Assembly: GCF_003390845.1 (NCBI RefSeq)
Contig: NZ_QMEK01000003.1
Location: 372,001-436,000 of the forward strand
Source of the DNA: Tropicimonas sp. IMCC34043
GTDB taxonomy: Bacteria > Pseudomonadota > Alphaproteobacteria > Rhodobacterales > Rhodobacteraceae
Direction: 5' to 3'
Length of the DNA: 64,000 bases
Shown: one piece after another, positions 1 through 64,000 of the stretch
Layout of the letters: each line of letters starts with the position of its first letter
Position numbering within the stretch: position 1 is the stretch's first letter
The notes under the pieces: generated by a model
Told to the model about the DNA's origin: nothing
Seen by the model: only the letters and a program-made list of their open reading frames with translations
Database searches by the model: none
Position numbers and translations under genes: made by a program

Positions 1-72
1 GCGGGCGGATGGGCCGACCAGTTCGAGGCGCGGCTCAGACCTGGCGGTTGAGCACACCTATTGTGTATGTCT

Positions 73-112
73 GCCGGCCCGACCGCGGCTGCGGGGCGCG
101 GATCGGGCCGGC
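73..112 (-). terminator. Large hairpin after the cbb/gnd operon
   Basis: Ten-base perfect arms (73-82 and 103-112) continue into an inner 5-bp stem (83-87 with 97-101) with a single bulged base. The hairpin begins 16 nt past the gnd stop codon on the minus strand. No T-run follows it, so it may stabilise the 3' end or act with Rho instead of being a classic intrinsic terminator. Confidence 0.45.
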
Positions 113-127
113 GCGGCTGAACCGGCG

Positions 128-1105
128 CTACTTCGGCCCCTCGACATGGCCACCGAAGCCAAAACGCATGGCCGACAGCAGCTTGTCGCCAAAGGTGTGC
201 TCGACCCGGCTGCGATAGCGGGCATAGAGCGCCGAGGTCAGGACATGGGCCGGCACCGCTTCTTCCATCGCGGCCTCGATGGTCCAGTGCCCTTCGCCGC
301 TGTCGGCGACATCGCCGCGGAACCGGTCGAGCCCGGGGTCCTCGGCCAGTTGTCGTGCGCAGAGATCGAGAAGCCACGAGCTGATCACGCTGCCGCGGCG
401 CCAGACTTCGGCGACATCGGTCAGGTTGATGTCGAAGCGCTCGGCTTCGGGCAGGTGCTCGGCGCTCTTGCCTTTTAGGATGTCGAAGCCTTCGGCATAG
501 GCTTGCATCAGGCCGTATTCGATGCCGTTGTGCACCATCTTGACGAAATGGCCCGATCCCACCGGCCCGGTGTGGATATAGCCCTGCTCGGCCCGGGCAT
601 CGGCGGTGTCGCTGCGTGGGGTGCGGGGAATGTTGCCGATCCCCGGCGCGAGAGTGGCGAAGATCGGGTCGAGCCGGCACACCACCGCCTCTTCCCCGCC
701 GATCATCATGCAATAGCCGCGCTCGAGTCCCCAGACCCCGCCCGAAGTGCCGACATCGACGTAATGCATGCCCTTTTCCTGCAGCGTCGCCGCCCGCCGG
801 ACATCGTCCTTGTAATAGGAATTGCCGCCGTCGATCACCGTCTCGCCGGCCACACCGGCGGCGGCGATCTCGGCGATTGTCTGTTCGGTCGGCTCGCCCG
901 CGGGCAGCATGACCCAATAGATCGCGTTGTCGCCGAGCTTCTCGCGCATGTCCCCGACCCCGAGGGAGGCTATCGCCCCGTCGCTGGCGAGCGCCGCGAC
1001 CGCCGCGTCGCTGCGGTCAAAGGCCACGACCTCGTGCCCGTCTCTCATCAGGCGGCGCGCGATATTGCCGCCCATCCGCCCCAGGCCGATTACGCCGAGT
1101 TTCAT
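128..1105 (-). CDS. gnd: 6-phosphogluconate dehydrogenase, decarboxylating (NAD-type)
   Basis: Converts 6-phosphogluconate to ribulose 5-phosphate plus CO2 in the oxidative pentose phosphate pathway. The 325-residue protein begins [19 protein letters not shown], a Rossmann GxGxxG motif. The second strand ends in FDRS, and an Asp at this spot usually favours NAD over NADP (inference). The substrate-binding stretch [11 protein letters not shown] and the later catalytic segment [13 protein letters not shown] are present. The length matches the short, YqeC-like branch of the family, not the ~470-residue classical Gnd. The ATG at 1105 is chosen because the Rossmann motif starts at once; a longer reading to 1165 adds 20 low-complexity residues. 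It is last in the cbb operon, 131 bp after cbbE, and its product is the substrate of phosphoribulokinase encoded upstream. Confidence 0.9.
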
Positions 1106-1236
1106 GTTGCTGTCCTTTGCTGCTGTCCGCGCCGATTGTCGTCTCCGGTGCGGCAGGGCCGGCACGGAAGACGCACATGCGCCAAGGTCGCGCGTTCGGA
1201 CGGCGGGGGCAAGCAGCTGTCGCGCGGTGCGCGGCG

Positions 1237-1935
1237 TCAGGCGGGCTCGTGTACCGGCGCTGTGGCGGCCGCGCGGATCGCGCGGATGTTGGCGCCGTAG
1301 GCTGCGGGGCTTTCGACCGATCCGCCGCGGAACACCGCCGAGCCTGCGACCAGCACATTGGCGCCGGCCGAGACGACGATGGGGGCCGTCGTCGGGTCCA
1401 CGCCGCCGTCGATCTCGATATGCACCGGGCGGTCGCCGATCATCGACCGGAGCTTGCGGATCTTGCTCGACAGGTCGAGAAACTTTTGTCCGCCAAAGCC
1501 CGGGTTGACGGTCATCACGCAGATCAGGTCGGTCAGGTCGAGCAGATGCTCGACCGCCTCGGCCGGCGTGCCGGGGTTGAGCGCCACGCCCGCCTTCATC
1601 CCGGCGCCGCGGATCGCCTGCAAGGTGCGGTGGATATGCGGGCCCGCCTCGATATGCGCGGTCAGGATGTCGGCGCCCGCCTCGGCATAGGCGTCGATAA
1701 AGGGATCGACCGGCGCGATCATCAGGTGCACGTCCATGACCGTTTTCACGTGCGGGCGGAACGCCTTGACCGCCGGCGGGCCGAAGGTGAGGTTCGGCAC
1801 GAAATGACCGTCCATCACGTCGACATGCACCCAGTCGGCGCCCTCGGATTCGATGGCGCGGATCTCGGCGCCGAAGTTGGCGAAATCGGCGGAAAGGATC
1901 GACGGCGCGATCTTGATGGAACGGTCGAAGGTCAT
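1237..1935 (-). CDS. cbbE: Ribulose-phosphate 3-epimerase
   Basis: Interconverts xylulose 5-phosphate and ribulose 5-phosphate, feeding the regenerative phase of the Calvin cycle. The 232-residue TIM-barrel protein starts [18 protein letters not shown]. It carries the metal/catalytic motifs [12 protein letters not shown] (first His and Asp), [19 protein letters not shown] and IEIDGGV (second catalytic Asp), in family order. The start at 1935 follows an AGGAGA ribosome-binding site and gives the family length; upstream sequence in frame is the out-of-frame end of cbbX. It lies 16 bp downstream of cbbX, so it is probably co-transcribed. Confidence 0.95.
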
Positions 1936-1951
1936 CTTGGTCTCCTGTCGG

Positions 1952-2881
1952 TCATTCGGCGGCGTCGGCGGCCGGGCGGCGGTCGACATCGAGCCCGCCG
2001 CGGAACACACGGCTGGCACGGATATCGGGTTCGGCGATGGTCGAAAGGTCGGTCGCGTTAAGCGGTCCTTTCGCTTCGGTGAACAGGCGATTGGCCTGCC
2101 GCAGCCGGGCGCGGTCGAGCGCGTTGCGGATCGAGCGGGCATTGGCGAAATGCGGCTGGGCACGGCGGGCGGGGATGTAGTCGGCCATCGCCTGCCGGGC
2201 GGCAGGATCGAAGACATAGTTCTGGTCGGTCAGCATCCGCTCGGCGATGCGCAGCAGTTCCGCATCGGAATAGTCCGGAAATTCGATGTGGTGGGCGATG
2301 CGCGACCGGAACCCGGGGTTCGAGTCGAAGAACCGGTCCATCCGGTCGGCATAGCCGGCCAGGATCACAACCAGGTCATCGCGGTTGTTCTCCATCACCT
2401 GCAACAGGATCTCGATCGCCTCCTGACCATAGTCGCGTTCGTTTTCCGGGCGATAGAGGTAATAGGCCTCGTCGATGAACAGCACGCCGCCCATCGCCTT
2501 CTTCAGCACTTCCTTGGTCTTCGGCGCGGTGTGGCCGATGTACTGGCCCACCAGATCGTCGCGGGTCACCGTCACCAGATGCCCCTTGCGGACATAGCCG
2601 AGCCGGTGCAGCAGGCCCGCCATCTTCATCGCGACGGTGGTCTTGCCGGTGCCGGGGTTGCCGGTGAACGACATGTGCAGGGTCGGAGTTTCGGTGGCGA
2701 GGCCCATCTGCCGGCGGGCCTGATCGACCAGCAGCAGCGCCGCGGTCTCGCGGATCCGGTTCTTGACCGGGCCGAGTCCGATCATGGTCTCGTCAAGCTC
2801 GGCCAGCAGGTCGCGCACACCGCTGCTTTCGAAAGCGGCGGCAAGATCGACGGTTTCGGGGCGGGGGGCGTCGTCGTCCAT
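1952..2881 (-). CDS. cbbX: Red-type RuBisCO activase CbbX (AAA+)
   Basis: Hexameric AAA+ remodelling ATPase that pulls inhibitory sugar phosphates out of form IC/ID RuBisCO by transiently threading the CbbL C-terminus. The 309-residue protein has Walker A ([11 protein letters not shown]), a pore-loop region ([11 protein letters not shown]), Walker B ([12 protein letters not shown]) and the arginine-finger/sensor region [15 protein letters not shown]. The start [13 protein letters not shown] at 2881 follows a GCAGGAGCC site. It lies between cbbS and cbbE, the normal place in red-type operons. A strong hairpin separates it from cbbS. Confidence 0.96.
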
Positions 2882-2905
2882 TTCGGGGCTCCTGCGGGAA
2901 AGGGG

Positions 2906-2928
2906 GGCCCGGGCGTGTCGCCCGGGCC
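2906..2928 (-). promoter_or_regulatory. Intercistronic hairpin between cbbS and cbbX
   Basis: Perfect 10-bp GC-only stem (2906-2915 with 2919-2928) with a 3-nt loop, sitting in the 53-bp gap between the cbbS stop and the cbbX start. It has no T-run. Hairpins in such positions in other photosynthetic operons protect the upstream mRNA or partly terminate, lowering downstream expression. That role here is inference. Confidence 0.6.
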
Positions 2929-2934
2929 GCTGGT

Positions 2935-3354
2935 TCAGACGTAGCGGGCGCCTTCGGGTTCGCGCACCGCATAGCTTTCGATGGTATAGCGGACCACGCG
3001 TCCCTCGCCCTCCTGCCGCACCAGGCGGAAGCCCGGTTCCTGCGCGGGGCGGTTGACGATGAAGCACATGCGGATCGATTCCCAGCCCGGGCTCGCATCG
3101 AAGGCGATGACACGGATGTATTTGCTGCCGTGCGCCTTGCGGCATTCGTTGACCTCGAAGACCGCCGCGGCGGCATCGGGATTGTCGAACATCGGGTGGC
3201 CCCACATCTCCCAATAGGTGTTCCGCGGATGCGGGTCGTCGGTGTATTCGACCGAGACCGCCCAGCCCTTGTCGATGGCATATTGTGCCTGCTGGCGGAT
3301 CTGGTCGTCGGTGAGGTCGGGCAGGAAGCTGAACTGGCCCTGGGTAACTTTCAT
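2935..3354 (-). CDS. cbbS: RuBisCO small subunit, form IC
   Basis: Small subunit of the L8S8 carboxylase. The 139-residue protein starts [19 protein letters not shown] and contains the red-type core [21 protein letters not shown]. It ends with the roughly 30-residue C-terminal extension of form IC/ID subunits (from about [11 protein letters not shown] to ARYV), which forms a beta-hairpin barrel in the central solvent channel. The gene follows cbbL after 24 bp with its own Shine-Dalgarno sequence. No key residue appears to be missing. Confidence 0.97.
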
Positions 3355-3378
3355 TGGTCTACTCCTGTTGATCTGGGC

Positions 3379-5947
<2,569 letters not shown>

Positions 5948-5983
5948 GAGTTTCCTCCCTCTTGATTGGTCCGCAGCAGCGGT

Positions 5984-7990
5984 TCAGGCGGTCGCGCGCG
6001 TTTCGATCTGGCGCCGGGCCGCGTCTGCGGCGGCCTCGGCCGTGATGCCAAAGTGGCGGTAAAGTTCGGGCGCGGGGGCGGAGGCCCCGAAGCCCGCCAT
6101 GCCGACGAAGCTGTCGGAGCGTTCGAGGAACAGGTCCCACCCCTGGCGGATTGCGGCCTCGATCCCGACGCGGGGGACGTCGCCGCGAACCTGCTGGCGA
6201 TAGTCTTCCGGCTGCGCCGCAAACAGCTCGAAGCTCGGCGCCGAAACCACCGCGGCCCGGATCCCGTCTGCGGCCAGCAGGCAAGATGCCTCCATCGCGA
6301 TCTCGACCTCGGAGCCGGTGGCGATCAGCGTCACGTCGCGCCCGCCTTCGGGTTCGTTCAGCACATAGGCGCCGCGTGCGGTCAGGTTCTCGTCGCGATG
6401 CGCGGTGCGCAGGGTCGGCAGGTTCTGGCGCGACAGGCAGAGCAGGGTCGGCGTGCTGTCCGATGCCGCGGCGATCTGCCAGGCCTCGGCGGTCTCGACC
6501 GCGTCGGCGGGGCGGATCACGGTCAGGTTCGGGATCGCCCGCAGCGAGGCGATGGTTTCGACCGGCTGGTGGGTCGGGCCGTCTTCGCCCAGCCCGATGC
6601 TGTCGTGGGTCATGACATAGGCGACAGGCACCCCCATCAGCGCCGACAGACGGATGGCCGGCCGGCAGTAATCGGCGAAGGCAAGGAAGGTGCCGCCATA
6701 GGGAAAGAAGCCGCCATGCAGCGCGATGCCGTTCATGGCAGCCGCCATGCCGTGTTCGCGGATGCCATAGTGGATGTAGTCGCCCGAATAATCGCTGCGG
6801 CTGACCGCGCGCATGGCGCCTGTGCGGGTGTTGTTCGACCCCGTCAGGTCGGCCGAGCCGCCGATGGAATTGGGCAGGGTCGCGTTCATCACTTCCAGCG
6901 CCATTTCGCTGGACTTGCGGGTCGCGACCTTGGGCGCCTCGGCGGACAGCCGTTTCTTGTAGGCTGTCATGGCGGCATCGAGGGCCGCGGCATCGGGCCG
7001 GGCGAGCGAGAGGTCGAAGGCGGTGGAATTGGCAGCGCCCGCCTTGCGCGCGGCCCAGTCCGCGCGGGCTGCGGCGCCACGGTTGGCCACCTCGGTCCAG
7101 GCGCTGCGAACCGCGTCGGGCACCTCGAAGGGCGCGTGCGGCCAGTCGAGCGCCTTGCGCGCGGCAGCGATCTCGTCGGCGCCAAGCGGCGCGCCGTGAA
7201 CCTTGTGGCTGCCAGCCTTGTTGGGCGCGCCCTTGCCTATCACCGTGCGGCAGGCGATCATCGAGGGCTTTCCGGTTTCGGCGCGGGCGGCCTCGATGGC
7301 CGCCGCAATCGCGGCGGTATCGTGGCCGTCGACGGCCTGCACCTGCCAACCCGCGGCCTCGAACCGCTTTTGCTGGTCCATCGAGGTCGAAAGGTCGGTC
7401 GCGCCGTCGATGGTGATGCGGTTGTCGTCCCAGAAGACGATCATCCGGCCCAGCCCGAGGTGGCCGGCAAGGTCGATCGCCTCATGGCTGATCCCCTCCA
7501 TCAGGCAGCCGTCGCCGGCCATGACATAGGTCCAGTGATCCACCAGATCGTCGCCAAAGCGCGCGTTGTGCAGCCGCTCGGCCAGCGCCATGCCGACCGC
7601 GGTCGCGATGCCCTGGCCAAGCGGGCCTGTCGTGGTCTCGATCCCCTTGGCGTGGCCATATTCGGGGTGACCGGCGGTGCGGGCGCCAAGCTGGCGGAAG
7701 GCGCGCAACTGGTCGGCGCCCATGTCGTCATACCCGAGCAGATGGTTGACGGCATAAAGCAACATCGAGCCGTGGCCCGCGCTCATCACGAAACGGTCGC
7801 GGTCGGGCCAGGCGGGGTCCGCGGGGTCGATGGTGAGGAAGCGGTTGAACAGCACCGCCGCAACATCGGCGAGCCCCATGGGCGCGCCGGGGTGGCCGGA
7901 ATTCGCGGCCTCGACCGCATCCATCGTCAGAACGCGGATTGCGGTCGCCATAAGGCGTTCGTCGGCTTTGACCGGGGATTGGACGTTCAT
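5984..7990 (-). CDS. cbbT: Transketolase
   Basis: Thiamine-diphosphate enzyme moving two-carbon ketol units in the regenerative phase of the Calvin cycle. The 668-residue protein begins [19 protein letters not shown]. It shows [10 protein letters not shown], the ThDP/metal-binding motif starting [13 protein letters not shown], the middle pyrimidine-binding domain with [29 protein letters not shown], and a C-terminal domain ending near residue 668. The ATG at 7990 is the family start; in-frame sequence above it belongs to the prkB end read in another frame. The gap to cbbP is 11 bp. Confidence 0.97.
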
Positions 7991-8001
7991 CGGCGTTCTC
8001 C

Positions 8002-8874
8002 TCAGGCGCGTCGGGATTCGCTCACCAGCCGATTGACCATCGGGGTGAAGATGAGCTGCATGGCGAGATCGAGCTTGGAGCCGGGGATCGCGATCGAATT
8101 GGCCCGGGTCATCCAGGAATTGTGGATCATGTTGGTCAGATAGGGGAAATCGATCCCCCGCGGGTTCCGGAACCGGATCACCACCAGGCTTTCGTCGGCG
8201 GTCGGGATCCAGCGGGCGGTAAAGGGGTTCGAAGTATCGACCACCGGCACGCGCTGGAAGTTGATGTCGGTCTGGGTGAACTGCGGGCAGATGCAGTGAA
8301 CATAGGCGTGCATCCGGCGCAGGATCGTGTCGGTCACGGCCTCGGTCGTGTAGCCGCGGCTCGACTTGTCGCGGTGGATCTTCTGGATCCATTCGAGGTT
8401 GATCACCGGGACAACGCCGATCTTCAGGTCGGCGTGCGAGGCGAGGTCGACCTCGTCGTTGACCACGGCACCGTGCAGACCCTCATAGAACAGCAGGTCC
8501 GAGCCATCCTCGAACGGCGCCCATTCGGTGAAGGTGCCGGGGGCGGCGCCATAGCACTCCGCCTCGGCGTCGTCGTGGATATAGTGGCGGGTCTCGCCCC
8601 GGCCGGTCGCGCCATACTTGCGGAACACATCCTCCAGCTTGACCAACTCGTTGGCCTCATAGCTGAAGTGGCTGAAGGTCTGGTCGCCCGCGGCCTTGCG
8701 TGCCTCGACCTCGGCCTTCATGCCGGCGCGGTCGAAGTGATGGAAGGCGTCGCCTTCGATCGACACCGTCTTCACACCCTCGCGGCGGAAGATCTGGTCG
8801 AAGGTCGCCTTGACCGTGGTTGTGCCGGCACCAGAGGAGCCGGTCACCGAGATGATCGGATGTTTCTTGGACAT
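8002..8874 (-). CDS. cbbP: Phosphoribulokinase (class I, proteobacterial)
   Basis: Phosphorylates ribulose 5-phosphate with ATP to make the RuBisCO substrate. The 290-residue protein starts [22 protein letters not shown], a P-loop of the PRK/uridine kinase fold. It contains the acidic segment [14 protein letters not shown] around the catalytic Asp, and [20 protein letters not shown] for substrate and allosteric ligand binding. The bacterial octameric class is normally activated by NADH. Its second position after cbbF and tight spacing (19 bp) fit one transcript. Confidence 0.97.
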
Positions 8875-8893
8875 TTCAGGTCTTTCGTCTTGA

Positions 8894-9898
8894 TCAGGCG
8901 CGGAACAGGCCGCGGTCGCCGAATAGGGCCGAAACCTCGCGGTCAGGCAGGTCGTGGTAGGATGCTACGCGGTCCACCTTGTCGGCGGTTCCGAACACGA
9001 AGGGGGTGCGGGCGTGCAGGCTGTCTGGCACAAGATCGAGGATGCGGGTGGTCCCGGTCGTGGCCTTGCCGCCCGCCTGTTCGACCAGAAAGGCAATCGG
9101 TGCGCATTCATAGACCAGCCGCAACCGCCCCTTGGCATAGCCGCTGCGGTCGTCGGAGGGGTAGAGGAAGATGCCGCCGCGGGCCATGATCCGGTGGGTT
9201 TCGGCCACCAGCGAGGCCACCCAGCGCATGTTGAAGTTCTGGCCGCGCGGGCCGTCGACCCCGGCGAGGCAATCGTCGATATAGGCGCGCACCGGCTTCG
9301 ACCAATGGCGATAGTTCGAGGCGTTGATGGCGAATTCGCTCGCATCGGCCGGCAAGACGGGCGCCTTCGGGGTTTCGCGGAACTGACCCGTGGCGCGGTC
9401 GAGGATGAACAGCCGCAGACCCGCGCCAAAGCTGGTGACCAGCGCGGTCTGGGGGCCATAGATGAAATAGCCGGTGGCGCGCAGATGCGAGCCGTCGCGC
9501 AGGAATGTTGCCGTCGCATCGGGTTCGGCCGGCTGGATCGCGAAGATCGTGCCGATCGAGACGTTGACGTCGATGTTCGAGGATCCGTCGAGCGGGTCGA
9601 TGGCCAACGCCAGGCGCCCCTCGGGGTCGATTTCGGCCACCGTCTCGCGCTCTTCCGAGGCGTACCAGCGCACGCCGGTGCCGCGCAGCGCCGCGGCAAA
9701 GGCGTCGTCGGCCATGATGTCGAGCGCCTTCTGGCTGTCGCCGTCGGTATTGGCGCCGACCGTGGCGCCAAGGCTCTGGCCGAGCGGTCCGAGTGCGATG
9801 GTGGCCGACAGATCCGCGGCGACCGCGCAGAGCGCCGAGATGATCGGCGCGATGTCTGCGGGAATTTCGGTGCCTGTGGTGGCCGGTGTGAGCATCAT
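8894..9898 (-). CDS. cbbF: Fructose-1,6-bisphosphatase class I
   Basis: Dephosphorylates fructose 1,6-bisphosphate and probably sedoheptulose 1,7-bisphosphate. The 334-residue protein contains the metal-binding signature [16 protein letters not shown] typical of the FBPase/inositol phosphatase superfamily, and the active-site stretch [21 protein letters not shown]. The first ATG (9898, MMLT) has a GGAGG site seven bases upstream; the next ATG (9895) is possible. It is the promoter-proximal gene of the operon, divergent from cbbR. Confidence 0.95.
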
Positions 9899-9973
9899 GA
9901 TCTGGCCTCCCCTCCTCGTCTTTTGCGCCTTTCTTGTTCCCGATTTTCAGTGATAGATAAATTTAGAAATTCG
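9899..9973. promoter_or_regulatory. cbbF/cbbR divergent control region
   Basis: The 75 bp between the divergent starts turn AT-rich from about 9948. They include an imperfect palindrome of AAATTT and AAATTC half-sites (about 9958-9969) near the cbbR start. LysR-type CbbR proteins activate the cbb operon from such a divergent promoter through T-N11-A sites. The assignment rests on position and base composition; no exact operator was proven. Confidence 0.5.
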
Positions 9974-10924
9974 ATGGTATGTGTAAGGAAAATTTTGAAA
10001 CGCCTCGATCAGATCAGCCTCAGGCAGCTTCGGGCTCTTGACACCGTTGCGCGCGAAGGCACTGTCACGGCCGCCGCCGATTGCCTTGGGCTGACCGGGC
10101 CGGCCGTTCACAGCCAGCTGAAATTGCTGGAGGAATCCATCGGATCAGCGCTGCTGGAACGGGACGGCAAGGGGCCAAGCCAGCCCACCCCGCAGGGCCG
10201 GGTGCTGATCGAAGCCTATTGCGAGGTCCGCGCCTCGCTCGAACGGGCCGTGCACACGATAAATGCGCTCGACCGCGGCCAGATCGGCAGCGTGGTGCTG
10301 GGCGTCGTCAGCACGGCTAAGTATTTCGCCCCGCGAATCGTCGCCCGGCTGCGGCAGGAGTTCCCCGAGGTCGACATCATCCTGAAGGTCGGCAACCGCG
10401 AGGTAACGGTCGCGGGACTGGCCAAGGGCGAGTTCGACCTGTGCCTCATGGGGCGCCCGCCGCGCGAGCCGCTGTGCGAGGCGATCCCGCTTGGCGACAA
10501 CCCCCATGTTCTGATCGCGGCTGCGGACCATCCGCTGGCACAGCAGGCGCGGGTCGACAGCGAAGCGTTGCTGCGCGAGCACTTCGTGATGCGCGAGGAT
10601 GGCTCGGGAACGCGAATTCTGGCGATGCGGTTCGTCGAAGACATCGCTCGCGGGCAGGCGGTGCGCATGGTCGAGATGTCGTCGAACGAAACCATAAAGC
10701 AGGCGGTGATGAGCGGGCTCGGCATCGCCGTGATCTCGGGGCACACGGTCGCCGAGGAACTGCGGACGGGTCGGCTGGCGATGCTGTCCTGCGCCGGGAT
10801 GCCCATTGTCCGGAAATGGTATCTGCTGAGCCGTCCCGACCGCCACACGCGGCCCGCCGCCCACAAGGTGCAGGCGTGGATCGTCGAGAATTCGGCGTCG
10901 CTGTTCCCCGACCTGAACCTTTAG
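9974..10924 (+). CDS. cbbR: LysR-type regulator of the Calvin operon
   Basis: Transcription factor that senses Calvin intermediates such as ribulose 1,5-bisphosphate and activates cbb genes. The 316-residue protein has an N-terminal winged HTH (RQLRALDTVAREGTVTAAAD, then GPAVHSQLKLLEE) and a periplasmic-binding-protein-like effector domain (ATSs such as MSGLGIAVISGHTVAEEL). The ATG at 9974 has no clear Shine-Dalgarno sequence. A TTG at 9995, giving a start equivalent to MKRLDQISLRQL, has AAGGA six bases upstream and matches how CbbR proteins usually begin, so it may be the true start. It is divergent from cbbF. Confidence 0.92.
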   Translation: MVCVRKILKRLDQISLRQLRALDTVAREGTVTAAADCLGLTGPAVHSQLKLLEESIGSALLERDGKGPSQPTPQGRVLIEAYCEVRASLERAVHTINALDRGQIGSVVLGVVSTAKYFAPRIVARLRQEFPEVDIILKVGNREVTVAGLAKGEFDLCLMGRPPREPLCEAIPLGDNPHVLIAAADHPLAQQARVDSEALLREHFVMREDGSGTRILAMRFVEDIARGQAVRMVEMSSNETIKQAVMSGLGIAVISGHTVAEELRTGRLAMLSCAGMPIVRKWYLLSRPDRHTRPAAHKVQAWIVENSASLFPDLNL

Positions 10925-10933
10925 GCCCGCAGT

Positions 10934-11701
10934 TCAGGTCGCGCGGCCGATCCCGGTCTGGCCGTGGCCGTCGAGCGCCGGGGCATCGTCCTTCAGCGCG
11001 ATCCCGGTCAGCCCTCGGGCCAGTGCCTGACGGGCAAGCCAGGCGATCTTGGCCGCCGCCTGCTCATGGCTCTGGCCGCCGCGGGCATGGATGTTCGAGA
11101 TGCAGTTGCGTTCGCTGTCGCGCCGGCCATCGCGAGGGGCGAAGGTCAGATAGGCGCCAAGGCTGTCGGCCACGGTCAGGCCCGGCCGTTCGCCGACCAG
11201 CACCACGACCAGCCGGGCACCAAGACGCGCGCCGATCTGATCGCCGATGGCGACCCGGCCCTGACGGGCAAGCACGACGGGGCCGACTTTCAGGCCCTTC
11301 AGCGGCCCGTCGCAGGCACGCACGACCGCGGCAGCGTGGGTCTGGACCGCATCGGCCGAAAGCCCGTCGGCAATGACAAAGGCGAGATCCGACGCCGGAT
11401 GCCCGTCGAGCGCGGGCCAGTCGCCGGGCCCGAGCCTGCGGCCAAGGTCAGGGCGGCGCAGATAGGTCGCGCGGTCCGGGGCGGCGCTGTCGACAAGGAT
11501 CGTCGGGTGGGGGGCGAGGTCATCGGCGAGGGCCGCGAAATCGACGGCCCGCTGGACGGCGTCGCGGGCGCGGGCATGGGCGAACTGGAATTCGAGGTTG
11601 GCCGCAACGGGCAGGGCGCTTCCGGCCCGGCCGAGCCCGATCCGGGCCGGCGTCGCGGCGCGCAGCCGCGCCCAGGGGTCTTTCGTCACCTCGCCTGTCA
11701 T
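10934..11701 (-). CDS. eutC: Ethanolamine ammonia-lyase small subunit
   Basis: Small subunit of the adenosylcobalamin-dependent lyase that splits ethanolamine into acetaldehyde and ammonia. The 255-residue protein shows family segments DPWARLRAATPARIGLGRAG, QFAHARARDAV, VVLVGERPGL and ERNCISNIHARGG. Its ATG overlaps the eutB stop by 4 bp, implying translational coupling. It converges with cbbR with a 9-bp gap. No carboxysome-shell eut genes, EutA reactivase or aldehyde dehydrogenase lie nearby, so it is the minimal lyase pair. Confidence 0.95.
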   Translation of the reverse strand: MTGEVTKDPWARLRAATPARIGLGRAGSALPVAANLEFQFAHARARDAVQRAVDFAALADDLAPHPTILVDSAAPDRATYLRRPDLGRRLGPGDWPALDGHPASDLAFVIADGLSADAVQTHAAAVVRACDGPLKGLKVGPVVLARQGRVAIGDQIGARLGARLVVVLVGERPGLTVADSLGAYLTFAPRDGRRDSERNCISNIHARGGQSHEQAAAKIAWLARQALARGLTGIALKDDAPALDGHGQTGIGRAT

Positions 11702-13080
11702 GCCGCCCCCGCGATCAGGGCACGGGTCGGTGCATCGGATTCGAGCAGGTGGCCGCTTGCGTCGATCAGGCCGACACGCTCCAGCCAGGCTTCGAACTCG
11801 GGCGCCGCGCGCAGCCCGAACGTGTTGCGCAGGTAGACGATGTCGTGGAAGCTCAGGCTTTGATAATTCAGCATGATGTCGTCCGAACCCGGAACCGCGA
11901 TCAGGAAGGTGACGCCGGCATCGGCAAGCAGCGTCATCAGCACGTCCATGTCGTTCTGGTCGGCCTCGGCGTGGTTGGTATAGCAGACATCGACCCCCAT
12001 TGGCAGGCCAAGCAGCTTGCCGCAGAAGTGATCCTCGAGCCCCGCGCGAATGATCTGCTTGCCGTCATAGAGGTATTCGGGGCCGATGAATCCGACGACG
12101 GTGTTGACCAGCAACGGGCGATAGCGTCGGGCGACGGCATGGGCGCGCGCCTCCAGCGTCTGCTGATCGACGCCGTGGTGGGCATCGGCAGACAGCGCCG
12201 AGCCCTGACCGGTTTCGAAATACATCACGTTCTGCCCGGTGGTGCCGCGGCCGAGCGAAAGCGCCGCGTCATAAGCCTCGTCCAGCACCGACAGGCTGAC
12301 GCCGAAGCCGTCGTTCGCGGCCTCGGTGCCGGCAACGGACTGGAACACCAGATCGATGGGGGCGCCGCGCGCCATGATCTCGATCGCGTTGGTGATGTGG
12401 GTCAGAACGCAGCTTTGCGTGGGGATCTCGTAGCGCTGGCGCAGTTCGTCCAGCATCTCGATCAGGGCGATGGCGTTCGGGATGTTGTCGGTCGCGGGGT
12501 TGATGCCGATCACCGCGTCGCCGACGCCATAGGTCAGCCCGTCGAGGATGCCGGCCGCGATCCCCTGCAGGTCGTCCGAAGGGTGGTTCGGCTGCAACCG
12601 GCTGCCGATGCGGCCGGGCAGGCCCAGCGTGGTGCGGAAGGCCGCGGTGACGGGCGCCTTGCGCGCGGCGGAAATCAGGTCGCGGTTGCGCATCAGCTTC
12701 GCGGTCGCAGCGACCATCTCGGGCGTCAGGCCGGGGGCCAGGGCTGTCACCTGCGCAGGCGTTGCCGCGTCCGACAGCAGCCAGTCGCGAAACCCGCCGA
12801 CAGTCATCGACCGGACCGGCGCGAAGGCGGCGTCGTCGTGGCTGTCGAAGATCAGCCGCGTCACCTCGTCGGTCTCATAGGGGATCACCGCCTCGCTGAG
12901 GAACGTGGTCAGCGGCAGATCGGCCAGCACCGCCTGCGCGGCAACCCGGGCAGTCTCGCTGGCCGCGGCGATCCCGGCCAGTTCGTCGCCCGATCGCAAC
13001 GGGGTCGCTGCGGCAAGGGTTTCGCGCAGCGAGCCGAAGCGGAAGGTCTCGCCGCCGAAGGCGGTGCGGTAGAGTGTCAT
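11698..13080 (-). CDS. eutB: Ethanolamine ammonia-lyase large subunit
   Basis: Catalytic TIM-barrel subunit of ethanolamine ammonia-lyase. The 460 residues match the family length. Segments include IPYETDEVTRLI, IGSRLQPNHPSDD, GDAVIGINPATDN, GQNVMYFETGQGSALSADAHHG, VGFIGPEYLYDGKQI and GVDVCYTNHAEADQNDMD, covering the substrate- and B12-contacting loops. It is preceded by a 194-bp gap after the TRAP binding-protein gene on the same strand. No cobalamin riboswitch (B12 box) could be recognised in that gap. Co-transcription with the transporter is possible but unproven. Confidence 0.96.
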   Translation of the reverse strand: MTLYRTAFGGETFRFGSLRETLAAATPLRSGDELAGIAAASETARVAAQAVLADLPLTTFLSEAVIPYETDEVTRLIFDSHDDAAFAPVRSMTVGGFRDWLLSDAATPAQVTALAPGLTPEMVAATAKLMRNRDLISAARKAPVTAAFRTTLGLPGRIGSRLQPNHPSDDLQGIAAGILDGLTYGVGDAVIGINPATDNIPNAIALIEMLDELRQRYEIPTQSCVLTHITNAIEIMARGAPIDLVFQSVAGTEAANDGFGVSLSVLDEAYDAALSLGRGTTGQNVMYFETGQGSALSADAHHGVDQQTLEARAHAVARRYRPLLVNTVVGFIGPEYLYDGKQIIRAGLEDHFCGKLLGLPMGVDVCYTNHAEADQNDMDVLMTLLADAGVTFLIAVPGSDDIMLNYQSLSFHDIVYLRNTFGLRAAPEFEAWLERVGLIDASGHLLESDAPTRALIAGAA

Positions 13081-13274
13081 CGAGGGGATCCGTTGGCGGA
13101 CATTTCAGGTTTGGGGACCGCGACGGCCGGACCCAGAAAGCCAGGCAAACGACCGGCAGCCTGCAGGAAGGCACTGCCCGGCGCGGGTGCCGGGTGGGTG
13201 GGAAGATCTGGGTGGTACATCAATTGCCGATGATAGCACGGAGCCGCACCTAATGGCACGGCTCCGAACGCGGT

Positions 13275-14369
13275 TCAACGATAGGGGTAGCCCGCGGCTT
13301 CCTGCACGGCGGAATACTGCTTGAAGATCTCGACCACGCGCGCCGCACGCGGCGAGGTGGCGGCGATCTCGTCCCAGAACACCTGCGCGTCGCCCACGAC
13401 CTGCGCCCATTCCTCGGGCGGCAGCGAGGTCAGTTCCATCTTCTGGCCCTCGACCCGCAGCTTGGCCTCGCCGCCCCAGTACCAGACGTTGCGGTAATAA
13501 TGCGACTGGTCGATGGTGGTCAGGTAAAGCTGCTTGAGATGCGGCGGCACCTTGGCCCAGGATTCCGAGTTGGCGAAATAGCTGCCGAACCAGGCGCCGG
13601 TGACCGAGTTGGTCAGGGCATAGTTGCAGACGTCGGCCCAGCCGACCTCATAGGCTTCGGTGAACCCGCACCAGGCGACACCGTCAAGCTCGCCGGTGCG
13701 CATCGCCACCTCGACGTCGTCCCAGGGCACGGTCACCGGGATCAGGCCATACTGGCTGAGGAACTTCCCGGCGGTCGGCACGCCAAAGACGCGTTTGCCC
13801 TTCATGTCGGCAAGGCTGCGGATCGGTTCGTTGACGGTGAAGATGTGCAGCGGATCCCAGGCGCCGGTCGACAGCCAGGTGACGTTCTCGACCTCGTCGT
13901 AGGCCTCCTGCCAGATCTTGTCCAAGCCGTAGTACATGAACATCGCCGCCACATCGAGGCTGTAGCGGGTGGCAAAGGGGAAGTAGCCGCCGAAGACCGA
14001 GATATCGACCGGCGAGGCCATGGTCGCCTCGTCCGACTGCACCGCATCGAGCACGCCGTTCTGCAGTGAGCGGAACAGCTCGGCCGTGGGGACAAGCTGG
14101 TCGGCGTAGTAAAGCTCGATCTCCATCTCGCCATTGGCGGCGGCGTTGAACGCCTCGATCTGCGGCAGGATCACATGGGCGCCCAGCGGGGCACCGGAAT
14201 AGGTCTGCAGCCGCCATTTGATCGGCGCCGACTGCGCGTTGAGGTAGGGCGCGGCCAGCGGGCTGGCGGCAAGTGCCGCACCGCCGAGGCCCGCGCGCTT
14301 CATGAAGCTTCGGCGGGTCGACAGGATGCGTTCGGACGGCGTGATGAGTTTCGGGGTCTTCTCGGTCAT
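13275..14369 (-). CDS. TRAP transporter solute-binding protein (DctP family)
   Basis: Periplasmic receptor delivering a substrate, usually an organic acid, to a DctQM membrane pair. The 364-residue precursor has a twin-arginine signal (STRRSFMKRAGLGGAALAAS) followed by a cleavage-like ASPLAAPYLNAQ, so it is probably exported folded by Tat. The mature domain contains the DctP-type segments LQNGVLDAVQSDEA, MKGKRVFGVPTAGKF and GELDGVAWCGFTEAYEV. It resembles the keto-acid (TakP-like) subgroup, although the ligand cannot be fixed from sequence. It lies 64 bp after dctM. Confidence 0.9.
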   Translation of the reverse strand: MTEKTPKLITPSERILSTRRSFMKRAGLGGAALAASPLAAPYLNAQSAPIKWRLQTYSGAPLGAHVILPQIEAFNAAANGEMEIELYYADQLVPTAELFRSLQNGVLDAVQSDEATMASPVDISVFGGYFPFATRYSLDVAAMFMYYGLDKIWQEAYDEVENVTWLSTGAWDPLHIFTVNEPIRSLADMKGKRVFGVPTAGKFLSQYGLIPVTVPWDDVEVAMRTGELDGVAWCGFTEAYEVGWADVCNYALTNSVTGAWFGSYFANSESWAKVPPHLKQLYLTTIDQSHYYRNVWYWGGEAKLRVEGQKMELTSLPPEEWAQVVGDAQVFWDEIAATSPRAARVVEIFKQYSAVQEAAGYPYR

Positions 14370-14433
14370 CTTCTTGGTCTCCTTCAGTTGGAATGATCCA
14401 GCCTTCTGCGGGCGGTTCGGGGAAGGGGCAGGC

Positions 14434-15768
14434 TCATCGCGCGTTCGCCATCTGGGGCAGCCAGAGCGCGATACCGGGAAACAGCATGACCAGAAGGATG
14501 GTCAGCGCCATCATGATCACGAAGGGCCAGATCGACCGGTAGATGTCGGTCAGCCCGATCTCCTTTGGCGCCATCGAGCGCATCAGGAACAGGTTATAGC
14601 CGAAGGGGGGCGTGATATAGGCGATCTGGCAGGTCATCGTATAGAGCACGCCGAACCAGATCAGCTGGTTGTCGATGCCGAGATCGAGCATCCGCACCAA
14701 CGGGATATAAAGCGGCGCGACGATCACCAGCATGGCGGTGTCGTCGAGGAACATGCCCATCACGATGAAGCTGACCTGCATCATGATGATGGTCTGCCAG
14801 GGCGTCAGCTCCCAGTTGTTGATGAACAGGTTCTCGATCGCGCGGACCGCGCCAAGGCCGTCGAAGACGGAACCAAAGGCCAGCGCGGCCAGGATCAGCC
14901 ACAGGAACATGCAGGAGATGGCGAGCGTCTTGCGCGCGGTCTCGTGCAGGATGCGAAAGCTCAGGCGTCGTTTGAACAAGGCGGCCAGCGTCGCCGAGGT
15001 GGCGCCGACGGCCGAGCTTTCCACAAGGCTGATATAGCCCATGACGAACAGCCCGGTCATGGCGAAGAAGATCAGGAACGGGATGATCCCGGCGCGCAGC
15101 AGCGCCAGCTTTTCGCTGAGCGGCAGGTTCAGGTCGTCTTCCGACACCGTCGGTGCAAGCGACGGGTTCAACCGGGCGCGCACGAGGATATAGACGATGA
15201 ACATCGCGGCCATCAGCAGCCCCGGCACGACGCCGGCAAGCCACAGCTGGCTGACCGGCTGGCGCGCGATCATGCCGTAAAGCACCAGCACGACCGAGGG
15301 CGGCACCAGAATGCCAAGCGAGGACCCGCCTTGCACCACGCCCGAAATCAGAACCTTGTCATAGCCGCGCCTGAGCATCTCGGGCAGCGCGATGGTGGCG
15401 CCGATTGCCATGCCGGCGACCGACATCCCGTTCATGGCCGATATGATCACCATCAGCACGATGGTTCCGACCGCCAGCCCGCCGCGCACCCGGCCGAACC
15501 AGACGTGCAGCATCTTGTAGAGGTCTTCGGCGATGCCCGCCTCGGACAGGATATAGCCCATGTAGATGAACAGGGGCAGGGTCAGCATCGGGAACCAGTT
15601 GAACAGCTTGAACGCCGACGAGAACGGGATCTCGACCCCGCCGGTGCCATAGAGCATCAGCACCATGCCCGAGGCGACAAAGCCGATCGCGGCAAAGACG
15701 CGCTGGCCGGTCAGCAGCAGCACCATCATCGAGGCGAACATCAGCAGGGCGATCATTTCGTGGGTCAT
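14434..15768 (-). CDS. TRAP transporter large permease (DctM family)
   Basis: Sodium-coupled membrane subunit of the TRAP transporter. The 444-residue protein is almost entirely hydrophobic, with about 12 membrane segments, and carries family stretches such as MNGMSVAGMAIGATIALPEML, QGGSSLGILVPPSVVLVLYG, FLDDTAMLVIVAPLYIPL and ITPPFGYNLFLM. The start MTHEMIALLM is taken because its ATG shares one base with the dctQ stop (TGATG), indicating coupling. An upstream in-frame extension would only cover the end of dctQ. Confidence 0.93.
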   Translation of the reverse strand: MTHEMIALLMFASMMVLLLTGQRVFAAIGFVASGMVLMLYGTGGVEIPFSSAFKLFNWFPMLTLPLFIYMGYILSEAGIAEDLYKMLHVWFGRVRGGLAVGTIVLMVIISAMNGMSVAGMAIGATIALPEMLRRGYDKVLISGVVQGGSSLGILVPPSVVLVLYGMIARQPVSQLWLAGVVPGLLMAAMFIVYILVRARLNPSLAPTVSEDDLNLPLSEKLALLRAGIIPFLIFFAMTGLFVMGYISLVESSAVGATSATLAALFKRRLSFRILHETARKTLAISCMFLWLILAALAFGSVFDGLGAVRAIENLFINNWELTPWQTIIMMQVSFIVMGMFLDDTAMLVIVAPLYIPLVRMLDLGIDNQLIWFGVLYTMTCQIAYITPPFGYNLFLMRSMAPKEIGLTDIYRSIWPFVIMMALTILLVMLFPGIALWLPQMANAR

Positions 15769-16277
15769 CAGATCGCTTTCCCGCGCAGCTTGGCCACGGT
15801 CTTTATGAAGATGGATATGGTTTGCAGGATCATCAGCGCGATGCAGGCGACCATCAGCGACTTGATCGGGATCATCGAGGGGTTCCACATCGAGAACCGC
15901 TTTTCGTTGGTCGCGATGGCATAGCCGAGGCTGGAGATCGACCCCCAGAACAGCACGCCAAGATAGAACAGCAGGCAGAAGATCGTGACCGCGTCGAGCC
16001 AGGCCTTGCCGCGTTCGGACAGGCGTTCATAGAACAGGTCCATGCGGACATGGTCTTCGTTCTTCAACGACATCGCGCCGCCCATGAAGTAATAGGCGGC
16101 AAGCGTGAACTGGGTGAACTCGACGCACCAGTTCAGCGGGATGTCGATCACGTTGCGGGTTATCGCATCGAGCAGCAACACCCCGACCATGACGAAGATC
16201 AGGTACATCGCGACAATGCCGACATAGTCCGAGATCCTGTCGACGGTGCGCACATAGGCGCGGATCATTTCTGGCAT
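15768..16277 (-). CDS. TRAP transporter small permease (DctQ family)
   Basis: Four-helix membrane subunit that pairs with DctM. The 169-residue protein has hydrophobic segments at about 18-40, 53-70, 90-112 and 137-160. It shows the conserved DctQ pattern of a short acidic/polar loop after helix two (LKNEDHVRMDLFYERL). It begins 33 bp after the DeoR-type regulator on the same strand, so regulator and transporter probably share a transcript. Confidence 0.9.
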   Translation of the reverse strand: MPEMIRAYVRTVDRISDYVGIVAMYLIFVMVGVLLLDAITRNVIDIPLNWCVEFTQFTLAAYYFMGGAMSLKNEDHVRMDLFYERLSERGKAWLDAVTIFCLLFYLGVLFWGSISSLGYAIATNEKRFSMWNPSMIPIKSLMVACIALMILQTISIFIKTVAKLRGKAI

Positions 16278-16310
16278 AGGTATCTCCTGCCCGCCGTCAT
16301 CTGCCCACCC

Positions 16311-17075
16311 TCACCGGATCGTCACGCCAGCCTCGCCAAGCGCGTCGGCCAGGGAAGCCTCGGGGGGCCTTTCCGTAACGAGAACGTCGATCTCGTCGAA
16401 GCCACAGACGCGAAAAGCGGCGCGTCTGCCAAATTTCGAGGCGGTCGCCAGAACGATGACGTTCTGCGCCCGCGCGATCATGGCGCGCGCAATCTCGGCC
16501 TCGGCCACGTTCGAATCCATGGCCCCGATGTCGGGCGCGAGTGCCGCGACCGTGACGATGGCGTGGTCGGCGCGGTATAGGTCGAGCTGCGCCAGCGCCG
16601 CGGCGCCCACGGTCTGGTGATTGCCGGCGGCATAGCTGCCGCCAAGCAGGAAGACCTGGGTCTCGTCCTCGGCCGCGCGGCGCCCGAAGCTGCTGGCGAT
16701 TGCCAGCGAATTGGTGATGACCGACAGGCCGCGAATCCCGGCCATGGCCTCGGCCGCGATCAGCGTGGTCGATCCGGTGTCGATCATGATCGTGTCGCCG
16801 GCGCCGATCTCGGGCACCAGCTTGGCGGCAATGGCGGCCTTGGCCTCGGGGTCCTCGGCCATCCGGTCCTGAAAACTCGGCTCGACATGCAGCCGCGCCA
16901 GCGGGCGGGCGCCGCCATGGACCTTGCGCAGCACCCCGTCGGTGGCCAGCCGGGCCAGATCGCGGCGGATGGTTTCGGCCGATACGGCGAAGGCCTGTGC
17001 CAGCGTCTCGACGCTTTGTTCGCCCCGGCGTTCCACCAGCGCGGCAATCTCGGCTCTGCGGTCTATCGGCCTCAT
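16311..17075 (-). CDS. DeoR/GlpR-family transcriptional repressor
   Basis: Sugar-phosphate-responsive repressor. The 254-residue protein has an N-terminal HTH (VETLAQAFAVSAETIRRDLA, then GVLRKVHGGARPL, the classic DeoR ending) and a C-terminal DeoRC sensor domain with IMIDTGSTT, ITNSLAIA and LLGGSY. The start at 17075 (MRPIDRRAEI) is the usual family start. It is divergent from a glycerol-type catabolic operon and precedes the TRAP genes. With a perfect palindrome in between, it most likely controls both directions. Confidence 0.93.
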   Translation of the reverse strand: MRPIDRRAEIAALVERRGEQSVETLAQAFAVSAETIRRDLARLATDGVLRKVHGGARPLARLHVEPSFQDRMAEDPEAKAAIAAKLVPEIGAGDTIMIDTGSTTLIAAEAMAGIRGLSVITNSLAIASSFGRRAAEDETQVFLLGGSYAAGNHQTVGAAALAQLDLYRADHAIVTVAALAPDIGAMDSNVAEAEIARAMIARAQNVIVLATASKFGRRAAFRVCGFDEIDVLVTERPPEASLADALGEAGVTIR

Positions 17076-17258
17076 CGAAGCTCCAATCGTCCTCGGACCG
17101 GGGCCCGGTGAATGGGGTGTCGCGCCGCCAGCGACGGAAGAGGAAGGAGCCACCCGGCAGCTGCGACATGCTCAGGATACGGGCAATGCGGCGCGGCCTG
17201 TCAACAAAAATGCCCGAATTATGACTGTATGGCCGATATTCTGCCCCAAACATTGACC

Positions 17259-17281
17259 ATATGGGCATTCGATGCCCATAT
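17259..17281. promoter_or_regulatory. Perfect palindrome, probable DeoR operator
   Basis: Ten-base arms ATATGGGCAT and ATGCCCATAT separated by three bases, 34 bp upstream of the flavoprotein start codon and in the 240-bp divergent region with the DeoR-type gene. Degenerate copies of the half-site (ATGCCCGAATTAT near 17208, TATGGCCGATATT near 17228) lie upstream, as expected for a repressor with several operators. Confidence 0.7.
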
Positions 17282-17315
17282 TTAGGTCGAGATGTGACCG
17301 GAAGGACCCGAATCA

Positions 17316-18716
17316 ATGCCAGACAGGACGCACGGCAACACCTGTTTCGACGTCGCGGTGATCGGTGCCGGTGTGATCGGTTGCGCCATCGCGCGGCGGC
17401 TGAGCCTGCTTGGGGCCCATGTCGCGGTGCTGGAAAAGGCGCCCGACATCCTCGATGGCGCATCAAAAGCCAACAGCGCGATCCTGCACACCGGCTTTGA
17501 CGCCCCGGTTGGTTCGCTTGAGGCCGAGTGCATCCGCGAGGGTCACCGCGAATACCTCGAGATCCGCGAGCGGCTGAACCTGCCGCTCGACCGCTGCGGC
17601 GCGCTGGTGCTGGCCTGGACCGAGGCCGAAGAGGCGAAGCTGCCCGAGCTGATCGCGCAGGCGCACGCAAATGGCGTCGCGGATGTCGAGATGTTGGGCC
17701 GCAACCGGATCCTCGATCTGGAGCCGGCGCTTGCGCCCCGGGTCCGTGCCGGGTTCCTGGTGCCGCGGGAAAGCCTGATCGACCCCTGGTCGGCGCCGCA
17801 TGCCTATCTGCTGCAGGCCTTGGAGACTGGCGCCACGCTGTTGCGCGACTGTGCGGTGACCGGCGGCGACTTTGACGGCTCCGAATGGCGGCTCGAGACG
17901 TCGCAAGGGCCGCTGCGGTCGGGTATCGTCGTCAACGCCGCGGGGCTTTACGGCGACCGCGTGGACGAGATGCTGCTGGGGGAAAGCACGTTCGATATTC
18001 GGCCCCGCAAGGGCCAGTTCGTGGTCTTCGACAAGACCGCGGCGCGGCTCGCGCGGCACATCCTGCTGCCGGTGCCGGGCGAAAAGACCAAGGGGATCGT
18101 GGTTTGCCGCACGGTCTGGGGCAATCTGCTGGTCGGCCCCACCGCCGAGGAACAGAGCGATCGCCAGACCGCGGCGCTGGTCCCCGAGACGCTCGAGATG
18201 CTGCGCGCCAGGGGGGCCGAGATCCTGCCGGCGCTGGCGGAGGAGGAGATCACGACGCTTTATGCCGGTTTGCGCCCCGCGACCGAGCGCAAGGAATACC
18301 GTGTCACGGCCCACGAGGGGCGGGCGATGATCACCGTCGGCGGGATCCGCTCGACCGGGCTGTCGGCGGCGCTGGGGCTCGCCGCCCATGTGGCGCGGCT
18401 GGCCGAGGCGCTGGGGCTTTCCCCGGCGCCGCCAGCCGATCCGGTCTGGCCCGCGGTCGCGAACATCTCGGAAGGGGCAGAACGCGACTGGCAGCGGCCG
18501 GGCAATGGCGGCATCCTGTGTCATTGCGAACTGGTGACGCGGCGCGAGGTCGAGGCCGCGATGACAGGCCCGCTGGCGCCGCAGACGCTGGCCGGGCTGA
18601 AACGGCGGACGCGGGTGACGATGGGGCGCTGCCAGGGGTTCTATTGCTCGGCAGCCCTTGCCGCCTGCACGAAGGGACGGTTGGCCCATCCGATGGTGGA
18701 GGACGATGATGAGTGA
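17316..18716 (+). CDS. GlpA-like FAD oxidoreductase with BFD-type [2Fe-2S] domain
   Basis: Flavoprotein likely oxidising glycerol 3-phosphate or a related polyol phosphate. The 466-residue protein has an N-terminal FAD Rossmann motif (VAVIGAGVIGCAIARRL), a DAO-fold body (ANSAILHTGFD, RPRKGQFVVFDK, GIRSTGLSAALGLA), and a C-terminal BFD-like iron-sulfur domain with ILCHCELVTRREVE and RCQGFYC. Those four Cys match GlpA of anaerobic glycerol-3-phosphate dehydrogenase. It is first in a three-gene operon with a second flavoprotein and an FGGY kinase; the next gene overlaps its end. No GlpC-like membrane subunit is present. Confidence 0.85.
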   Translation: MPDRTHGNTCFDVAVIGAGVIGCAIARRLSLLGAHVAVLEKAPDILDGASKANSAILHTGFDAPVGSLEAECIREGHREYLEIRERLNLPLDRCGALVLAWTEAEEAKLPELIAQAHANGVADVEMLGRNRILDLEPALAPRVRAGFLVPRESLIDPWSAPHAYLLQALETGATLLRDCAVTGGDFDGSEWRLETSQGPLRSGIVVNAAGLYGDRVDEMLLGESTFDIRPRKGQFVVFDKTAARLARHILLPVPGEKTKGIVVCRTVWGNLLVGPTAEEQSDRQTAALVPETLEMLRARGAEILPALAEEEITTLYAGLRPATERKEYRVTAHEGRAMITVGGIRSTGLSAALGLAAHVARLAEALGLSPAPPADPVWPAVANISEGAERDWQRPGNGGILCHCELVTRREVEAAMTGPLAPQTLAGLKRRTRVTMGRCQGFYCSAALAACTKGRLAHPMVEDDDE

Positions 18717-19914
18717 TCTGCCGCAGCTCTGTGATGTGCTGATCGTCGGCGGCGGCCCGGCCGGGCTGGCGGCGGCGGTGCGGCTGCGCGCATTGGGCAT
18801 CGGCTCGGTCCATGTGCTGGAGCGCGAATCCGAGACCGGCGGCATCCCCCGCCACTGCGCCCATTCCCCCTATGGCCTGCGCGAATTCCGGCGGCCGATG
18901 TTCGGCCCCGCCTTTGCCCGCCGCCTGACCGCGGCGGCCGAAGCGGCGGGTGCGTCCCTGCACCGGCAGGTCACAGTCACGGCGCTGCATCCGGGCGGGC
19001 GGGTATCGCTGAGCACGCCCGACGGGATGGCCGAGATCGACGCCCGCGCCGTGCTGCTGGCGACCGGCGTGCGCGAAAGCCCGCGCGCCGTGCGGCTGAT
19101 CGGCGGGACCAAACCCGGCGGCGTGCTGAACACCGGCGCCTTGCAGGGGCTGGTGCATCTGGACGGGTTGAAGCCGTTTTCGCGGCCGCTGATCTTGGGG
19201 ACGGAACTGGTCTCGTTCTCGGCGCTGCTGACCTGCCGGCAGGCCGGAATGCGCCCGGTGGCCATGGTCGAGCCGAACGACCGGATGACGGCGCAGGCGC
19301 CATTGCGGGCTGCGCCGCTCGTGTTCGGGGTGCCGCTGTGGCTGAACACCGACCTGGTCGCGATTCATGGCGCCGATCGGGTGGAGGGCGTGACGCTGGC
19401 CACGGGGTCTACGACGCGCGAGGTCGAGGTGGACGGGGTGGTATTGACCGGCCGGTTCCGGCCCGAGAACGCCCTGTTGCGGGCCAGCCATCTGGCGGTC
19501 GATCCCGGCACGCTCGGCCCCGAGGTCGATCAGTACGGCCGCTGTTCGGATCCGGCCTATTTCGCCGCCGGCAACCTGCTGCGCGCGGTCGAGACCGCGG
19601 GCTGGTGCTGGGCCGAGGGACGGGCGGTCGCGGGGGCCATCGCGGCAGATCTGGCGGGCCGGTTGCCGCCGCGCGCGGCGGCGCAGGCGGTGTCGGTCGA
19701 GGGCGCAGGCCTTGCCTGGGTGCTGCCGCAGAGGATCGCCCCCGCCGGGCCGCCGCCGGCGTTGCCGCGGCTGCAGGCGCGGGCGGCGCGGGATCTGGGC
19801 GGCGATCTGTTGCTGGGTGGGCGGCGGCATCGGCTGGCGACAAGGCCAGAGCGGCGGATGACCTTCGATCTGCCGGCCGTCGAGGACACCGTGATCCGGC
19901 TCGAGGGGTGCTGA
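18709..19914 (+). CDS. NAD(P)/FAD-dependent oxidoreductase
   Basis: Second flavoprotein of the operon, probably an electron-transfer partner of the GlpA-like protein. The 401-residue protein starts with a dinucleotide-binding motif (DVLIVGGGPAGLAAAVRL), continues with ESETGGIPRHC and ATGVRESPRAVRLIGG, and has the C-terminal FAD motif YFAAGNLLRAVETAG, as in pyridine nucleotide-disulfide-type reductases. Two adjacent ATGs (18706, 18709) both overlap the end of the preceding gene. The second has better spacing from the GGAGG. The stop shares a base with the kinase start (TGATG). Confidence 0.82.
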   Translation: MSDLPQLCDVLIVGGGPAGLAAAVRLRALGIGSVHVLERESETGGIPRHCAHSPYGLREFRRPMFGPAFARRLTAAAEAAGASLHRQVTVTALHPGGRVSLSTPDGMAEIDARAVLLATGVRESPRAVRLIGGTKPGGVLNTGALQGLVHLDGLKPFSRPLILGTELVSFSALLTCRQAGMRPVAMVEPNDRMTAQAPLRAAPLVFGVPLWLNTDLVAIHGADRVEGVTLATGSTTREVEVDGVVLTGRFRPENALLRASHLAVDPGTLGPEVDQYGRCSDPAYFAAGNLLRAVETAGWCWAEGRAVAGAIAADLAGRLPPRAAAQAVSVEGAGLAWVLPQRIAPAGPPPALPRLQARAARDLGGDLLLGGRRHRLATRPERRMTFDLPAVEDTVIRLEGC

Positions 19915-21326
19915 TGCGCTGTCTTGCCATCGATCAGGGCACGACCAGCACGCGCGGTATTCTGGTCGCTGCGGATGGCCGCGCCGAGCCGGTCGCAAGC
20001 CTTGCCCATCGCCAAATCCTTCCCCGGCGCGGCTGGGTCGAACATGACCCCGAGGAACTGCTGGCGAACGTGGCGGCGGCGCTTGCGGCGGGTGCGGCCC
20101 GCGGCGCCACGTCCTGGGCGCTGGCCAATCAGGGCGAAAGCTGTCTGGCCTGGGACGCGACAAGCGGGGCGGCGATCAGCCCTGTCATCGTCTGGCAGGA
20201 TGCCCGCACCGCCGAGGTGACCGACGCCCTGCAGCGCGACGGCGCGGCGGCCGAGGTTGCGGCACGGGCCGGGCTGCCGCTCGACCCATATTTCTCGGCC
20301 TCGAAACTCGGCTGGATCCTGCGCCATGTGCCGCAGGCGCGGGCGCTGCTGGCCTCCGGGCGGCTGCGGCTCGGCACCACCGACGCGTTCTTCCGCGACC
20401 GCCTGACCGGCCGGTTCGAGACCGATCCCGCCACCGCCTCGCGCACCTCGCTGATGAACCTAGCCAGTTGCCGCTGGGACCCCGAGCTGTGCCGGATCTT
20501 CGGCGTCCCGATCGAGGCGCTGCCGCGCATCGTTCCCTGCGCCGGGGCGCTTGGCACGGCCGAAGGGCTGCCGCTCGCGGCCAGCATCGTCGATCAGCAG
20601 GCGGCGCTTTTCGGGCACGGCTGCCGCGCGCCGGGGGACACCAAGATCACCTTTGGCACCGGCGCCTTCGTGCTGGCGGTTGCGGGCGCCGCGCCGCCCG
20701 CGCCGGGTCTCGGGGCGTTGCCGACGGTTGCCTGGCAGCAGGATGGCGCGGCGCCTGTCTATGCGCTCGACGGCGGGGTCTATGCCGCCTCGGCGGCGCT
20801 GAACTGGGCGCGGGATCTGGGGCTGTTTTCCGGGTTCGACGAGATCTCGGGGCTTGGCGGGTCCTCGATGCTGGCGCGCGGCCTTGTCTTCGTGCCGGCG
20901 CTCGTCGGGCTTGCCTGTCCGCACTGGGATCGCGGGGCGACCGGCGCCTGGCTGGGGCTGACGCTGGAAACCGGGCGGCAGAACATGGTTCAGGCGATCC
21001 TCGAGGGCGTCGCCTATCGCACCGCCGAGGTGCTGGAGGCGATGGGGCGCTGCACGGCGATCCGGTCGCCGATCGCGATTGACGGCGGCATGTCGCAAAA
21101 CCCGGGCTTCGCCCGCATCCTCGCCAATGTCTGCCGCCGGTCGGTCGTTGTCTCGGATCAGGCCGAGCGCACGGCGCTGGGTCTGGCGGCGCTGGCGGAC
21201 GAGGCGCAGGGACAGGTCCTGCCGCTGCCGCAGGGCGGACAACGCGTCGACCCCGATCCGGGCTATCCCGACCTGCACGACGCCTTCGCGCGCGCGCGCG
21301 ACATCGCCCGGATCCGGCTGGTCTGA
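19914..21326 (+). CDS. FGGY-family carbohydrate kinase, glycerol kinase-like
   Basis: ATP-dependent kinase, probably for glycerol or a similar polyol. The 470-residue protein opens with the phosphate-1 motif LAIDQGTTSTRGILV and has VIVWQDARTAE, the second phosphate motif KITFGTGAFVLAV and the late GIAIDGGMSQNP-type segment (AIDGGMSQNPGFARIL). It is coupled to the preceding flavoprotein. Kinase plus GlpA-like dehydrogenase plus GlpR-like repressor is the standard logic of glycerol use. It is shorter than typical GlpK (about 500), so another polyol remains possible. Confidence 0.85.
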   Translation: MRCLAIDQGTTSTRGILVAADGRAEPVASLAHRQILPRRGWVEHDPEELLANVAAALAAGAARGATSWALANQGESCLAWDATSGAAISPVIVWQDARTAEVTDALQRDGAAAEVAARAGLPLDPYFSASKLGWILRHVPQARALLASGRLRLGTTDAFFRDRLTGRFETDPATASRTSLMNLASCRWDPELCRIFGVPIEALPRIVPCAGALGTAEGLPLAASIVDQQAALFGHGCRAPGDTKITFGTGAFVLAVAGAAPPAPGLGALPTVAWQQDGAAPVYALDGGVYAASAALNWARDLGLFSGFDEISGLGGSSMLARGLVFVPALVGLACPHWDRGATGAWLGLTLETGRQNMVQAILEGVAYRTAEVLEAMGRCTAIRSPIAIDGGMSQNPGFARILANVCRRSVVVSDQAERTALGLAALADEAQGQVLPLPQGGQRVDPDPGYPDLHDAFARARDIARIRLV

Positions 21327-21497
21327 GGCCGCATATCCGCGGCGGGCGACTTTGCCGGGCCGGAGTGGACAGCGCGCCTTGCATGCGGCATCGGCGGGCA
21401 TCTCCCCTGCCGCACTCATGAAAAATCTGCCCGGTCCGCCGCCAAACTGGCGCGCAGGGTGAACTGCCTGAATCCGCATCGGCTATTGGTAGCGCAG

Positions 21498-21523
21498 GGC
21501 GGCAGGGCGAAAGTCCTGCCGCC
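21498..21523 (+). promoter_or_regulatory. GNRA-capped hairpin in a 5' leader
   Basis: An 11-bp stem (nine perfect pairs GGCGGCAGG/CCTGCCGCC, then a G-U and a C-G pair) closed by a GAAA tetraloop, 28 nt upstream of the start codon at 21552. Flanking GGCT (21481-21484) and AGCC (21525-21528) could form an outer helix. It resembles a structured RNA element more than a terminator, since no T-run follows. The class is not recognised. Confidence 0.5.
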
Positions 21524-21551
21524 GGAGCCTCACGCGAATTTGGAGGAACAC

Positions 21552-22199
21552 ATGTTGAGAGCCTGGAGCCTGCCCGCTGTCGCGGCACTCGCCATCGCGC
21601 TGTCACCGATCACGGGTTTTGCCCAGTCGGCGCCACCGCCGCACAAGCCGCTTGAAAAGACGATCGGCCAGGCCCGGCCCGATATCGTGCCCTCGCTGAT
21701 TGTGATGAATTCCGCGGGCGCGACGCTTGCCGACGGCACGCTGACGCTGAAGGGCATCGCCGGCAACGCCATCGTCTTTGCCGACCGCCCGGTGCGTTCG
21801 GCCGGGCACGCGCCGACCGCGGTGTTGCTGGACGAATGGAACCCCGCCTATCCCGACAGCTTCTATGCCGATCCGCCGAATGCCACGGTGTCGGTTTTTG
21901 GCGAGACCGAGAAGAACGTCTATGACGCCGTGGTCACGTTGACCAACCCGCGGATGGAGGGCGCCGATCTGATGTTCGACGTCGCAGTGCTGGAAGGCAG
22001 TCTCGACGGGGCGAGCGGGCCTGCGGCCGTGTTCATCGACCTGATCGGCCGGCCTTTGACCCCGCTCTCGTTCGCCGGCGTTGCCCGGCGGACCGCCTAT
22101 CGCGGCGCCTTCTACGCCGCCGGTGCAGAGGCCGCCGCGAGACCCTATGGCCCCTATTCCGAGCCCTGCGGCTATGCCCCCTATCCTCCCTGCCGCTGA
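21552..22199 (+). CDS. Secreted hypothetical protein
   Basis: Function unknown. The 215-residue protein starts MLRAWSLPAVAALAIALSPI and has a Sec signal peptide ending near GFAQSA. The mature part is a single beta-rich-looking domain (GTLTLKGIAGNAIVFADRP, VVTLTNPRMEGADLMFDVAVL) with a Tyr/Pro tail ending PCGYAPYPPCR that contains two Cys. The start is set by GGAGGAACAC just before ATG; an upstream in-frame start at 21459 would place non-signal sequence first and overlap the leader hairpin. It stands alone between the kinase operon and a terminator. Confidence 0.75.
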   Translation: MLRAWSLPAVAALAIALSPITGFAQSAPPPHKPLEKTIGQARPDIVPSLIVMNSAGATLADGTLTLKGIAGNAIVFADRPVRSAGHAPTAVLLDEWNPAYPDSFYADPPNATVSVFGETEKNVYDAVVTLTNPRMEGADLMFDVAVLEGSLDGASGPAAVFIDLIGRPLTPLSFAGVARRTAYRGAFYAAGAEAAARPYGPYSEPCGYAPYPPCR

Positions 22200-22279
22200 G
22201 GTCGGGGAGGAGCGGGTTCATCTGCCCGGTGGGGGGCGGTGGACCCGCAAACCGGTTGTGGCGAGTGATCCAGGTGCTC

Positions 22280-22316
22280 ATCGGCCTCGCCTTATGGCGG
22301 GGCCGATGTTCTTTCT
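22280..22316 (+). terminator. Intrinsic terminator
   Basis: Twelve-base arms (22280-22291 and 22296-22307, one G-T wobble) with a TTAT loop, followed by the T-rich GTTCTTTCT. It ends the transcript of the secreted protein gene and faces the convergent LysR gene. Confidence 0.75.
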
Positions 22317-22350
22317 ACCGACCTTGTGGCGCGCCTGAGCGGGGGGGCGA

Positions 22351-23244
22351 TCAGGCGTGGACGCGGCCCATGTCCTCGACCGCGAAGTCGATCAGCGCGC
22401 GGACCTTTCGCGGCAGGACGGCGCCGGCAAGGTGAACGGCGCTTATGTCGAACAGCGGGGTCGGGTAGTCGACGAGCAGCGGCACCAGCCGGCCCTCCGC
22501 AAGGTCGGCACCCAGCACGAAGTCGGGGCAGCAGATGATGCCTTGGCCGGCTACGGCCAGATCGCGGGCCACGCGGGCGCTGTTGACCATGAAATGGCCC
22601 GAGACCGCGACCTCTTGCGCGGCCGATCCTTCGCCGAACCGCCAGCGCCTGCCACCGCGGCGGTTGGTGTCATAGATGCAGATGTGATCGGCCAGATCGG
22701 CGGGGACCTGCGGCGCGCCATGGTCCGCGACATAGTCGGGGGAGGCCACAACCAGCATGCGGATCCCGCCCAGACGGCGGGCCAGCAGCGCGCTGTCGGG
22801 CAGGGTCCCGATGCGGAAGGCAACGTCGATCCCCTCGGCCGCGAGATCGACAAAGGCATCGGACAGGCGCAGGTCGATGGTCAGATCCGGGTGGGGCGCG
22901 GCAAAGCGGGTCAGCAGGCCGGTCACCCGCATCTCGCCGAATGTCACCGGGGCTGAAACCCGCAGCGTGCCGGAAAAGCCCTGCGCATTCTCGGTCACGT
23001 CCCCCAGTAGGTCGTCGAGGTCTTCGAGCCAGGCCGGCGCCCGGGCCAGAAGCCGTTCGCCCGCAGGCGTCAGCCCGACGCGCCGGGTCGTGCGTTGCAA
23101 CAGCCGGGCGCCAAGCCGCGCCTCGAGCTCGGCCACGTATTTCGAGGTAAGCCTGTTCGAGACCCCCAGCCGGTCGGCCGCGGCGGTGAAAGAGCCGGTC
23201 TGGGCGGTGGCCACAAAGGCGCGAAGGCCGTCGATGAGATCCAT
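22351..23244 (-). CDS. LysR-family transcriptional regulator
   Basis: Regulator with unknown target. The 297-residue protein begins MDLIDGLRAFVATAQTGSFT, a LysR HTH (AAADRLGVSNRLTSKYVAELE) followed by RTTRRVGLTPAG, and a substrate-binding domain beginning GTLRVSAPVTFGEMRV, the pattern of the large DsdC/AaeR-like group. The ATG at 23244 is the usual family start; an upstream GTG would add 15 residues. No divergent target gene sits upstream. Its neighbour there is a short gene on the same strand. Confidence 0.9.
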   Translation of the reverse strand: MDLIDGLRAFVATAQTGSFTAAADRLGVSNRLTSKYVAELEARLGARLLQRTTRRVGLTPAGERLLARAPAWLEDLDDLLGDVTENAQGFSGTLRVSAPVTFGEMRVTGLLTRFAAPHPDLTIDLRLSDAFVDLAAEGIDVAFRIGTLPDSALLARRLGGIRMLVVASPDYVADHGAPQVPADLADHICIYDTNRRGGRRWRFGEGSAAQEVAVSGHFMVNSARVARDLAVAGQGIICCPDFVLGADLAEGRLVPLLVDYPTPLFDISAVHLAGAVLPRKVRALIDFAVEDMGRVHA

Positions 23245-23453
23245 GGAACAGGGAACGCCTTGTGGAAAGTCACCGAAATTTGTCGCCAATTCTCGGGCAA
23301 AGGCAAGATCGGGCGGTCTAATGGCCCCGAGCAGACCGACACCCGCGGCCTTCGGTTGCCAATGGATCCGATCAGCCGGGCAATGCCCGCCTGTCCGGTG
23401 CGCTGTCCGGCATCGGCGCGCCGTCGCCCAAGACGGACGGCGCGCAGAAAGGC

Positions 23454-23657
23454 CTAGCCCCGGCGGGGTGACGCCTTCACGGCGGCAAGGGTTGCGGCGC
23501 CGGATGCCTCGCGTTCCATCCGGGCCTTGCGGAGGCGCTGCACCTTGTCGCTGCGTTCCTGGGATTCGGCGTCGACAATGACCTTGGCCGTCTCATAGGT
23601 CCGCTTGGTCGTCAGTTCGAACCGGGCGGGTGCCATGGGCTCCTTCTTGCGTGTCAT
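23454..23657 (-). CDS. Small basic hypothetical protein
   Basis: 67 residues, MTRKKEPMAPARFELTTKRT at the start, rich in Lys, Arg and Glu, and probably helical (DAESQERSDKVQRLRKARME). The ATG at 23657 is preceded by AAAGGGGAAACGG, a reasonable ribosome-binding site. No known motif was recognised. Short charged proteins of this sort are common in Rhodobacterales genomes and are usually uncharacterised. It lies 84 bp beyond the end of the transglutaminase-like gene on the same strand. Confidence 0.6.
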   Translation of the reverse strand: MTRKKEPMAPARFELTTKRTYETAKVIVDAESQERSDKVQRLRKARMEREASGAATLAAVKASPRRG

Positions 23658-23741
23658 TCCGTTTCCCCTTTGCTGGGATTTCCGTTCGCTCCGGTCCATC
23701 GGCGATGGCGCTCCGCACCCTGAGCGTCCCGGTCTCGATGC

Positions 23742-24548
23742 TCAAACAATCTCGTCGGTCCAGACCTCGAAATGGGTCAGATTGGCAGCGCCGAAGGTCT
23801 GTGTCAGCGGCACGTCCGCGGCGTCGCGCCCGCGCGCGATCAGGACGCGCCCGATCCTGCGGACGTTGTTGCGCGGATCGAACGTCCACCATGCGCCGCC
23901 AAGGAAGACCTCCATCCAGGCAGCGAAGTCGCCCGGCGGATAGGGCGGCGGCGTGCCGATGTCGCCGAGATACCCGGTGCAGTAGCGGGCCGGGATGTTC
24001 ATGCAGCGGCAGAACGCGATGGCCAGATGGGTGTAGTCGCGGCAGACCCCCACGCGTTCGTTCAGTGCCTCGGAGGCGGTCCGGGTGTTGCGGGCGTTGT
24101 GATAGCCGAATTCAATGGTTTCATGGACATAGTCGCAGATCGCCTGCACCCTTGCCCAGCCCGGAGGCGTATTCTCGAACAGCTGCCAGGCCCGATCCGA
24201 CAGCAGATCGGTGTCGCAATAGCGGCTGCCCAGAAGGCAGCTCAGCGTCTCGGCGGGCAGATCCTCGACCGGGTGCTGGATGGCATCGGGCTCGAAGGGA
24301 TCGAGCGCACCGCTGTCGCGGAAGATCCCGTCGGCGCCGATCATGAACTCGCCGGCCGGGGCGACGAACCGGGTGCACCAGTTTCCGAAGCCGTCACGAT
24401 AGCTTTCTATCGGCACGCTTGGCGTGGTGAACAGGAAATCCGGCCGCTCCAGATCGCCAAATCGCGAATAATGGACGTTCAGAAGGGCGATCATCGGGGT
24501 CGGTTTGGGCAGACTGTACCCAAGGCGGCAGCCAAGTCTTATGCGCAT
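23742..24548 (-). CDS. Transglutaminase-like protein
   Basis: Papain-fold protein of the bacterial transglutaminase-like superfamily, often a protease or amidase. The 268-residue protein has an N-terminal beta domain and a core with the nucleophile in NERVGVCRDYTHLAIAFCR, then ARYCTGYLGDIG and GGAWWTFDPRNN with the Asp of the triad. The usual catalytic His position reads DFAAWMEVF instead of DFHAW, so activity is uncertain. No signal peptide is visible, so it is likely cytoplasmic. It follows the Cys-repeat protein gene by 79 bp on the same strand. Confidence 0.85.
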   Translation of the reverse strand: MRIRLGCRLGYSLPKPTPMIALLNVHYSRFGDLERPDFLFTTPSVPIESYRDGFGNWCTRFVAPAGEFMIGADGIFRDSGALDPFEPDAIQHPVEDLPAETLSCLLGSRYCDTDLLSDRAWQLFENTPPGWARVQAICDYVHETIEFGYHNARNTRTASEALNERVGVCRDYTHLAIAFCRCMNIPARYCTGYLGDIGTPPPYPPGDFAAWMEVFLGGAWWTFDPRNNVRRIGRVLIARGRDAADVPLTQTFGAANLTHFEVWTDEIV

Positions 24549-24627
24549 CTTTTCGTCTCCCGTGCGGGTGTGAATATGTCCGGCCGGTCGGAGCAACGCG
24601 CCGTTTCGGTTCGCCTGGCGATCCCGG

Positions 24628-25527
24628 TCATTGCCCGGCAACGCAGGTCCCCGAAGAAAGCCGGAAGCTTGTATTGCAGGTCCAATCGTTGCCGCCGTCG
24701 TCGAGATGGGCGTTCGCCGGAACCAGAAGGGCAACGCAGGCCTCTCCTTCAGCGGCATAGCCGCGCTCGCAGGCCCAGCCCTGACCGTTGTAGGTATCGA
24801 CGAGATAGCCATGTTCCGGCACCATGATCTTGTCGCAGCGCCCGGCAGCCCTGTTATAGCCGCGTTCGCAGGCCCAGGCCTTGCCGTCGCGACCGTTGGC
24901 GAGATAACCGTTTTCTGGCACGCGGATCCGGGCACACTTGTCGCCCGAGCGTTCATAGCCGCGCTCGCATTCCCAGGTCGTCCGGAATCTGCCGTCCGAG
25001 AGATAGCCATGTTCCGGCACGCGGATCGGATCGCAACGTTCGCCACTGCGGATGAAACCGCGATCACAGCGCCAGCGGGTGCCCGAGGCATCGAGAAAGC
25101 CATTTTTCGGAACCGGGATCGCCAGGCAGGTCGTGTCGTCTTTTTCGAACCCGAAGTTGCATTTCCAGCCTGAGCCATAGGCGCTGTCGGTTGGATAGGC
25201 ATTGTCGGGCACGGCAACGGCCAGGCATTCCTCGCCGCTCTGGCGAAATCCGAGGTCGCAGGCCCAGCTGTCGCCAAAGCTTCGGGCATGGGCATTCGCC
25301 GGCACGGCCAATTCGGTCGCCTGGGCGGGGCGGGGCGGGGCGATCAGCGACAGGGCCGCAATCAGGGACAGACCGGCGAGAAACGCGGAACTGCCGGGCC
25401 TGCGCGGTGCACCGGCCTCGGGTTGGAAATCTTTGCTGCTGGAGAAGCGGCCTTCGGCCGACAGCCGGGCGGTTTTTGCCGTCTGAATGCCACTGCGGCA
25501 GAGGACGCGGATATTTTGGAACGTCAC
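24628..25527 (-). CDS. Secreted protein of seven Trp/Cys repeats
   Basis: 299 residues of unknown function. After about 45 hydrophilic residues there is a hydrophobic segment (SAFLAGLSLIAALSLIAPP) and a cleavage-like PAQATE. The rest is seven tandem repeats of about 31-33 residues with the pattern V-P-x-[NH]-[AG]-[YHF]-x(8-12)-W-x-C-x2-[GS]-[FY]-x(6-7)-C. Each has two Cys, suggesting one disulfide per repeat in the periplasm or outside the cell. The start is a GTG at 25527 with no clear Shine-Dalgarno sequence; no later ATG/GTG precedes the membrane segment. The start lies inside a hairpin. The transglutaminase-like gene follows. Confidence 0.75.
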   Translation of the reverse strand: MTFQNIRVLCRSGIQTAKTARLSAEGRFSSSKDFQPEAGAPRRPGSSAFLAGLSLIAALSLIAPPRPAQATELAVPANAHARSFGDSWACDLGFRQSGEECLAVAVPDNAYPTDSAYGSGWKCNFGFEKDDTTCLAIPVPKNGFLDASGTRWRCDRGFIRSGERCDPIRVPEHGYLSDGRFRTTWECERGYERSGDKCARIRVPENGYLANGRDGKAWACERGYNRAAGRCDKIMVPEHGYLVDTYNGQGWACERGYAAEGEACVALLVPANAHLDDGGNDWTCNTSFRLSSGTCVAGQ

Positions 25528-28420
<2,893 letters not shown>

Positions 28421-28448
28421 TCGCGGCGCGCTTTGACTACGAAACGAG

Positions 28449-28488
28449 GCGGGGAGGGGGCGACAACGCTCCCTCCCCGCAGCATTTT
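28449..28488. terminator. Terminator between katG and the LLM gene
   Basis: Fourteen-base arms (28449-28462 and 28467-28480, one mismatch) around ACAA, followed by AGCATTTT. It serves katG, and possibly also the convergent flavin monooxygenase gene, whose stop is 27 bp away. Confidence 0.7.
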
Positions 28489-28507
28489 CGGGCCGTTTGG
28501 CGCTCTG

Positions 28508-29512
28508 TTACAGCTCCGAGGTGTGTTCGGTCATCGACCCGAGGATCTCGGCCACGATCTCGAAGGACCTTATGCGTGCCACCGGGTCGTGGATCATCCC
28601 GGTCACGATCAGCTCGTCCGGCTGGAACGTCTCGACCAGACTGTTCAGTTCGCGTCGCACCGTGTCGGGCGATCCGGTGGCCGAACAGGACAGCGCCTGG
28701 CCGACCTGTGCCATGACCTGCGCCGGCACCTCCGAAAGGTCCCGGGTTGGAAGCGGCAGCTTTCCGGGCCTGCCGGTCCGCAGCCGGGCAAAGGACAACA
28801 CCTGCGAGGACCGCAGATAGGCCGCCTCGTCATCCGTCTCGGCCGCGCAGACACCGGCCGCCATCATGAAATAGGGGCGGGCGAGGTGTTCGGACGGGCG
28901 GAAGGTCTGACGATAGGTTGCCAGCGCATCGGCAAGCATGGCGGGCGCGAAGTGCGAGGCAAAGGCGTAGGGCAGCCCCAGATGGGCGGCAAGCTGCGCG
29001 CCATAGAGGCTCGACCCGAGGATCCAGACCGGCACATGGGTGCCGTCGCCCGGAATCGCGCGGACCTTCGCCCCGGCCGGGGCCTCCTTGAAATAGCCCA
29101 TCAGCTCGATCACGTCCTCGGGGAAGCTGTCGTCGCGGGTCATGTTGCGCCGCAGCGCGCGGGTCGTCGTCATGTCGGTGCCGGGCGCCCGGCCAAGGCC
29201 AAGGTCGATCCGGCCGGGATAGAGCGTCGCCAGCGTGCCGAATTGTTCGGCCACGATCAGCGGGGCGTGGTTCGGCAGCATGATGCCGCCCGCGCCGACC
29301 CGCATCGTACGGGTCGCCGCCGCGACATGGCCGATCACGACCGAGGTCGCAGCACTCGCAATGCCCGGCATATTGTGGTGTTCGGCCAGCCAATAGCGGT
29401 GATAGCCCAGACGTTCCGCCGCGCGGGCCAGATCGACGGTATTGGCCAGTGCCTCGGCGACGGTATGGCCCTCGGGGACGGGCGAAAGATCGAGGAGCGA
29501 GTAATGGTGCAT
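28508..29512 (-). CDS. Luciferase-like (LLM class) flavin oxidoreductase
   Basis: Flavin-dependent monooxygenase-fold protein with unknown substrate. The 334-residue protein starts [20 protein letters not shown] and contains [54 protein letters not shown] and [20 protein letters not shown], the standard pattern of the MsnO8-type subgroup. The start at 29512 fits family alignment; a GTG 30 bases upstream is the alternative. It is convergent with katG and divergent from the stress operon at 29.85 kb. Confidence 0.88.
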
Positions 29513-29735
29513 CGTGGTCTCCGGTTGCCGGCAAGGGACCATGCGGCAGGCCGCAGGCGGGGAATGTCAAGGGGGCGGCGAGGCGCCGTGTGACCCCGCG
29601 ATACTGGTCAACAGCGGAAGATGCCTGTTGTTCTGCACGGTTCCGGGCTTTTTGCAGCGCCCTTGGGCGCCCAGACGGCGCTCGACCCCGGTCGATCAGG
29701 TTCCCGTGATAAGGAACGTTTCATGGATAGTCATT

Positions 29736-29779
29736 CAATATAGTCGCCATTTCATTGTCAAACGATCAAGACGATATTG
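29736..29779. promoter_or_regulatory. Inverted repeat upstream of the redox operon
   Basis: CAATATAGTC (29736-29745) and GACGATATTG (29770-29779) are inverted copies with one mismatch, 24 bp apart, in an AT-rich part of the 339-bp divergent region between the LLM gene and the operon starting at 29852. TCATT/AATGA flanks extend the symmetry. It is a candidate operator; the regulator is not in this window. The rest of the gap (29513-29735) shows no gene. Confidence 0.4.
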
Positions 29780-29851
29780 TGGTCATCGAATGACGGAGGG
29801 CGCGGCTCTTCACCCAGGGCGCAATCGAACGCCCGACAGGAGATGACGAAA

Positions 29852-30481
29852 ATGAAGATCGCAATTATCGGGACCGGCAACATTGGCCATGGCCTTGCCT
29901 CGGTTCTGGCCGGAACCGGCCATCCGGTCGTCGTCAGCGACCGCGCGGGCGGCACCGCGGCGGCGGCGAAGCTTGCCGAGGCCGGCGCGACGGTTACCGC
30001 GGCCGACATTGCCACGGCGGTTTCGGGCGCGGATCTGGTGATCCTTGCCACGCCCTTCGGCGCCTTCGACAGCATCGCTGCCGTGGCCGATTTCGCGGGC
30101 AAGACGGTGATCGACGTATCGAACCCGATCACCGAGGATTTCTCGGGCCTCTCGATCGGTCACTCGACCTCGGCCGCCGAAGACATCGCCAGGGGCTTGC
30201 CCGGCGCAACCGTGGTCAAGGCGTTCAACACCGTCTTCGCCCAGCACTACGCCACCGGGCTGAGCGTCGGCGGCAGGCCCGTGCAGACCTTCGTTGCCGC
30301 CGATGACGCGGCAGCGCGGGCAACCGTGATCGCGCTGGCAGGCGAGATCGGGATCGAGGCCATCGACGCCGGCCCGCTCAAGAACGCGCGCTATCTGGAA
30401 CCGCTCGGCTTCCTGAACATCACTTTTGGCTATATCCTTGGTCGCGGCACCGACATCGCCCCGGCCTGGCTTTCGAAATAA
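29852..30481 (+). CDS. NADP-binding oxidoreductase (F420-reductase-like)
   Basis: The 209-residue Rossmann protein starts MKIAIIGTGNIGHGLASVLA and shows the NADP-reductase/F420-dependent oxidoreductase pattern: HPVVVSDRAG after the second strand, ILATPFGAFDSIA, VIDVSNPITEDFSG, VVKAFNTVFAQHY and NARYLEPLGFLNITFGY. It probably reduces a small electrophile or flavin with NADPH, though the exact substrate is unknown. ATG 29852 is chosen since ACAGGAG is nine bases upstream; ATG 29843 would sit directly on that site. It is first of a three-gene operon with DoxX and a glyoxalase-like protein. Confidence 0.85.
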   Translation: MKIAIIGTGNIGHGLASVLAGTGHPVVVSDRAGGTAAAAKLAEAGATVTAADIATAVSGADLVILATPFGAFDSIAAVADFAGKTVIDVSNPITEDFSGLSIGHSTSAAEDIARGLPGATVVKAFNTVFAQHYATGLSVGGRPVQTFVAADDAAARATVIALAGEIGIEAIDAGPLKNARYLEPLGFLNITFGYILGRGTDIAPAWLSK

Positions 30482-30492
30482 GGAACGGAACG

Positions 30493-30918
30493 ATGATTGA
30501 CCTTAGAACTGCCCCCTACGGCATCTTCCTGCTGCGGCTGACCACCGGTGCGCTGTTTGTCAGCCACGGCATGACCAAGATGTTTGTCTTCACGCCGGCG
30601 GGCACCGCGGGCTATTTCCAGTCGCTCGGCCTGCCCGGCTGGCTTGGGATCGCGACCATGACGTTCGAGATCGTCGGCGGCCTGGCGCTGATCTTTGGCA
30701 TCTGGAGCCGGCTGGTTTCGGTCGTGGCCGTGCCGGTGCTGCTCGGTGCGGCACTCACCGCCCACCTGCCGAACGGCTTTGGCTGGTCCAACGCCGGCGG
30801 CGGCTGGGAATACCCTGTGATGTGGGCCGCGGTACAGGCGGGCCTTGCGCTGCTGGGCGACGGTGCCTTCGCGCTGCTGCCGTTCCGCCTGCGCCGGGGT
30901 GAGCCGCAACTTGCCTGA
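30493..30918 (+). CDS. DoxX-family membrane protein
   Basis: The 141-residue inner-membrane protein has four hydrophobic segments and the DoxX signature near the first helix (FLLRLTTGALFVSHGMTKMF) and in the middle (LPGWLGIATMTFEIVGGLAL). DoxX-like proteins are often quinone-linked and induced by thiol or quinone stress, such as MhqP of Bacillus. It lies 11 bp after the oxidoreductase gene and 61 bp before the VOC gene. Confidence 0.88.
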   Translation: MIDLRTAPYGIFLLRLTTGALFVSHGMTKMFVFTPAGTAGYFQSLGLPGWLGIATMTFEIVGGLALIFGIWSRLVSVVAVPVLLGAALTAHLPNGFGWSNAGGGWEYPVMWAAVQAGLALLGDGAFALLPFRLRRGEPQLA

Positions 30919-30979
30919 ACGCGCGCATTCTGCTGTCGGCCTGATGGCAGGGTGCCCCGACACCGAAAGGAACAGCACC

Positions 30980-31798
30980 ATGGCGACCAATACTGCCCCG
31001 CTCGAGATCGGGCGGGTTACCCTGACGGTCAATGACCTCGACAAGGTCGGGGGATTTTACGAACGCGCGCTTGGCCTTGCCCGGCTGCAGGCCGATGGCG
31101 AACAGGCGGTTTACGGCGCGGGCGGGCGTCCGTTGCTGGAACTGCGGGCCGACAAGGGCGCGCGCCGTCCCTCGCGTCGCGAGGCCGGGCTGTTTCACAC
31201 CGCGTTCCTGCTGCCCTCCCGCGCCGATCTGGGCGCCTGGCTGCACCATGCGGCGGCGGAGGGGATCCAGTTGCAGGGCGCCTCGGACCATCTGGTGAGC
31301 GAGGCGCTCTACCTCGCCGATCCCGAGGGCAACGGCATCGAGATCTATATCGACCGGCCGCGCGATGTCTGGAACTGGAAGGACGGCACCGTCCTCATGG
31401 CGACCGATCCCATCGACCTGCAGGCGGTGGCCGATACCGCGACCGCCCCCTGGCGCGGGGCGCCCGAGGGCACGGTTGTCGGCCATGTCCACCTGCAGGT
31501 CGGCGATCTTGCCGCGGCCGAGGCGTTCTATACCGGCACGCTCGGGTTTCCGGTCACCTGCCACTATCCGGGCGCGACCTTTTTCGGTTCGGGCGGCTAT
31601 CACCACCATCTGGCCGGCAATGTCTGGAACAGCCGTGGCGCCGATGCGCGGCCGCGCCCGTCGACCGGGCTTGACGCGGTCGAGATCCTTGGCACGCCCG
31701 ATGCCCTGGCCGCGCTCGGCCGCGGGGATGGCGACGCCCTGACGGACCCGTGGGGCACGCGCTTTGCCCTGACCCAAAAGGCGCTGGCCGAGGCCTGA
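30980..31798 (+). CDS. VOC-family ring-cleavage dioxygenase-like protein
   Basis: The 272-residue protein has two vicinal-oxygen-chelate modules: GRVTLTVNDLDKVGGFYERAL at the N-terminus and GHVHLQVGDLAAAEAFYTGT near residue 167. Metal-type ligands are visible as His in GLFHTAFLLPSR, Glu in GNGIEIYIDRP, and YHHHLAGNVWNS. This is the CatE/MhqO pattern, linked to breakdown of catechols and quinones. The start at 30980 follows AAAGGAACAGCACC; an earlier start would overlap doxX. Confidence 0.87.
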   Translation: MATNTAPLEIGRVTLTVNDLDKVGGFYERALGLARLQADGEQAVYGAGGRPLLELRADKGARRPSRREAGLFHTAFLLPSRADLGAWLHHAAAEGIQLQGASDHLVSEALYLADPEGNGIEIYIDRPRDVWNWKDGTVLMATDPIDLQAVADTATAPWRGAPEGTVVGHVHLQVGDLAAAEAFYTGTLGFPVTCHYPGATFFGSGGYHHHLAGNVWNSRGADARPRPSTGLDAVEILGTPDALAALGRGDGDALTDPWGTRFALTQKALAEA

Positions 31799-31816
31799 GG
31801 GCCGCGGGCGACCCGT

Positions 31817-31844
31817 CCCCCCCGGGCGTTCAGTTCCGGGGGGG
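31817..31844. terminator. Hairpin between convergent VOC and Hsp70 genes
   Basis: CCCCCCCGG and CCGGGGGGG arms around 10 bases. The right arm overlaps the end of the minus-strand Hsp70-like gene. Without T-runs it is at best a weak bidirectional terminator. Confidence 0.4.
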
Positions 31845-33083
31845 TGCTGCCGTCGCCAGGGCCAGACCGTCGATCACGGCGGTGAAGGCGTCCGAGCGGT
31901 GCAGCCGCGCGGCCGGGCAGACGGCGATGGCCTCGTCCTCGACCAGCTTCATCAGGCTCGAGCCGCCGACCAGCACCACCGAGGCGATCTGGCCCGGCGC
32001 GACCTGCGCGAGCATGAGCGTCTCGTAGATCGCGCCCCGCAGCCCGTCGCGATAGCTGTCGAGCGCGGCGTTCATCGACCCGCGGCGGATCGGGGCGCCA
32101 AGGCCGGACTCGATGCGCGTCATGTCGATGACCGCATCCCGCGTGCCCGCATTGGCGGCGATCTTGCCGCGTTCGACGGCAAAGGCCAGCTCGTGGCCCA
32201 GCCGATGTTCGATCACGGTCGCGAGACGGCGCATCTTGTCGGGTTCGACCGCATGGCGGAGCAGATCCTCGACCATCCGCCCTGTATCGCGGTTATACAG
32301 GAACGGGATCATGGCCCAGGTCGAGAGATCGACATAGATCGACTTCGGCACCGGCAGCAGCCCCTCCCCGAAGGTGCGCCGCAGCGTTCCGCCAAGTCCG
32401 AGATGCGGCATCGCATGGGTCATCGACACCGAATGGTCGAAATCGGTGCCGCCCAGCCGGATGCCGTGGCTAGCAACCACCTCAATGCCCGCAGCCGTGG
32501 TCCGGAACACCGAAAAGTCCGACGTGCCGCCGCCGATGTCGACGATCAGCCCGGTCTCGCCCGCGAGCCCGGCATCGAAGCTCTTCAGCGCCGCGGCCTC
32601 GGGTTCGAACAGGAAGGTCACATCCTCGAACCCGGCCGCCAGATAGCAGCCGCGCAGATCGGCCTCGGCGCGGGCATCGCGTTCGAGATCGGCGGTATGG
32701 AAATGCACCGGGCGGCCGGAAAGCGCGCGGTCGAACCGCATGCCCGCCGAGGCTTCGGCGCGGGCCTTCACCTCGGCCAGAAAGGCCGTCACGATCTCGG
32801 CCAGGGTGCGTCGCCGTTCGCCGATCAGGCGGGATTCGTGAAACAGCGAGGTGCCGAGCACGGATTTCAGCGCCCGCATGTATCGGCCCTCGTCCCCGGC
32901 GATCAGCGCCTCGGCCGCGGCCGATCCGATCTGCATCGGGCCGCCGCCTTCGGGGAAGAACACCGCCGTCGGCAAGGTTGCGGCACCCGGCTCGATCGCA
33001 AGTCGCTGCACGGCGCCATCCGCAAGGATCGCCGCGGCCGAGTTCGAGGTGCCAAAATCGATGGCAAGCATCCTGGCAGTCAT
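31830..33083 (-). CDS. Hsp70-family ATPase-only protein (YegD-like)
   Basis: Actin/Hsp70-fold ATPase without a substrate-binding domain. The 417-residue protein has phosphate-1 MLAIDFGTSNSAAAIL, the YegD-type insert SGRPVHFH, phosphate-2 GLIVDIGGGTSDFSVF, and the adenosine motif SVVLVGGSSLMKLVEDE. The length stops where DnaK would begin its peptide-binding domain. The start at 33083 is preceded by AAAGGAC; MLAID at 33071 is an alternative. It follows the M20 amidohydrolase gene by 112 bp on the same strand. Confidence 0.9.
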   Translation of the reverse strand: MTARMLAIDFGTSNSAAAILADGAVQRLAIEPGAATLPTAVFFPEGGGPMQIGSAAAEALIAGDEGRYMRALKSVLGTSLFHESRLIGERRRTLAEIVTAFLAEVKARAEASAGMRFDRALSGRPVHFHTADLERDARAEADLRGCYLAAGFEDVTFLFEPEAAALKSFDAGLAGETGLIVDIGGGTSDFSVFRTTAAGIEVVASHGIRLGGTDFDHSVSMTHAMPHLGLGGTLRRTFGEGLLPVPKSIYVDLSTWAMIPFLYNRDTGRMVEDLLRHAVEPDKMRRLATVIEHRLGHELAFAVERGKIAANAGTRDAVIDMTRIESGLGAPIRRGSMNAALDSYRDGLRGAIYETLMLAQVAPGQIASVVLVGGSSLMKLVEDEAIAVCPAARLHRSDAFTAVIDGLALATAAPPRN

Positions 33084-33195
33084 GGCGGCGGTCCTTTGCG
33101 GCGAAAGCCGCGCTGCTAACGGAACCGGCGGGCGACTGCAAGATCCGGAACGCGCCTGCCGATCCTGTTCGCAGCGGGCATGGCTTGTGGCCGCC

Positions 33196-34368
33196 TCACG
33201 CCTCCCGGAGTTCCTGCACGAGGGTGCCGAGGAATATCCGCGCGCCGATGTCGACAAGCGCATCGGGAAAGTCGAATTGCGGGTCGTGCAACGGCGGCTG
33301 TTGCACACCCGATCCCAGAAACAGCATCGCCGAGGGGGCGAGCCGGCCAAGCAGCCCGAAATCCTCGGAGGGCCGCCAGGGCTGACCCTCGGGGCTGTGC
33401 GGAATGCCGCCCGCATCGAGCGCATGGCGCAGAACCGCAACGGCGGCGGGGTCGTTGTGGCTGGCCGCGAAGACCTCGTGATAGTCGATCCGGACGTCGA
33501 GCCCGTTCTCTGCGGCTTCGGTCCGCGCCAGCGCCTCGGCCTCGGCCACAAGCTCGTCCATGGCCTGGTCCTCCAGACTGCGCAGCGTGGCCCAGATCTC
33601 GCCCTCGCCGGGCGAGATCCCGAAGGCGCGGGCGCCCATGCTGACATGGGCAATCGTCACCAGCTTGAAGTCCTTGTGCGGAAACGGCCGTTTCGAGCTG
33701 AGTTGTGGCAACGCCTCCATCAGGCGCGCCAGCGCGTGGCGCGGCGAGACCCCGGTCTCGGGCTGCGAGGCATGGGCGGCCCGGCCGGCAAGGGCGATCC
33801 GCATCCCGCGCGAGGCGCAGGCGACCCGTCCCTCGGCCAGTGCGACATGGCCGAGGTCGAGCCCGGGCAGGTTGTGCAGGGCAAGGATCAGATCGGGCGC
33901 CAGCGTCCCGGTGCGCGGGTCCGCCAGAACCGCCTGCGCGCCGGTGCCATCCTCTTCGGCCGGCTGGAACAGCAGGATGGTGCGGCCGCGCGGCGGGCGG
34001 GCGCGGCCAAGCACCCGCGCCACGGTGCACAGGATCGCCATATGCCCGTCGTGACCGCAGAGATGACCCCGGCCCGCGACCTGCGAGCGATGGTCCACGC
34101 CGGTTTCCTCGCGGATCGGCAGCGCGTCGAGTTCGGCGCGCAGCATGACCGCAGGCCCCGGCGCGCCGCCCTCGAAGATCGCCGCGACACCGTGGCCGCC
34201 GAGGCCGGTCAGCACCGTGTCGGCCCCGGCCGCGCGCATCGCGTCCGCAATTGTGGCGGCCGTCGCCTGTTCGGCGCCCGACAACTCGGGCGCCCGGTGC
34301 AGCGCATGGCGCAGCCGGATCCCGGCGGCAAGGTCCTCGGGGGTCGGGGCAAAGGCGTGGTTCGGCAT
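33196..34368 (-). CDS. M20-family amidohydrolase
   Basis: Zinc-dependent hydrolase of the hippuricase/IAA-amino-acid hydrolase group, releasing amino acids from N-acyl substrates. The 390-residue protein has the metal/catalytic stretches LRAELDALPIREETG, HLCGHDGHMAIL, LFQPAEEDGTGAQAV, ALHNLPGL and the dimerisation-lid region GRAAHASQPETG. The start at 34368 (MPNHAFAPTPEDLA) gives the family length. The preceding 400 bp carry no gene. Confidence 0.92.
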   Translation of the reverse strand: MPNHAFAPTPEDLAAGIRLRHALHRAPELSGAEQATAATIADAMRAAGADTVLTGLGGHGVAAIFEGGAPGPAVMLRAELDALPIREETGVDHRSQVAGRGHLCGHDGHMAILCTVARVLGRARPPRGRTILLFQPAEEDGTGAQAVLADPRTGTLAPDLILALHNLPGLDLGHVALAEGRVACASRGMRIALAGRAAHASQPETGVSPRHALARLMEALPQLSSKRPFPHKDFKLVTIAHVSMGARAFGISPGEGEIWATLRSLEDQAMDELVAEAEALARTEAAENGLDVRIDYHEVFAASHNDPAAVAVLRHALDAGGIPHSPEGQPWRPSEDFGLLGRLAPSAMLFLGSGVQQPPLHDPQFDFPDALVDIGARIFLGTLVQELREA

Positions 34369-34767
34369 GAGGTTCGTTCCCGTTTTGCAGTGACGCCACC
34401 TTATGAAACCTGCGACCGGTTGTCGTGCCGGATCGCGCCGCGGCAAGGGAAAGTGCCCCGTCCGGTGCCGCCGCCGGTGCCCCCTGTCGTTGCCCCCGGG
34501 TCCCCGGCCCCCCCGGCCCGAGACGCGGCATCTGGTTCACTTGCTGTCCGGGGCGGGCGGGTCTAAGCGCAGATGCGACAGCGGGCGCGGGACCATGCAG
34601 CGCGCGCGACACCAAGGCTGGCCGAATGGCCGGGAGAGTGGATTGAAGCAGGTACCGACGGCAGTCTGGAAGTGGCTCAAACTTCCTCAGGCCCGATGGT
34701 GCGTTCAAGGGCAATCGTAACAATCGGATCGGCAGGGCCCCCTGCCGCAGAACGTTTGAGGTCAGCT
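34369..34767. other. 399-bp divergent gap, no gene seen
   Basis: Lies between the divergent M20 amidohydrolase and CBS-domain genes. It contains a very GC-rich, C-run-containing middle (about 34470-34530). A reading frame open from 34573 into the CBS gene looks non-coding before 34768. No operator or RNA motif was recognised. Confidence 0.6.
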
Positions 34768-35277
34768 ATGGGTTTGACATGTCAGGATGTGATGGTGCCG
34801 CCAGCGCTTCAGCACACCATTCACCCCGATGAAAGCGTCGCGACCGCGTTCAACGTCATCAAGCGCAGCAAGGCCCGGTTCCTGCCGGTGGTGGACGAGA
34901 CCGGCAAGTATATCGGGGTTTTCACCGCGCCGACGCTGATGAAGCTGATCATGCCGAAGGCCGCCTCGATCGGGCTGGGGCGCGCAGCGACGCGCGGGCA
35001 GCTTGGCAACCTCAGCTTCATGAGCCTGTCAAAGGCAGACTTCGACGCCCGGCTTGAACAGCTCAAGCGCGAGAAGGTGTCGGACAATCTGTCCAACCCC
35101 GACAACATCCCGGTGGCGGCGCCGGATACCCCGGTGATGGAGGGCATCTTCCTCATCTACAAGTTCAAGCGACATGTGATCCTGGTCGATCCCAAGACCG
35201 GCCACTTTGTCGGCACCGTCAGCCCCAACTCCCTGCTGGACCAGGTGTTCAGCGACCCCACAGAGACCGAACGATAA
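34768..35277 (+). CDS. CBS-pair protein
   Basis: The 169-residue cytoplasmic protein starts MGLTCQDVMVPPALQ. The first CBS motif runs through HPDESVATAFNVIKRSKARFLPVVDETGKYIGVFT, given here only by its ends (about residues 12-50). The second is around NIPVAAPDTPVMEGIFLIYK and GHFVGTVSPNSLLDQVF. CBS pairs usually bind adenine nucleotides and gate a partner. It sits 5 bp before a transporter gene, so it probably senses energy state for that transporter. The start is fixed by GAGGT; an in-frame extension upstream lacks homology-like sequence. Confidence 0.85.
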   Translation: MGLTCQDVMVPPALQHTIHPDESVATAFNVIKRSKARFLPVVDETGKYIGVFTAPTLMKLIMPKAASIGLGRAATRGQLGNLSFMSLSKADFDARLEQLKREKVSDNLSNPDNIPVAAPDTPVMEGIFLIYKFKRHVILVDPKTGHFVGTVSPNSLLDQVFSDPTETER

Positions 35278-35282
35278 ATCCG

Positions 35283-36644
35283 ATGGAACAAGCCATACCA
35301 CACGGAGGTGCCACCCTCTCCGTTCCCGATCTGCTTGGCGTCGCCCCGATATGGGTCGCCAGCGGCATTCTCGTCATCGTCTACGCGCTGCTGATGACCG
35401 AGAAACTGAACCGCGCAATCCTTGCCATGCTTGGCGCCGCGCTGATGGTCCTCTTCGGGATCATCAATCAGGAACAGGCCGTGCGCGGGGTCGATGCCAA
35501 CACCCTGGCGCTGCTGATCGGGATGATGGTGATCGTCGGCATCACCAGCAAATGCGGATTGTTCCAGTATGTCGCCATCAAGGCCGCAAAGAGCGTCAAG
35601 GCCAATCCGACCGGCATCCTCATCATGCTGACGCTGATCACGGCGGTGTTCTCGGCCTTTCTCGACAACGTGACGACAGTGCTGCTGATCGCGCCGATTA
35701 CGCTGCTGATCACCGAGGCGCTGGAAACCCGGGTTTTCCCGTTCTTCATCGCCGAGATCCTGGCGTCGAACATCGGCGGCACGGCGACGCTGATCGGCGA
35801 TCCGCCCAATATCCTCATCGGCTCGGCGGCGGGTCTCAGTTTCAACGAATTCATCGTCAATCTGGCGCCGATTGCCATGATCTGCCTCGTTGTCGTGGTG
35901 GTCATCATCTATCTGATGAACCGCAAGGAACTGGCGCGGATCCCGAAATCGGCCAGCGAACGGATCATGAGCTTCAACGAAGCCGAGGCGATCACCGACA
36001 GGCGCCTGATGATCAAGGCACTTTTGTCGCTGGCACTGGTGCTGCTCGGGTTCACGGTCGGCCACGGCTATGGCATTCAGCCGGGCACCTCGGCGCTGGC
36101 CGGGGCGGCGCTGCTGATGCTGCTGGCATTCGGCCACCAACGCAGCGAGAAGCAGAGCGAGTCCGTGCATCACATCTTCGGCGAGGTCGAGTGGATCACG
36201 ATCTTCTTCTTCGGCGGGCTGTTCGTGATCGTGGCGGGCGTCGAACATGTCGGGTTGCTCGAACTTTTCGCGAAGAAGATCCTCGACCTGACCCAGGGCG
36301 ACCTGATGTGGACCTCGTTCCTGATCTTCTGGGGCTCGGGCATCCTTTCGGCCATCCTGGACAATATCCCGTTCGTTGCGACGATGATCCCGATGATCCA
36401 TTCGACGGCCGACACGTTCGGCGGCCCGGCCGCAATCGAGCCTCTGTGGTGGTCGCTGGCGCTGGGTGCCTGTCTTGGCGGCAACGGCACGCTGCTGGGG
36501 GCAAGCGCAAACCTGACGGTCGCGGCCTTTGCCGAAAAGGCAAAGCAGCCGATCCGGTTCATCAGCTTTCTCAAGATCGGGTTTCCGGTCACGATCCTGA
36601 TGCTGGCGATCTCGAACGTCTATCTCTGGCTCAGGTATTTCTGA
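35283..36644 (+). CDS. ArsB/NhaD-type ion transporter
   Basis: The 453-residue membrane protein has about 11-12 hydrophobic segments of the ion-transporter superfamily (ArsB, NhaD, CitM). Signatures are FLDNVTTVLLIAPITLLI, NIGGTATLIGDPPNILIGSA, the mirrored AILDNIPFVATMIPMI and GGNGTLLGASANLTVAAFAE. The substrate could be sodium/proton exchange, arsenite or a carboxylate; the sequence does not decide. It is co-transcribed with the CBS protein. Its 3' end overlaps the convergent LysR gene by 14 bp. Confidence 0.87.
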   Translation: MEQAIPHGGATLSVPDLLGVAPIWVASGILVIVYALLMTEKLNRAILAMLGAALMVLFGIINQEQAVRGVDANTLALLIGMMVIVGITSKCGLFQYVAIKAAKSVKANPTGILIMLTLITAVFSAFLDNVTTVLLIAPITLLITEALETRVFPFFIAEILASNIGGTATLIGDPPNILIGSAAGLSFNEFIVNLAPIAMICLVVVVVIIYLMNRKELARIPKSASERIMSFNEAEAITDRRLMIKALLSLALVLLGFTVGHGYGIQPGTSALAGAALLMLLAFGHQRSEKQSESVHHIFGEVEWITIFFFGGLFVIVAGVEHVGLLELFAKKILDLTQGDLMWTSFLIFWGSGILSAILDNIPFVATMIPMIHSTADTFGGPAAIEPLWWSLALGACLGGNGTLLGASANLTVAAFAEKAKQPIRFISFLKIGFPVTILMLAISNVYLWLRYF

Positions 36645-37548
36645 CGCCGGCGGGGCCGGGTCCATCCGCGGCCATCGCCGACAGCATGTCGGCAAAGGCC
36701 CGTTCGGCGCTGGTCAGGCGGCGTTCGCGGTGCCGCAGCAGGCTGAATTTCCGGACCAGAAGATCCGCGGGAACCGCGCAAAGCCTGCCCGAGTCCAGCG
36801 AGGAATCGACCACCAGTTCGGACAGGACCGTGGCACCGGTGCCGGCCTCGACGGCGGTGCGGACCGCCTCGTTCGAGGACAGCTCGAATGCGATCCTTAT
36901 GTCGGCCGGACCAAGGCCAAGCGAGGCGACCCAGTCGTCAAAGGCCGCGCGGGTGCCCGACCCCGGCTCGCGCAGCACCCAAAGCGCAGCCGCCACCGCC
37001 TCGGGCGACGCGGATCGCAAGGCGGGCTCTGCCCCCGGCGCCGTTACCAGAACCATACGGTCGCCCGGCAGCTCGGTCGCGGCAATCGCATCGTCCGTGC
37101 AGGACCCCTCGATCAGCGCAAGATCCGCGTCGAGGTTGCGAACCGCGCGGGTCGCCTCCTCGCTGTTGCCGATCCGGGTGACCAGCGCGAGGCCGGGATG
37201 GGCGGCGTGAAACCGGCTCAGGATCGGCGGCAGCCAGTAGTTTCCGACGGTCTGGCTGGCCGCGATCCGCAAGGTTCCCCGGACAAACCCGGCCAGATCC
37301 TCCAGCATGCGCTCGGCGATGGCTGCGCGGGCCAGAACATCGCGGGCTTCGGGCACAAAGGATCGGCCGGCGTCGGTCAGCACGATCCGGCGTCCGACCC
37401 GGTCGAACAGCTTGACCGCGTGACGTGACTCCAGCGCGGCGATGGCCGCGCTGGTGGCGCTTTGGGTCAGGTTAAGGGCTTCGGCGGCGCGGGTGACATG
37501 CTCGCGGTCGGCAACGGCCAGGAAGATGCGAAGCTGTTCCAGCGTCAT
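36631..37548 (-). CDS. LysR-family regulator of yeiH
   Basis: The 305-residue regulator has an N-terminal HTH (MTLEQLRIFLAVADREHVTR, then LTQSATSAAIAALE) and an effector domain beginning GTLRIAASQTVGNYWLPPIL, typical of the CysB/CbbR-like group that often controls sulfur or anion genes. It starts 10 bp after yeiH on the same strand, so both are likely one transcript under self-control. Its stop lies inside the end of the convergent transporter gene. Confidence 0.9.
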   Translation of the reverse strand: MTLEQLRIFLAVADREHVTRAAEALNLTQSATSAAIAALESRHAVKLFDRVGRRIVLTDAGRSFVPEARDVLARAAIAERMLEDLAGFVRGTLRIAASQTVGNYWLPPILSRFHAAHPGLALVTRIGNSEEATRAVRNLDADLALIEGSCTDDAIAATELPGDRMVLVTAPGAEPALRSASPEAVAAALWVLREPGSGTRAAFDDWVASLGLGPADIRIAFELSSNEAVRTAVEAGTGATVLSELVVDSSLDSGRLCAVPADLLVRKFSLLRHRERRLTSAERAFADMLSAMAADGPGPAGVRNT

Positions 37549-37558
37549 CGCGGTCCTT

Positions 37559-38590
37559 TCATGCCCCGGCGCCGGTCGCCAGGATCAGCGTCAGACTCAG
37601 CCCGACGATGAACAACCAGGCCGTGGCGCCAAGCAGCGCCGGCCGGATGCCTTCGGCGGCAAGCTTGCGAATGTCGGTCTCGAGTCCCATGGCCGCGAGC
37701 GCCATCGCCAGAAGGAAGGATGTAAACCCGTTCGTCCAGGGCATCAACGTCGTCGGCAGCCAGCCGGTCGAGGCCACCCCGACCATGGCAACAAATCCCA
37801 GCACGAACCACGGCACCGGTGCCGCCCCGGAGCCGGCATCGCCCTTGCGGCGGCTGGCGATGAAGCCGAGGCTCAGCACCATCGGGGCCAGCAGCATCAC
37901 CCGCGTCAGCTTGGCGATGGTGCCGAACTGTCCGGCCTCGTCGCCATGCTGGAAGGCGGCGGCCACCACTTGCGCCACCTCGTGGATCGAGGCACCGGTC
38001 CAAAGCCCATAGGCATGCGGCGCAAGGTGCAGGGCGGAGCCCGCCAGCGGGATCAGCAGCATGGAAAGCGAGCCGAAGACCGTCACGCAGGCCACCGCAT
38101 AGGCCACATCCTCGTCGCTGCCGCGGGTCACGGTATTGGTCGCGATGACTGCCGAGGCCCCGCAGATCGAGGTGCCGGCCGCAATCAGCTCGGTCAGACG
38201 CGCATCGACACCAAGCCGCGCACCGAGCCATTTGGTGAAGACGAAGGTGGCGGCCACCGTCGCCACGATGATGCCGACCCCGGTCCATCCCACCGCCACG
38301 ACTTGAAACAGCGTCAACTGCAGACCAAGAAGGACGATACCGGCGCGCAGGATGCGTTTCAGGCTGAACGCGATGCCGGGTCCGGCCGCCGCCGGGGTGC
38401 CCGCCAGGTTTCGGATCGCCATGCCGATCAGGATGGCCAGGATCAGCGGTGACAGAAGGCCGAAAAAGGGCAGGTGCCGCAAGGCAAAGGCGGCCGCGGC
38501 AATCGCGGCGGCCAGCAGCAGGCCGGGCCAGAGTGCGCGTTGCTGCGGCTCGACCCGCAGATCGGTTTCGGACAGGGCGGCATCGGTCAT
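37559..38590 (-). CDS. yeiH: YeiH-family putative sulfate/sulfite exporter
   Basis: The 343-residue inner-membrane protein has about 10 helices. Family signatures are [71 protein letters not shown]-type ([17 protein letters not shown]) and [11 protein letters not shown]. Members are predicted exporters, some linked to sulfonate (taurine, cysteate) breakdown. The ATG at 38590 has GGAGGTCAAGGA directly upstream. The adjacent LysR gene is the likely regulator. Confidence 0.9.
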
Positions 38591-38922
38591 TCCTTGACCT
38601 CCAGTTTCCGGGGGGTGTCACGTCGGTGCGACGCTAGGCGATGCCAATCAATCAATCCAACTTATTATATCTTACGTTTCGTTCGCTTCTATCGATGATA
38701 AGTTGCCAGCGACTCCGCCGGAATGCCGGCAGTCTGGGGCGCGGCCTCGGGGAAAGTCATCTGGCCCCGGGTCATTGCCAAGGGGCCTTGCCGGGCGCGT
38801 GGGCGGGATCGAGCGCGACATCGACATGGCCGGGGTCTGCAAGACGCCCAAAGGCGCGGTGACCATCCTCGAATTGCGCGAAGTGAGCGAGGCGCTTGCC
38901 GCCGCTCCAGTGCGGCTGACCG
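38591..38922. other. yeiH upstream region and unassigned sequence
   Basis: From 38640 to 38706 the DNA is AT-rich and contains CAACTTAT (38658-38665) and ATAAGTTG (38698-38705) as an inverted pair, a plausible LysR-type control region for yeiH. From about 38710 on, GC-rich sequence has an open frame (for example GAVTILELREVSEALAA near 38860) that looks like a fragment of a coding region running into the tail-chaperone-like ORF. It could not be assigned. Confidence 0.45.
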
Positions 38923-39153
38923 GTGGCGGACGGGGGCGGGGCCGTATGCCGCGACCCGTCCGAAGCAGACTGGCCCGGAGGATCCCGCGGCGGCGTGACG
39001 CCTCAAGATCTGCGCAGGGCATGCGGTCTGGTCGCGCATGCCCTCAGCATCCCGCTGAATGAGGTTCTCGATCTGCCGATGCCGGAGTTCCGGGACTGGC
39101 TGAAGGTCTCGCAAGAGATCCTGGCCATGAACCGTGCCGGCCTGATGGCCTAG
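38923..39153 (+). pseudogene. Phage tail-assembly-chaperone-like ORF
   Basis: The recognisable part is the last 50 residues, LRRACGLVAHALSIPLNEVL followed by DLPMPEFRDWLKVS, which fits short phage tail chaperones of the gpE/E' kind (aromatic/hydrophobic helix, then LDLP and a Trp helix). The frame opens at a GTG (38923), but the preceding 24 residues look like decayed sequence; a second GTG at 38995 follows a GGAGG. It is called phage-derived mainly because tape-measure and gpD fragments sit on the far side of the cargo. Could instead be a small intact gene. Confidence 0.4.
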
Positions 39154-39506
39154 GGTTCGCACATGACACAGGAGCCCCGATGGGAGCAGGATATCGGCCA
39201 CGGATCCAGCCTCCCCAGGCATGGTTTCCAGATGAAGGCTGGAGTCCCAATTTGCCCTATGCTGCACTGCTCACATGGTGCACGAAGGGCGGGAAGCAGT
39301 CATTCTCTGCAGCTAGAACAGAGGCATAATGGAGAAGCTCAGGCTTGCAATCCGAGACATTGACGATGCACCTAACATCATCGACAGTTTTCGAGGAAGA
39401 GACGCTTGGCGTGCGACTGTACGCCTGTTGAGCCACCGATAGTCAGGAAGGTTCAACCTACGTTGCCCGGCACAATGCTGGTACATCAGCCTTCAGGAGG
39501 GCGAAG
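39154..39506. other. Gap before the defence pair, GC drops here
   Basis: No convincing gene. GC content falls visibly after about 39230, marking the left edge of the foreign segment. AT-rich stretches near 39325-39380 could hold the ptuA promoter. No integrase, inverted repeat or target duplication was found at this edge. Confidence 0.5.
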
Positions 39507-41042
39507 TTGTTCTACGTATTAAACAGTCTTCCGATCGACGCTGAGCCAGGCGACTATGTGCTAATCGAAGACAATTGGGACGACTGGTTCACATACGAGA
39601 CGAAGTATCACCTCTACGTACGCCCATTAGATGGCGAGAGCGGTTGGAAAGCAATTGGCCCGGTGAAAATCGGCCAAGTTGATATGTCTAGGGGCCAAAG
39701 ACGTGCCGCAATTCCAGAGCAATTTGAAAATCTAGATGGAGAGTTTTTCTCGCTTGGGCAAGTGGAAAGCTACTATGAGACGGCGGTAGGTTTAGGTTTG
39801 GCTGACCAACTTCTCAGGGATCTCAACGACATCGCGTTTGACAACCAAATATTCCGAAAAGTTCGTCGCGAAGACGTAACGCGAGTATCGTTGCTAAGGA
39901 GCGTCAAAGAAGCGACTGTGCTCGGCGATTTCACAAGGATCATCAGTGGCTCTGTTCCACTAACCGCATATGACTTTTCCTATACCGGACCACAACAGTT
40001 GTCATCCGAGCATGAACCGATACAGCTCGATTTCAAAGTCGAGCCAGGGAGCAATCCGCCATCAAATATTCACGTGTTAATCGGTCGAAATGGCATTGGT
40101 AAGTCATTCATTTTGAACGCAATGATCCGCGCTCTTGTGACCAACGCAGATGATGAAAATGAAGATGGAAAATTTGTCGATGAAAACCTTTTGGCGGCGG
40201 AAGATAATCTGTTCTCCGCTGTAATATCGGTAACCTTTAGCGCCTTTGACAAATTTGAGCCCCTCACAGATCGCCAGGTCACACGCGAAGGCATCATCTA
40301 TGCTTACGTTGGACTAAAAAATAAGAGACGGAATTCTAAAGATGACCCAGGAATTAAGGACTTGAGCGCTTTAGCTAGAGAATTCAGCCTGAGTGCCCAA
40401 CAGTGCGTGAGTGATGGTCGATTGAAGCGTTGGCAACGGGCTCTGGACATGCTTGAGTCTGACCCAATATTTCGAATTACTCGAATATCTGAACTCGCCG
40501 ATATTGAAGAAATAGAAGAGTTTAAAAAAATCGCTTCATCGAGGTTCAGGAATCTCAGTTCGGGCCACAAGATTGTACTTCTGACTATCACAAAACTTGT
40601 GGAACTTGTTCGCGAACGCAGCCTTGTGCTACTCGATGAGCCAGAAGCTCACCTTCATCCGCCGCTCCTTTCAGCATTTGTGAGGGCGCTATCTGATCTT
40701 CTAAATAATAGAAATGGGGTAGCAATTGTAGCCACGCATTCCCCCGTGGTTCTACAGGAAGTCCCAGCCAACTGCACTTGGCAGCTTGAACGCCACAATA
40801 CGCTCATGGTCGCTCATCGTCCTGAAGCCGAAACATTTGCGGAGAACGTGGGCATACTGACACACAGAGTCTTCGGTTTGGAAGTTGAGGAAGCCGGTTT
40901 CTATAATCTTATTCGTGATACAGTGATTGAGGAAGGCGACTATGACGAGGTAATGGAAAAATACGGTGGCCAGATTGGCTCTGAAGGCCGTGGCCTCATT
41001 CGCAGCTTGATCGCTCTGCAAAACAGGAAGTCCAAGGGCTAA
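39507..41042 (+). CDS. ptuA: Septu-type defence ATPase PtuA
   Basis: ABC-like ATPase of a Septu anti-phage pair; in studied systems PtuA oligomers hold PtuB and release its nuclease upon infection. The 511-residue protein has Walker A GRNGIGKS at 193-200, signature LSSGHKI near 350, Walker B SLVLLDEPEAHLHP near 371-384 and the H-loop ATHSP near 409. About 170 residues precede the ATPase (starting MFYVLNSLPIDAEPGDY) and match nothing recognised. The start is TTG at 39507 with a perfect AGGAGG six bases upstream. Codon use and GC are unlike the neighbours, pointing to transfer. The stop shares a base with ptuB. Confidence 0.85.
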   Translation: MFYVLNSLPIDAEPGDYVLIEDNWDDWFTYETKYHLYVRPLDGESGWKAIGPVKIGQVDMSRGQRRAAIPEQFENLDGEFFSLGQVESYYETAVGLGLADQLLRDLNDIAFDNQIFRKVRREDVTRVSLLRSVKEATVLGDFTRIISGSVPLTAYDFSYTGPQQLSSEHEPIQLDFKVEPGSNPPSNIHVLIGRNGIGKSFILNAMIRALVTNADDENEDGKFVDENLLAAEDNLFSAVISVTFSAFDKFEPLTDRQVTREGIIYAYVGLKNKRRNSKDDPGIKDLSALAREFSLSAQQCVSDGRLKRWQRALDMLESDPIFRITRISELADIEEIEEFKKIASSRFRNLSSGHKIVLLTITKLVELVRERSLVLLDEPEAHLHPPLLSAFVRALSDLLNNRNGVAIVATHSPVVLQEVPANCTWQLERHNTLMVAHRPEAETFAENVGILTHRVFGLEVEEAGFYNLIRDTVIEEGDYDEVMEKYGGQIGSEGRGLIRSLIALQNRKSKG

Positions 41043-41893
41043 TGTGGTCGCTGCAAGTACCGGGCTCTGACGGGGTGGAAACTTTGGATGCATCGCGATC
41101 ACGCCTCAGCCCTATTCATGAGAGAACGTTACGCATTAATGCGGCCAGAGAGGGCATACTAGCTATCATGGAGACCTATGAGGGGCACGGTGAAACTTCT
41201 ACGTTGCACACACTCGCTCCTCACGAGGTGGTAGCTGGAACCGTGCTGAAGTCAGACATGGAATACCTGTACTCGGGTGGTCTGGCAGGACGTGGTGGAC
41301 GACATATCTATGATGCGATCATGGGCCTGGCCCCCAACAGCCGGTGCCCTTATTGCGGCCATCGAAGAGTCAGGCAACTCGACCATTTCCTGCCCAAGAG
41401 CAAGTATCCCGCCTTCAGCGTAACTCCATTGAACTTAGTTCCATCTTGCTCTGATTGTAACAAGGATAAATTGGCGGGGGATGCGGCGCGATTGGAGGAC
41501 CTTCCCCTACACCCCTACTTTGACAACGTTGATCATCAGACCTGGCTGACAGCAGAATTGCTCGAAGGCCCAATTGCTGTGTTTATGTTCAATGTCGACC
41601 ATGAATGTGGACTTCCGAATATGGACCTTTTGCGGCTTCAATCACAGTTTGATATCCTCAATCTAGGCGAACTCTTTACCACTGAGGCCAATGAAGAATT
41701 GGCATCGATTAGACTTAACCTGCGGCGTGTCCTTGAGGATGTCGGCGAAGAAGGGGTTCAGGAGCTTCTTGAGGACGCCGCTCTATCATCTGAACATCAT
41801 CAGCGGAATTCTTGGAAGACTGCCATGTATCGGGCAGCATCACAGAGCGACTGGTTCTGCGAAGGTGGGTTTGACGATGCAGAGCTCATCTAA
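41042..41893 (+). CDS. ptuB: Septu-type HNH endonuclease PtuB
   Basis: Nuclease effector of the pair. The 283-residue protein has an HNH domain at about 100-145: zinc Cys pair CPYCGHRR, catalytic QLDHFLPKSKYPAF, the Asn in LNLVPSCSDCNKDK with the second Cys pair. About 100 residues precede the domain and 135 follow, with acidic helices (for example LNLRRVLEDVGEEGVQELLE). The ATG overlaps the ptuA stop (TAATG), ensuring coupled synthesis. AAA ATPase immediately followed by an HNH protein is the definition of Septu; no reverse transcriptase is present, so it is not a Septu retron. Confidence 0.85.
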   Translation: MWSLQVPGSDGVETLDASRSRLSPIHERTLRINAAREGILAIMETYEGHGETSTLHTLAPHEVVAGTVLKSDMEYLYSGGLAGRGGRHIYDAIMGLAPNSRCPYCGHRRVRQLDHFLPKSKYPAFSVTPLNLVPSCSDCNKDKLAGDAARLEDLPLHPYFDNVDHQTWLTAELLEGPIAVFMFNVDHECGLPNMDLLRLQSQFDILNLGELFTTEANEELASIRLNLRRVLEDVGEEGVQELLEDAALSSEHHQRNSWKTAMYRAASQSDWFCEGGFDDAELI

Positions 41894-42170
41894 CTGAGGC
41901 ACTTGATATGGGTGTTTTGCATCTGACAACTTACAATCGTTCTGATTGCAAATGCTCTATGCCCCTCCCCACTATACGCCGGCACCCATCGGCACCGGCT
42001 ATTTGGTCGACGCAGGTTTAGTCAGGCTCATCTGGGCTAAATGATGCGGGAAATCCGACATTCGACACATTTCACTGAATGTCCGCAATGGGGCCGTTCG
42101 CCTTTTGTCAGATCTCTTGTGGATCGCCACCGCAGCGCCTGAATGACCACGGCGAGCCCATGCCAGTCAG

Positions 42171-42920
42171 CTACTCTGGCAGAGTCACGATGACGGGCGC
42201 ACCATGCGTCGCGATGACGGTGTGTTCGTATTGGACTGCCAACGCACGCGGATGGCTATAGAGGGTCCAGCCGTCATCGCCCTCCGTTGCCATCAGGCCG
42301 CCCCGCGACAGGAAGGGCTCGATCGTCAGCACCATTCCGTTGTGCATGCGGCGCTTGTCACGCCGCGTGGGCCAGGTTGCTATCTCTTCCGGATACTCAT
42401 GCAGCGAACGACCGACGCCATGGCTGGCCAGATTTCGGATCAGGGTATAGCCGCGCGCGGAAGCGAAACGCCCGATCGCCTGACCGATCCCTGCCACCGG
42501 CTTGTCATGGCCGACCTGTGCAATGCCGATCTGCATCGCCCGCTTGCCGTCCTTGCACAGGCGGTCGAGAGAGGCGCGCACCGGCGGCACCCGAAAGCTC
42601 GCCCCCGTATCGGCAAAGAACCCATTCTTCGAAGCCGAAACATCGATGTTCACCAGTTCGCCCCGGGCGATGACCCTGCCGCCGGGGATCCCATGTGCAA
42701 TCTCCTCGTCCACGCTGATGCACGTGGTTCCGGGGAAGTCATAGGTGAGCTTTGGAGCCGACTGGGCGCCTTCGCGTTCCAGAACCTCGCGCCCGATCTC
42801 ATCGAGTTCGCGCGTCGTCATGCCGGGTTCGAGCGCCGTCGACATGATCTTCAGAGTGTTCGCGACGATCCGGCCGATGGCCTTCATGCCATCGAGTTCA
42901 TCTTCGTTGGTGATCGTCAT
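42171..42920 (-). CDS. map: Accessory type I methionine aminopeptidase
   Basis: Removes N-terminal Met from new proteins. The 249-residue protein shows all five metal ligands of the family: Asp in NIDVSASKNGFFADTG (two Asp), His in ASHGVGRSLHE, Glu in VLTIEPFLSRGG and Glu in VQYEHTV; the substrate His lies in EEIAHGIPGG. Its setting in accessory DNA next to an efflux pump suggests a second, acquired copy; the housekeeping map would be elsewhere. The start at 42920 gives the family N-terminus. The upstream 273 bp hold a terminator and no gene. Confidence 0.93.
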   Translation of the reverse strand: MTITNEDELDGMKAIGRIVANTLKIMSTALEPGMTTRELDEIGREVLEREGAQSAPKLTYDFPGTTCISVDEEIAHGIPGGRVIARGELVNIDVSASKNGFFADTGASFRVPPVRASLDRLCKDGKRAMQIGIAQVGHDKPVAGIGQAIGRFASARGYTLIRNLASHGVGRSLHEYPEEIATWPTRRDKRRMHNGMVLTIEPFLSRGGLMATEGDDGWTLYSHPRALAVQYEHTVIATHGAPVIVTLPE

Positions 42921-43152
42921 GACAAACGCTCTTTCACTGGGGAGACAGGGCAGAACCACGATAACGAATTCCGGCAAGGTTTGCATTGCCAGAACGAGCA
43001 CGGGGATTTCGCTGCAGCACCGGTTGAGCGGCAGCTTTGCCACGGCGGCCGCACGGTCGGCAAGGACGCCAACCCGCGGCTCGGGGCCGATCGGGTCGAT
43101 ACGGCTGCGCTGGCCTCAACAAAGGCTCGCCGCGCCGCCGTATGACCGCTTC

Positions 43153-43180
43153 GAGCCCAACGAAGCAATAAGTTGGGCTC
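43153..43180 (-). terminator. Terminator after the MFS gene
   Basis: Perfect 9-bp arms GAGCCCAAC and GTTGGGCTC with a 10-base loop, 13 nt past the MFS stop on the minus strand. The T-rich flank is on the plus-strand side, so it may mainly serve the other direction. Confidence 0.55.
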
Positions 43181-43193
43181 GCTTCTGTTTGCT

Positions 43194-44336
43194 CTAACTA
43201 CTCCGCTCCTCTTCTTCCAGCGTTCTTCGCATGATCAAGGAGACGCACGCGATCCCTATGATTACTAGGGCCAATAACCCTACGAAGTGCGATCCAGCGA
43301 CGAACAGTGACGCAGCAACTGCAGACCAAAGCGCAACGCCGAGATTCATCGCACTCGCAGCCAATGCCATCAGCACCCCCCTGCGGCTTGCCGAAAGATC
43401 GGCCAGATAGGTCTGCAGGCCGGGCGCACCCAACCCGCCCAGGAACGCCCACAACGCCATCGTCAGACATGCGCCCATAGTGCCGAGCGGGAAGCTGAAC
43501 AGCAGCACAATGGCCGCAAGAACGCCGACCAGGCAGATCTGCATCAACTGCCGACCACCCCTTGCGCAGACGATAGCCTTTGGCATCAGCAGGTTTCCGG
43601 CCAGCGTCAGGATGCCGAACCCCGCATAGATCGCACCGACGCCACCGGTGCCAAGGTTCGTGATCTCGCGTAGCCGCTCGCCTGCCAAGGCGTAAATGCC
43701 GATGGCCCCGCCAAGACCGAAGCCCATGGCGACGATAGCGCCAAGGGCACCGGGCACCAGCACAGGGCCCGCGGCCGGGGATGGCTCGTCCTTGGGGCGG
43801 GCATCCGAAAGCTGACCAAGCCCCAAAACAGAGAGGCCACCGACCAAGCCCAGACCTGCGAAAGCCCAGTGCCACCCGAAGAGGCTGGTCACAGCAGACC
43901 CATAGAGCGGAGCCAGGATGATCCCCATGGTCAGACCGGCTTGAACCGCCGCAATATTGGCGGGTGCGCGTACGGGTCCGCTGTCCGCGGCGGTCGCAAA
44001 AGCGATGGGCAGCATTCCTGCAGCGCCGAAACCGGTCAGCACTCGCGTAGCAAGAGCCAGCCCGTAGTCGGGTGCGATGGCTGTGCCAAGCGAGCCGAGG
44101 CAAAACATGACGACAGAAGGCAGCAGGACGCGCCGCCGTCCGAACCTGTCCGACAAGCCGCCCAGCAGTGGCGAAAGCAGGGCAAGCGGAAGCGCATATG
44201 CGCCGATAAATAGTGTCACGCGCTCGGGCGTAACGCTCAGGTCATGTCCGATCGGTGTCAGAATCGGGCCAAGTAGAAATTCGTCACTTCCGACCAGAAA
44301 GGCGATCAGAAACAGCAGGATGGTCTGGAGTGTCAT
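43194..44336 (-). CDS. MFS drug-efflux-type transporter
   Basis: The 380-residue, 12-helix major facilitator protein begins MTLQTILLFLIAFLVGSDEF. Drug/proton antiporter signatures are the loop 2-3 motif GGLSDRFGRRRVLLPS and the helix-5 motif area AGLTMGIILAPLYGSAVTSL. It most resembles Bcr/AraJ-like exporters. Its start lies 53 bp inside the end of merR, so translation is tied to the regulator. Regulator plus pump is a typical inducible efflux pair. Confidence 0.9.
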   Translation of the reverse strand: MTLQTILLFLIAFLVGSDEFLLGPILTPIGHDLSVTPERVTLFIGAYALPLALLSPLLGGLSDRFGRRRVLLPSVVMFCLGSLGTAIAPDYGLALATRVLTGFGAAGMLPIAFATAADSGPVRAPANIAAVQAGLTMGIILAPLYGSAVTSLFGWHWAFAGLGLVGGLSVLGLGQLSDARPKDEPSPAAGPVLVPGALGAIVAMGFGLGGAIGIYALAGERLREITNLGTGGVGAIYAGFGILTLAGNLLMPKAIVCARGGRQLMQICLVGVLAAIVLLFSFPLGTMGACLTMALWAFLGGLGAPGLQTYLADLSASRRGVLMALAASAMNLGVALWSAVAASLFVAGSHFVGLLALVIIGIACVSLIMRRTLEEEERSS

Positions 44337-44718
44337 ATCCGGGGTCTTCCCTTTCGTTGCTACGGTACGAAAGGGTGCTTTCAAAGCTCTCGATCCGGTC
44401 GAGCGTGGCACGGCGCCGGGTCTGCAGGTCAAAGATCAGGCGGTCAATCTGAGCAAGTTTATGCTTCAGATCGGCAAGGCCAGCGTCACAGGCGCCAGCG
44501 CCTTCATCGGTCAGGCACGGTGCCATGGTCAGCACCTCCCGCGTCGAAAAACCGGTCGCGATCATGTCGCGGATACGGCTCGCTTTTCTCAGATCAGCAG
44601 GGCTATAGCTGCGATAGCCGTTGGCATCCCGCGACGGTGTGAGCAGGCCCGCCTGTTCGTAGTGTCGCAAGATGCGCGCGCTCAGCTTTAGATGCGTCGC
44701 CGCTTCCTTAATTTGCAT
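44284..44718 (-). CDS. MerR-family transcriptional regulator
   Basis: The 144-residue protein has a MerR winged HTH, MQIKEAATHLKLSARILRHY, then EQAGLLTPSRDANGYRSYSP, a dimerisation coiled coil (LADLKHKLAQIDRLIFDLQT) and a short tail (DRLSGRK). Only one or two Cys are present, without the metal-binding loop of CueR/ZntR types, so the ligand is probably organic. It overlaps the MFS gene and has a perfect MerR-type dyad 31 bp upstream. Confidence 0.92.
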   Translation of the reverse strand: MQIKEAATHLKLSARILRHYEQAGLLTPSRDANGYRSYSPADLRKASRIRDMIATGFSTREVLTMAPCLTDEGAGACDAGLADLKHKLAQIDRLIFDLQTRRRATLDRIESFESTLSYRSNEREDPGYDTPDHPAVSDRLSGRK

Positions 44719-44749
44719 CGTCAGCTCCCTTTCCCGGACGTCGCTAGCG

Positions 44750-44769
44750 CATTGACACTAATGTCAATG
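44750..44769 (-). promoter_or_regulatory. MerR operator with -35 element
   Basis: Perfect dyad CATTGACA-4-TGTCAATG. On the minus strand it directly follows a TTGACA -35 hexamer (44767-44772), and the weak -10 would be about 19 bp downstream. That long spacer with the dyad inside is the hallmark of promoters untwisted by MerR-family activators. Confidence 0.75.
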
Positions 44770-44887
44770 TCAAGGGTCTTCTGCGGTCCAATTCTGGAAG
44801 ATTGGCCGGAAGATCTGCCATATCGTCCTGCTCAAAAAGAAAATCGGATTAGTCCGCTCTGCAGCCGCATGCCAGCGAAGGATCGTT

Positions 44888-45199
44888 GTGGCGAAGATCC
44901 AGAAGCTGCGCGGCCCGATCAAGCTGGTCGGCGACTTCAACAAGATGCGCACGACTGTCGCCGCCAGCGCCAAATACCTCGACAAGGCACGCGAGCGGGT
45001 CCGGCAGCCGAAGACGCAGCTGACCTCGGCGGCCAGACCGACGGCTGCGATGCGCCGCGAGTTCGATGGCGCCCGCCGCGCGGCCGGGCAGATGGAGAAA
45101 AAGCACCGCGCCAACATGATGGCGCTGAATGATCTGAAGCGATCTCTGTCGGATCGCATGTCTATGACTGGATCGCCCAGCTCGATGAATCGGACCTGA
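44888..45199 (+). pseudogene. Phage tape-measure protein, 5' fragment
   Basis: From a GTG at 44888 about 85 residues read as the N-terminus of a P2-like tape measure (gpT): KYLDKARERVRQPKTQL, RPTAAMRREFDGARRAAGQM and ALNDLKRSLSD, a coiled-coil pattern usual for this family. After about 45150 the frame leaves homology and stops, because the next frame carries gpD. Normal tape measures are many hundreds of residues, so nearly all of the gene is lost. Confidence 0.7.
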
Positions 45200-45633
45200 G
45201 CTTTCTCGACCGTCTGGCGCGGCGCCACGGGGCGCTGATGTCGATCAAGTCGGGGCGGCTGGTCTGGCTGCCGCGCGGGGCCGGGAAATCGGCCTCCGAA
45301 CAGGCGCTGGCGGGGCTGGTGATCCGGCCCGAGCAGATCGTGAAGGAGACGTTCCGCTACACCGAGTCGGACGTCGGCCGCTATGGCACGGTCAAGGCGA
45401 CCTGGCAGGATACCGCGGGGGCCGAGCTGCGCGAGGTCCGGGTCGCGGGCAGGGGCACGTCGAGGGCGACCTATGTGCTGCGCGATCCCTTTGCCTCGGA
45501 GGCCGAGGCAGAGGCGGCAGCGCTGGCGGTGTCAACCGGAGCTTTGGGCGCAAGCGAGAGCTGGGGATTTCGTCAGCGGTTCACGCAGGCTGCTTTCGGC
45601 AAGGACGGGCCGAAAGCAGACTGGCGGCCCTGA
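45133..45633 (+). pseudogene. Phage late control protein D (gpD), 3' fragment
   Basis: A frame open from 45133 reads VYDWIAQLDESDLSFLDRLA and GRLVWLPRGAGKSASEQALA, then a C-terminus ending KDGPKADWRP, which is the second half of P2-type gpD (baseplate hub). The N-terminal half is gone; the frame joins the tape-measure fragment directly, showing one deletion that removed the intervening tail genes. Confidence 0.7.
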
Positions 45634-45733
45634 AGCGCTGATCAAAGTGGAGTTTCGGTCATTCGCGACCATCCACAACGAAGCACAAAATTCAGGAGAC
45701 CGGTCACGCTGAGCCAAAACACTCCTTGCCGGC

Positions 45734-46471
45734 TCAGCGGTTCATGCGCGCCGCGATGCCGTCGAGAATGATCTGGAGCCCGCGCTCGAACTCCTCCGCG
45801 TGGGAGGGATGATCGACCTCCTCCACGATCCGGGCGATGTTCGGAAACCGTCCGGTGGCGAGCATGCGCTGGAGATAGGGGTAGGTGGCGAGCTGCCATT
45901 CTTCATCGGTCATGCCGCTCGCCTGGATGGCATGGCGTTCGCTGGCCTCGTCCTGGAGGGCGCCCACGACATAGGCATTGACGGTCTTCAGCGCCTGCAG
46001 CGCGACGGCGATGTCCGCGAAACCGGGTTGGCCGCTCAGCGCGGCCAGCGACGCCTCGCGGTGGATCATGGCGTTCGGGCCCTGGTGCGGGCGCCCGCTC
46101 AGAAGCACGGTAAGCCATGCGTGTCGGTGGACAACCCCGCGCGTGCGATGCGCCATCGTCCGCAGGGCGTCTTGCCAGCCCCCATCGAGCGGACCTTCCG
46201 CGATCATCTCGGCATAGACGGCGTCGACCATCAGGTCGAGCAGTTCCTCCTTGGTGTCGATATAGCCGTAGAGCCGCATCGGGCCGGAGCCGAGCAGGCC
46301 CGCAACCTTGCGCAATGAGACGGCGGAAAGGCCCTCCGCATCCGCCAGTTCGATCGCCGCATTGACGATACGGTCCCTGCTGAGCGGCACGGGCGCCGGC
46401 CGCCGCTCGGGTTCCGGCCTCTCCCACACCAGAACCGGATTCGGGAGGTCTGATTCTTCGCGGTCACTCAT
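45734..46471 (-). CDS. TetR-family repressor
   Basis: The 245-residue repressor has an extended N-terminus, an HTH (RIVNAAIELADAEGLSAVSL, then RKVAGLLGSGPMRLYGYIDT, the TetR recognition helix region) and a TetR_C-type ligand domain. It is divergent from an MFS remnant and an RND pump, with a palindrome in the promoter gap, so it most likely represses the efflux genes. It sits just right of the prophage fragment. Confidence 0.92.
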   Translation of the reverse strand: MSDREESDLPNPVLVWERPEPERRPAPVPLSRDRIVNAAIELADAEGLSAVSLRKVAGLLGSGPMRLYGYIDTKEELLDLMVDAVYAEMIAEGPLDGGWQDALRTMAHRTRGVVHRHAWLTVLLSGRPHQGPNAMIHREASLAALSGQPGFADIAVALQALKTVNAYVVGALQDEASERHAIQASGMTDEEWQLATYPYLQRMLATGRFPNIARIVEEVDHPSHAEEFERGLQIILDGIAARMNR

Positions 46472-46523
46472 GGGATTCCTTTGTCGCGTATCGCAACGGC
46501 ATTGACAACACTGGATCTTGAAA

Positions 46524-46540
46524 ATACAGCGTATCTGTAT
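46524..46540. promoter_or_regulatory. Probable TetR operator over the efflux promoter
   Basis: ATACAG and CTGTAT arms with a 5-base centre, overlapping a TATAAT -10 box at 46538-46543. A second AT-rich palindromic patch (ATATCGATAT, near 46550) follows. It lies between the divergent tetR and efflux genes, the normal site for self-regulating TetR repressors. Confidence 0.65.
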
Positions 46541-46598
46541 AATACATCATATCGATATCCGAAATATCGATCCGAAAGGCCCTCGGAGGTCTCTGCCC

Positions 46599-46988
46599 AT
46601 GTCCCACACCGCTTCAAATTTCACGCCGGCCCAAGGCCGGCTCTGGCCCATCCTCGCCGCGCCCTCGATTGCGGACGATCTCGGGGGCGGAGCGAGCCTC
46701 GTGACCTTGCTCGGTGCCGGCTACGCGCTGGCGCTCGGGGTTCTCCTCGGCCCGGTCCTCGGCATCGCCGCGGTCCTGGGGCCCGTCCTCGGCGGCTTCC
46801 TGATCGATGCCGACATTCTCGGCCTGGGCTGGCGCGCGATGTTCCTGATCAAAATCTTCATCGGCTCCGCCGGCTTCGTCGCCGCCCTCAGGATCCTCCC
46901 GGAGATCGCCGTCGTCGCCACTGTCGTCCTCGTCTGCCTCGGCCTGGTCAGGCTCGTGCCGGCCGCGGCCCCGGCCGAGCAGCATTGA
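46599..46988 (+). pseudogene. Internally deleted MFS (DHA2-type) transporter
   Basis: The 129-residue frame starts MSHTASNFTPAQGRLWPILA after a GGAGGT site. It joins a first-helix segment (PSIADDLGGGASLVTLLGAG) to a helix 5-6 segment (VLGPVLGGFLIDADILGLGW), then ends in a single further hydrophobic stretch. A working DHA2 pump has 14 helices, so most of the gene is missing although the frame stays open. It is translated just ahead of the RND genes and may now be only a leader. Confidence 0.65.
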
Positions 46989-47014
46989 CGGGCAATCCGA
47001 GGAAGGAGGCTCCA

Positions 47015-48118
47015 ATGAGCCAAGACAAAATTCTGATCGTCGCGGCCCTCTGTCTGGCGGGCCTGTCGTTCGCGCCCGCCAATGTCGCAGCCGAGGACGC
47101 ACCCGCCGGCCCCGTGAGGCCGGTCCTCGCCGTCCGGGCGGTCGAGCCGCGGCAGGAGCAATGGACCTCCGCCGTTGCCGCCAGCGGCTGGATCGCCGCC
47201 TGGGACGAGGCGTCGATCTCCACCGAAATCGGCGAACTCCGGATCGAGGAGACCCTCGTCGACGTTGGCGATGCGGTGAAGAAGGGGCAGGTCCTGGCGC
47301 GCCTGTCGCACGACGCGGTCGAAGCCGACTTGCGCCGTCAGGAAGCGCTCGTCGCCAGCGCCGAGGCAAGTCTTGAAAAGGCGATGACCGACGCCGACCG
47401 CGCGCGGCGGCTTTTGGAGAATGCCAAGGGAGCGATGTCGCAGAAGGACATTGAGGGTGCGCTGAGCGGCGAAAAGGTGGCCAAGGCCAATCTGGGAGCC
47501 GAGCAGGCGAACCTCGACAGCATCCGGCTGAAGCTCGAGCAGACCACCATTCGCGCGATCGACGATGGCGTCGTTTCGCAAAAGTCCGTGACGCTCGGCG
47601 CCGTGCCGGCGGTCGGCACCGAGCTCTTCCGTCTCATTCGCCAGAACCGGATCGAATGGCACGCCGAGATCGCCGCGAAGGATCTTCCGCAAGTCGTGGC
47701 GGGCCAGCAGGTGCGGATCTTCGACCAGGGACAGGCGCTGTGTTCGGGGTCCGTGAGAACCGCGGCACCGACGGCGGATCGCACCACGGGACGCGCGACG
47801 ATCTACGTCGATCTGCCGACGAACTGCGATCTCACGCCGGGCTCGTTTGCCAGCGGGTCGATCGAAATCGATGGACAGGCGGTCACCACCGTCCCATCGA
47901 CGGCCGTGACGATGGAGGGCGGGGCCAGCTATGTCTACCGCCTCACTGCCGGGAACACCGTCGAACGACGCCAGGTGACAATCGGCCGCCGCCGCGATGG
48001 CCGCGTCGAGGTGGTCTCGGGGCTCGATGAGCACGCGCGACTGGTCGGGAACGGCGGCGTCTTCCTGTTCGATGGCGCCCCCGTCCGCGTCGTCGCCGTG
48101 GCGGAGGAGCAGAAATGA
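47015..48118 (+). CDS. RND efflux periplasmic adaptor (HlyD/MFP family)
   Basis: The 367-residue protein has a signal peptide (MSQDKILIVAALCLAGLSFA), a lipoyl-like domain (ASISTEIGELRIEETLVDVG), a coiled-coil hairpin at about 105-175 (VASAEASLEKAMTDADRARR), then the second lipoyl half (IRAIDDGVVSQKSVTLGAVP) and beta-barrel/membrane-proximal domains. It links the RND pump to an outer-membrane channel. There is no Cys at the cleavage site, so it is not a lipoprotein. AGGAGG is located seven bases before the ATG. Its end overlaps the pump gene by 4 bp. Confidence 0.92.
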   Translation: MSQDKILIVAALCLAGLSFAPANVAAEDAPAGPVRPVLAVRAVEPRQEQWTSAVAASGWIAAWDEASISTEIGELRIEETLVDVGDAVKKGQVLARLSHDAVEADLRRQEALVASAEASLEKAMTDADRARRLLENAKGAMSQKDIEGALSGEKVAKANLGAEQANLDSIRLKLEQTTIRAIDDGVVSQKSVTLGAVPAVGTELFRLIRQNRIEWHAEIAAKDLPQVVAGQQVRIFDQGQALCSGSVRTAAPTADRTTGRATIYVDLPTNCDLTPGSFASGSIEIDGQAVTTVPSTAVTMEGGASYVYRLTAGNTVERRQVTIGRRRDGRVEVVSGLDEHARLVGNGGVFLFDGAPVRVVAVAEEQK

Positions 48119-51100
48119 ACGTCTCCGCCTGGGCCGTCCGCAACCCCGTGCCCGTCGTCCTTCTCTTCGTCCTGCTCCTGATCGGCGGATTGTTCTCGTT
48201 CTCGAAGCTGGGCGTGCAGTCGTTTCCCGATCTCGACCTTCCGCTCATCCAGATCTCCGCCAATCTCGAAGGGGCCGCGCCCGCGCAGCTTGAAACGGAG
48301 GTGGCGCGCAAGATCGAGGACAGCGTCGCCTCCCTGAGCCGGCTCAATCACATCACGACGACGGTGAACGACGGCTCCGTCTCGGTGATGGCCGAGTTTG
48401 AGATCGCCAAGGATCCGGAGGAAGCCCTCAACGAGGTCCGCAACGCCGTCGACAGCGTGCGCGCGGATCTGCCGTCCGAAATGGGGGCGCCGAGCGTCAC
48501 CAAACTCTCGGTCCAGGATTCGGTGCTGATCGCCTATGCCGTGACCTCGGCAAGCCTCGACGAGGCGGAACTTTCCTGGTTCGTCGACAACGACATGACG
48601 AAGGCCCTGCGCTCGGTCGAAGGGGTCGGCGACGTCGCGCGCGTCGGCGGCATCGACCGCGAGATCGTCGTCGAGGTCGATCCCGGCAAGCTCGCCGCCC
48701 TCGGACTTTCGGTGACGGAGGTCGCCGGCCGCCTGCGCTCGGTCCAGCTCGATCAGTCCGGCGGTCGCGTCCAGACCACCTCGTCGCGCCAGTCGATCCG
48801 GGTTCTCGGTGCCGCCGATACGGTCGACCGTCTGTCCTCGGTCTCGGTGCCCGTCGCCAACGGAACCTCGATCCCGCTCGACCAGATCGCGACGATCTCG
48901 GACGCGCACGCCGACCGAACCTCGCTCGCCTATCTCAACGGCGAGCGCGTCATCGGCGTCCAGATCAAGCGCTCCAACGGCTATTCGGATGTCGCCGTCG
49001 CCGATGGCATCCGTACCGCGATCGCCGACTTCGCGGCCGTCCATCCGCAGGTCTCGATCGTCGAGGCGTCCAACACCGTCAAGGCGACCGCCGACGACTA
49101 CGAGGCCTCGATGCACATGCTCGCCGAGGGCATCGTGATCGCCGTCGTGATCGTGTGGCTGTTCCTGCGGAGCTGGCGCGCCACCGTGGTCTCGGCCGCC
49201 GCGCTGCCGCTGGCCATGATCCCGACCTTCATGGTCATGGACTGGTTCGGCTTCACGCTGAACGTGATTTCGCTGCTCTCGCTGTCGCTGGTGGTGGGCA
49301 TCCTGGTCGACGACGCCATCGTCGAGGTCGAGAACATCGAACGCCACATGTCCTATGGCGGCACGCCGCGCGCGGCGACCATCGAGGCGACGCAGGAGAT
49401 CGGCATTGCCGTCATCGCTACGACCCTGACCCTCGTCGCCGTGTTCCTGCCGACGGCGTTCATGGGCGACATTCCCGGCCTCGTCTTCCGGCAGTTCGGC
49501 ATCACCGCGGCGGCGGCGGTGCTCGCCTCGCTTTTGGTGGCGCGGCTGCTCACGCCGATGATGGCGGCGTCGATTCTGAAGGCCCACGGCACGACGCAGG
49601 CGCGTGCGGACGGCTGGCTGATGCGGGCCTATATGGGCCTCGCCCGCGGCTGCCTGGCCCGGCGCAAGCTGACTGTCCTCGCGACTATCCTCTTCATCGC
49701 CGCCTCCCTGTCGCTGGTTCCGCTGCTCGAGACCGCCTTCGTTCCGCCCGCCGACATCGCCCAGACGACCGTCACCCTCAACGTCCAGCCGGGCAGCAGC
49801 CTGGAGGAGACGGACGCGGTCGTGCGCGAGGCGGCCACCGCCATCGCCGCGGTCGGGCAAGTCCGGTCGGTCTTTGCCGTGGTGGGTGCCTCCGGCGGCA
49901 GCGGCGCGGGCCCCGATCTCGCCATCACCGCGGACGTGACGGGGGCCGTTGTCACGGTCGATCTGGCACCGCTCGACGATCGCGATCGGCCCCAGACGCA
50001 GATCGAGGACGACATCCGCGCCGCGCTGGAGCGTTTGCCGGGCGCCCGGGTTCAGGTGGGGGCCGGCGGCGACGGCAGCACCCTCGGCATCGTGCTCGCC
50101 AGCAACGACGACGCGGCGCTCCTCAAGTCGGCGAAGGAACTGGAGGGCCAGATGCGCGGTCTGCCCGGCCTCGGGGCGGTGACATCGACCGCGGCGCTGG
50201 AGGCGCCAGAAGTGCAGATCGTCCCCGACGGCGCCCATGCCAGCGCCGTCGGCGTGACGCCCGAGGCCATTGCCGACGTCGTGCGCATCGCCACCTATGG
50301 CGACTACGCCTCCTCCCAGCCCAAGCTCAACCTGCCGGAGCGGCAGCTTCCAATCCGGCTGAAACTCGACGCCGATCCGGAGAACAACCTCGAGGACATT
50401 CGCCAGTTGCGCGTCGACGGCAACGGCGCAAGCGTGACGCTCGGATCCGTCGCCGACGTCAGGCTGGGCACGGGACCGACGAGCATCTCGCGCATCGACC
50501 GGGAGCGGAACGTGACGGTCAGCGTCGAGTTGAACGGCAAGAGCATCGGCGCCGTCATGGACGAGGTCCAGACGCTTCCTGCCATCGAGACCCTGCCGGC
50601 GAGTGTCAAGATGGTCGACCAGGGCGAGGTCGAGCAAATGGACTCCATGTTCGCCGGCTTCCTCGTCGCGATGGTGATCGGCCTAGTCTGCATCTATGGC
50701 GTGCTGGCGCTGCTCTTCCGCGATTTTCTGCAGCCGTTCACGATCCTGATGGCCATTCCGCTGTCGCTCGGTGGCGCGCTCCTGCCGCTGGTTCTGACCC
50801 GCTCCAGCTTTTCAATGGCGACGGCCATCGGCCTTCTGATGCTGATCGGGATCGTCACCAAGAATTCGATCCTCATCGTCGAATACGCGGCTGCCGCACA
50901 GCAAAAAGGCTGGCAGAGGCGCGAAGCCCTGCTCGACGCCTGTCACAAGAGAGCCCGTCCCGTGGTGATGACGACGATCGCGATGGTCGGCGGCATGTGC
51001 CCCGTCGTCCTGGGCCTGTCGGGCGGCGATCCGAGCTTCCGGCGGCCGATGGGGCTCGTCGTCATCGGCGGGCTTCTCGTCTCCACCACCCTCAGCCTCA

Positions 51101-51216
51101 TCGTCATCCCGGTGGTCTATTCCTTCGTTGACGATCTCTCCTCGTGGCTGCGCCGGCGCTTCCTGAACGCCGCCCCTGTGTCTCATGAAATCGAGATAGC
51201 CGCCGCGAGTCGATGA
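48115..51216 (+). CDS. RND-family efflux transporter
   Basis: The 1033-residue inner-membrane pump (AcrB/MexF-like superfamily, hydrophobe/amphiphile type). It has one N-terminal helix, a large periplasmic loop, then the helix 2-6 block. That block holds LVVGILVDDAIVEVENIERH, with the double Asp of the proton relay, and PLAMIPTFMVM. A second repeat has GIVTKNSILIVEYAAAAQQK. Both halves are complete and no frameshift is seen. No outer-membrane TolC-type gene is adjacent, so it must share one encoded elsewhere. The operon is likely controlled by the divergent TetR. Confidence 0.95.
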   Translation: MNVSAWAVRNPVPVVLLFVLLLIGGLFSFSKLGVQSFPDLDLPLIQISANLEGAAPAQLETEVARKIEDSVASLSRLNHITTTVNDGSVSVMAEFEIAKDPEEALNEVRNAVDSVRADLPSEMGAPSVTKLSVQDSVLIAYAVTSASLDEAELSWFVDNDMTKALRSVEGVGDVARVGGIDREIVVEVDPGKLAALGLSVTEVAGRLRSVQLDQSGGRVQTTSSRQSIRVLGAADTVDRLSSVSVPVANGTSIPLDQIATISDAHADRTSLAYLNGERVIGVQIKRSNGYSDVAVADGIRTAIADFAAVHPQVSIVEASNTVKATADDYEASMHMLAEGIVIAVVIVWLFLRSWRATVVSAAALPLAMIPTFMVMDWFGFTLNVISLLSLSLVVGILVDDAIVEVENIERHMSYGGTPRAATIEATQEIGIAVIATTLTLVAVFLPTAFMGDIPGLVFRQFGITAAAAVLASLLVARLLTPMMAASILKAHGTTQARADGWLMRAYMGLARGCLARRKLTVLATILFIAASLSLVPLLETAFVPPADIAQTTVTLNVQPGSSLEETDAVVREAATAIAAVGQVRSVFAVVGASGGSGAGPDLAITADVTGAVVTVDLAPLDDRDRPQTQIEDDIRAALERLPGARVQVGAGGDGSTLGIVLASNDDAALLKSAKELEGQMRGLPGLGAVTSTAALEAPEVQIVPDGAHASAVGVTPEAIADVVRIATYGDYASSQPKLNLPERQLPIRLKLDADPENNLEDIRQLRVDGNGASVTLGSVADVRLGTGPTSISRIDRERNVTVSVELNGKSIGAVMDEVQTLPAIETLPASVKMVDQGEVEQMDSMFAGFLVAMVIGLVCIYGVLALLFRDFLQPFTILMAIPLSLGGALLPLVLTRSSFSMATAIGLLMLIGIVTKNSILIVEYAAAAQQKGWQRREALLDACHKRARPVVMTTIAMVGGMCPVVLGLSGGDPSFRRPMGLVVIGGLLVSTTLSLIVIPVVYSFVDDLSSWLRRRFLNAAPVSHEIEIAAASR

Positions 51217-51624
51217 ACCGCCGTATCAAGAGCGCGAGCATTGGCCGCTCCGAAGGCGCGCTCGCAGCCAGCCGAACGGCAACAACGGGCGCAATCACGC
51301 CATTTCCTGTCTTTCTGCGCTATCGCAGGACAGTCCCGCCGTTCTCTCTATGCCTGCTTGGAGCGCCCCGGCATCGAAGATCCTTTGCGGGCATCCTAAA
51401 ACCGCTCGGCGTCGTCTACTTGGTGATGATGATCGTTACCGCGCTCGCCCATGCCCCCCTAACTACAGACACCGCCGGTGCGCGGGCTAGGGTTATGGTT
51501 TCTGCATTCTGGCCAATCGTGGTTGTTTTTCGGCCAACACCGCATGGAACACCGCTTGACTAGGGCGCCAGGTTCGATGAACCAAAGATCTCTCCCGAAA
51601 AATTTCATAACACATTGATTTTAT
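51217..51624. other. 408-bp gap at the right edge of the island
   Basis: No accepted gene. A plus-strand frame (51213-51563) has no ribosome-binding site of its own or recognisable domain. Composition turns more AT-rich towards the tRNA (about 51540-51625). No copy of the tRNA 3' end (att repeat) was seen here by eye. Confidence 0.55.
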
Positions 51625-51701
51625 TGGTGACCCCGACAGGACTTGAACCTGTAACCTATCCCTTAGGAGGGGATTGCTCTATCCAGTTGAGCTACGGGGC
51701 C
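51625..51701 (-). tRNA. tRNA-Arg (anticodon CCT)
   Basis: Full cloverleaf on the minus strand: acceptor GGCCCCG paired with CGGGGTC, D-arm with GCTCAACTGGATAGAGC, anticodon arm ATCCC-CTCCTAA-GGGAT giving anticodon CCT, T-arm with GGTTCAAGTCC, and an encoded CCA end at 51625-51627. It reads rare AGG codons. Its 3' end faces the accessory island to the left; such tRNA 3' ends are frequent integration sites. Confidence 0.95.
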
Positions 51702-51881
51702 CTGGCGGATTGCTGCCGGAACAGGCGCGAAAACACAACCCGAATGTGTCGCGCCAGCCCAATTTGCCCGCTCGATTTGACGGCTCGCGCCGGTTCGTCG
51801 GTCAACCGGCGGGCAATTTCGGCACTCCGCGCCGCAGGCGTGGTGTCGACGCTTTCCCAAGGCACGATAAGGCGCTAACAC

Positions 51882-52958
51882 ATGCGCATGAACAAGGATG
51901 ATCCCCGGATTCCTGCCGCAGGCGGCGCTTTTCACAGCCCCGACCAGCGACGTCCCCTGACGCTTCGCGATGTCTCCGAGGCGTCGGGGGTAAGCGAAAT
52001 GACCGTCAGTCGCGTGTTGCGAAACCGCGGCGATGTCAGCGACGCAACGCGCGCGCGCGTTCTGGCCGCGGCGAAGCGCTTGGGATATGTTCCCAACAAG
52101 ATTGCGGGCGCCCTTGCCTCCAGCCGGGTGAATCTGGTTGCCGTGATCGTGCCGTCGCTGTCGAACATGGTCTTCCCCGATGTCATCAACGGCATCTCGC
52201 ATGTGCTGGAGGATACCGAACTCCAGCCGGTGCTGGGCGTCACCCATTACCAGCCCGAGCAGGAGGAGAAGGTCCTCTACGAGATGCTCAGCTGGCGGCC
52301 CTCGGGGGTGATCATTGCCGGGCTCGAACGCAGCGATGCGGCGCGGGCGATGCTGCAGAATTCCGGCATTCCCGTGGTCGAGATCATGGACGTGGATGGC
52401 GATCCGATCGACGCCGTGGTCGGAATATCGCACCGCCGCGCCGGTCGCATGATGGCCCAGGCGATTCTTGACGCCGGTTATCGCCGGATCGGCTTTCTCG
52501 GCACCAAGATGCCGCTGGACCACCGGGCGCGCAAACGGCTTGAAGGCTTCACCGAGACGCTTGAGAAGGCCGGGGTTCAGATCGCCGATCAGGAATTCTA
52601 CGAGGGCGGGTCAGGCTTTGCCAAGGGCCGCGAGATGACCCAGGCCATCCTCGAACGCACGCCGGATCTGGATTTCCTGTATTACTCCAACGATCTGATC
52701 GGCGCAGGCGGGTTGCTTTACTGCCTTGAGAAGGGAATCGACGTGCCGGGCAAGCTGGGCATGGCGGGCTTCAACAAGATCGAACTGCTCGACGGTCTGC
52801 CGCGCAAACTTGCCACCATGGATTCCTGCCGGCGCGAGGTTGGCGAGGCGGCGGCACGCATCATCGCCGACCGGGTCGCGGGCGGTGCCCGCAACCGGGG
52901 CGAGCAGGTGGTGCTGATCCCGACCCTGACGTTGGGGGACACGCTGCAACGCAGCTGA
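51882..52958 (+). CDS. LacI-family transcriptional regulator (GntR-like)
   Basis: The 358-residue regulator has an N-terminal LacI HTH (LTLRDVSEASGVSEMTVSRV, then LRNRGDVSDATRARVLAAAK and the hinge PNKIAGALASSRVNLVAVIV) and a sugar-binding-protein-like ligand domain. It resembles gluconate-type GntR regulators; no sugar catabolic genes are adjacent, so the target is unknown. ATG at 51882 or 51888 are both possible. The next gene starts about 90 bp later on the same strand. Confidence 0.9.
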   Translation: MRMNKDDPRIPAAGGAFHSPDQRRPLTLRDVSEASGVSEMTVSRVLRNRGDVSDATRARVLAAAKRLGYVPNKIAGALASSRVNLVAVIVPSLSNMVFPDVINGISHVLEDTELQPVLGVTHYQPEQEEKVLYEMLSWRPSGVIIAGLERSDAARAMLQNSGIPVVEIMDVDGDPIDAVVGISHRRAGRMMAQAILDAGYRRIGFLGTKMPLDHRARKRLEGFTETLEKAGVQIADQEFYEGGSGFAKGREMTQAILERTPDLDFLYYSNDLIGAGGLLYCLEKGIDVPGKLGMAGFNKIELLDGLPRKLATMDSCRREVGEAAARIIADRVAGGARNRGEQVVLIPTLTLGDTLQRS

Positions 52959-53045
52959 AGCCTTTGCATGGACAGCGGCCGAGCGATGCGGTTTAAGGCG
53001 CTCAAGTCCCCGACCGCGCGGGGCGCGCGCAAGGAGCTTTTCGGC

Positions 53046-53831
53046 ATGACCGAAGTCTCGATCATCGTACCGATGAAAAACGAGGAAGAGAATGTCGCGC
53101 CACTGGTCTCCGACATCCTCGCCGCCTGCGACGGGCAGGATTTCGAAGTCATCGTGGTCAACGACGGCTCGACCGACACCACCGAGGCGGTTGCCCGCGG
53201 GCTGGCGGAACGCGATCCGCGGGTGCGGGTTTTGAGCCATCCCCGGTCTGCCGGGCAGAGCGCGGCGGTCCACAGCGGCGTCAAGGCGGCGCGCGGCCGG
53301 GTCATCTGCACGCTCGATGGCGACGGCCAGAACCCGCCCGGCGAACTTCCCAAACTGTACAGGCCGCTGCTCGCTGACCAGACCGGAAGGCTCGGCCTTG
53401 TCGCGGGCCAGCGCGTCGCGCGGCAGGACACGTTTTCCAAACGCTGGGGGTCGAAATTCGCCAACGGGCTGCGTGCCCGCGTGCTCAACGACGGCACCCG
53501 CGACACGGGCTGTGGCCTCAAGGGCTTTCGCCGCGACGCTTTTCTGGAGCTGCCCTATTTCGACCACATGCACCGCTATCTGCCGGCATTGTTCAAACGC
53601 GACGGCTGGGAGGTTCTGCTGGTCGATGTCAGCCACCGCGAGCGCCAGGCCGGCAAGTCGAACTACACCAATTTCAAGCGGGCGCTCGTCGGCATCCCCG
53701 ATCTGCTGGCGGTGGCCTGGTTGATCCGGCGTCGCAAGAAGGCGCAACCGGTCGAAATCGAACCCCGCGCCGCGGCGGTCGCGGCCGATCAGGGCGTGGC
53801 GGACCCGGCTGCGCAAGGAACCCCGTCATGA
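53046..53831 (+). CDS. GT2 glycosyltransferase (polyprenyl-phosphate sugar synthase-like)
   Basis: The 261-residue enzyme has the GT-A fold of the dolichol-phosphate mannosyltransferase/ArnC group: VSIIVPMKNEEENVAPLVSD, VIVVNDGSTDTTEAVA, the DxD-like TLDGDGQNPPGELPKL, and RDTGCGLKGFRRDAFLELPY. It lacks the C-terminal membrane helices of ArnC, ending in a charged tail. It probably loads a sugar from a UDP donor onto a lipid phosphate carrier. AAGGAG is nine bases before ATG 53046. The end overlaps the next gene by 4 bp. Confidence 0.9.
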   Translation: MTEVSIIVPMKNEEENVAPLVSDILAACDGQDFEVIVVNDGSTDTTEAVARGLAERDPRVRVLSHPRSAGQSAAVHSGVKAARGRVICTLDGDGQNPPGELPKLYRPLLADQTGRLGLVAGQRVARQDTFSKRWGSKFANGLRARVLNDGTRDTGCGLKGFRRDAFLELPYFDHMHRYLPALFKRDGWEVLLVDVSHRERQAGKSNYTNFKRALVGIPDLLAVAWLIRRRKKAQPVEIEPRAAAVAADQGVADPAAQGTPS

Positions 53832-54139
53832 TCGAACAGACCTGGGCCATTCTGCACGTCCATTCCTGGACCGAGTTCTGGTGGGTGGTGATCGGCCTTG
53901 GCGGACAGCTTCTGTTCACGGCGCGCTTCCTCGTGCAGTGGATCGCCTCGGAACGCGCCCGCAGGTCGGTGGTGCCGCTTGCGTTCTGGTATCTGTCCCT
54001 CGGCGGCGGGCTCGTGCTTCTGCTCTATGCGCTTTATCGCAAGGATCCGGTCTTCGTCCTCGGCCAGGCGACCGGGCTGTTCATCTATCTCAGAAACCTC
54101 TGGCTGATCCGTGCCGAGCGCCGAACCAACCTTCAGTAA
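53828..54139 (+). CDS. LAB_N-domain membrane protein
   Basis: The 103-residue protein carries the lipid-A-biosynthesis N-terminal domain: WWVVIGLGGQLLFTARFLVQ, WIASERARRSVVPLAFWYLS and GLVLLLYALYRKDPVFVLGQ, with three membrane helices. In other genomes the domain stands alone or is fused to LpxB or to glycosyltransferases of envelope sugar lipids, and probably aids sugar-carrier handling. It overlaps both neighbours (4 bp upstream, 29 bp downstream), implying tight coupling. Confidence 0.88.
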   Translation: MIEQTWAILHVHSWTEFWWVVIGLGGQLLFTARFLVQWIASERARRSVVPLAFWYLSLGGGLVLLLYALYRKDPVFVLGQATGLFIYLRNLWLIRAERRTNLQ

Positions 54140-55589
54140 CCGATCCGGCTGGCTTGCGCCGGCGCTGCTGATCGGCCTTGCCGTCACCGCCTTCAGGGTG
54201 GTGCTGCTGTCGTTCAACCGCACCGATCTGTTCGTGGACGAGGCGCAATACTGGCTCTGGGGGCAGGAACTGGCGCTGGGGTATTATTCGAAGCCGCCGC
54301 TGATCGCCTGGGTGATCCGCGCCGCGACCGAACTTGGCGGTTCGGACGCGCCGTTCTGGGTCAGGCTGCCGGCGCCCTTGTTTCATCTGGCCGGCGGGCT
54401 GCTTCTGGGGGCGCTGACGGCGCCGCGATACGGGCGGGCGGTCGCGATCTGGGTGGTGGCAAGCTATCTGAGCCTGCCGATGGTGGCGGCGGGCAGCCTG
54501 CTGATCTCGACCGACACGATCATGGTGCCGTTTCTGGTGCTGGGGCTGATCGCCTGGCTGCGCGCGCTCGGGCAGGGCGGATCGGTGCCCTGGGCCGCCC
54601 TGGCGGGGTTCTGCGTCGGTATCGGCTTTCTGGCGAAATATGCCGCCGTGTATTTCGTTCTCTGCGCTGCCCTTTCGGCGCTGATTCTGCCGCAGGCGCG
54701 GCCGGGCTGGCGGTCGGCGCTGGCCGGGCTGCTGGCCTTTCTGGTCGCGATCTCGCCCAATATCTGGTGGAACCTGCAGAACGGGTTCAGCACCGTCGAA
54801 CACACGCTCGACAATGCCGACTGGGTGCGCGATCCGGGCAGCCGCGTAGGCCTGAACCTTGGCGGTCTGGCCGAATTCCTCGGAGCCCAGCTTTTCGTCT
54901 TTGGTCCGGTGCTGTTCCCGGCACTTGTCTGGTTCGGTGCGACCTGGCGGCGGCGCGACGACCGGGCGCGGTTCCTGCTGCTGTTCTGCCTGCCGGTCCT
55001 TGCCATCGTCAGCCTGCAGGCGCTGATCGACCGCGCCTATCCCAACTGGGCGGCGGCGGCCTATCTGACCGGAACGATTGCCATCGTCGCCTGGCTGCAC
55101 GGCGAGGCCCGCGGCTGGCTGCGTGCGAGCCTTGCGGTCAATCTGGTCATTGCCATTCTGCTGCCGGTCGCGACGGTTATCGGCACCGGATGGCGGGCGG
55201 GGCCGGGCGGGCCGCTGCTGCTCGAACGCTATGTCGGCCGGACCGAGATGAGCGCCGCGATCCTTGCCGCTGCCCGCGAGTCGGGCGCCAAAGCTATCGT
55301 CTCGGACGACCGCGACATCCTTGCCGACCTCATGTACCAGACCCGCGACGGCGGCATCCCGATCAATGCGCTGCCGCAGGAAGGGCGTCCGCGGAACCAT
55401 TATGCTTTGAAATACACGCTTCCGTCCGATTCCACCGGCGACGTACTTCTGGTTACCAACCGCGATCACCGGCCCGGGGAGTGCCAGGGGCCGCTCGTCG
55501 GCACGCTTCAATGGGCCGACGGCGCCTATTCGGACAAGGTGCGCAACATGTTCCTGCTGCCCGCGCCCTGCCTTGCCCTTGGCGGATGA
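54111..55589 (+). CDS. ArnT-like GT39 glycosyltransferase
   Basis: The 492-residue multi-helix membrane protein uses a lipid-phosphate sugar donor to modify lipid A or core on the periplasmic side. The first periplasmic loop has the family Asp-Glu motif RTDLFVDEAQYWLWGQELAL and GYYSKPPLIAWVI. About 11-12 helices follow, then a soluble C-terminal domain (from about ARESGAKAIVSDDRDILADL). The start is GTG at 54111, inside the preceding gene. The closest functional picture is RgtA/ArnT-type uronic- or aminosugar transferases. Confidence 0.88.
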   Translation: MPSAEPTFSNRSGWLAPALLIGLAVTAFRVVLLSFNRTDLFVDEAQYWLWGQELALGYYSKPPLIAWVIRAATELGGSDAPFWVRLPAPLFHLAGGLLLGALTAPRYGRAVAIWVVASYLSLPMVAAGSLLISTDTIMVPFLVLGLIAWLRALGQGGSVPWAALAGFCVGIGFLAKYAAVYFVLCAALSALILPQARPGWRSALAGLLAFLVAISPNIWWNLQNGFSTVEHTLDNADWVRDPGSRVGLNLGGLAEFLGAQLFVFGPVLFPALVWFGATWRRRDDRARFLLLFCLPVLAIVSLQALIDRAYPNWAAAAYLTGTIAIVAWLHGEARGWLRASLAVNLVIAILLPVATVIGTGWRAGPGGPLLLERYVGRTEMSAAILAAARESGAKAIVSDDRDILADLMYQTRDGGIPINALPQEGRPRNHYALKYTLPSDSTGDVLLVTNRDHRPGECQGPLVGTLQWADGAYSDKVRNMFLLPAPCLALGG

Positions 55590-55687
55590 ACCCTGCGACC
55601 ACTGGCCCGGGCTGTATCCGGGCAGTTCCAGTCGCCGCACCGTTCTGATAGGCGGAGGGCGAAATGCACCTGCCGCAGGAGTTGAGG

Positions 55688-56725
55688 ATGACACGCACGG
55701 CACTCGTCACCGGCGCCGCCGGTTTCATCGGGTTCCATCTCTGCCGTCGTCTGCTGAATGACGGCTGGCGGGTGGTGGGCTTTGATGCGCTGACCGAATA
55801 TTACGACGTCTCGCTGAAACATCGCCGTCTGGCGCTGCTGGCGGAAAGTCCGGGCTTTGAGCTGATCGAGGCGCGGCTCGAAGAGCCGGGCCGTCTCAAG
55901 GCGCTGATGGCCGATCTGCGCCCCGAGATCGTGGTGCACCTCGCCGCGCAGGCCGGGGTGCGCTATTCGATCGACGCGCCGGCGTCCTATGTCCAGTCGA
56001 ACCTCGTCGGTACGTTCGAGCTGCTGGAGGCCGCCCGCGCCACGCCGCCCCGGCACATGCTGATGGCCTCGACCTCGTCGGTCTATGGCGCCAACACCGA
56101 CATGCCCTATGCCGAGACCGACAAGACCGACACCCAGAAGTCGTTCTATGCCGCGACCAAGAAGGCGAACGAGGCGATGGCGCACAGCTATTCGCACCTG
56201 TTCGACCTGCCGATCACCATGTTCCGGTTCTTCACCGTCTACGGAACCTGGGGCCGTCCCGACATGGCCTATTTCAAGTTCGCCAGGGCGATCCGCGAGG
56301 GCCGGGCGATCGATGTCTACAACCACGGCAAGATGCAGCGCGATTTCACCTATGCCGACGACCTGATCGAAGGGATCGTCCGGCTGATCGAGGTGGTCCC
56401 GCCCGCCCCCGAGGGCCGCGGTGCGCCGGTCCCGCACGACAGTCTCTCGCCGGTCGCGGCCTGGCGGGTGGTGAACCTTGGCATGTCGAAGCCGACCACG
56501 CTCGAGGATTTCATCGCAGCGCTCGAGGATGCGCTCGGCCAGAAGGCCCGGCGGAACTACATGGAGATGCAGCCCGGCGACGTGGTCGCGACCTGGGCCG
56601 ACACGCGGCTTCTGACGGCACTGGTGGGCGAGATGCAGACCACGCCGCTGTCGCGCGGCATGGAGCATTTCGTGAAATGGTATCTCGCACAGTACGAGGC
56701 GGGCGCAGCACAGGCCGCGACATAG
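55688..56725 (+). CDS. UDP-glucuronate 4-epimerase-like NAD-dependent epimerase
   Basis: The 345-residue short-chain dehydrogenase-type epimerase has the NAD motif LVTGAAGFIGFHLCRRLL, VVGFDALTEYYDVSLK, HLAAQAGVRYSIDAPASYVQ, Ser in ASTSSVYG and the catalytic Tyr/Lys in SFYAATKKANE, then TMFRFFTVYGTWGRPDMA, hallmark of the UDP-GlcA epimerase/GAE group. It would turn UDP-glucuronate into UDP-galacturonate. Two starts have good ribosome sites (55664, 55688). The second gives the usual MTRTALVTG beginning. Confidence 0.9.
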   Translation: MTRTALVTGAAGFIGFHLCRRLLNDGWRVVGFDALTEYYDVSLKHRRLALLAESPGFELIEARLEEPGRLKALMADLRPEIVVHLAAQAGVRYSIDAPASYVQSNLVGTFELLEAARATPPRHMLMASTSSVYGANTDMPYAETDKTDTQKSFYAATKKANEAMAHSYSHLFDLPITMFRFFTVYGTWGRPDMAYFKFARAIREGRAIDVYNHGKMQRDFTYADDLIEGIVRLIEVVPPAPEGRGAPVPHDSLSPVAAWRVVNLGMSKPTTLEDFIAALEDALGQKARRNYMEMQPGDVVATWADTRLLTALVGEMQTTPLSRGMEHFVKWYLAQYEAGAAQAAT

Positions 56726-56825
56726 GTGGCCGCAGGCGCGCCAATGCGTTGACAGGCGTGCCACATTCGATCCATGTGCTGCAGTGCGGCATCTCTCGGA
56801 ACATTTTTCAGGACAGGGGCACAGC

Positions 56826-58130
56826 ATGAAAATCGCCATGATCGGAACGGGATACGTTGGCCTCGTATCCGGCGTTTGTTTTTCCGATTTCGGGCATGAG
56901 GTCGTCTGCGTCGACAAGAATCCCGCGAAGATCGAGATGCTGGAACGTGGCGAGGTCCCGATTTACGAACCCGGGCTCGACGCGCTGATGGAACGCAACG
57001 TGGCGGCCGGGCGGCTGTCGTTCACCGGCGATCTTTCGCAGGCGGTCGAAGGCGCGGACGCGATCTTCATCGCGGTTGGCACGCCGACGCGGCGTGGCGA
57101 CGGCCATGCCGATCTGTCCTATGTCTTTGCCGCGGCCGAGGAAATCGCCAGCTGCATGACAGATTATGCGGTCATCGTCACCAAATCGACGGTGCCCGTC
57201 GGCACCAACCGCAAGGTCGAGGAGATCGTGCGCGGTGCGAACCCCGATCTGGTGTTCGATGTCGCCTCGAACCCCGAATTCCTGCGCGAAGGGGCGGCGA
57301 TCGACGATTTCATGCGCCCCGACCGGGTGGTTGTCGGTGTCTCCTCCGAACGCGCGAAAGAGGTGATGGGCGAGGTCTATCGCCCGCTGTTCCTGCGCGA
57401 TTTTCCCATCGTCTATACCGATCTTGAATCGGCCGAGATGATCAAATACGCCGCAAACGCCTTTCTTGCGACCAAGATCACCTTCATCAACGAGATCGCG
57501 GCGCTGTGCGAAAGGGTCGGTGCCGACATCAAGTCGGTGTCGAAGGGCATGGGTCTTGACGGTCGCATCGGCAACAAGTTCCTGCATGCCGGCCCCGGCT
57601 ATGGCGGATCGTGTTTTCCCAAGGACACCAGCGCGCTGGCGCGGATCGGCCAGGATCACGCCGTGCCGCAGCAGATCGTCGAGGCCGTCATAAAGGTCAA
57701 TGACGAGGTCAAGCGCCGCATGGTGGCAAAGCTGCAGGACCTTTGCGGTGGCACCTTCAACGGCCGCACCATCGCGGTCCTCGGCGTGACCTTCAAGCCC
57801 AACACCGACGACATGCGCGATGCGCCCGCGCTGACCATCGTGCCGGCGCTGATCGGCGGCGGGGCCAAGGTGCGGGTCGTCGACCCGCAGGGCAGGCGCG
57901 AGGGCGAGGGGCTGTTGCCCGGGGTGACCTGGGTCGAGGATCCCTATACCGCTGCCGAGGACGCCGACCTGCTGGTGCTGCTGACCGAGTGGAACGAGTT
58001 CCGCGCGCTCGATCTGTCCCGCATCGCCTCGGGGATGGCCGCGCCGAAGATGGCCGATCTGCGCAACATCTATTCCCGGCACGACGTGATCGAGGCGGGC
58101 TTCACCGACTACGTCGCCGTCGGCCGGTAA
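56826..58130 (+). CDS. ugd: UDP-glucose 6-dehydrogenase
   Basis: Oxidises UDP-glucose to UDP-glucuronate with two NAD. The 434-residue protein starts MKIAMIGTGYVGLVSGVCFS, then EPGLDALMERN, VGTPTRRGDGHADLSYV, KSTVPVGTNRKVEEI, NPEFLREGAAIDDFMRPDRV, the catalytic Cys in GGSCFPKDTSALAR, and GVTFKPNTDDMRDAPAL. It supplies the substrate of the adjacent epimerase, so the two form a UDP-uronate supply unit. A strong terminator follows. Confidence 0.97.
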   Translation: MKIAMIGTGYVGLVSGVCFSDFGHEVVCVDKNPAKIEMLERGEVPIYEPGLDALMERNVAAGRLSFTGDLSQAVEGADAIFIAVGTPTRRGDGHADLSYVFAAAEEIASCMTDYAVIVTKSTVPVGTNRKVEEIVRGANPDLVFDVASNPEFLREGAAIDDFMRPDRVVVGVSSERAKEVMGEVYRPLFLRDFPIVYTDLESAEMIKYAANAFLATKITFINEIAALCERVGADIKSVSKGMGLDGRIGNKFLHAGPGYGGSCFPKDTSALARIGQDHAVPQQIVEAVIKVNDEVKRRMVAKLQDLCGGTFNGRTIAVLGVTFKPNTDDMRDAPALTIVPALIGGGAKVRVVDPQGRREGEGLLPGVTWVEDPYTAAEDADLLVLLTEWNEFRALDLSRIASGMAAPKMADLRNIYSRHDVIEAGFTDYVAVGR

Positions 58131-58151
58131 CGAAGCCGGTTCGTAACAAAC

Positions 58152-58195
58152 GGGCGGCGCGGCACATCTCGTGACCGCGCCGCCCTTTCCTGTTT
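58152..58195 (+). terminator. Strong intrinsic terminator after ugd
   Basis: Perfect 11-bp GC arms (58152-58162 and 58175-58185) with a 12-base loop, followed by TTTCCTGTTT. It ends the envelope-sugar cluster and faces the convergent symporter gene. Confidence 0.88.
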
Positions 58196-58229
58196 GCCGG
58201 GCACAAGTCCGTGCCGTGGCGAGGGCTGT

Positions 58230-59591
58230 CTATTCCGCCGGATGCGGCCGGGCAGCGTCGGCCAGGACCTCTTCTGCATGGGGGTCGATGCCGAGATGTT
58301 CCTCCAGCAGCCCCGCGTTCGGGTCGTTGTAGATCCCGACATCCACCTTGCCCTCGGACTTGGCGACGATGGTCGAGACCACCGCATCGCCGGTGATGTT
58401 CACCGCGGTGCGGATCATGTCCATCAGCCGGTCGACCCCGAGGATCAGTGCAATCCCCTCGATCGGCAACCCGACCTGGGTCAGCACCATGGTCAGCATG
58501 ACAAGGCCCACGCCCGGCACGCCGGCGGTGCCGATCGAGGCCAGAACGGCCATGGCGATCACGGTCAGATAGCCGCCGATCCCCAGATCGACGCCATAGA
58601 CATTGGCCAGGAACACGGTCGCGACGCCCTGCATGATCGCGGTGCCATCCATGTTGACGGTCGCGCCCAGCGGAACGGTGAAGGAGGCGACCGAGTTGTC
58701 GACCCCCATCCGTTCGGTCACGCAGCGATAGGTGACCGGGATCGTGGCGTTGGAACTGGCCGTCGAGAAGGCGAACAGCTGCGCGGGCCGGATCTTGGCC
58801 ATGAAGGTCATCGGGTTGAGCCCCGACAGCACCTTCAGCAGCACCATCAGCGTGACGAAGAGGTGCAGCAACAGCACACCGGTCAGCGTTGCGACATAGG
58901 CCAGAACCGGCACGAACAGCCCGACCCCCTGTTCGGCAAAGACCTTGGCGATCAGGCAGAACACGCCGATGGGGGCAAAGGCCATGACGATCTCGACGAC
59001 CTTCATCATCAGCTCGTTCATGTATTCGGCCGCCAGCGCGAAAGGCTTCGATATCTCGCCCAGCATCAGCGCGGCGACGCCCACCACGATGACATAGAAG
59101 ATGACCTGCAGCATGTCGCCGTTGGCCATCGCCGAGACCGGGTTCGAAGGCACGATATTGGCGAAGACGTCCCAGACGGTGGGAGCGGTCGCCGCCGTGA
59201 TCGATCCGGCTTCGATCCCCTCCATGCTGAATCCGGCGCCGGGGCCGACGATTGTCGCGATGATCAGCGCCACCGCAATCGCGATGGCCGTGGTCAGCAT
59301 GTAGAGCACAAAGGCCTTGCCGCCGACCCGGCCGAGAATGCGGATGTCGCCGATCCCGAGCACGCCGCAGATCAGCGAAAACACGACCAGCGGCACCACA
59401 AGCATCTTCAACGCATTGACAAAGGCCTTGCCGATCATGGCGAACAGGCCGCCGACGATGTGTTGGTTGATGAAGGGCGCGTCGATCAGGTTGAAGATGA
59501 CGCCGATGATCACACCGGCCACCATGCCGATCATGATCCTTGCCGTCAGCGAAAGTTTCGGGCCTCCGCCAGGAATAGCTTCGCTTGTCAT
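58230..59591 (-). CDS. Dicarboxylate/amino acid:cation symporter (DAACS family)
   Basis: The 453-residue inner-membrane symporter of the GltP/DctA family imports glutamate, aspartate or C4-dicarboxylates with Na+ or H+. The re-entrant loop motif ACATASSNATIP-type is present (FSTASSNATIPVTYRCVTER), followed by LGATVNMDGTAIMQGVATVF with the NMDGT signature and DRLMDMIRTAVNITGDAVVS for substrate and cation binding. A hydrophilic tail of about 45 residues follows. It has its own 243-bp upstream region and is divergent from rnhB. Confidence 0.94.
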   Translation of the reverse strand: MTSEAIPGGGPKLSLTARIMIGMVAGVIIGVIFNLIDAPFINQHIVGGLFAMIGKAFVNALKMLVVPLVVFSLICGVLGIGDIRILGRVGGKAFVLYMLTTAIAIAVALIIATIVGPGAGFSMEGIEAGSITAATAPTVWDVFANIVPSNPVSAMANGDMLQVIFYVIVVGVAALMLGEISKPFALAAEYMNELMMKVVEIVMAFAPIGVFCLIAKVFAEQGVGLFVPVLAYVATLTGVLLLHLFVTLMVLLKVLSGLNPMTFMAKIRPAQLFAFSTASSNATIPVTYRCVTERMGVDNSVASFTVPLGATVNMDGTAIMQGVATVFLANVYGVDLGIGGYLTVIAMAVLASIGTAGVPGVGLVMLTMVLTQVGLPIEGIALILGVDRLMDMIRTAVNITGDAVVSTIVAKSEGKVDVGIYNDPNAGLLEEHLGIDPHAEEVLADAARPHPAE

Positions 59592-59834
59592 TGTCGCACC
59601 TCGCCATTGTTGCTGTTGAGTATGTCGAGCTTGATTGTATTAACCTAACACAGAAACCGCCTTGTGAACGCCACTGACGCTCGTAGCCGGGCCTTTTGCC
59701 CGTATCCTGACCTCGTGTGCAGCACCGTTGCCTGTTTTCTGGCAGGTCGCGCGGCGTTTGATTCAGGACACGGAGTCTGGCGGTGGGCGGAATTTGGGCT
59801 TGCGCAAGACGGAAAGGCGCGCTCGGTTGGCGCC

Positions 59835-60462
59835 ATGAAACCGGATCTGGAAATGGAACTGGCCGGCTGGGCCGAAGGCGCGCGCGTGATCGCAGGCGTC
59901 GACGAAGTGGGGCGCGGGCCGCTTGCGGGGCCTGTGACCGCGGCGGCGGTCGTGCTTGACCCCGGCAACATCCCCGAGGGCCTGGACGACAGCAAGAAGC
60001 TGTCGCCGAAACGGCGCGAGGTGCTGGCCGGGCTGATCCGCCAGAGCGCCTGGGTGGCGGTCGTGCATGTCAGCGTCGAGGAGATCGAGCGGCTGAATAT
60101 CCTGCGCGCGGCACATCTGGCGATGGTGCGCGCGCTCCGCATGCTCGATCCGGCGCCGGACTACGCGCTGATCGACGGCAAATTCGTGCCGCGGGATCTG
60201 CCCTGCCGGGCGCGGATGCTGATCCGCGGCGATGCGCGTTGCCTGTCAATCGCGGCTGCCTCGATCGTGGCCAAGGTGGCACGGGACGAGCTAATGGTGG
60301 ATTTGGCGCAACAGCACCCCGGCTATGGCTGGGATCACAACGCGGGCTACCCGACGCCCGAACACAAGGCGGCGCTTCGAGATCTGGGGGTAACCCCACA
60401 TCATAGGCGTTTGTTCGCACCGGTGCGCAACATCTTGTATCAAGGCAAATCGCCAAGTGATT

Positions 60463-60464
<2 letters not shown>
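59835..60464 (+). CDS. rnhB: Ribonuclease HII
   Basis: Cleaves RNA in RNA-DNA hybrids and single ribonucleotides in DNA. The 209-residue protein has the catalytic DEDD set: Asp-Glu in IAGVDEVGRGPLAGPV, Asp in ALIDGKFVPRD, and Asp near SIVAKVARDELMVDLA; it ends with YPTPEHKAALRDLGVTPHHR. ATG 59835 (MKPDLEMELAGWAEG) gives the family length; an in-frame open stretch upstream to 59664 lacks family residues. The stop overlaps the first GANTC site of the ccrM promoter. Confidence 0.95.
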
Positions 60465-61666
<1,202 letters not shown>

Positions 61667-61777
61667 TCCGAACTCACGTCCCGTCGGGGTGCCCGTCGTG
61701 ACGTGGCGTCCATCCAGAATACCGGAAAATACCGTGTTTCCGCCGGTGCCTGTGACCTGACACAGCCGCACCTACTG

Positions 61778-61807
61778 GCCCCGCCTCGATTGAGGCGGGG
61801 CTTTTTT
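61778..61807 (+). terminator. Classic intrinsic terminator after ccrM
   Basis: Perfect 10-bp arms (61778-61787 and 61792-61801), GATT loop, then six T residues. It is the clearest Rho-independent terminator of the window. Confidence 0.95.
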
Positions 61808-61835
61808 GTGCCGGGGGCACCCCGGCCCGGCGGAC

Positions 61836-62285
61836 CTATGCCCGCTCTGCTGCGAAGGCCTCCATCAGCGCCGGAAAATCCGCCATCCCGGGGAAGTGTT
61901 CAAAGCTGTGGCGCGCCGGGGTCGTGGCCCAGGGCAGTTTTTCGGCGGTCATCGTCTCGATGAACGGATCGCACCAGGACGGCACATCGAACATGGTCGG
62001 GCGGATGTTGACGAAATCCTCCATGCCGGTGATCCGGGTGAACATCCAGGTCAGGCATTCCGGGCAGAAATAGTGGTCGAGCTGCGGGCCGCGCAGCCCG
62101 CCCTTGACCGGGTCGCCCTGAACGACGCGAAGGCTGTGGGCCGGCACCATCGCGGTCAGCGAAAACGCGCTCGAGCTCATCTTCTGGCAGCCGGTGCAAT
62201 GGCAGGCGGCGGTCATGAAAGGCGGCTCGGAAACCTCGATGCGGGTGGCGCCGCAACGGCAGGTGCCGGTCTGGGGGGCGGTCAT
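61836..62285 (-). CDS. GFA-family zinc-binding protein
   Basis: The 149-residue protein of the glutathione-dependent formaldehyde-activating (GFA/CENP-V) fold has zinc Cys sets in TGTCRCGATRI, AACHCTGCQKMSSSAFS and YFCPECLTWMFTR. Most members are of unknown substrate and do not act on formaldehyde. The ATG at 62285 follows GGAGGACAAAGAG. It lies downstream of mutY by 96 bp on the same strand. Confidence 0.9.
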   Translation of the reverse strand: MTAPQTGTCRCGATRIEVSEPPFMTAACHCTGCQKMSSSAFSLTAMVPAHSLRVVQGDPVKGGLRGPQLDHYFCPECLTWMFTRITGMEDFVNIRPTMFDVPSWCDPFIETMTAEKLPWATTPARHSFEHFPGMADFPALMEAFAAERA

Positions 62286-62381
62286 TCTCTTTGTCCTCCT
62301 GTGTTGGCCCGATGGATCAGGCCCTGCCCGAGACCACCACGGATCGCGGCCGGGGTGCAAGGCGGGCGCCGTAACCCCGGT

Positions 62382-63467
62382 TCAGCGGGGGTCGGGGTTT
62401 GCGCGGTCGAACGCGCTGGAGGCCAGCGCCCAGACCTTGCGCATCACCGTGGGAAGATCCTCGGGACGGAACGCGCGCGCCGGGACGAAGTGGCCCTGCA
62501 CCGGGTCGGTTGCGGCGGCAACATCGGCGATCTGCACCTGAAGGCGCAGATGAAAATGCGTGAAGGTATGGCGAACCTCGGCCTCCAGCGCACGCCAGTC
62601 GGCGGCAACAGGCGGGGCAGGCGCGGGGGCCTCGGACCAGTCCGAGCCCGGCCAGCCCAGCATGCCGCCCAGCAACCCGCGTGGCGCCCGGGTTTCCAGC
62701 AGCAGCGCACCATCGGCGCGGCGCGCGACATAGGCGATGCCAAGCCGGATTGGCTTGGCGGTCTTTGGCGCGCGCCGCGGCAGTTCGGCAGCGATGCCGC
62801 TGGCCCGCGCGGCGCAGCACCGGGTCAGAGGGCAAATCCCGCAGGCGGGCGAGGTCGGCGTGCAGATCGTGGCGCCAAGGTCCATCACGGCCTGCGCATG
62901 ATCGCCCGGATGCATTTCGGGCGTCAGGCGATGGGCGAGGGCGACAAGCTGCGGCTTGGCGGTGGGCAGCGGGGTCTCGACAGCGAAAAGCCGGGCCATC
63001 ACCCGCTCGACATTGCCGTCGACCACCGTCTCGGGCAGATCGAAGGCGATGGCGGCAATCGCGGCGGCGGTATAGGGGCCGATGCCCGGCAGAGCCTGCA
63101 GGGCGGCGCGGTCGGCGGGAAACTGACCCTCGAGAGGCCCGGCAACGGCCCGGGCGCATTTCAGCAGGTTGCGCGCCCGCGCGTAATACCCAAGCCCGGC
63201 CCATTCCGCCATCACGTCGGCGTCCTCGGCGGCAGCCAGCGCCTGCACCTTTGGCCAACGGGCGGTAAAGCGCAGGAAACGCTCGCGCACCGCCGCAACG
63301 GTCGTCTGCTGCAACATGACCTCGGACAGCCAGACCCGATAGGGATCGGGGTGTTCGCCGGATGCCCGCGCCGCCGGTCCGACCCGCCAGGGCAGGTCGC
63401 GGCCATGGGCCAGATACCATGCGCGCAGGGCTGCGGCCATTGCGGCGGGTTCGATTTCGTCACACAT
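62382..63467 (-). CDS. mutY: A/G-specific adenine glycosylase
   Basis: Removes adenine mispaired with 8-oxoguanine. The 361-residue protein has the catalytic Glu in YRVWLSEVMLQQTTVAAV, the helix-hairpin-helix LPGIGPYTAAAIAAIAF, the catalytic Asp in VDGNVERVMARLF and the [4Fe-4S] cysteines in ICTPTSPACGICPLTRCCA. The C-terminal NUDIX-like 8-oxoG recognition domain includes GGMLGWPGSDW and FTHFHLRLQV. It is divergent from the DUF721 gene. Confidence 0.96.
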   Translation of the reverse strand: MCDEIEPAAMAAALRAWYLAHGRDLPWRVGPAARASGEHPDPYRVWLSEVMLQQTTVAAVRERFLRFTARWPKVQALAAAEDADVMAEWAGLGYYARARNLLKCARAVAGPLEGQFPADRAALQALPGIGPYTAAAIAAIAFDLPETVVDGNVERVMARLFAVETPLPTAKPQLVALAHRLTPEMHPGDHAQAVMDLGATICTPTSPACGICPLTRCCAARASGIAAELPRRAPKTAKPIRLGIAYVARRADGALLLETRAPRGLLGGMLGWPGSDWSEAPAPAPPVAADWRALEAEVRHTFTHFHLRLQVQIADVAAATDPVQGHFVPARAFRPEDLPTVMRKVWALASSAFDRANPDPR

Positions 63468-63550
63468 TCTTTATTCCCCGCATGGTCAAGCGTCTGGTCG
63501 CCGGCCCGACCGTCGGTGTAGATAGACCGAGGAACAGGATTTGTCAGGTC

Positions 63551-64000
63551 ATGGCGGCACCCCGAAAGCCCATCGCCGGCCCGCGCCGGCGGATGCGCGG
63601 GTTCGAACGAACCTCGAGCCTTCTCGGCGAGCGGATTCGCACGGCGTCCGAGAAGCGTGGCTTTGCCGAGACGCGGCTGCTGACCCATTGGGCCGAGATC
63701 GTCGGGCCCGATATCGCCGGGGTTACGCGCCCGCTTTCGGTCAGCTATGCCCGCGGGGGGTTCGGGGCGACTTTGACGGTGCTCTGCCCCGGGGCACAGG
63801 CACCGCTGTTGCAGATGCAGGAACCGCGGCTGCGCGAAAAGATCAATTCCGTCTATGGCTATGCCGCCATCACGCGGATCCGGTTTACCCAGACCGCGCC
63901 GACAGGCTTTGCCGAAGGTCAGGCGCAGTTTGATCCGGCGCCAAAGACCGCGCCGCGGGTCGCTGACCCGGTGCTGGTCGTGCAGGCCGAGGCGATGGCA
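63551..64000 (+). CDS. DUF721/DciA-like protein, cut by the window end
   Basis: 150 codons are visible and the frame is still open at the edge. The N-terminal half carries the DUF721 (DciA-related) pattern: RGFERTSSLLGERIRTASEK, ETRLLTHWAEIVGPDIAGVT, PLSVSYARGGFGATLTVLCP and QEPRLREKINSVYGYAAITR. DciA proteins help load the replicative helicase; alphaproteobacterial members are little studied. ATG 63551 lacks a strong ribosome site. It is divergent from mutY, an arrangement common in Rhodobacterales. Confidence 0.88.
   Translation, partial: MAAPRKPIAGPRRRMRGFERTSSLLGERIRTASEKRGFAETRLLTHWAEIVGPDIAGVTRPLSVSYARGGFGATLTVLCPGAQAPLLQMQEPRLREKINSVYGYAAITRIRFTQTAPTGFAEGQAQFDPAPKTAPRVADPVLVVQAEAMA

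Follow-up and report, generated by a model that had tools for sequence, protein, structure and literature searches.

Two adjacent genes in the alphaproteobacterium Tropicimonas sp. IMCC34043 recall the Septu defense system, with an ATPase gene followed by an HNH nuclease gene, and the ATPase begins with a long stretch that precedes its nucleotide-binding core. Does this pair form a Septu-like defense module, and does the added N-terminal part set it apart from Septu as already catalogued? We addressed these questions in a window of 64,000 nucleotides from contig NZ_QMEK01000003.1, for which a first-pass annotation had proposed a Septu-type pair with an unrecognized extension that could define a new variant. 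Positions given below without a locus name are those of the window, and all coding features lie on its forward strand.

The first gene (39507..41042) encodes a PtuA/Ea59-like ABC-type ATPase of 511 amino acids. Its frame is intact and starts with TTG, six bases downstream of an AGGAGG that resembles a ribosome-binding site (39495..39500). The Walker A motif, GRNGIGKS, spans residues 193-200 (40083..40106); its position and the coordinates of both reading frames were confirmed as first annotated. Further along the protein lie LSSGH, which we take to be an ABC-signature-like motif (residues 350-354, 40554..40568), LVLLDEPEAHLHP, presumably the Walker B region (residues 373-385, 40623..40661), and ATHSP, which we read as H-loop-like (residues 409-413, 40731..40745). 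In an alignment of 80 sequences S351, G353 and H354 of the first, D377 and E378 of the second and T410-P413 of the third are invariant.

The second gene (41042..41893) encodes a PtuB/Ea31-like HNH nuclease of 283 amino acids and shares one base with the first in the TAATG at 41040..41044, as had been noticed from the sequence. Its HNH core (residues 102-143, 41345..41470) matches the Pfam HNH family at 22.0 bits against a cut-off of 21.4, and C102, C105, D114, H115, N131, C136, C139 and N140 are invariant among 12 aligned family members. The flanks of this domain measure 101 residues before and 140 after, where the first-pass annotation had given 100 and 135. The protein is indeed longer than the PtuB/HNH chains of retrons (215-266 amino acids), yet its length is ordinary within its own family, whose HNH proteins mostly have 276-304 amino acids.

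The two genes travel together. From the 498 relatives that a scan of genome contigs returned we took the best-scoring 80, and with all 37 loci from viral contigs this gave 117 loci; since the query alignment includes the extension and only the best-scoring 80 were retained, the sample leans toward extension-bearing proteins. The ATPase profile matches in 117 of the 117 loci, in 114 of them at full length in one frame. An HNH gene lies directly downstream of the ATPase in 114 loci, and in the other three the sequence ends 3, 84 and 188 bases past the ATPase frame, so the pairing is not due to chance. When the HNH start is placed by a simple rule, at the start codon nearest to the start of the profile, the genes overlap in 63 of the 114 pairs (by 1 base in 33 and by 4 in 23) and are separated by at most 15 bases in the remaining 51. 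A swapped, non-HNH partner in some loci was considered and ruled out, as HNH proteins are present there with the motif variants DHH, DHT, DHS and DHQ. One locus (L140, genome G455) holds a broken pair, with ATPase pieces in different frames and just the tail of an HNH-like gene to be seen.

We then compared both proteins with the PADLOC models. The ATPase matches PDC-M01A (PDLC04235) at 5e-191 over residues 13-507 of 511 (profile positions 16-507 of 510), and the HNH protein matches PDC-M01B (PDLC04264) at 7.8e-86 over residues 1-278 (profile positions 1-279 of 282); the best 25 of its 58 PADLOC matches are all PDC-M01B. With a full-length PDC-M01A match and an adjacent PDC-M01B match, the pair belongs to PDC-M01, from which we found no difference, the N-terminal domain included. 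PDC-M01 is a candidate family, PDC systems being described as unpublished candidates (PMC11811056, in the part consulted), and the window copy adds a further member to a family already catalogued. The ATPase also matches the Septu PtuA1 model PDLC00282 at 4.5e-178 over residues 18-508. Nine other PtuA1 models, among the best 25 of 146 matching families, align best within residues 187-484, and positions 27-113 of PDLC00283 pair with residues 187-277. The NCBIfam models for PtuA (NF041760) and PtuB (NF041761), built on retron Ec78, give 53.1 against a cut-off of 500 and 11.8 against 150. Among phage protein families, the pair matches phrog_8066 (3.4e-146) and phrog_10378 (1.7e-47), which presumably hold Ea59 and Ea31 of phage lambda.

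The description as a Septu-type pair is thus supported in kind, by the PtuA1 and PDC-M01 matches and by the predicted fold of the ATPase. The AlphaFold2 model built with 80 sequences has a mean pLDDT of 93.0, and ranks 1-36 of its Foldseek matches are type I-A retron or Septu entries (E 4e-10 to 1.9e-06). The TM-scores to the PtuA-type chains listed are about 0.25-0.46 and rank 37 is an ABC transporter, which indicates that the top matches resemble the model in the ATPase core rather than in overall shape. With Septu type I (EcB88, PDB 8ee4/8eea) the pair has in common a two-gene operon of an ABC-type ATPase and an HNH nuclease, with Walker and HNH motifs, and a match to one PtuA1 model. It differs in the position of Walker A, which is near the N terminus in Septu type I: the Walker A lysine of EcB88 is residue 43 (PMC13096335, in the part consulted) and that of the window ATPase residue 199. 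Sequence similarity to the solved Septu PtuA is weak as well (8ee4 profile, E 4.6e-05), about as weak as to AriA (5.5e-05). Judged by its sequence and predicted fold, the pair probably works like Septu; we stop short of calling it canonical Septu, since its ATPase core sits elsewhere than in the tested system and its activity is a prediction.

Among solved ATPases, the best sequence and fold matches are those of type I-A retrons (Eco7/Ec78 and Ec83), in which PtuA and PtuB are joined by a reverse transcriptase and msDNA. In the Eco7 chain 9kjx_B, Walker A starts at residue 93, compared with residue 193 here. No retron component was seen in the window, where none of the 43 other open reading frames, picked by length and some of them in a wrong frame, matches a PADLOC model at 1e-15. 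A PtuA-like ATPase is also part of the proposed defense operon PtuXYZ, which differs in its partners, a DUF262 protein and a RelE-like toxin, and in its N-terminal P-loop domain (PMC11980606, in the part consulted).

What, then, is the extension? The first-pass annotation had counted about 170 residues devoid of familiar motifs. No Pfam family matches residues 1-174, but the part that is truly additional is shorter: in the AlphaFold2 model the first ATPase strands come after the helices of the N-terminal domain, and those from about residue 155 look to us like the start of the ATPase core, which makes the extra part about 150 residues and not 170-190. We place the domain at about residues 1-148 (39507..39950), based on conservation and predicted fold; it carries a D22-x-W24-x-D26 motif and T32. 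Modeled alone, as the annotation had suggested, residues 1-184 fold with confidence (mean pLDDT 94.5) into strands 2-5, 17-21, 33-38, 48-57 and 80-84, followed by five helices within residues 87-146. Across 80 sequences L19, D26, S82 and R131 never vary, and the positions that hardly vary include W24, T32, K54, I55, F81, G84, Y89, Y90 and D108. The profile of the domain is found in 115 of the 117 relatives, the other two (L131 and L132) being partial frames.

The extension is therefore a real mark of the PDC-M01-type family, and in that sense the annotation was right that it marks a variant. It does not newly define one, as PADLOC already holds full-length models that include it. In an HMM comparison with known PtuA types, as had been proposed, PDLC00282 and PDLC04235 each recognize the isolated extension in 80 of 80 sequences; 14 PADLOC families match at least one of these extensions at 0.01, and PDLC00282 is the sole PtuA1 model in that group. 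"Unrecognized" likewise holds in part, for the extension belongs to these PADLOC models and yet has no Pfam family and no PDB fold at E<=0.001. The 32 Pfam families that match extensions do so in one of the 80 relatives each (best E 0.0014 among the 25 of the 32 listed, sorted by members) and were taken as noise. Against PDB sequences, the best match to a profile of the domain was SarX (E 0.11), and Foldseek returned 78 PDB matches at E<=10 and 140 BFVD matches, none of either at E<=0.001. The BFVD result says little, since Ea59, a sure relative, is missing among the 50 best matches listed.

Two other leads on the domain were followed and dropped. A free-standing version was sought in 299 genomes of the phylum; five match, of which four have long frames (the window's own and three other genomes, with open frames of 515-565 amino acids) and the fifth is the broken pair at L140. 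The C-terminal part of the PDC-S34 model PDLC05000 (about profile positions 310-416 of 416) matches 44 of the 80 N-terminal domains at 0.01. The 17 genome matches listed for this model reach profile position 300 at most and thus stop short of the domain-like part, for which reason we abandoned the lead; the model is possibly mixed.

At least 8 bacterial phyla are represented in the family: in a tree of 77 ATPase sequences, 72 rows carry a phylum name, with 8 phyla and 14 changes of phylum, a number that does not prove transfer. Closest to the window ATPase are proteins of Fluviibacterium (Paracoccaceae, 72% identity) and Tranquillimonas (Roseobacteraceae, 70%). The family occurs patchily: at E<=1e-20 it matches in 8 of 292 genomes of the order, and at E<=1e-40 in 6 of 398 genomes of the phylum, the own genome counted in both; the second search also covered 14 control genomes, none of which matches. 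Relatives sit on plasmids (88 of 72,556 plasmid records match), on viral contigs, in a prophage and in lambda. The window pair itself lies in an island of low GC content (39250..42000), about 0.46-0.54 against 0.60-0.68 in the flanks.

Known defense genes adjoin some of the related loci, with QatC next to one pair (L040, 1.7e-53) and a type I restriction R subunit next to another (L038, 7e-28). Among 130 genes adjoining the pairs (one upstream and one downstream where available in genome loci, picked by length), REase_I models match at most 4 and type I specificity models at most 3 at 1e-15, within the best 25 of 246 PADLOC families. With 0 of its 43 other reading frames matching PADLOC, the window copy shows no defense island; the 130 neighbors and these 43 frames are unlike sets, and setting one beside the other is no proper enrichment test. 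No third gene is conserved, the largest cluster comprising 4 of 93 neighbors (70 upstream, 23 downstream). In four loci, the gene immediately ahead of the pair encodes one of a set of homologous ATP-binding proteins (L011:5625-7907, L167:5807-7906, L057:4836-6977 and L058:4782-6875); that of L057 has no PADLOC match at 1e-10. An empty site was sought by synteny and no clean one was found: the window shares a downstream methionine aminopeptidase gene with the relative G024 (88% over 895 bases) and not the gene order around it. A small reading frame upstream of the pair (38995-39150) weakly matches phrog_18729 (E 0.012) and is perhaps a prophage scrap.

Taken together, we consider it reasonably probable that the pair is a horizontally acquired, intact and stand-alone two-gene defense module of the Septu kind, in which the ATPase restrains the HNH nuclease. 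The same gene pair, the intact motifs and the nearest fold matches lead us to expect a Septu-like logic: the PtuA-like ATPase would assemble with the PtuB-like nuclease and hold it in check, phage infection would change the state of the ATPase, and the released nuclease would cut nucleic acid, be it tRNA or DNA, so that phage production stops. What we say of restraint and sensing is borrowed from other systems. In retron Eco7, msDNA and the reverse transcriptase restrain PtuAB in an antitoxin-like manner (PMC11555353, in the part consulted). The first-pass annotation had put forward a trigger sensor or an oligomerization unit as possible roles of the extension. With no retron part seen in the window and an additional conserved domain, the roughly 150 residues ahead of the ATPase core are a natural candidate for input, gating or assembly, a role that we think may be likened to that of the reverse transcriptase and msDNA in type I-A retrons.

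For this reading we count the full-length PDC-M01A/B and PtuA1 matches, the Foldseek ranking, the constant HNH partner, the patchy spread, the defense genes beside some loci, the mobile relatives and the drop in GC content at the pair. By analogy we add Septu EcB88, which requires its Walker and HNH motifs and in which tRNA-Tyr is cleaved upon infection (PMC13096335, in the part consulted). Against it we count the lack of a defense island at the window copy, NCBIfam PtuA/PtuB scores far below cut-off, the weak 8ee4 match, the low TM-scores and targets that vary among PtuAB proteins. As reported in the consulted part of PMC11555353, PtuAB expression depletes tRNA-Tyr for retron Eco7 and lowers no tRNA for Eco4, so that PtuAB proteins themselves do not share one target; for Septu of E. 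coli ATCC 25922, nicked DNA is the target cited in that paper. We also count against the module that the literature searched, which leaves most subscription papers aside, yielded no defense experiment on PDC-M01 or Ea59/Ea31.

The pair could instead be plain Septu type I, narrowly defined, its N-terminal domain a passive structural add-on with no function of its own. The PADLOC PtuA1 set does include a full-length model with the extension, and a survey of Bacillus cereus reports 41 calls of PDC-M01 that duplicated Septu calls (PMC11811056, in the part consulted). The invariant D26, S82 and R131, together with a confident fold of its own, suggest that the domain does more than packing, and we regard this alternative as unlikely, if far from negligible. 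Slightly less likely again is an accessory pair of phages and mobile elements with another job, such as DNA processing, exclusion of rivals or upkeep of a plasmid or prophage, which would resemble Septu merely through shared ATPase and HNH domains. Such a role would suit carriage by lambda, by 37 viral-contig loci and by plasmids, and lambda ea47, ea31 and ea59 were scored as non-essential for plating (Table 1 of PMC10695390, in the part consulted). It sits less well with a spread over at least 8 phyla, with known defense genes adjoining some loci and with the place that PADLOC gives the family among defense candidates. That the pair is a decaying, non-functional remnant, as the TTG start and the lack of a surrounding defense island might hint, is very improbable given open frames, intact motifs, a strong ribosome-binding-like site, overlapping genes and a close Agrobacterium relative that likewise starts with TTG.

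Returning to the probable defense module, its more interesting points are the link to lambda and a domain of no known fold, rather than the window copy. Lambda Ea59 is 39.2% identical to the window ATPase over query residues 22-502 of 511 (E 3e-83), and hence shares most of the extension; Ea31 is 27.8% identical to the HNH protein over query residues 56-275 of 283 (E 6e-22). Both are homologous to the window genes, lie in the same order with a 4-base overlap, and match the same models (Ea59 to PDC-M01A at 3.9e-201 and PtuA1 at 5.4e-184, Ea31 to PDC-M01B at 5.8e-113). They differ in being phage-borne near the attachment region, as the next genes past int and its binding sites, and in an HNH protein of 296 amino acids. 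E. coli also has another version of the pair, whose ATPase is 40.6% identical to that of the window and which is present in 90 of 5426 E. coli genomes. In one locus (L165:12001-14375) it lies between icd and the frameshifted integrase gene intE, with xis adjoining, and is, as we read it, cargo at a prophage attachment site; in another (L010) it lies beside icd on a record labeled as a plasmid. A 94% identical copy (L166:8063-13407) is found beside an ATPase and DUF4297 pair, near tRNA-Thr and proA.

We tentatively extend the reading to all of these: lambda ea59-ea31, the prophage-borne pair at E. coli icd and the window pair may form one anti-phage immune family, in which the DxWxD N-terminal domain, with a fold that has no solved relative, would be a phage-sensing or gating unit, and lambda lysogens would thus carry a Septu-like defense against rival phages. 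We hold this as possible and rather less than probable. If the family defends, ea59 and ea31, long-annotated genes of the best-known temperate phage, would gain a function, and a Septu-type trigger would be seen to work through a conserved N-terminal domain, with no retron. We found no paper tying lambda ea59-ea31 to Septu or defense in a search that took in few subscription papers, and the connection may already have been published; among the papers listed that name ea59 and lambda, none is on defense by title, and the consulted main text of an E. coli defense screen mentions neither HNH nor Septu (PMC9519451). A CRISPRi knock-down of ea59 gave an EOP of 13 with an S.D. of 17, a value that carries no evidence (PMC10695390, in the part consulted). 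Lambda's own version (L018:2926-5390) matches in 91 of 5426 E. coli genomes and is kept over at least 80% of its length in 68; in 4 of the 15 matches listed, BL21(DE3) and BLR(DE3) among them, 870 bases of it are kept alone.
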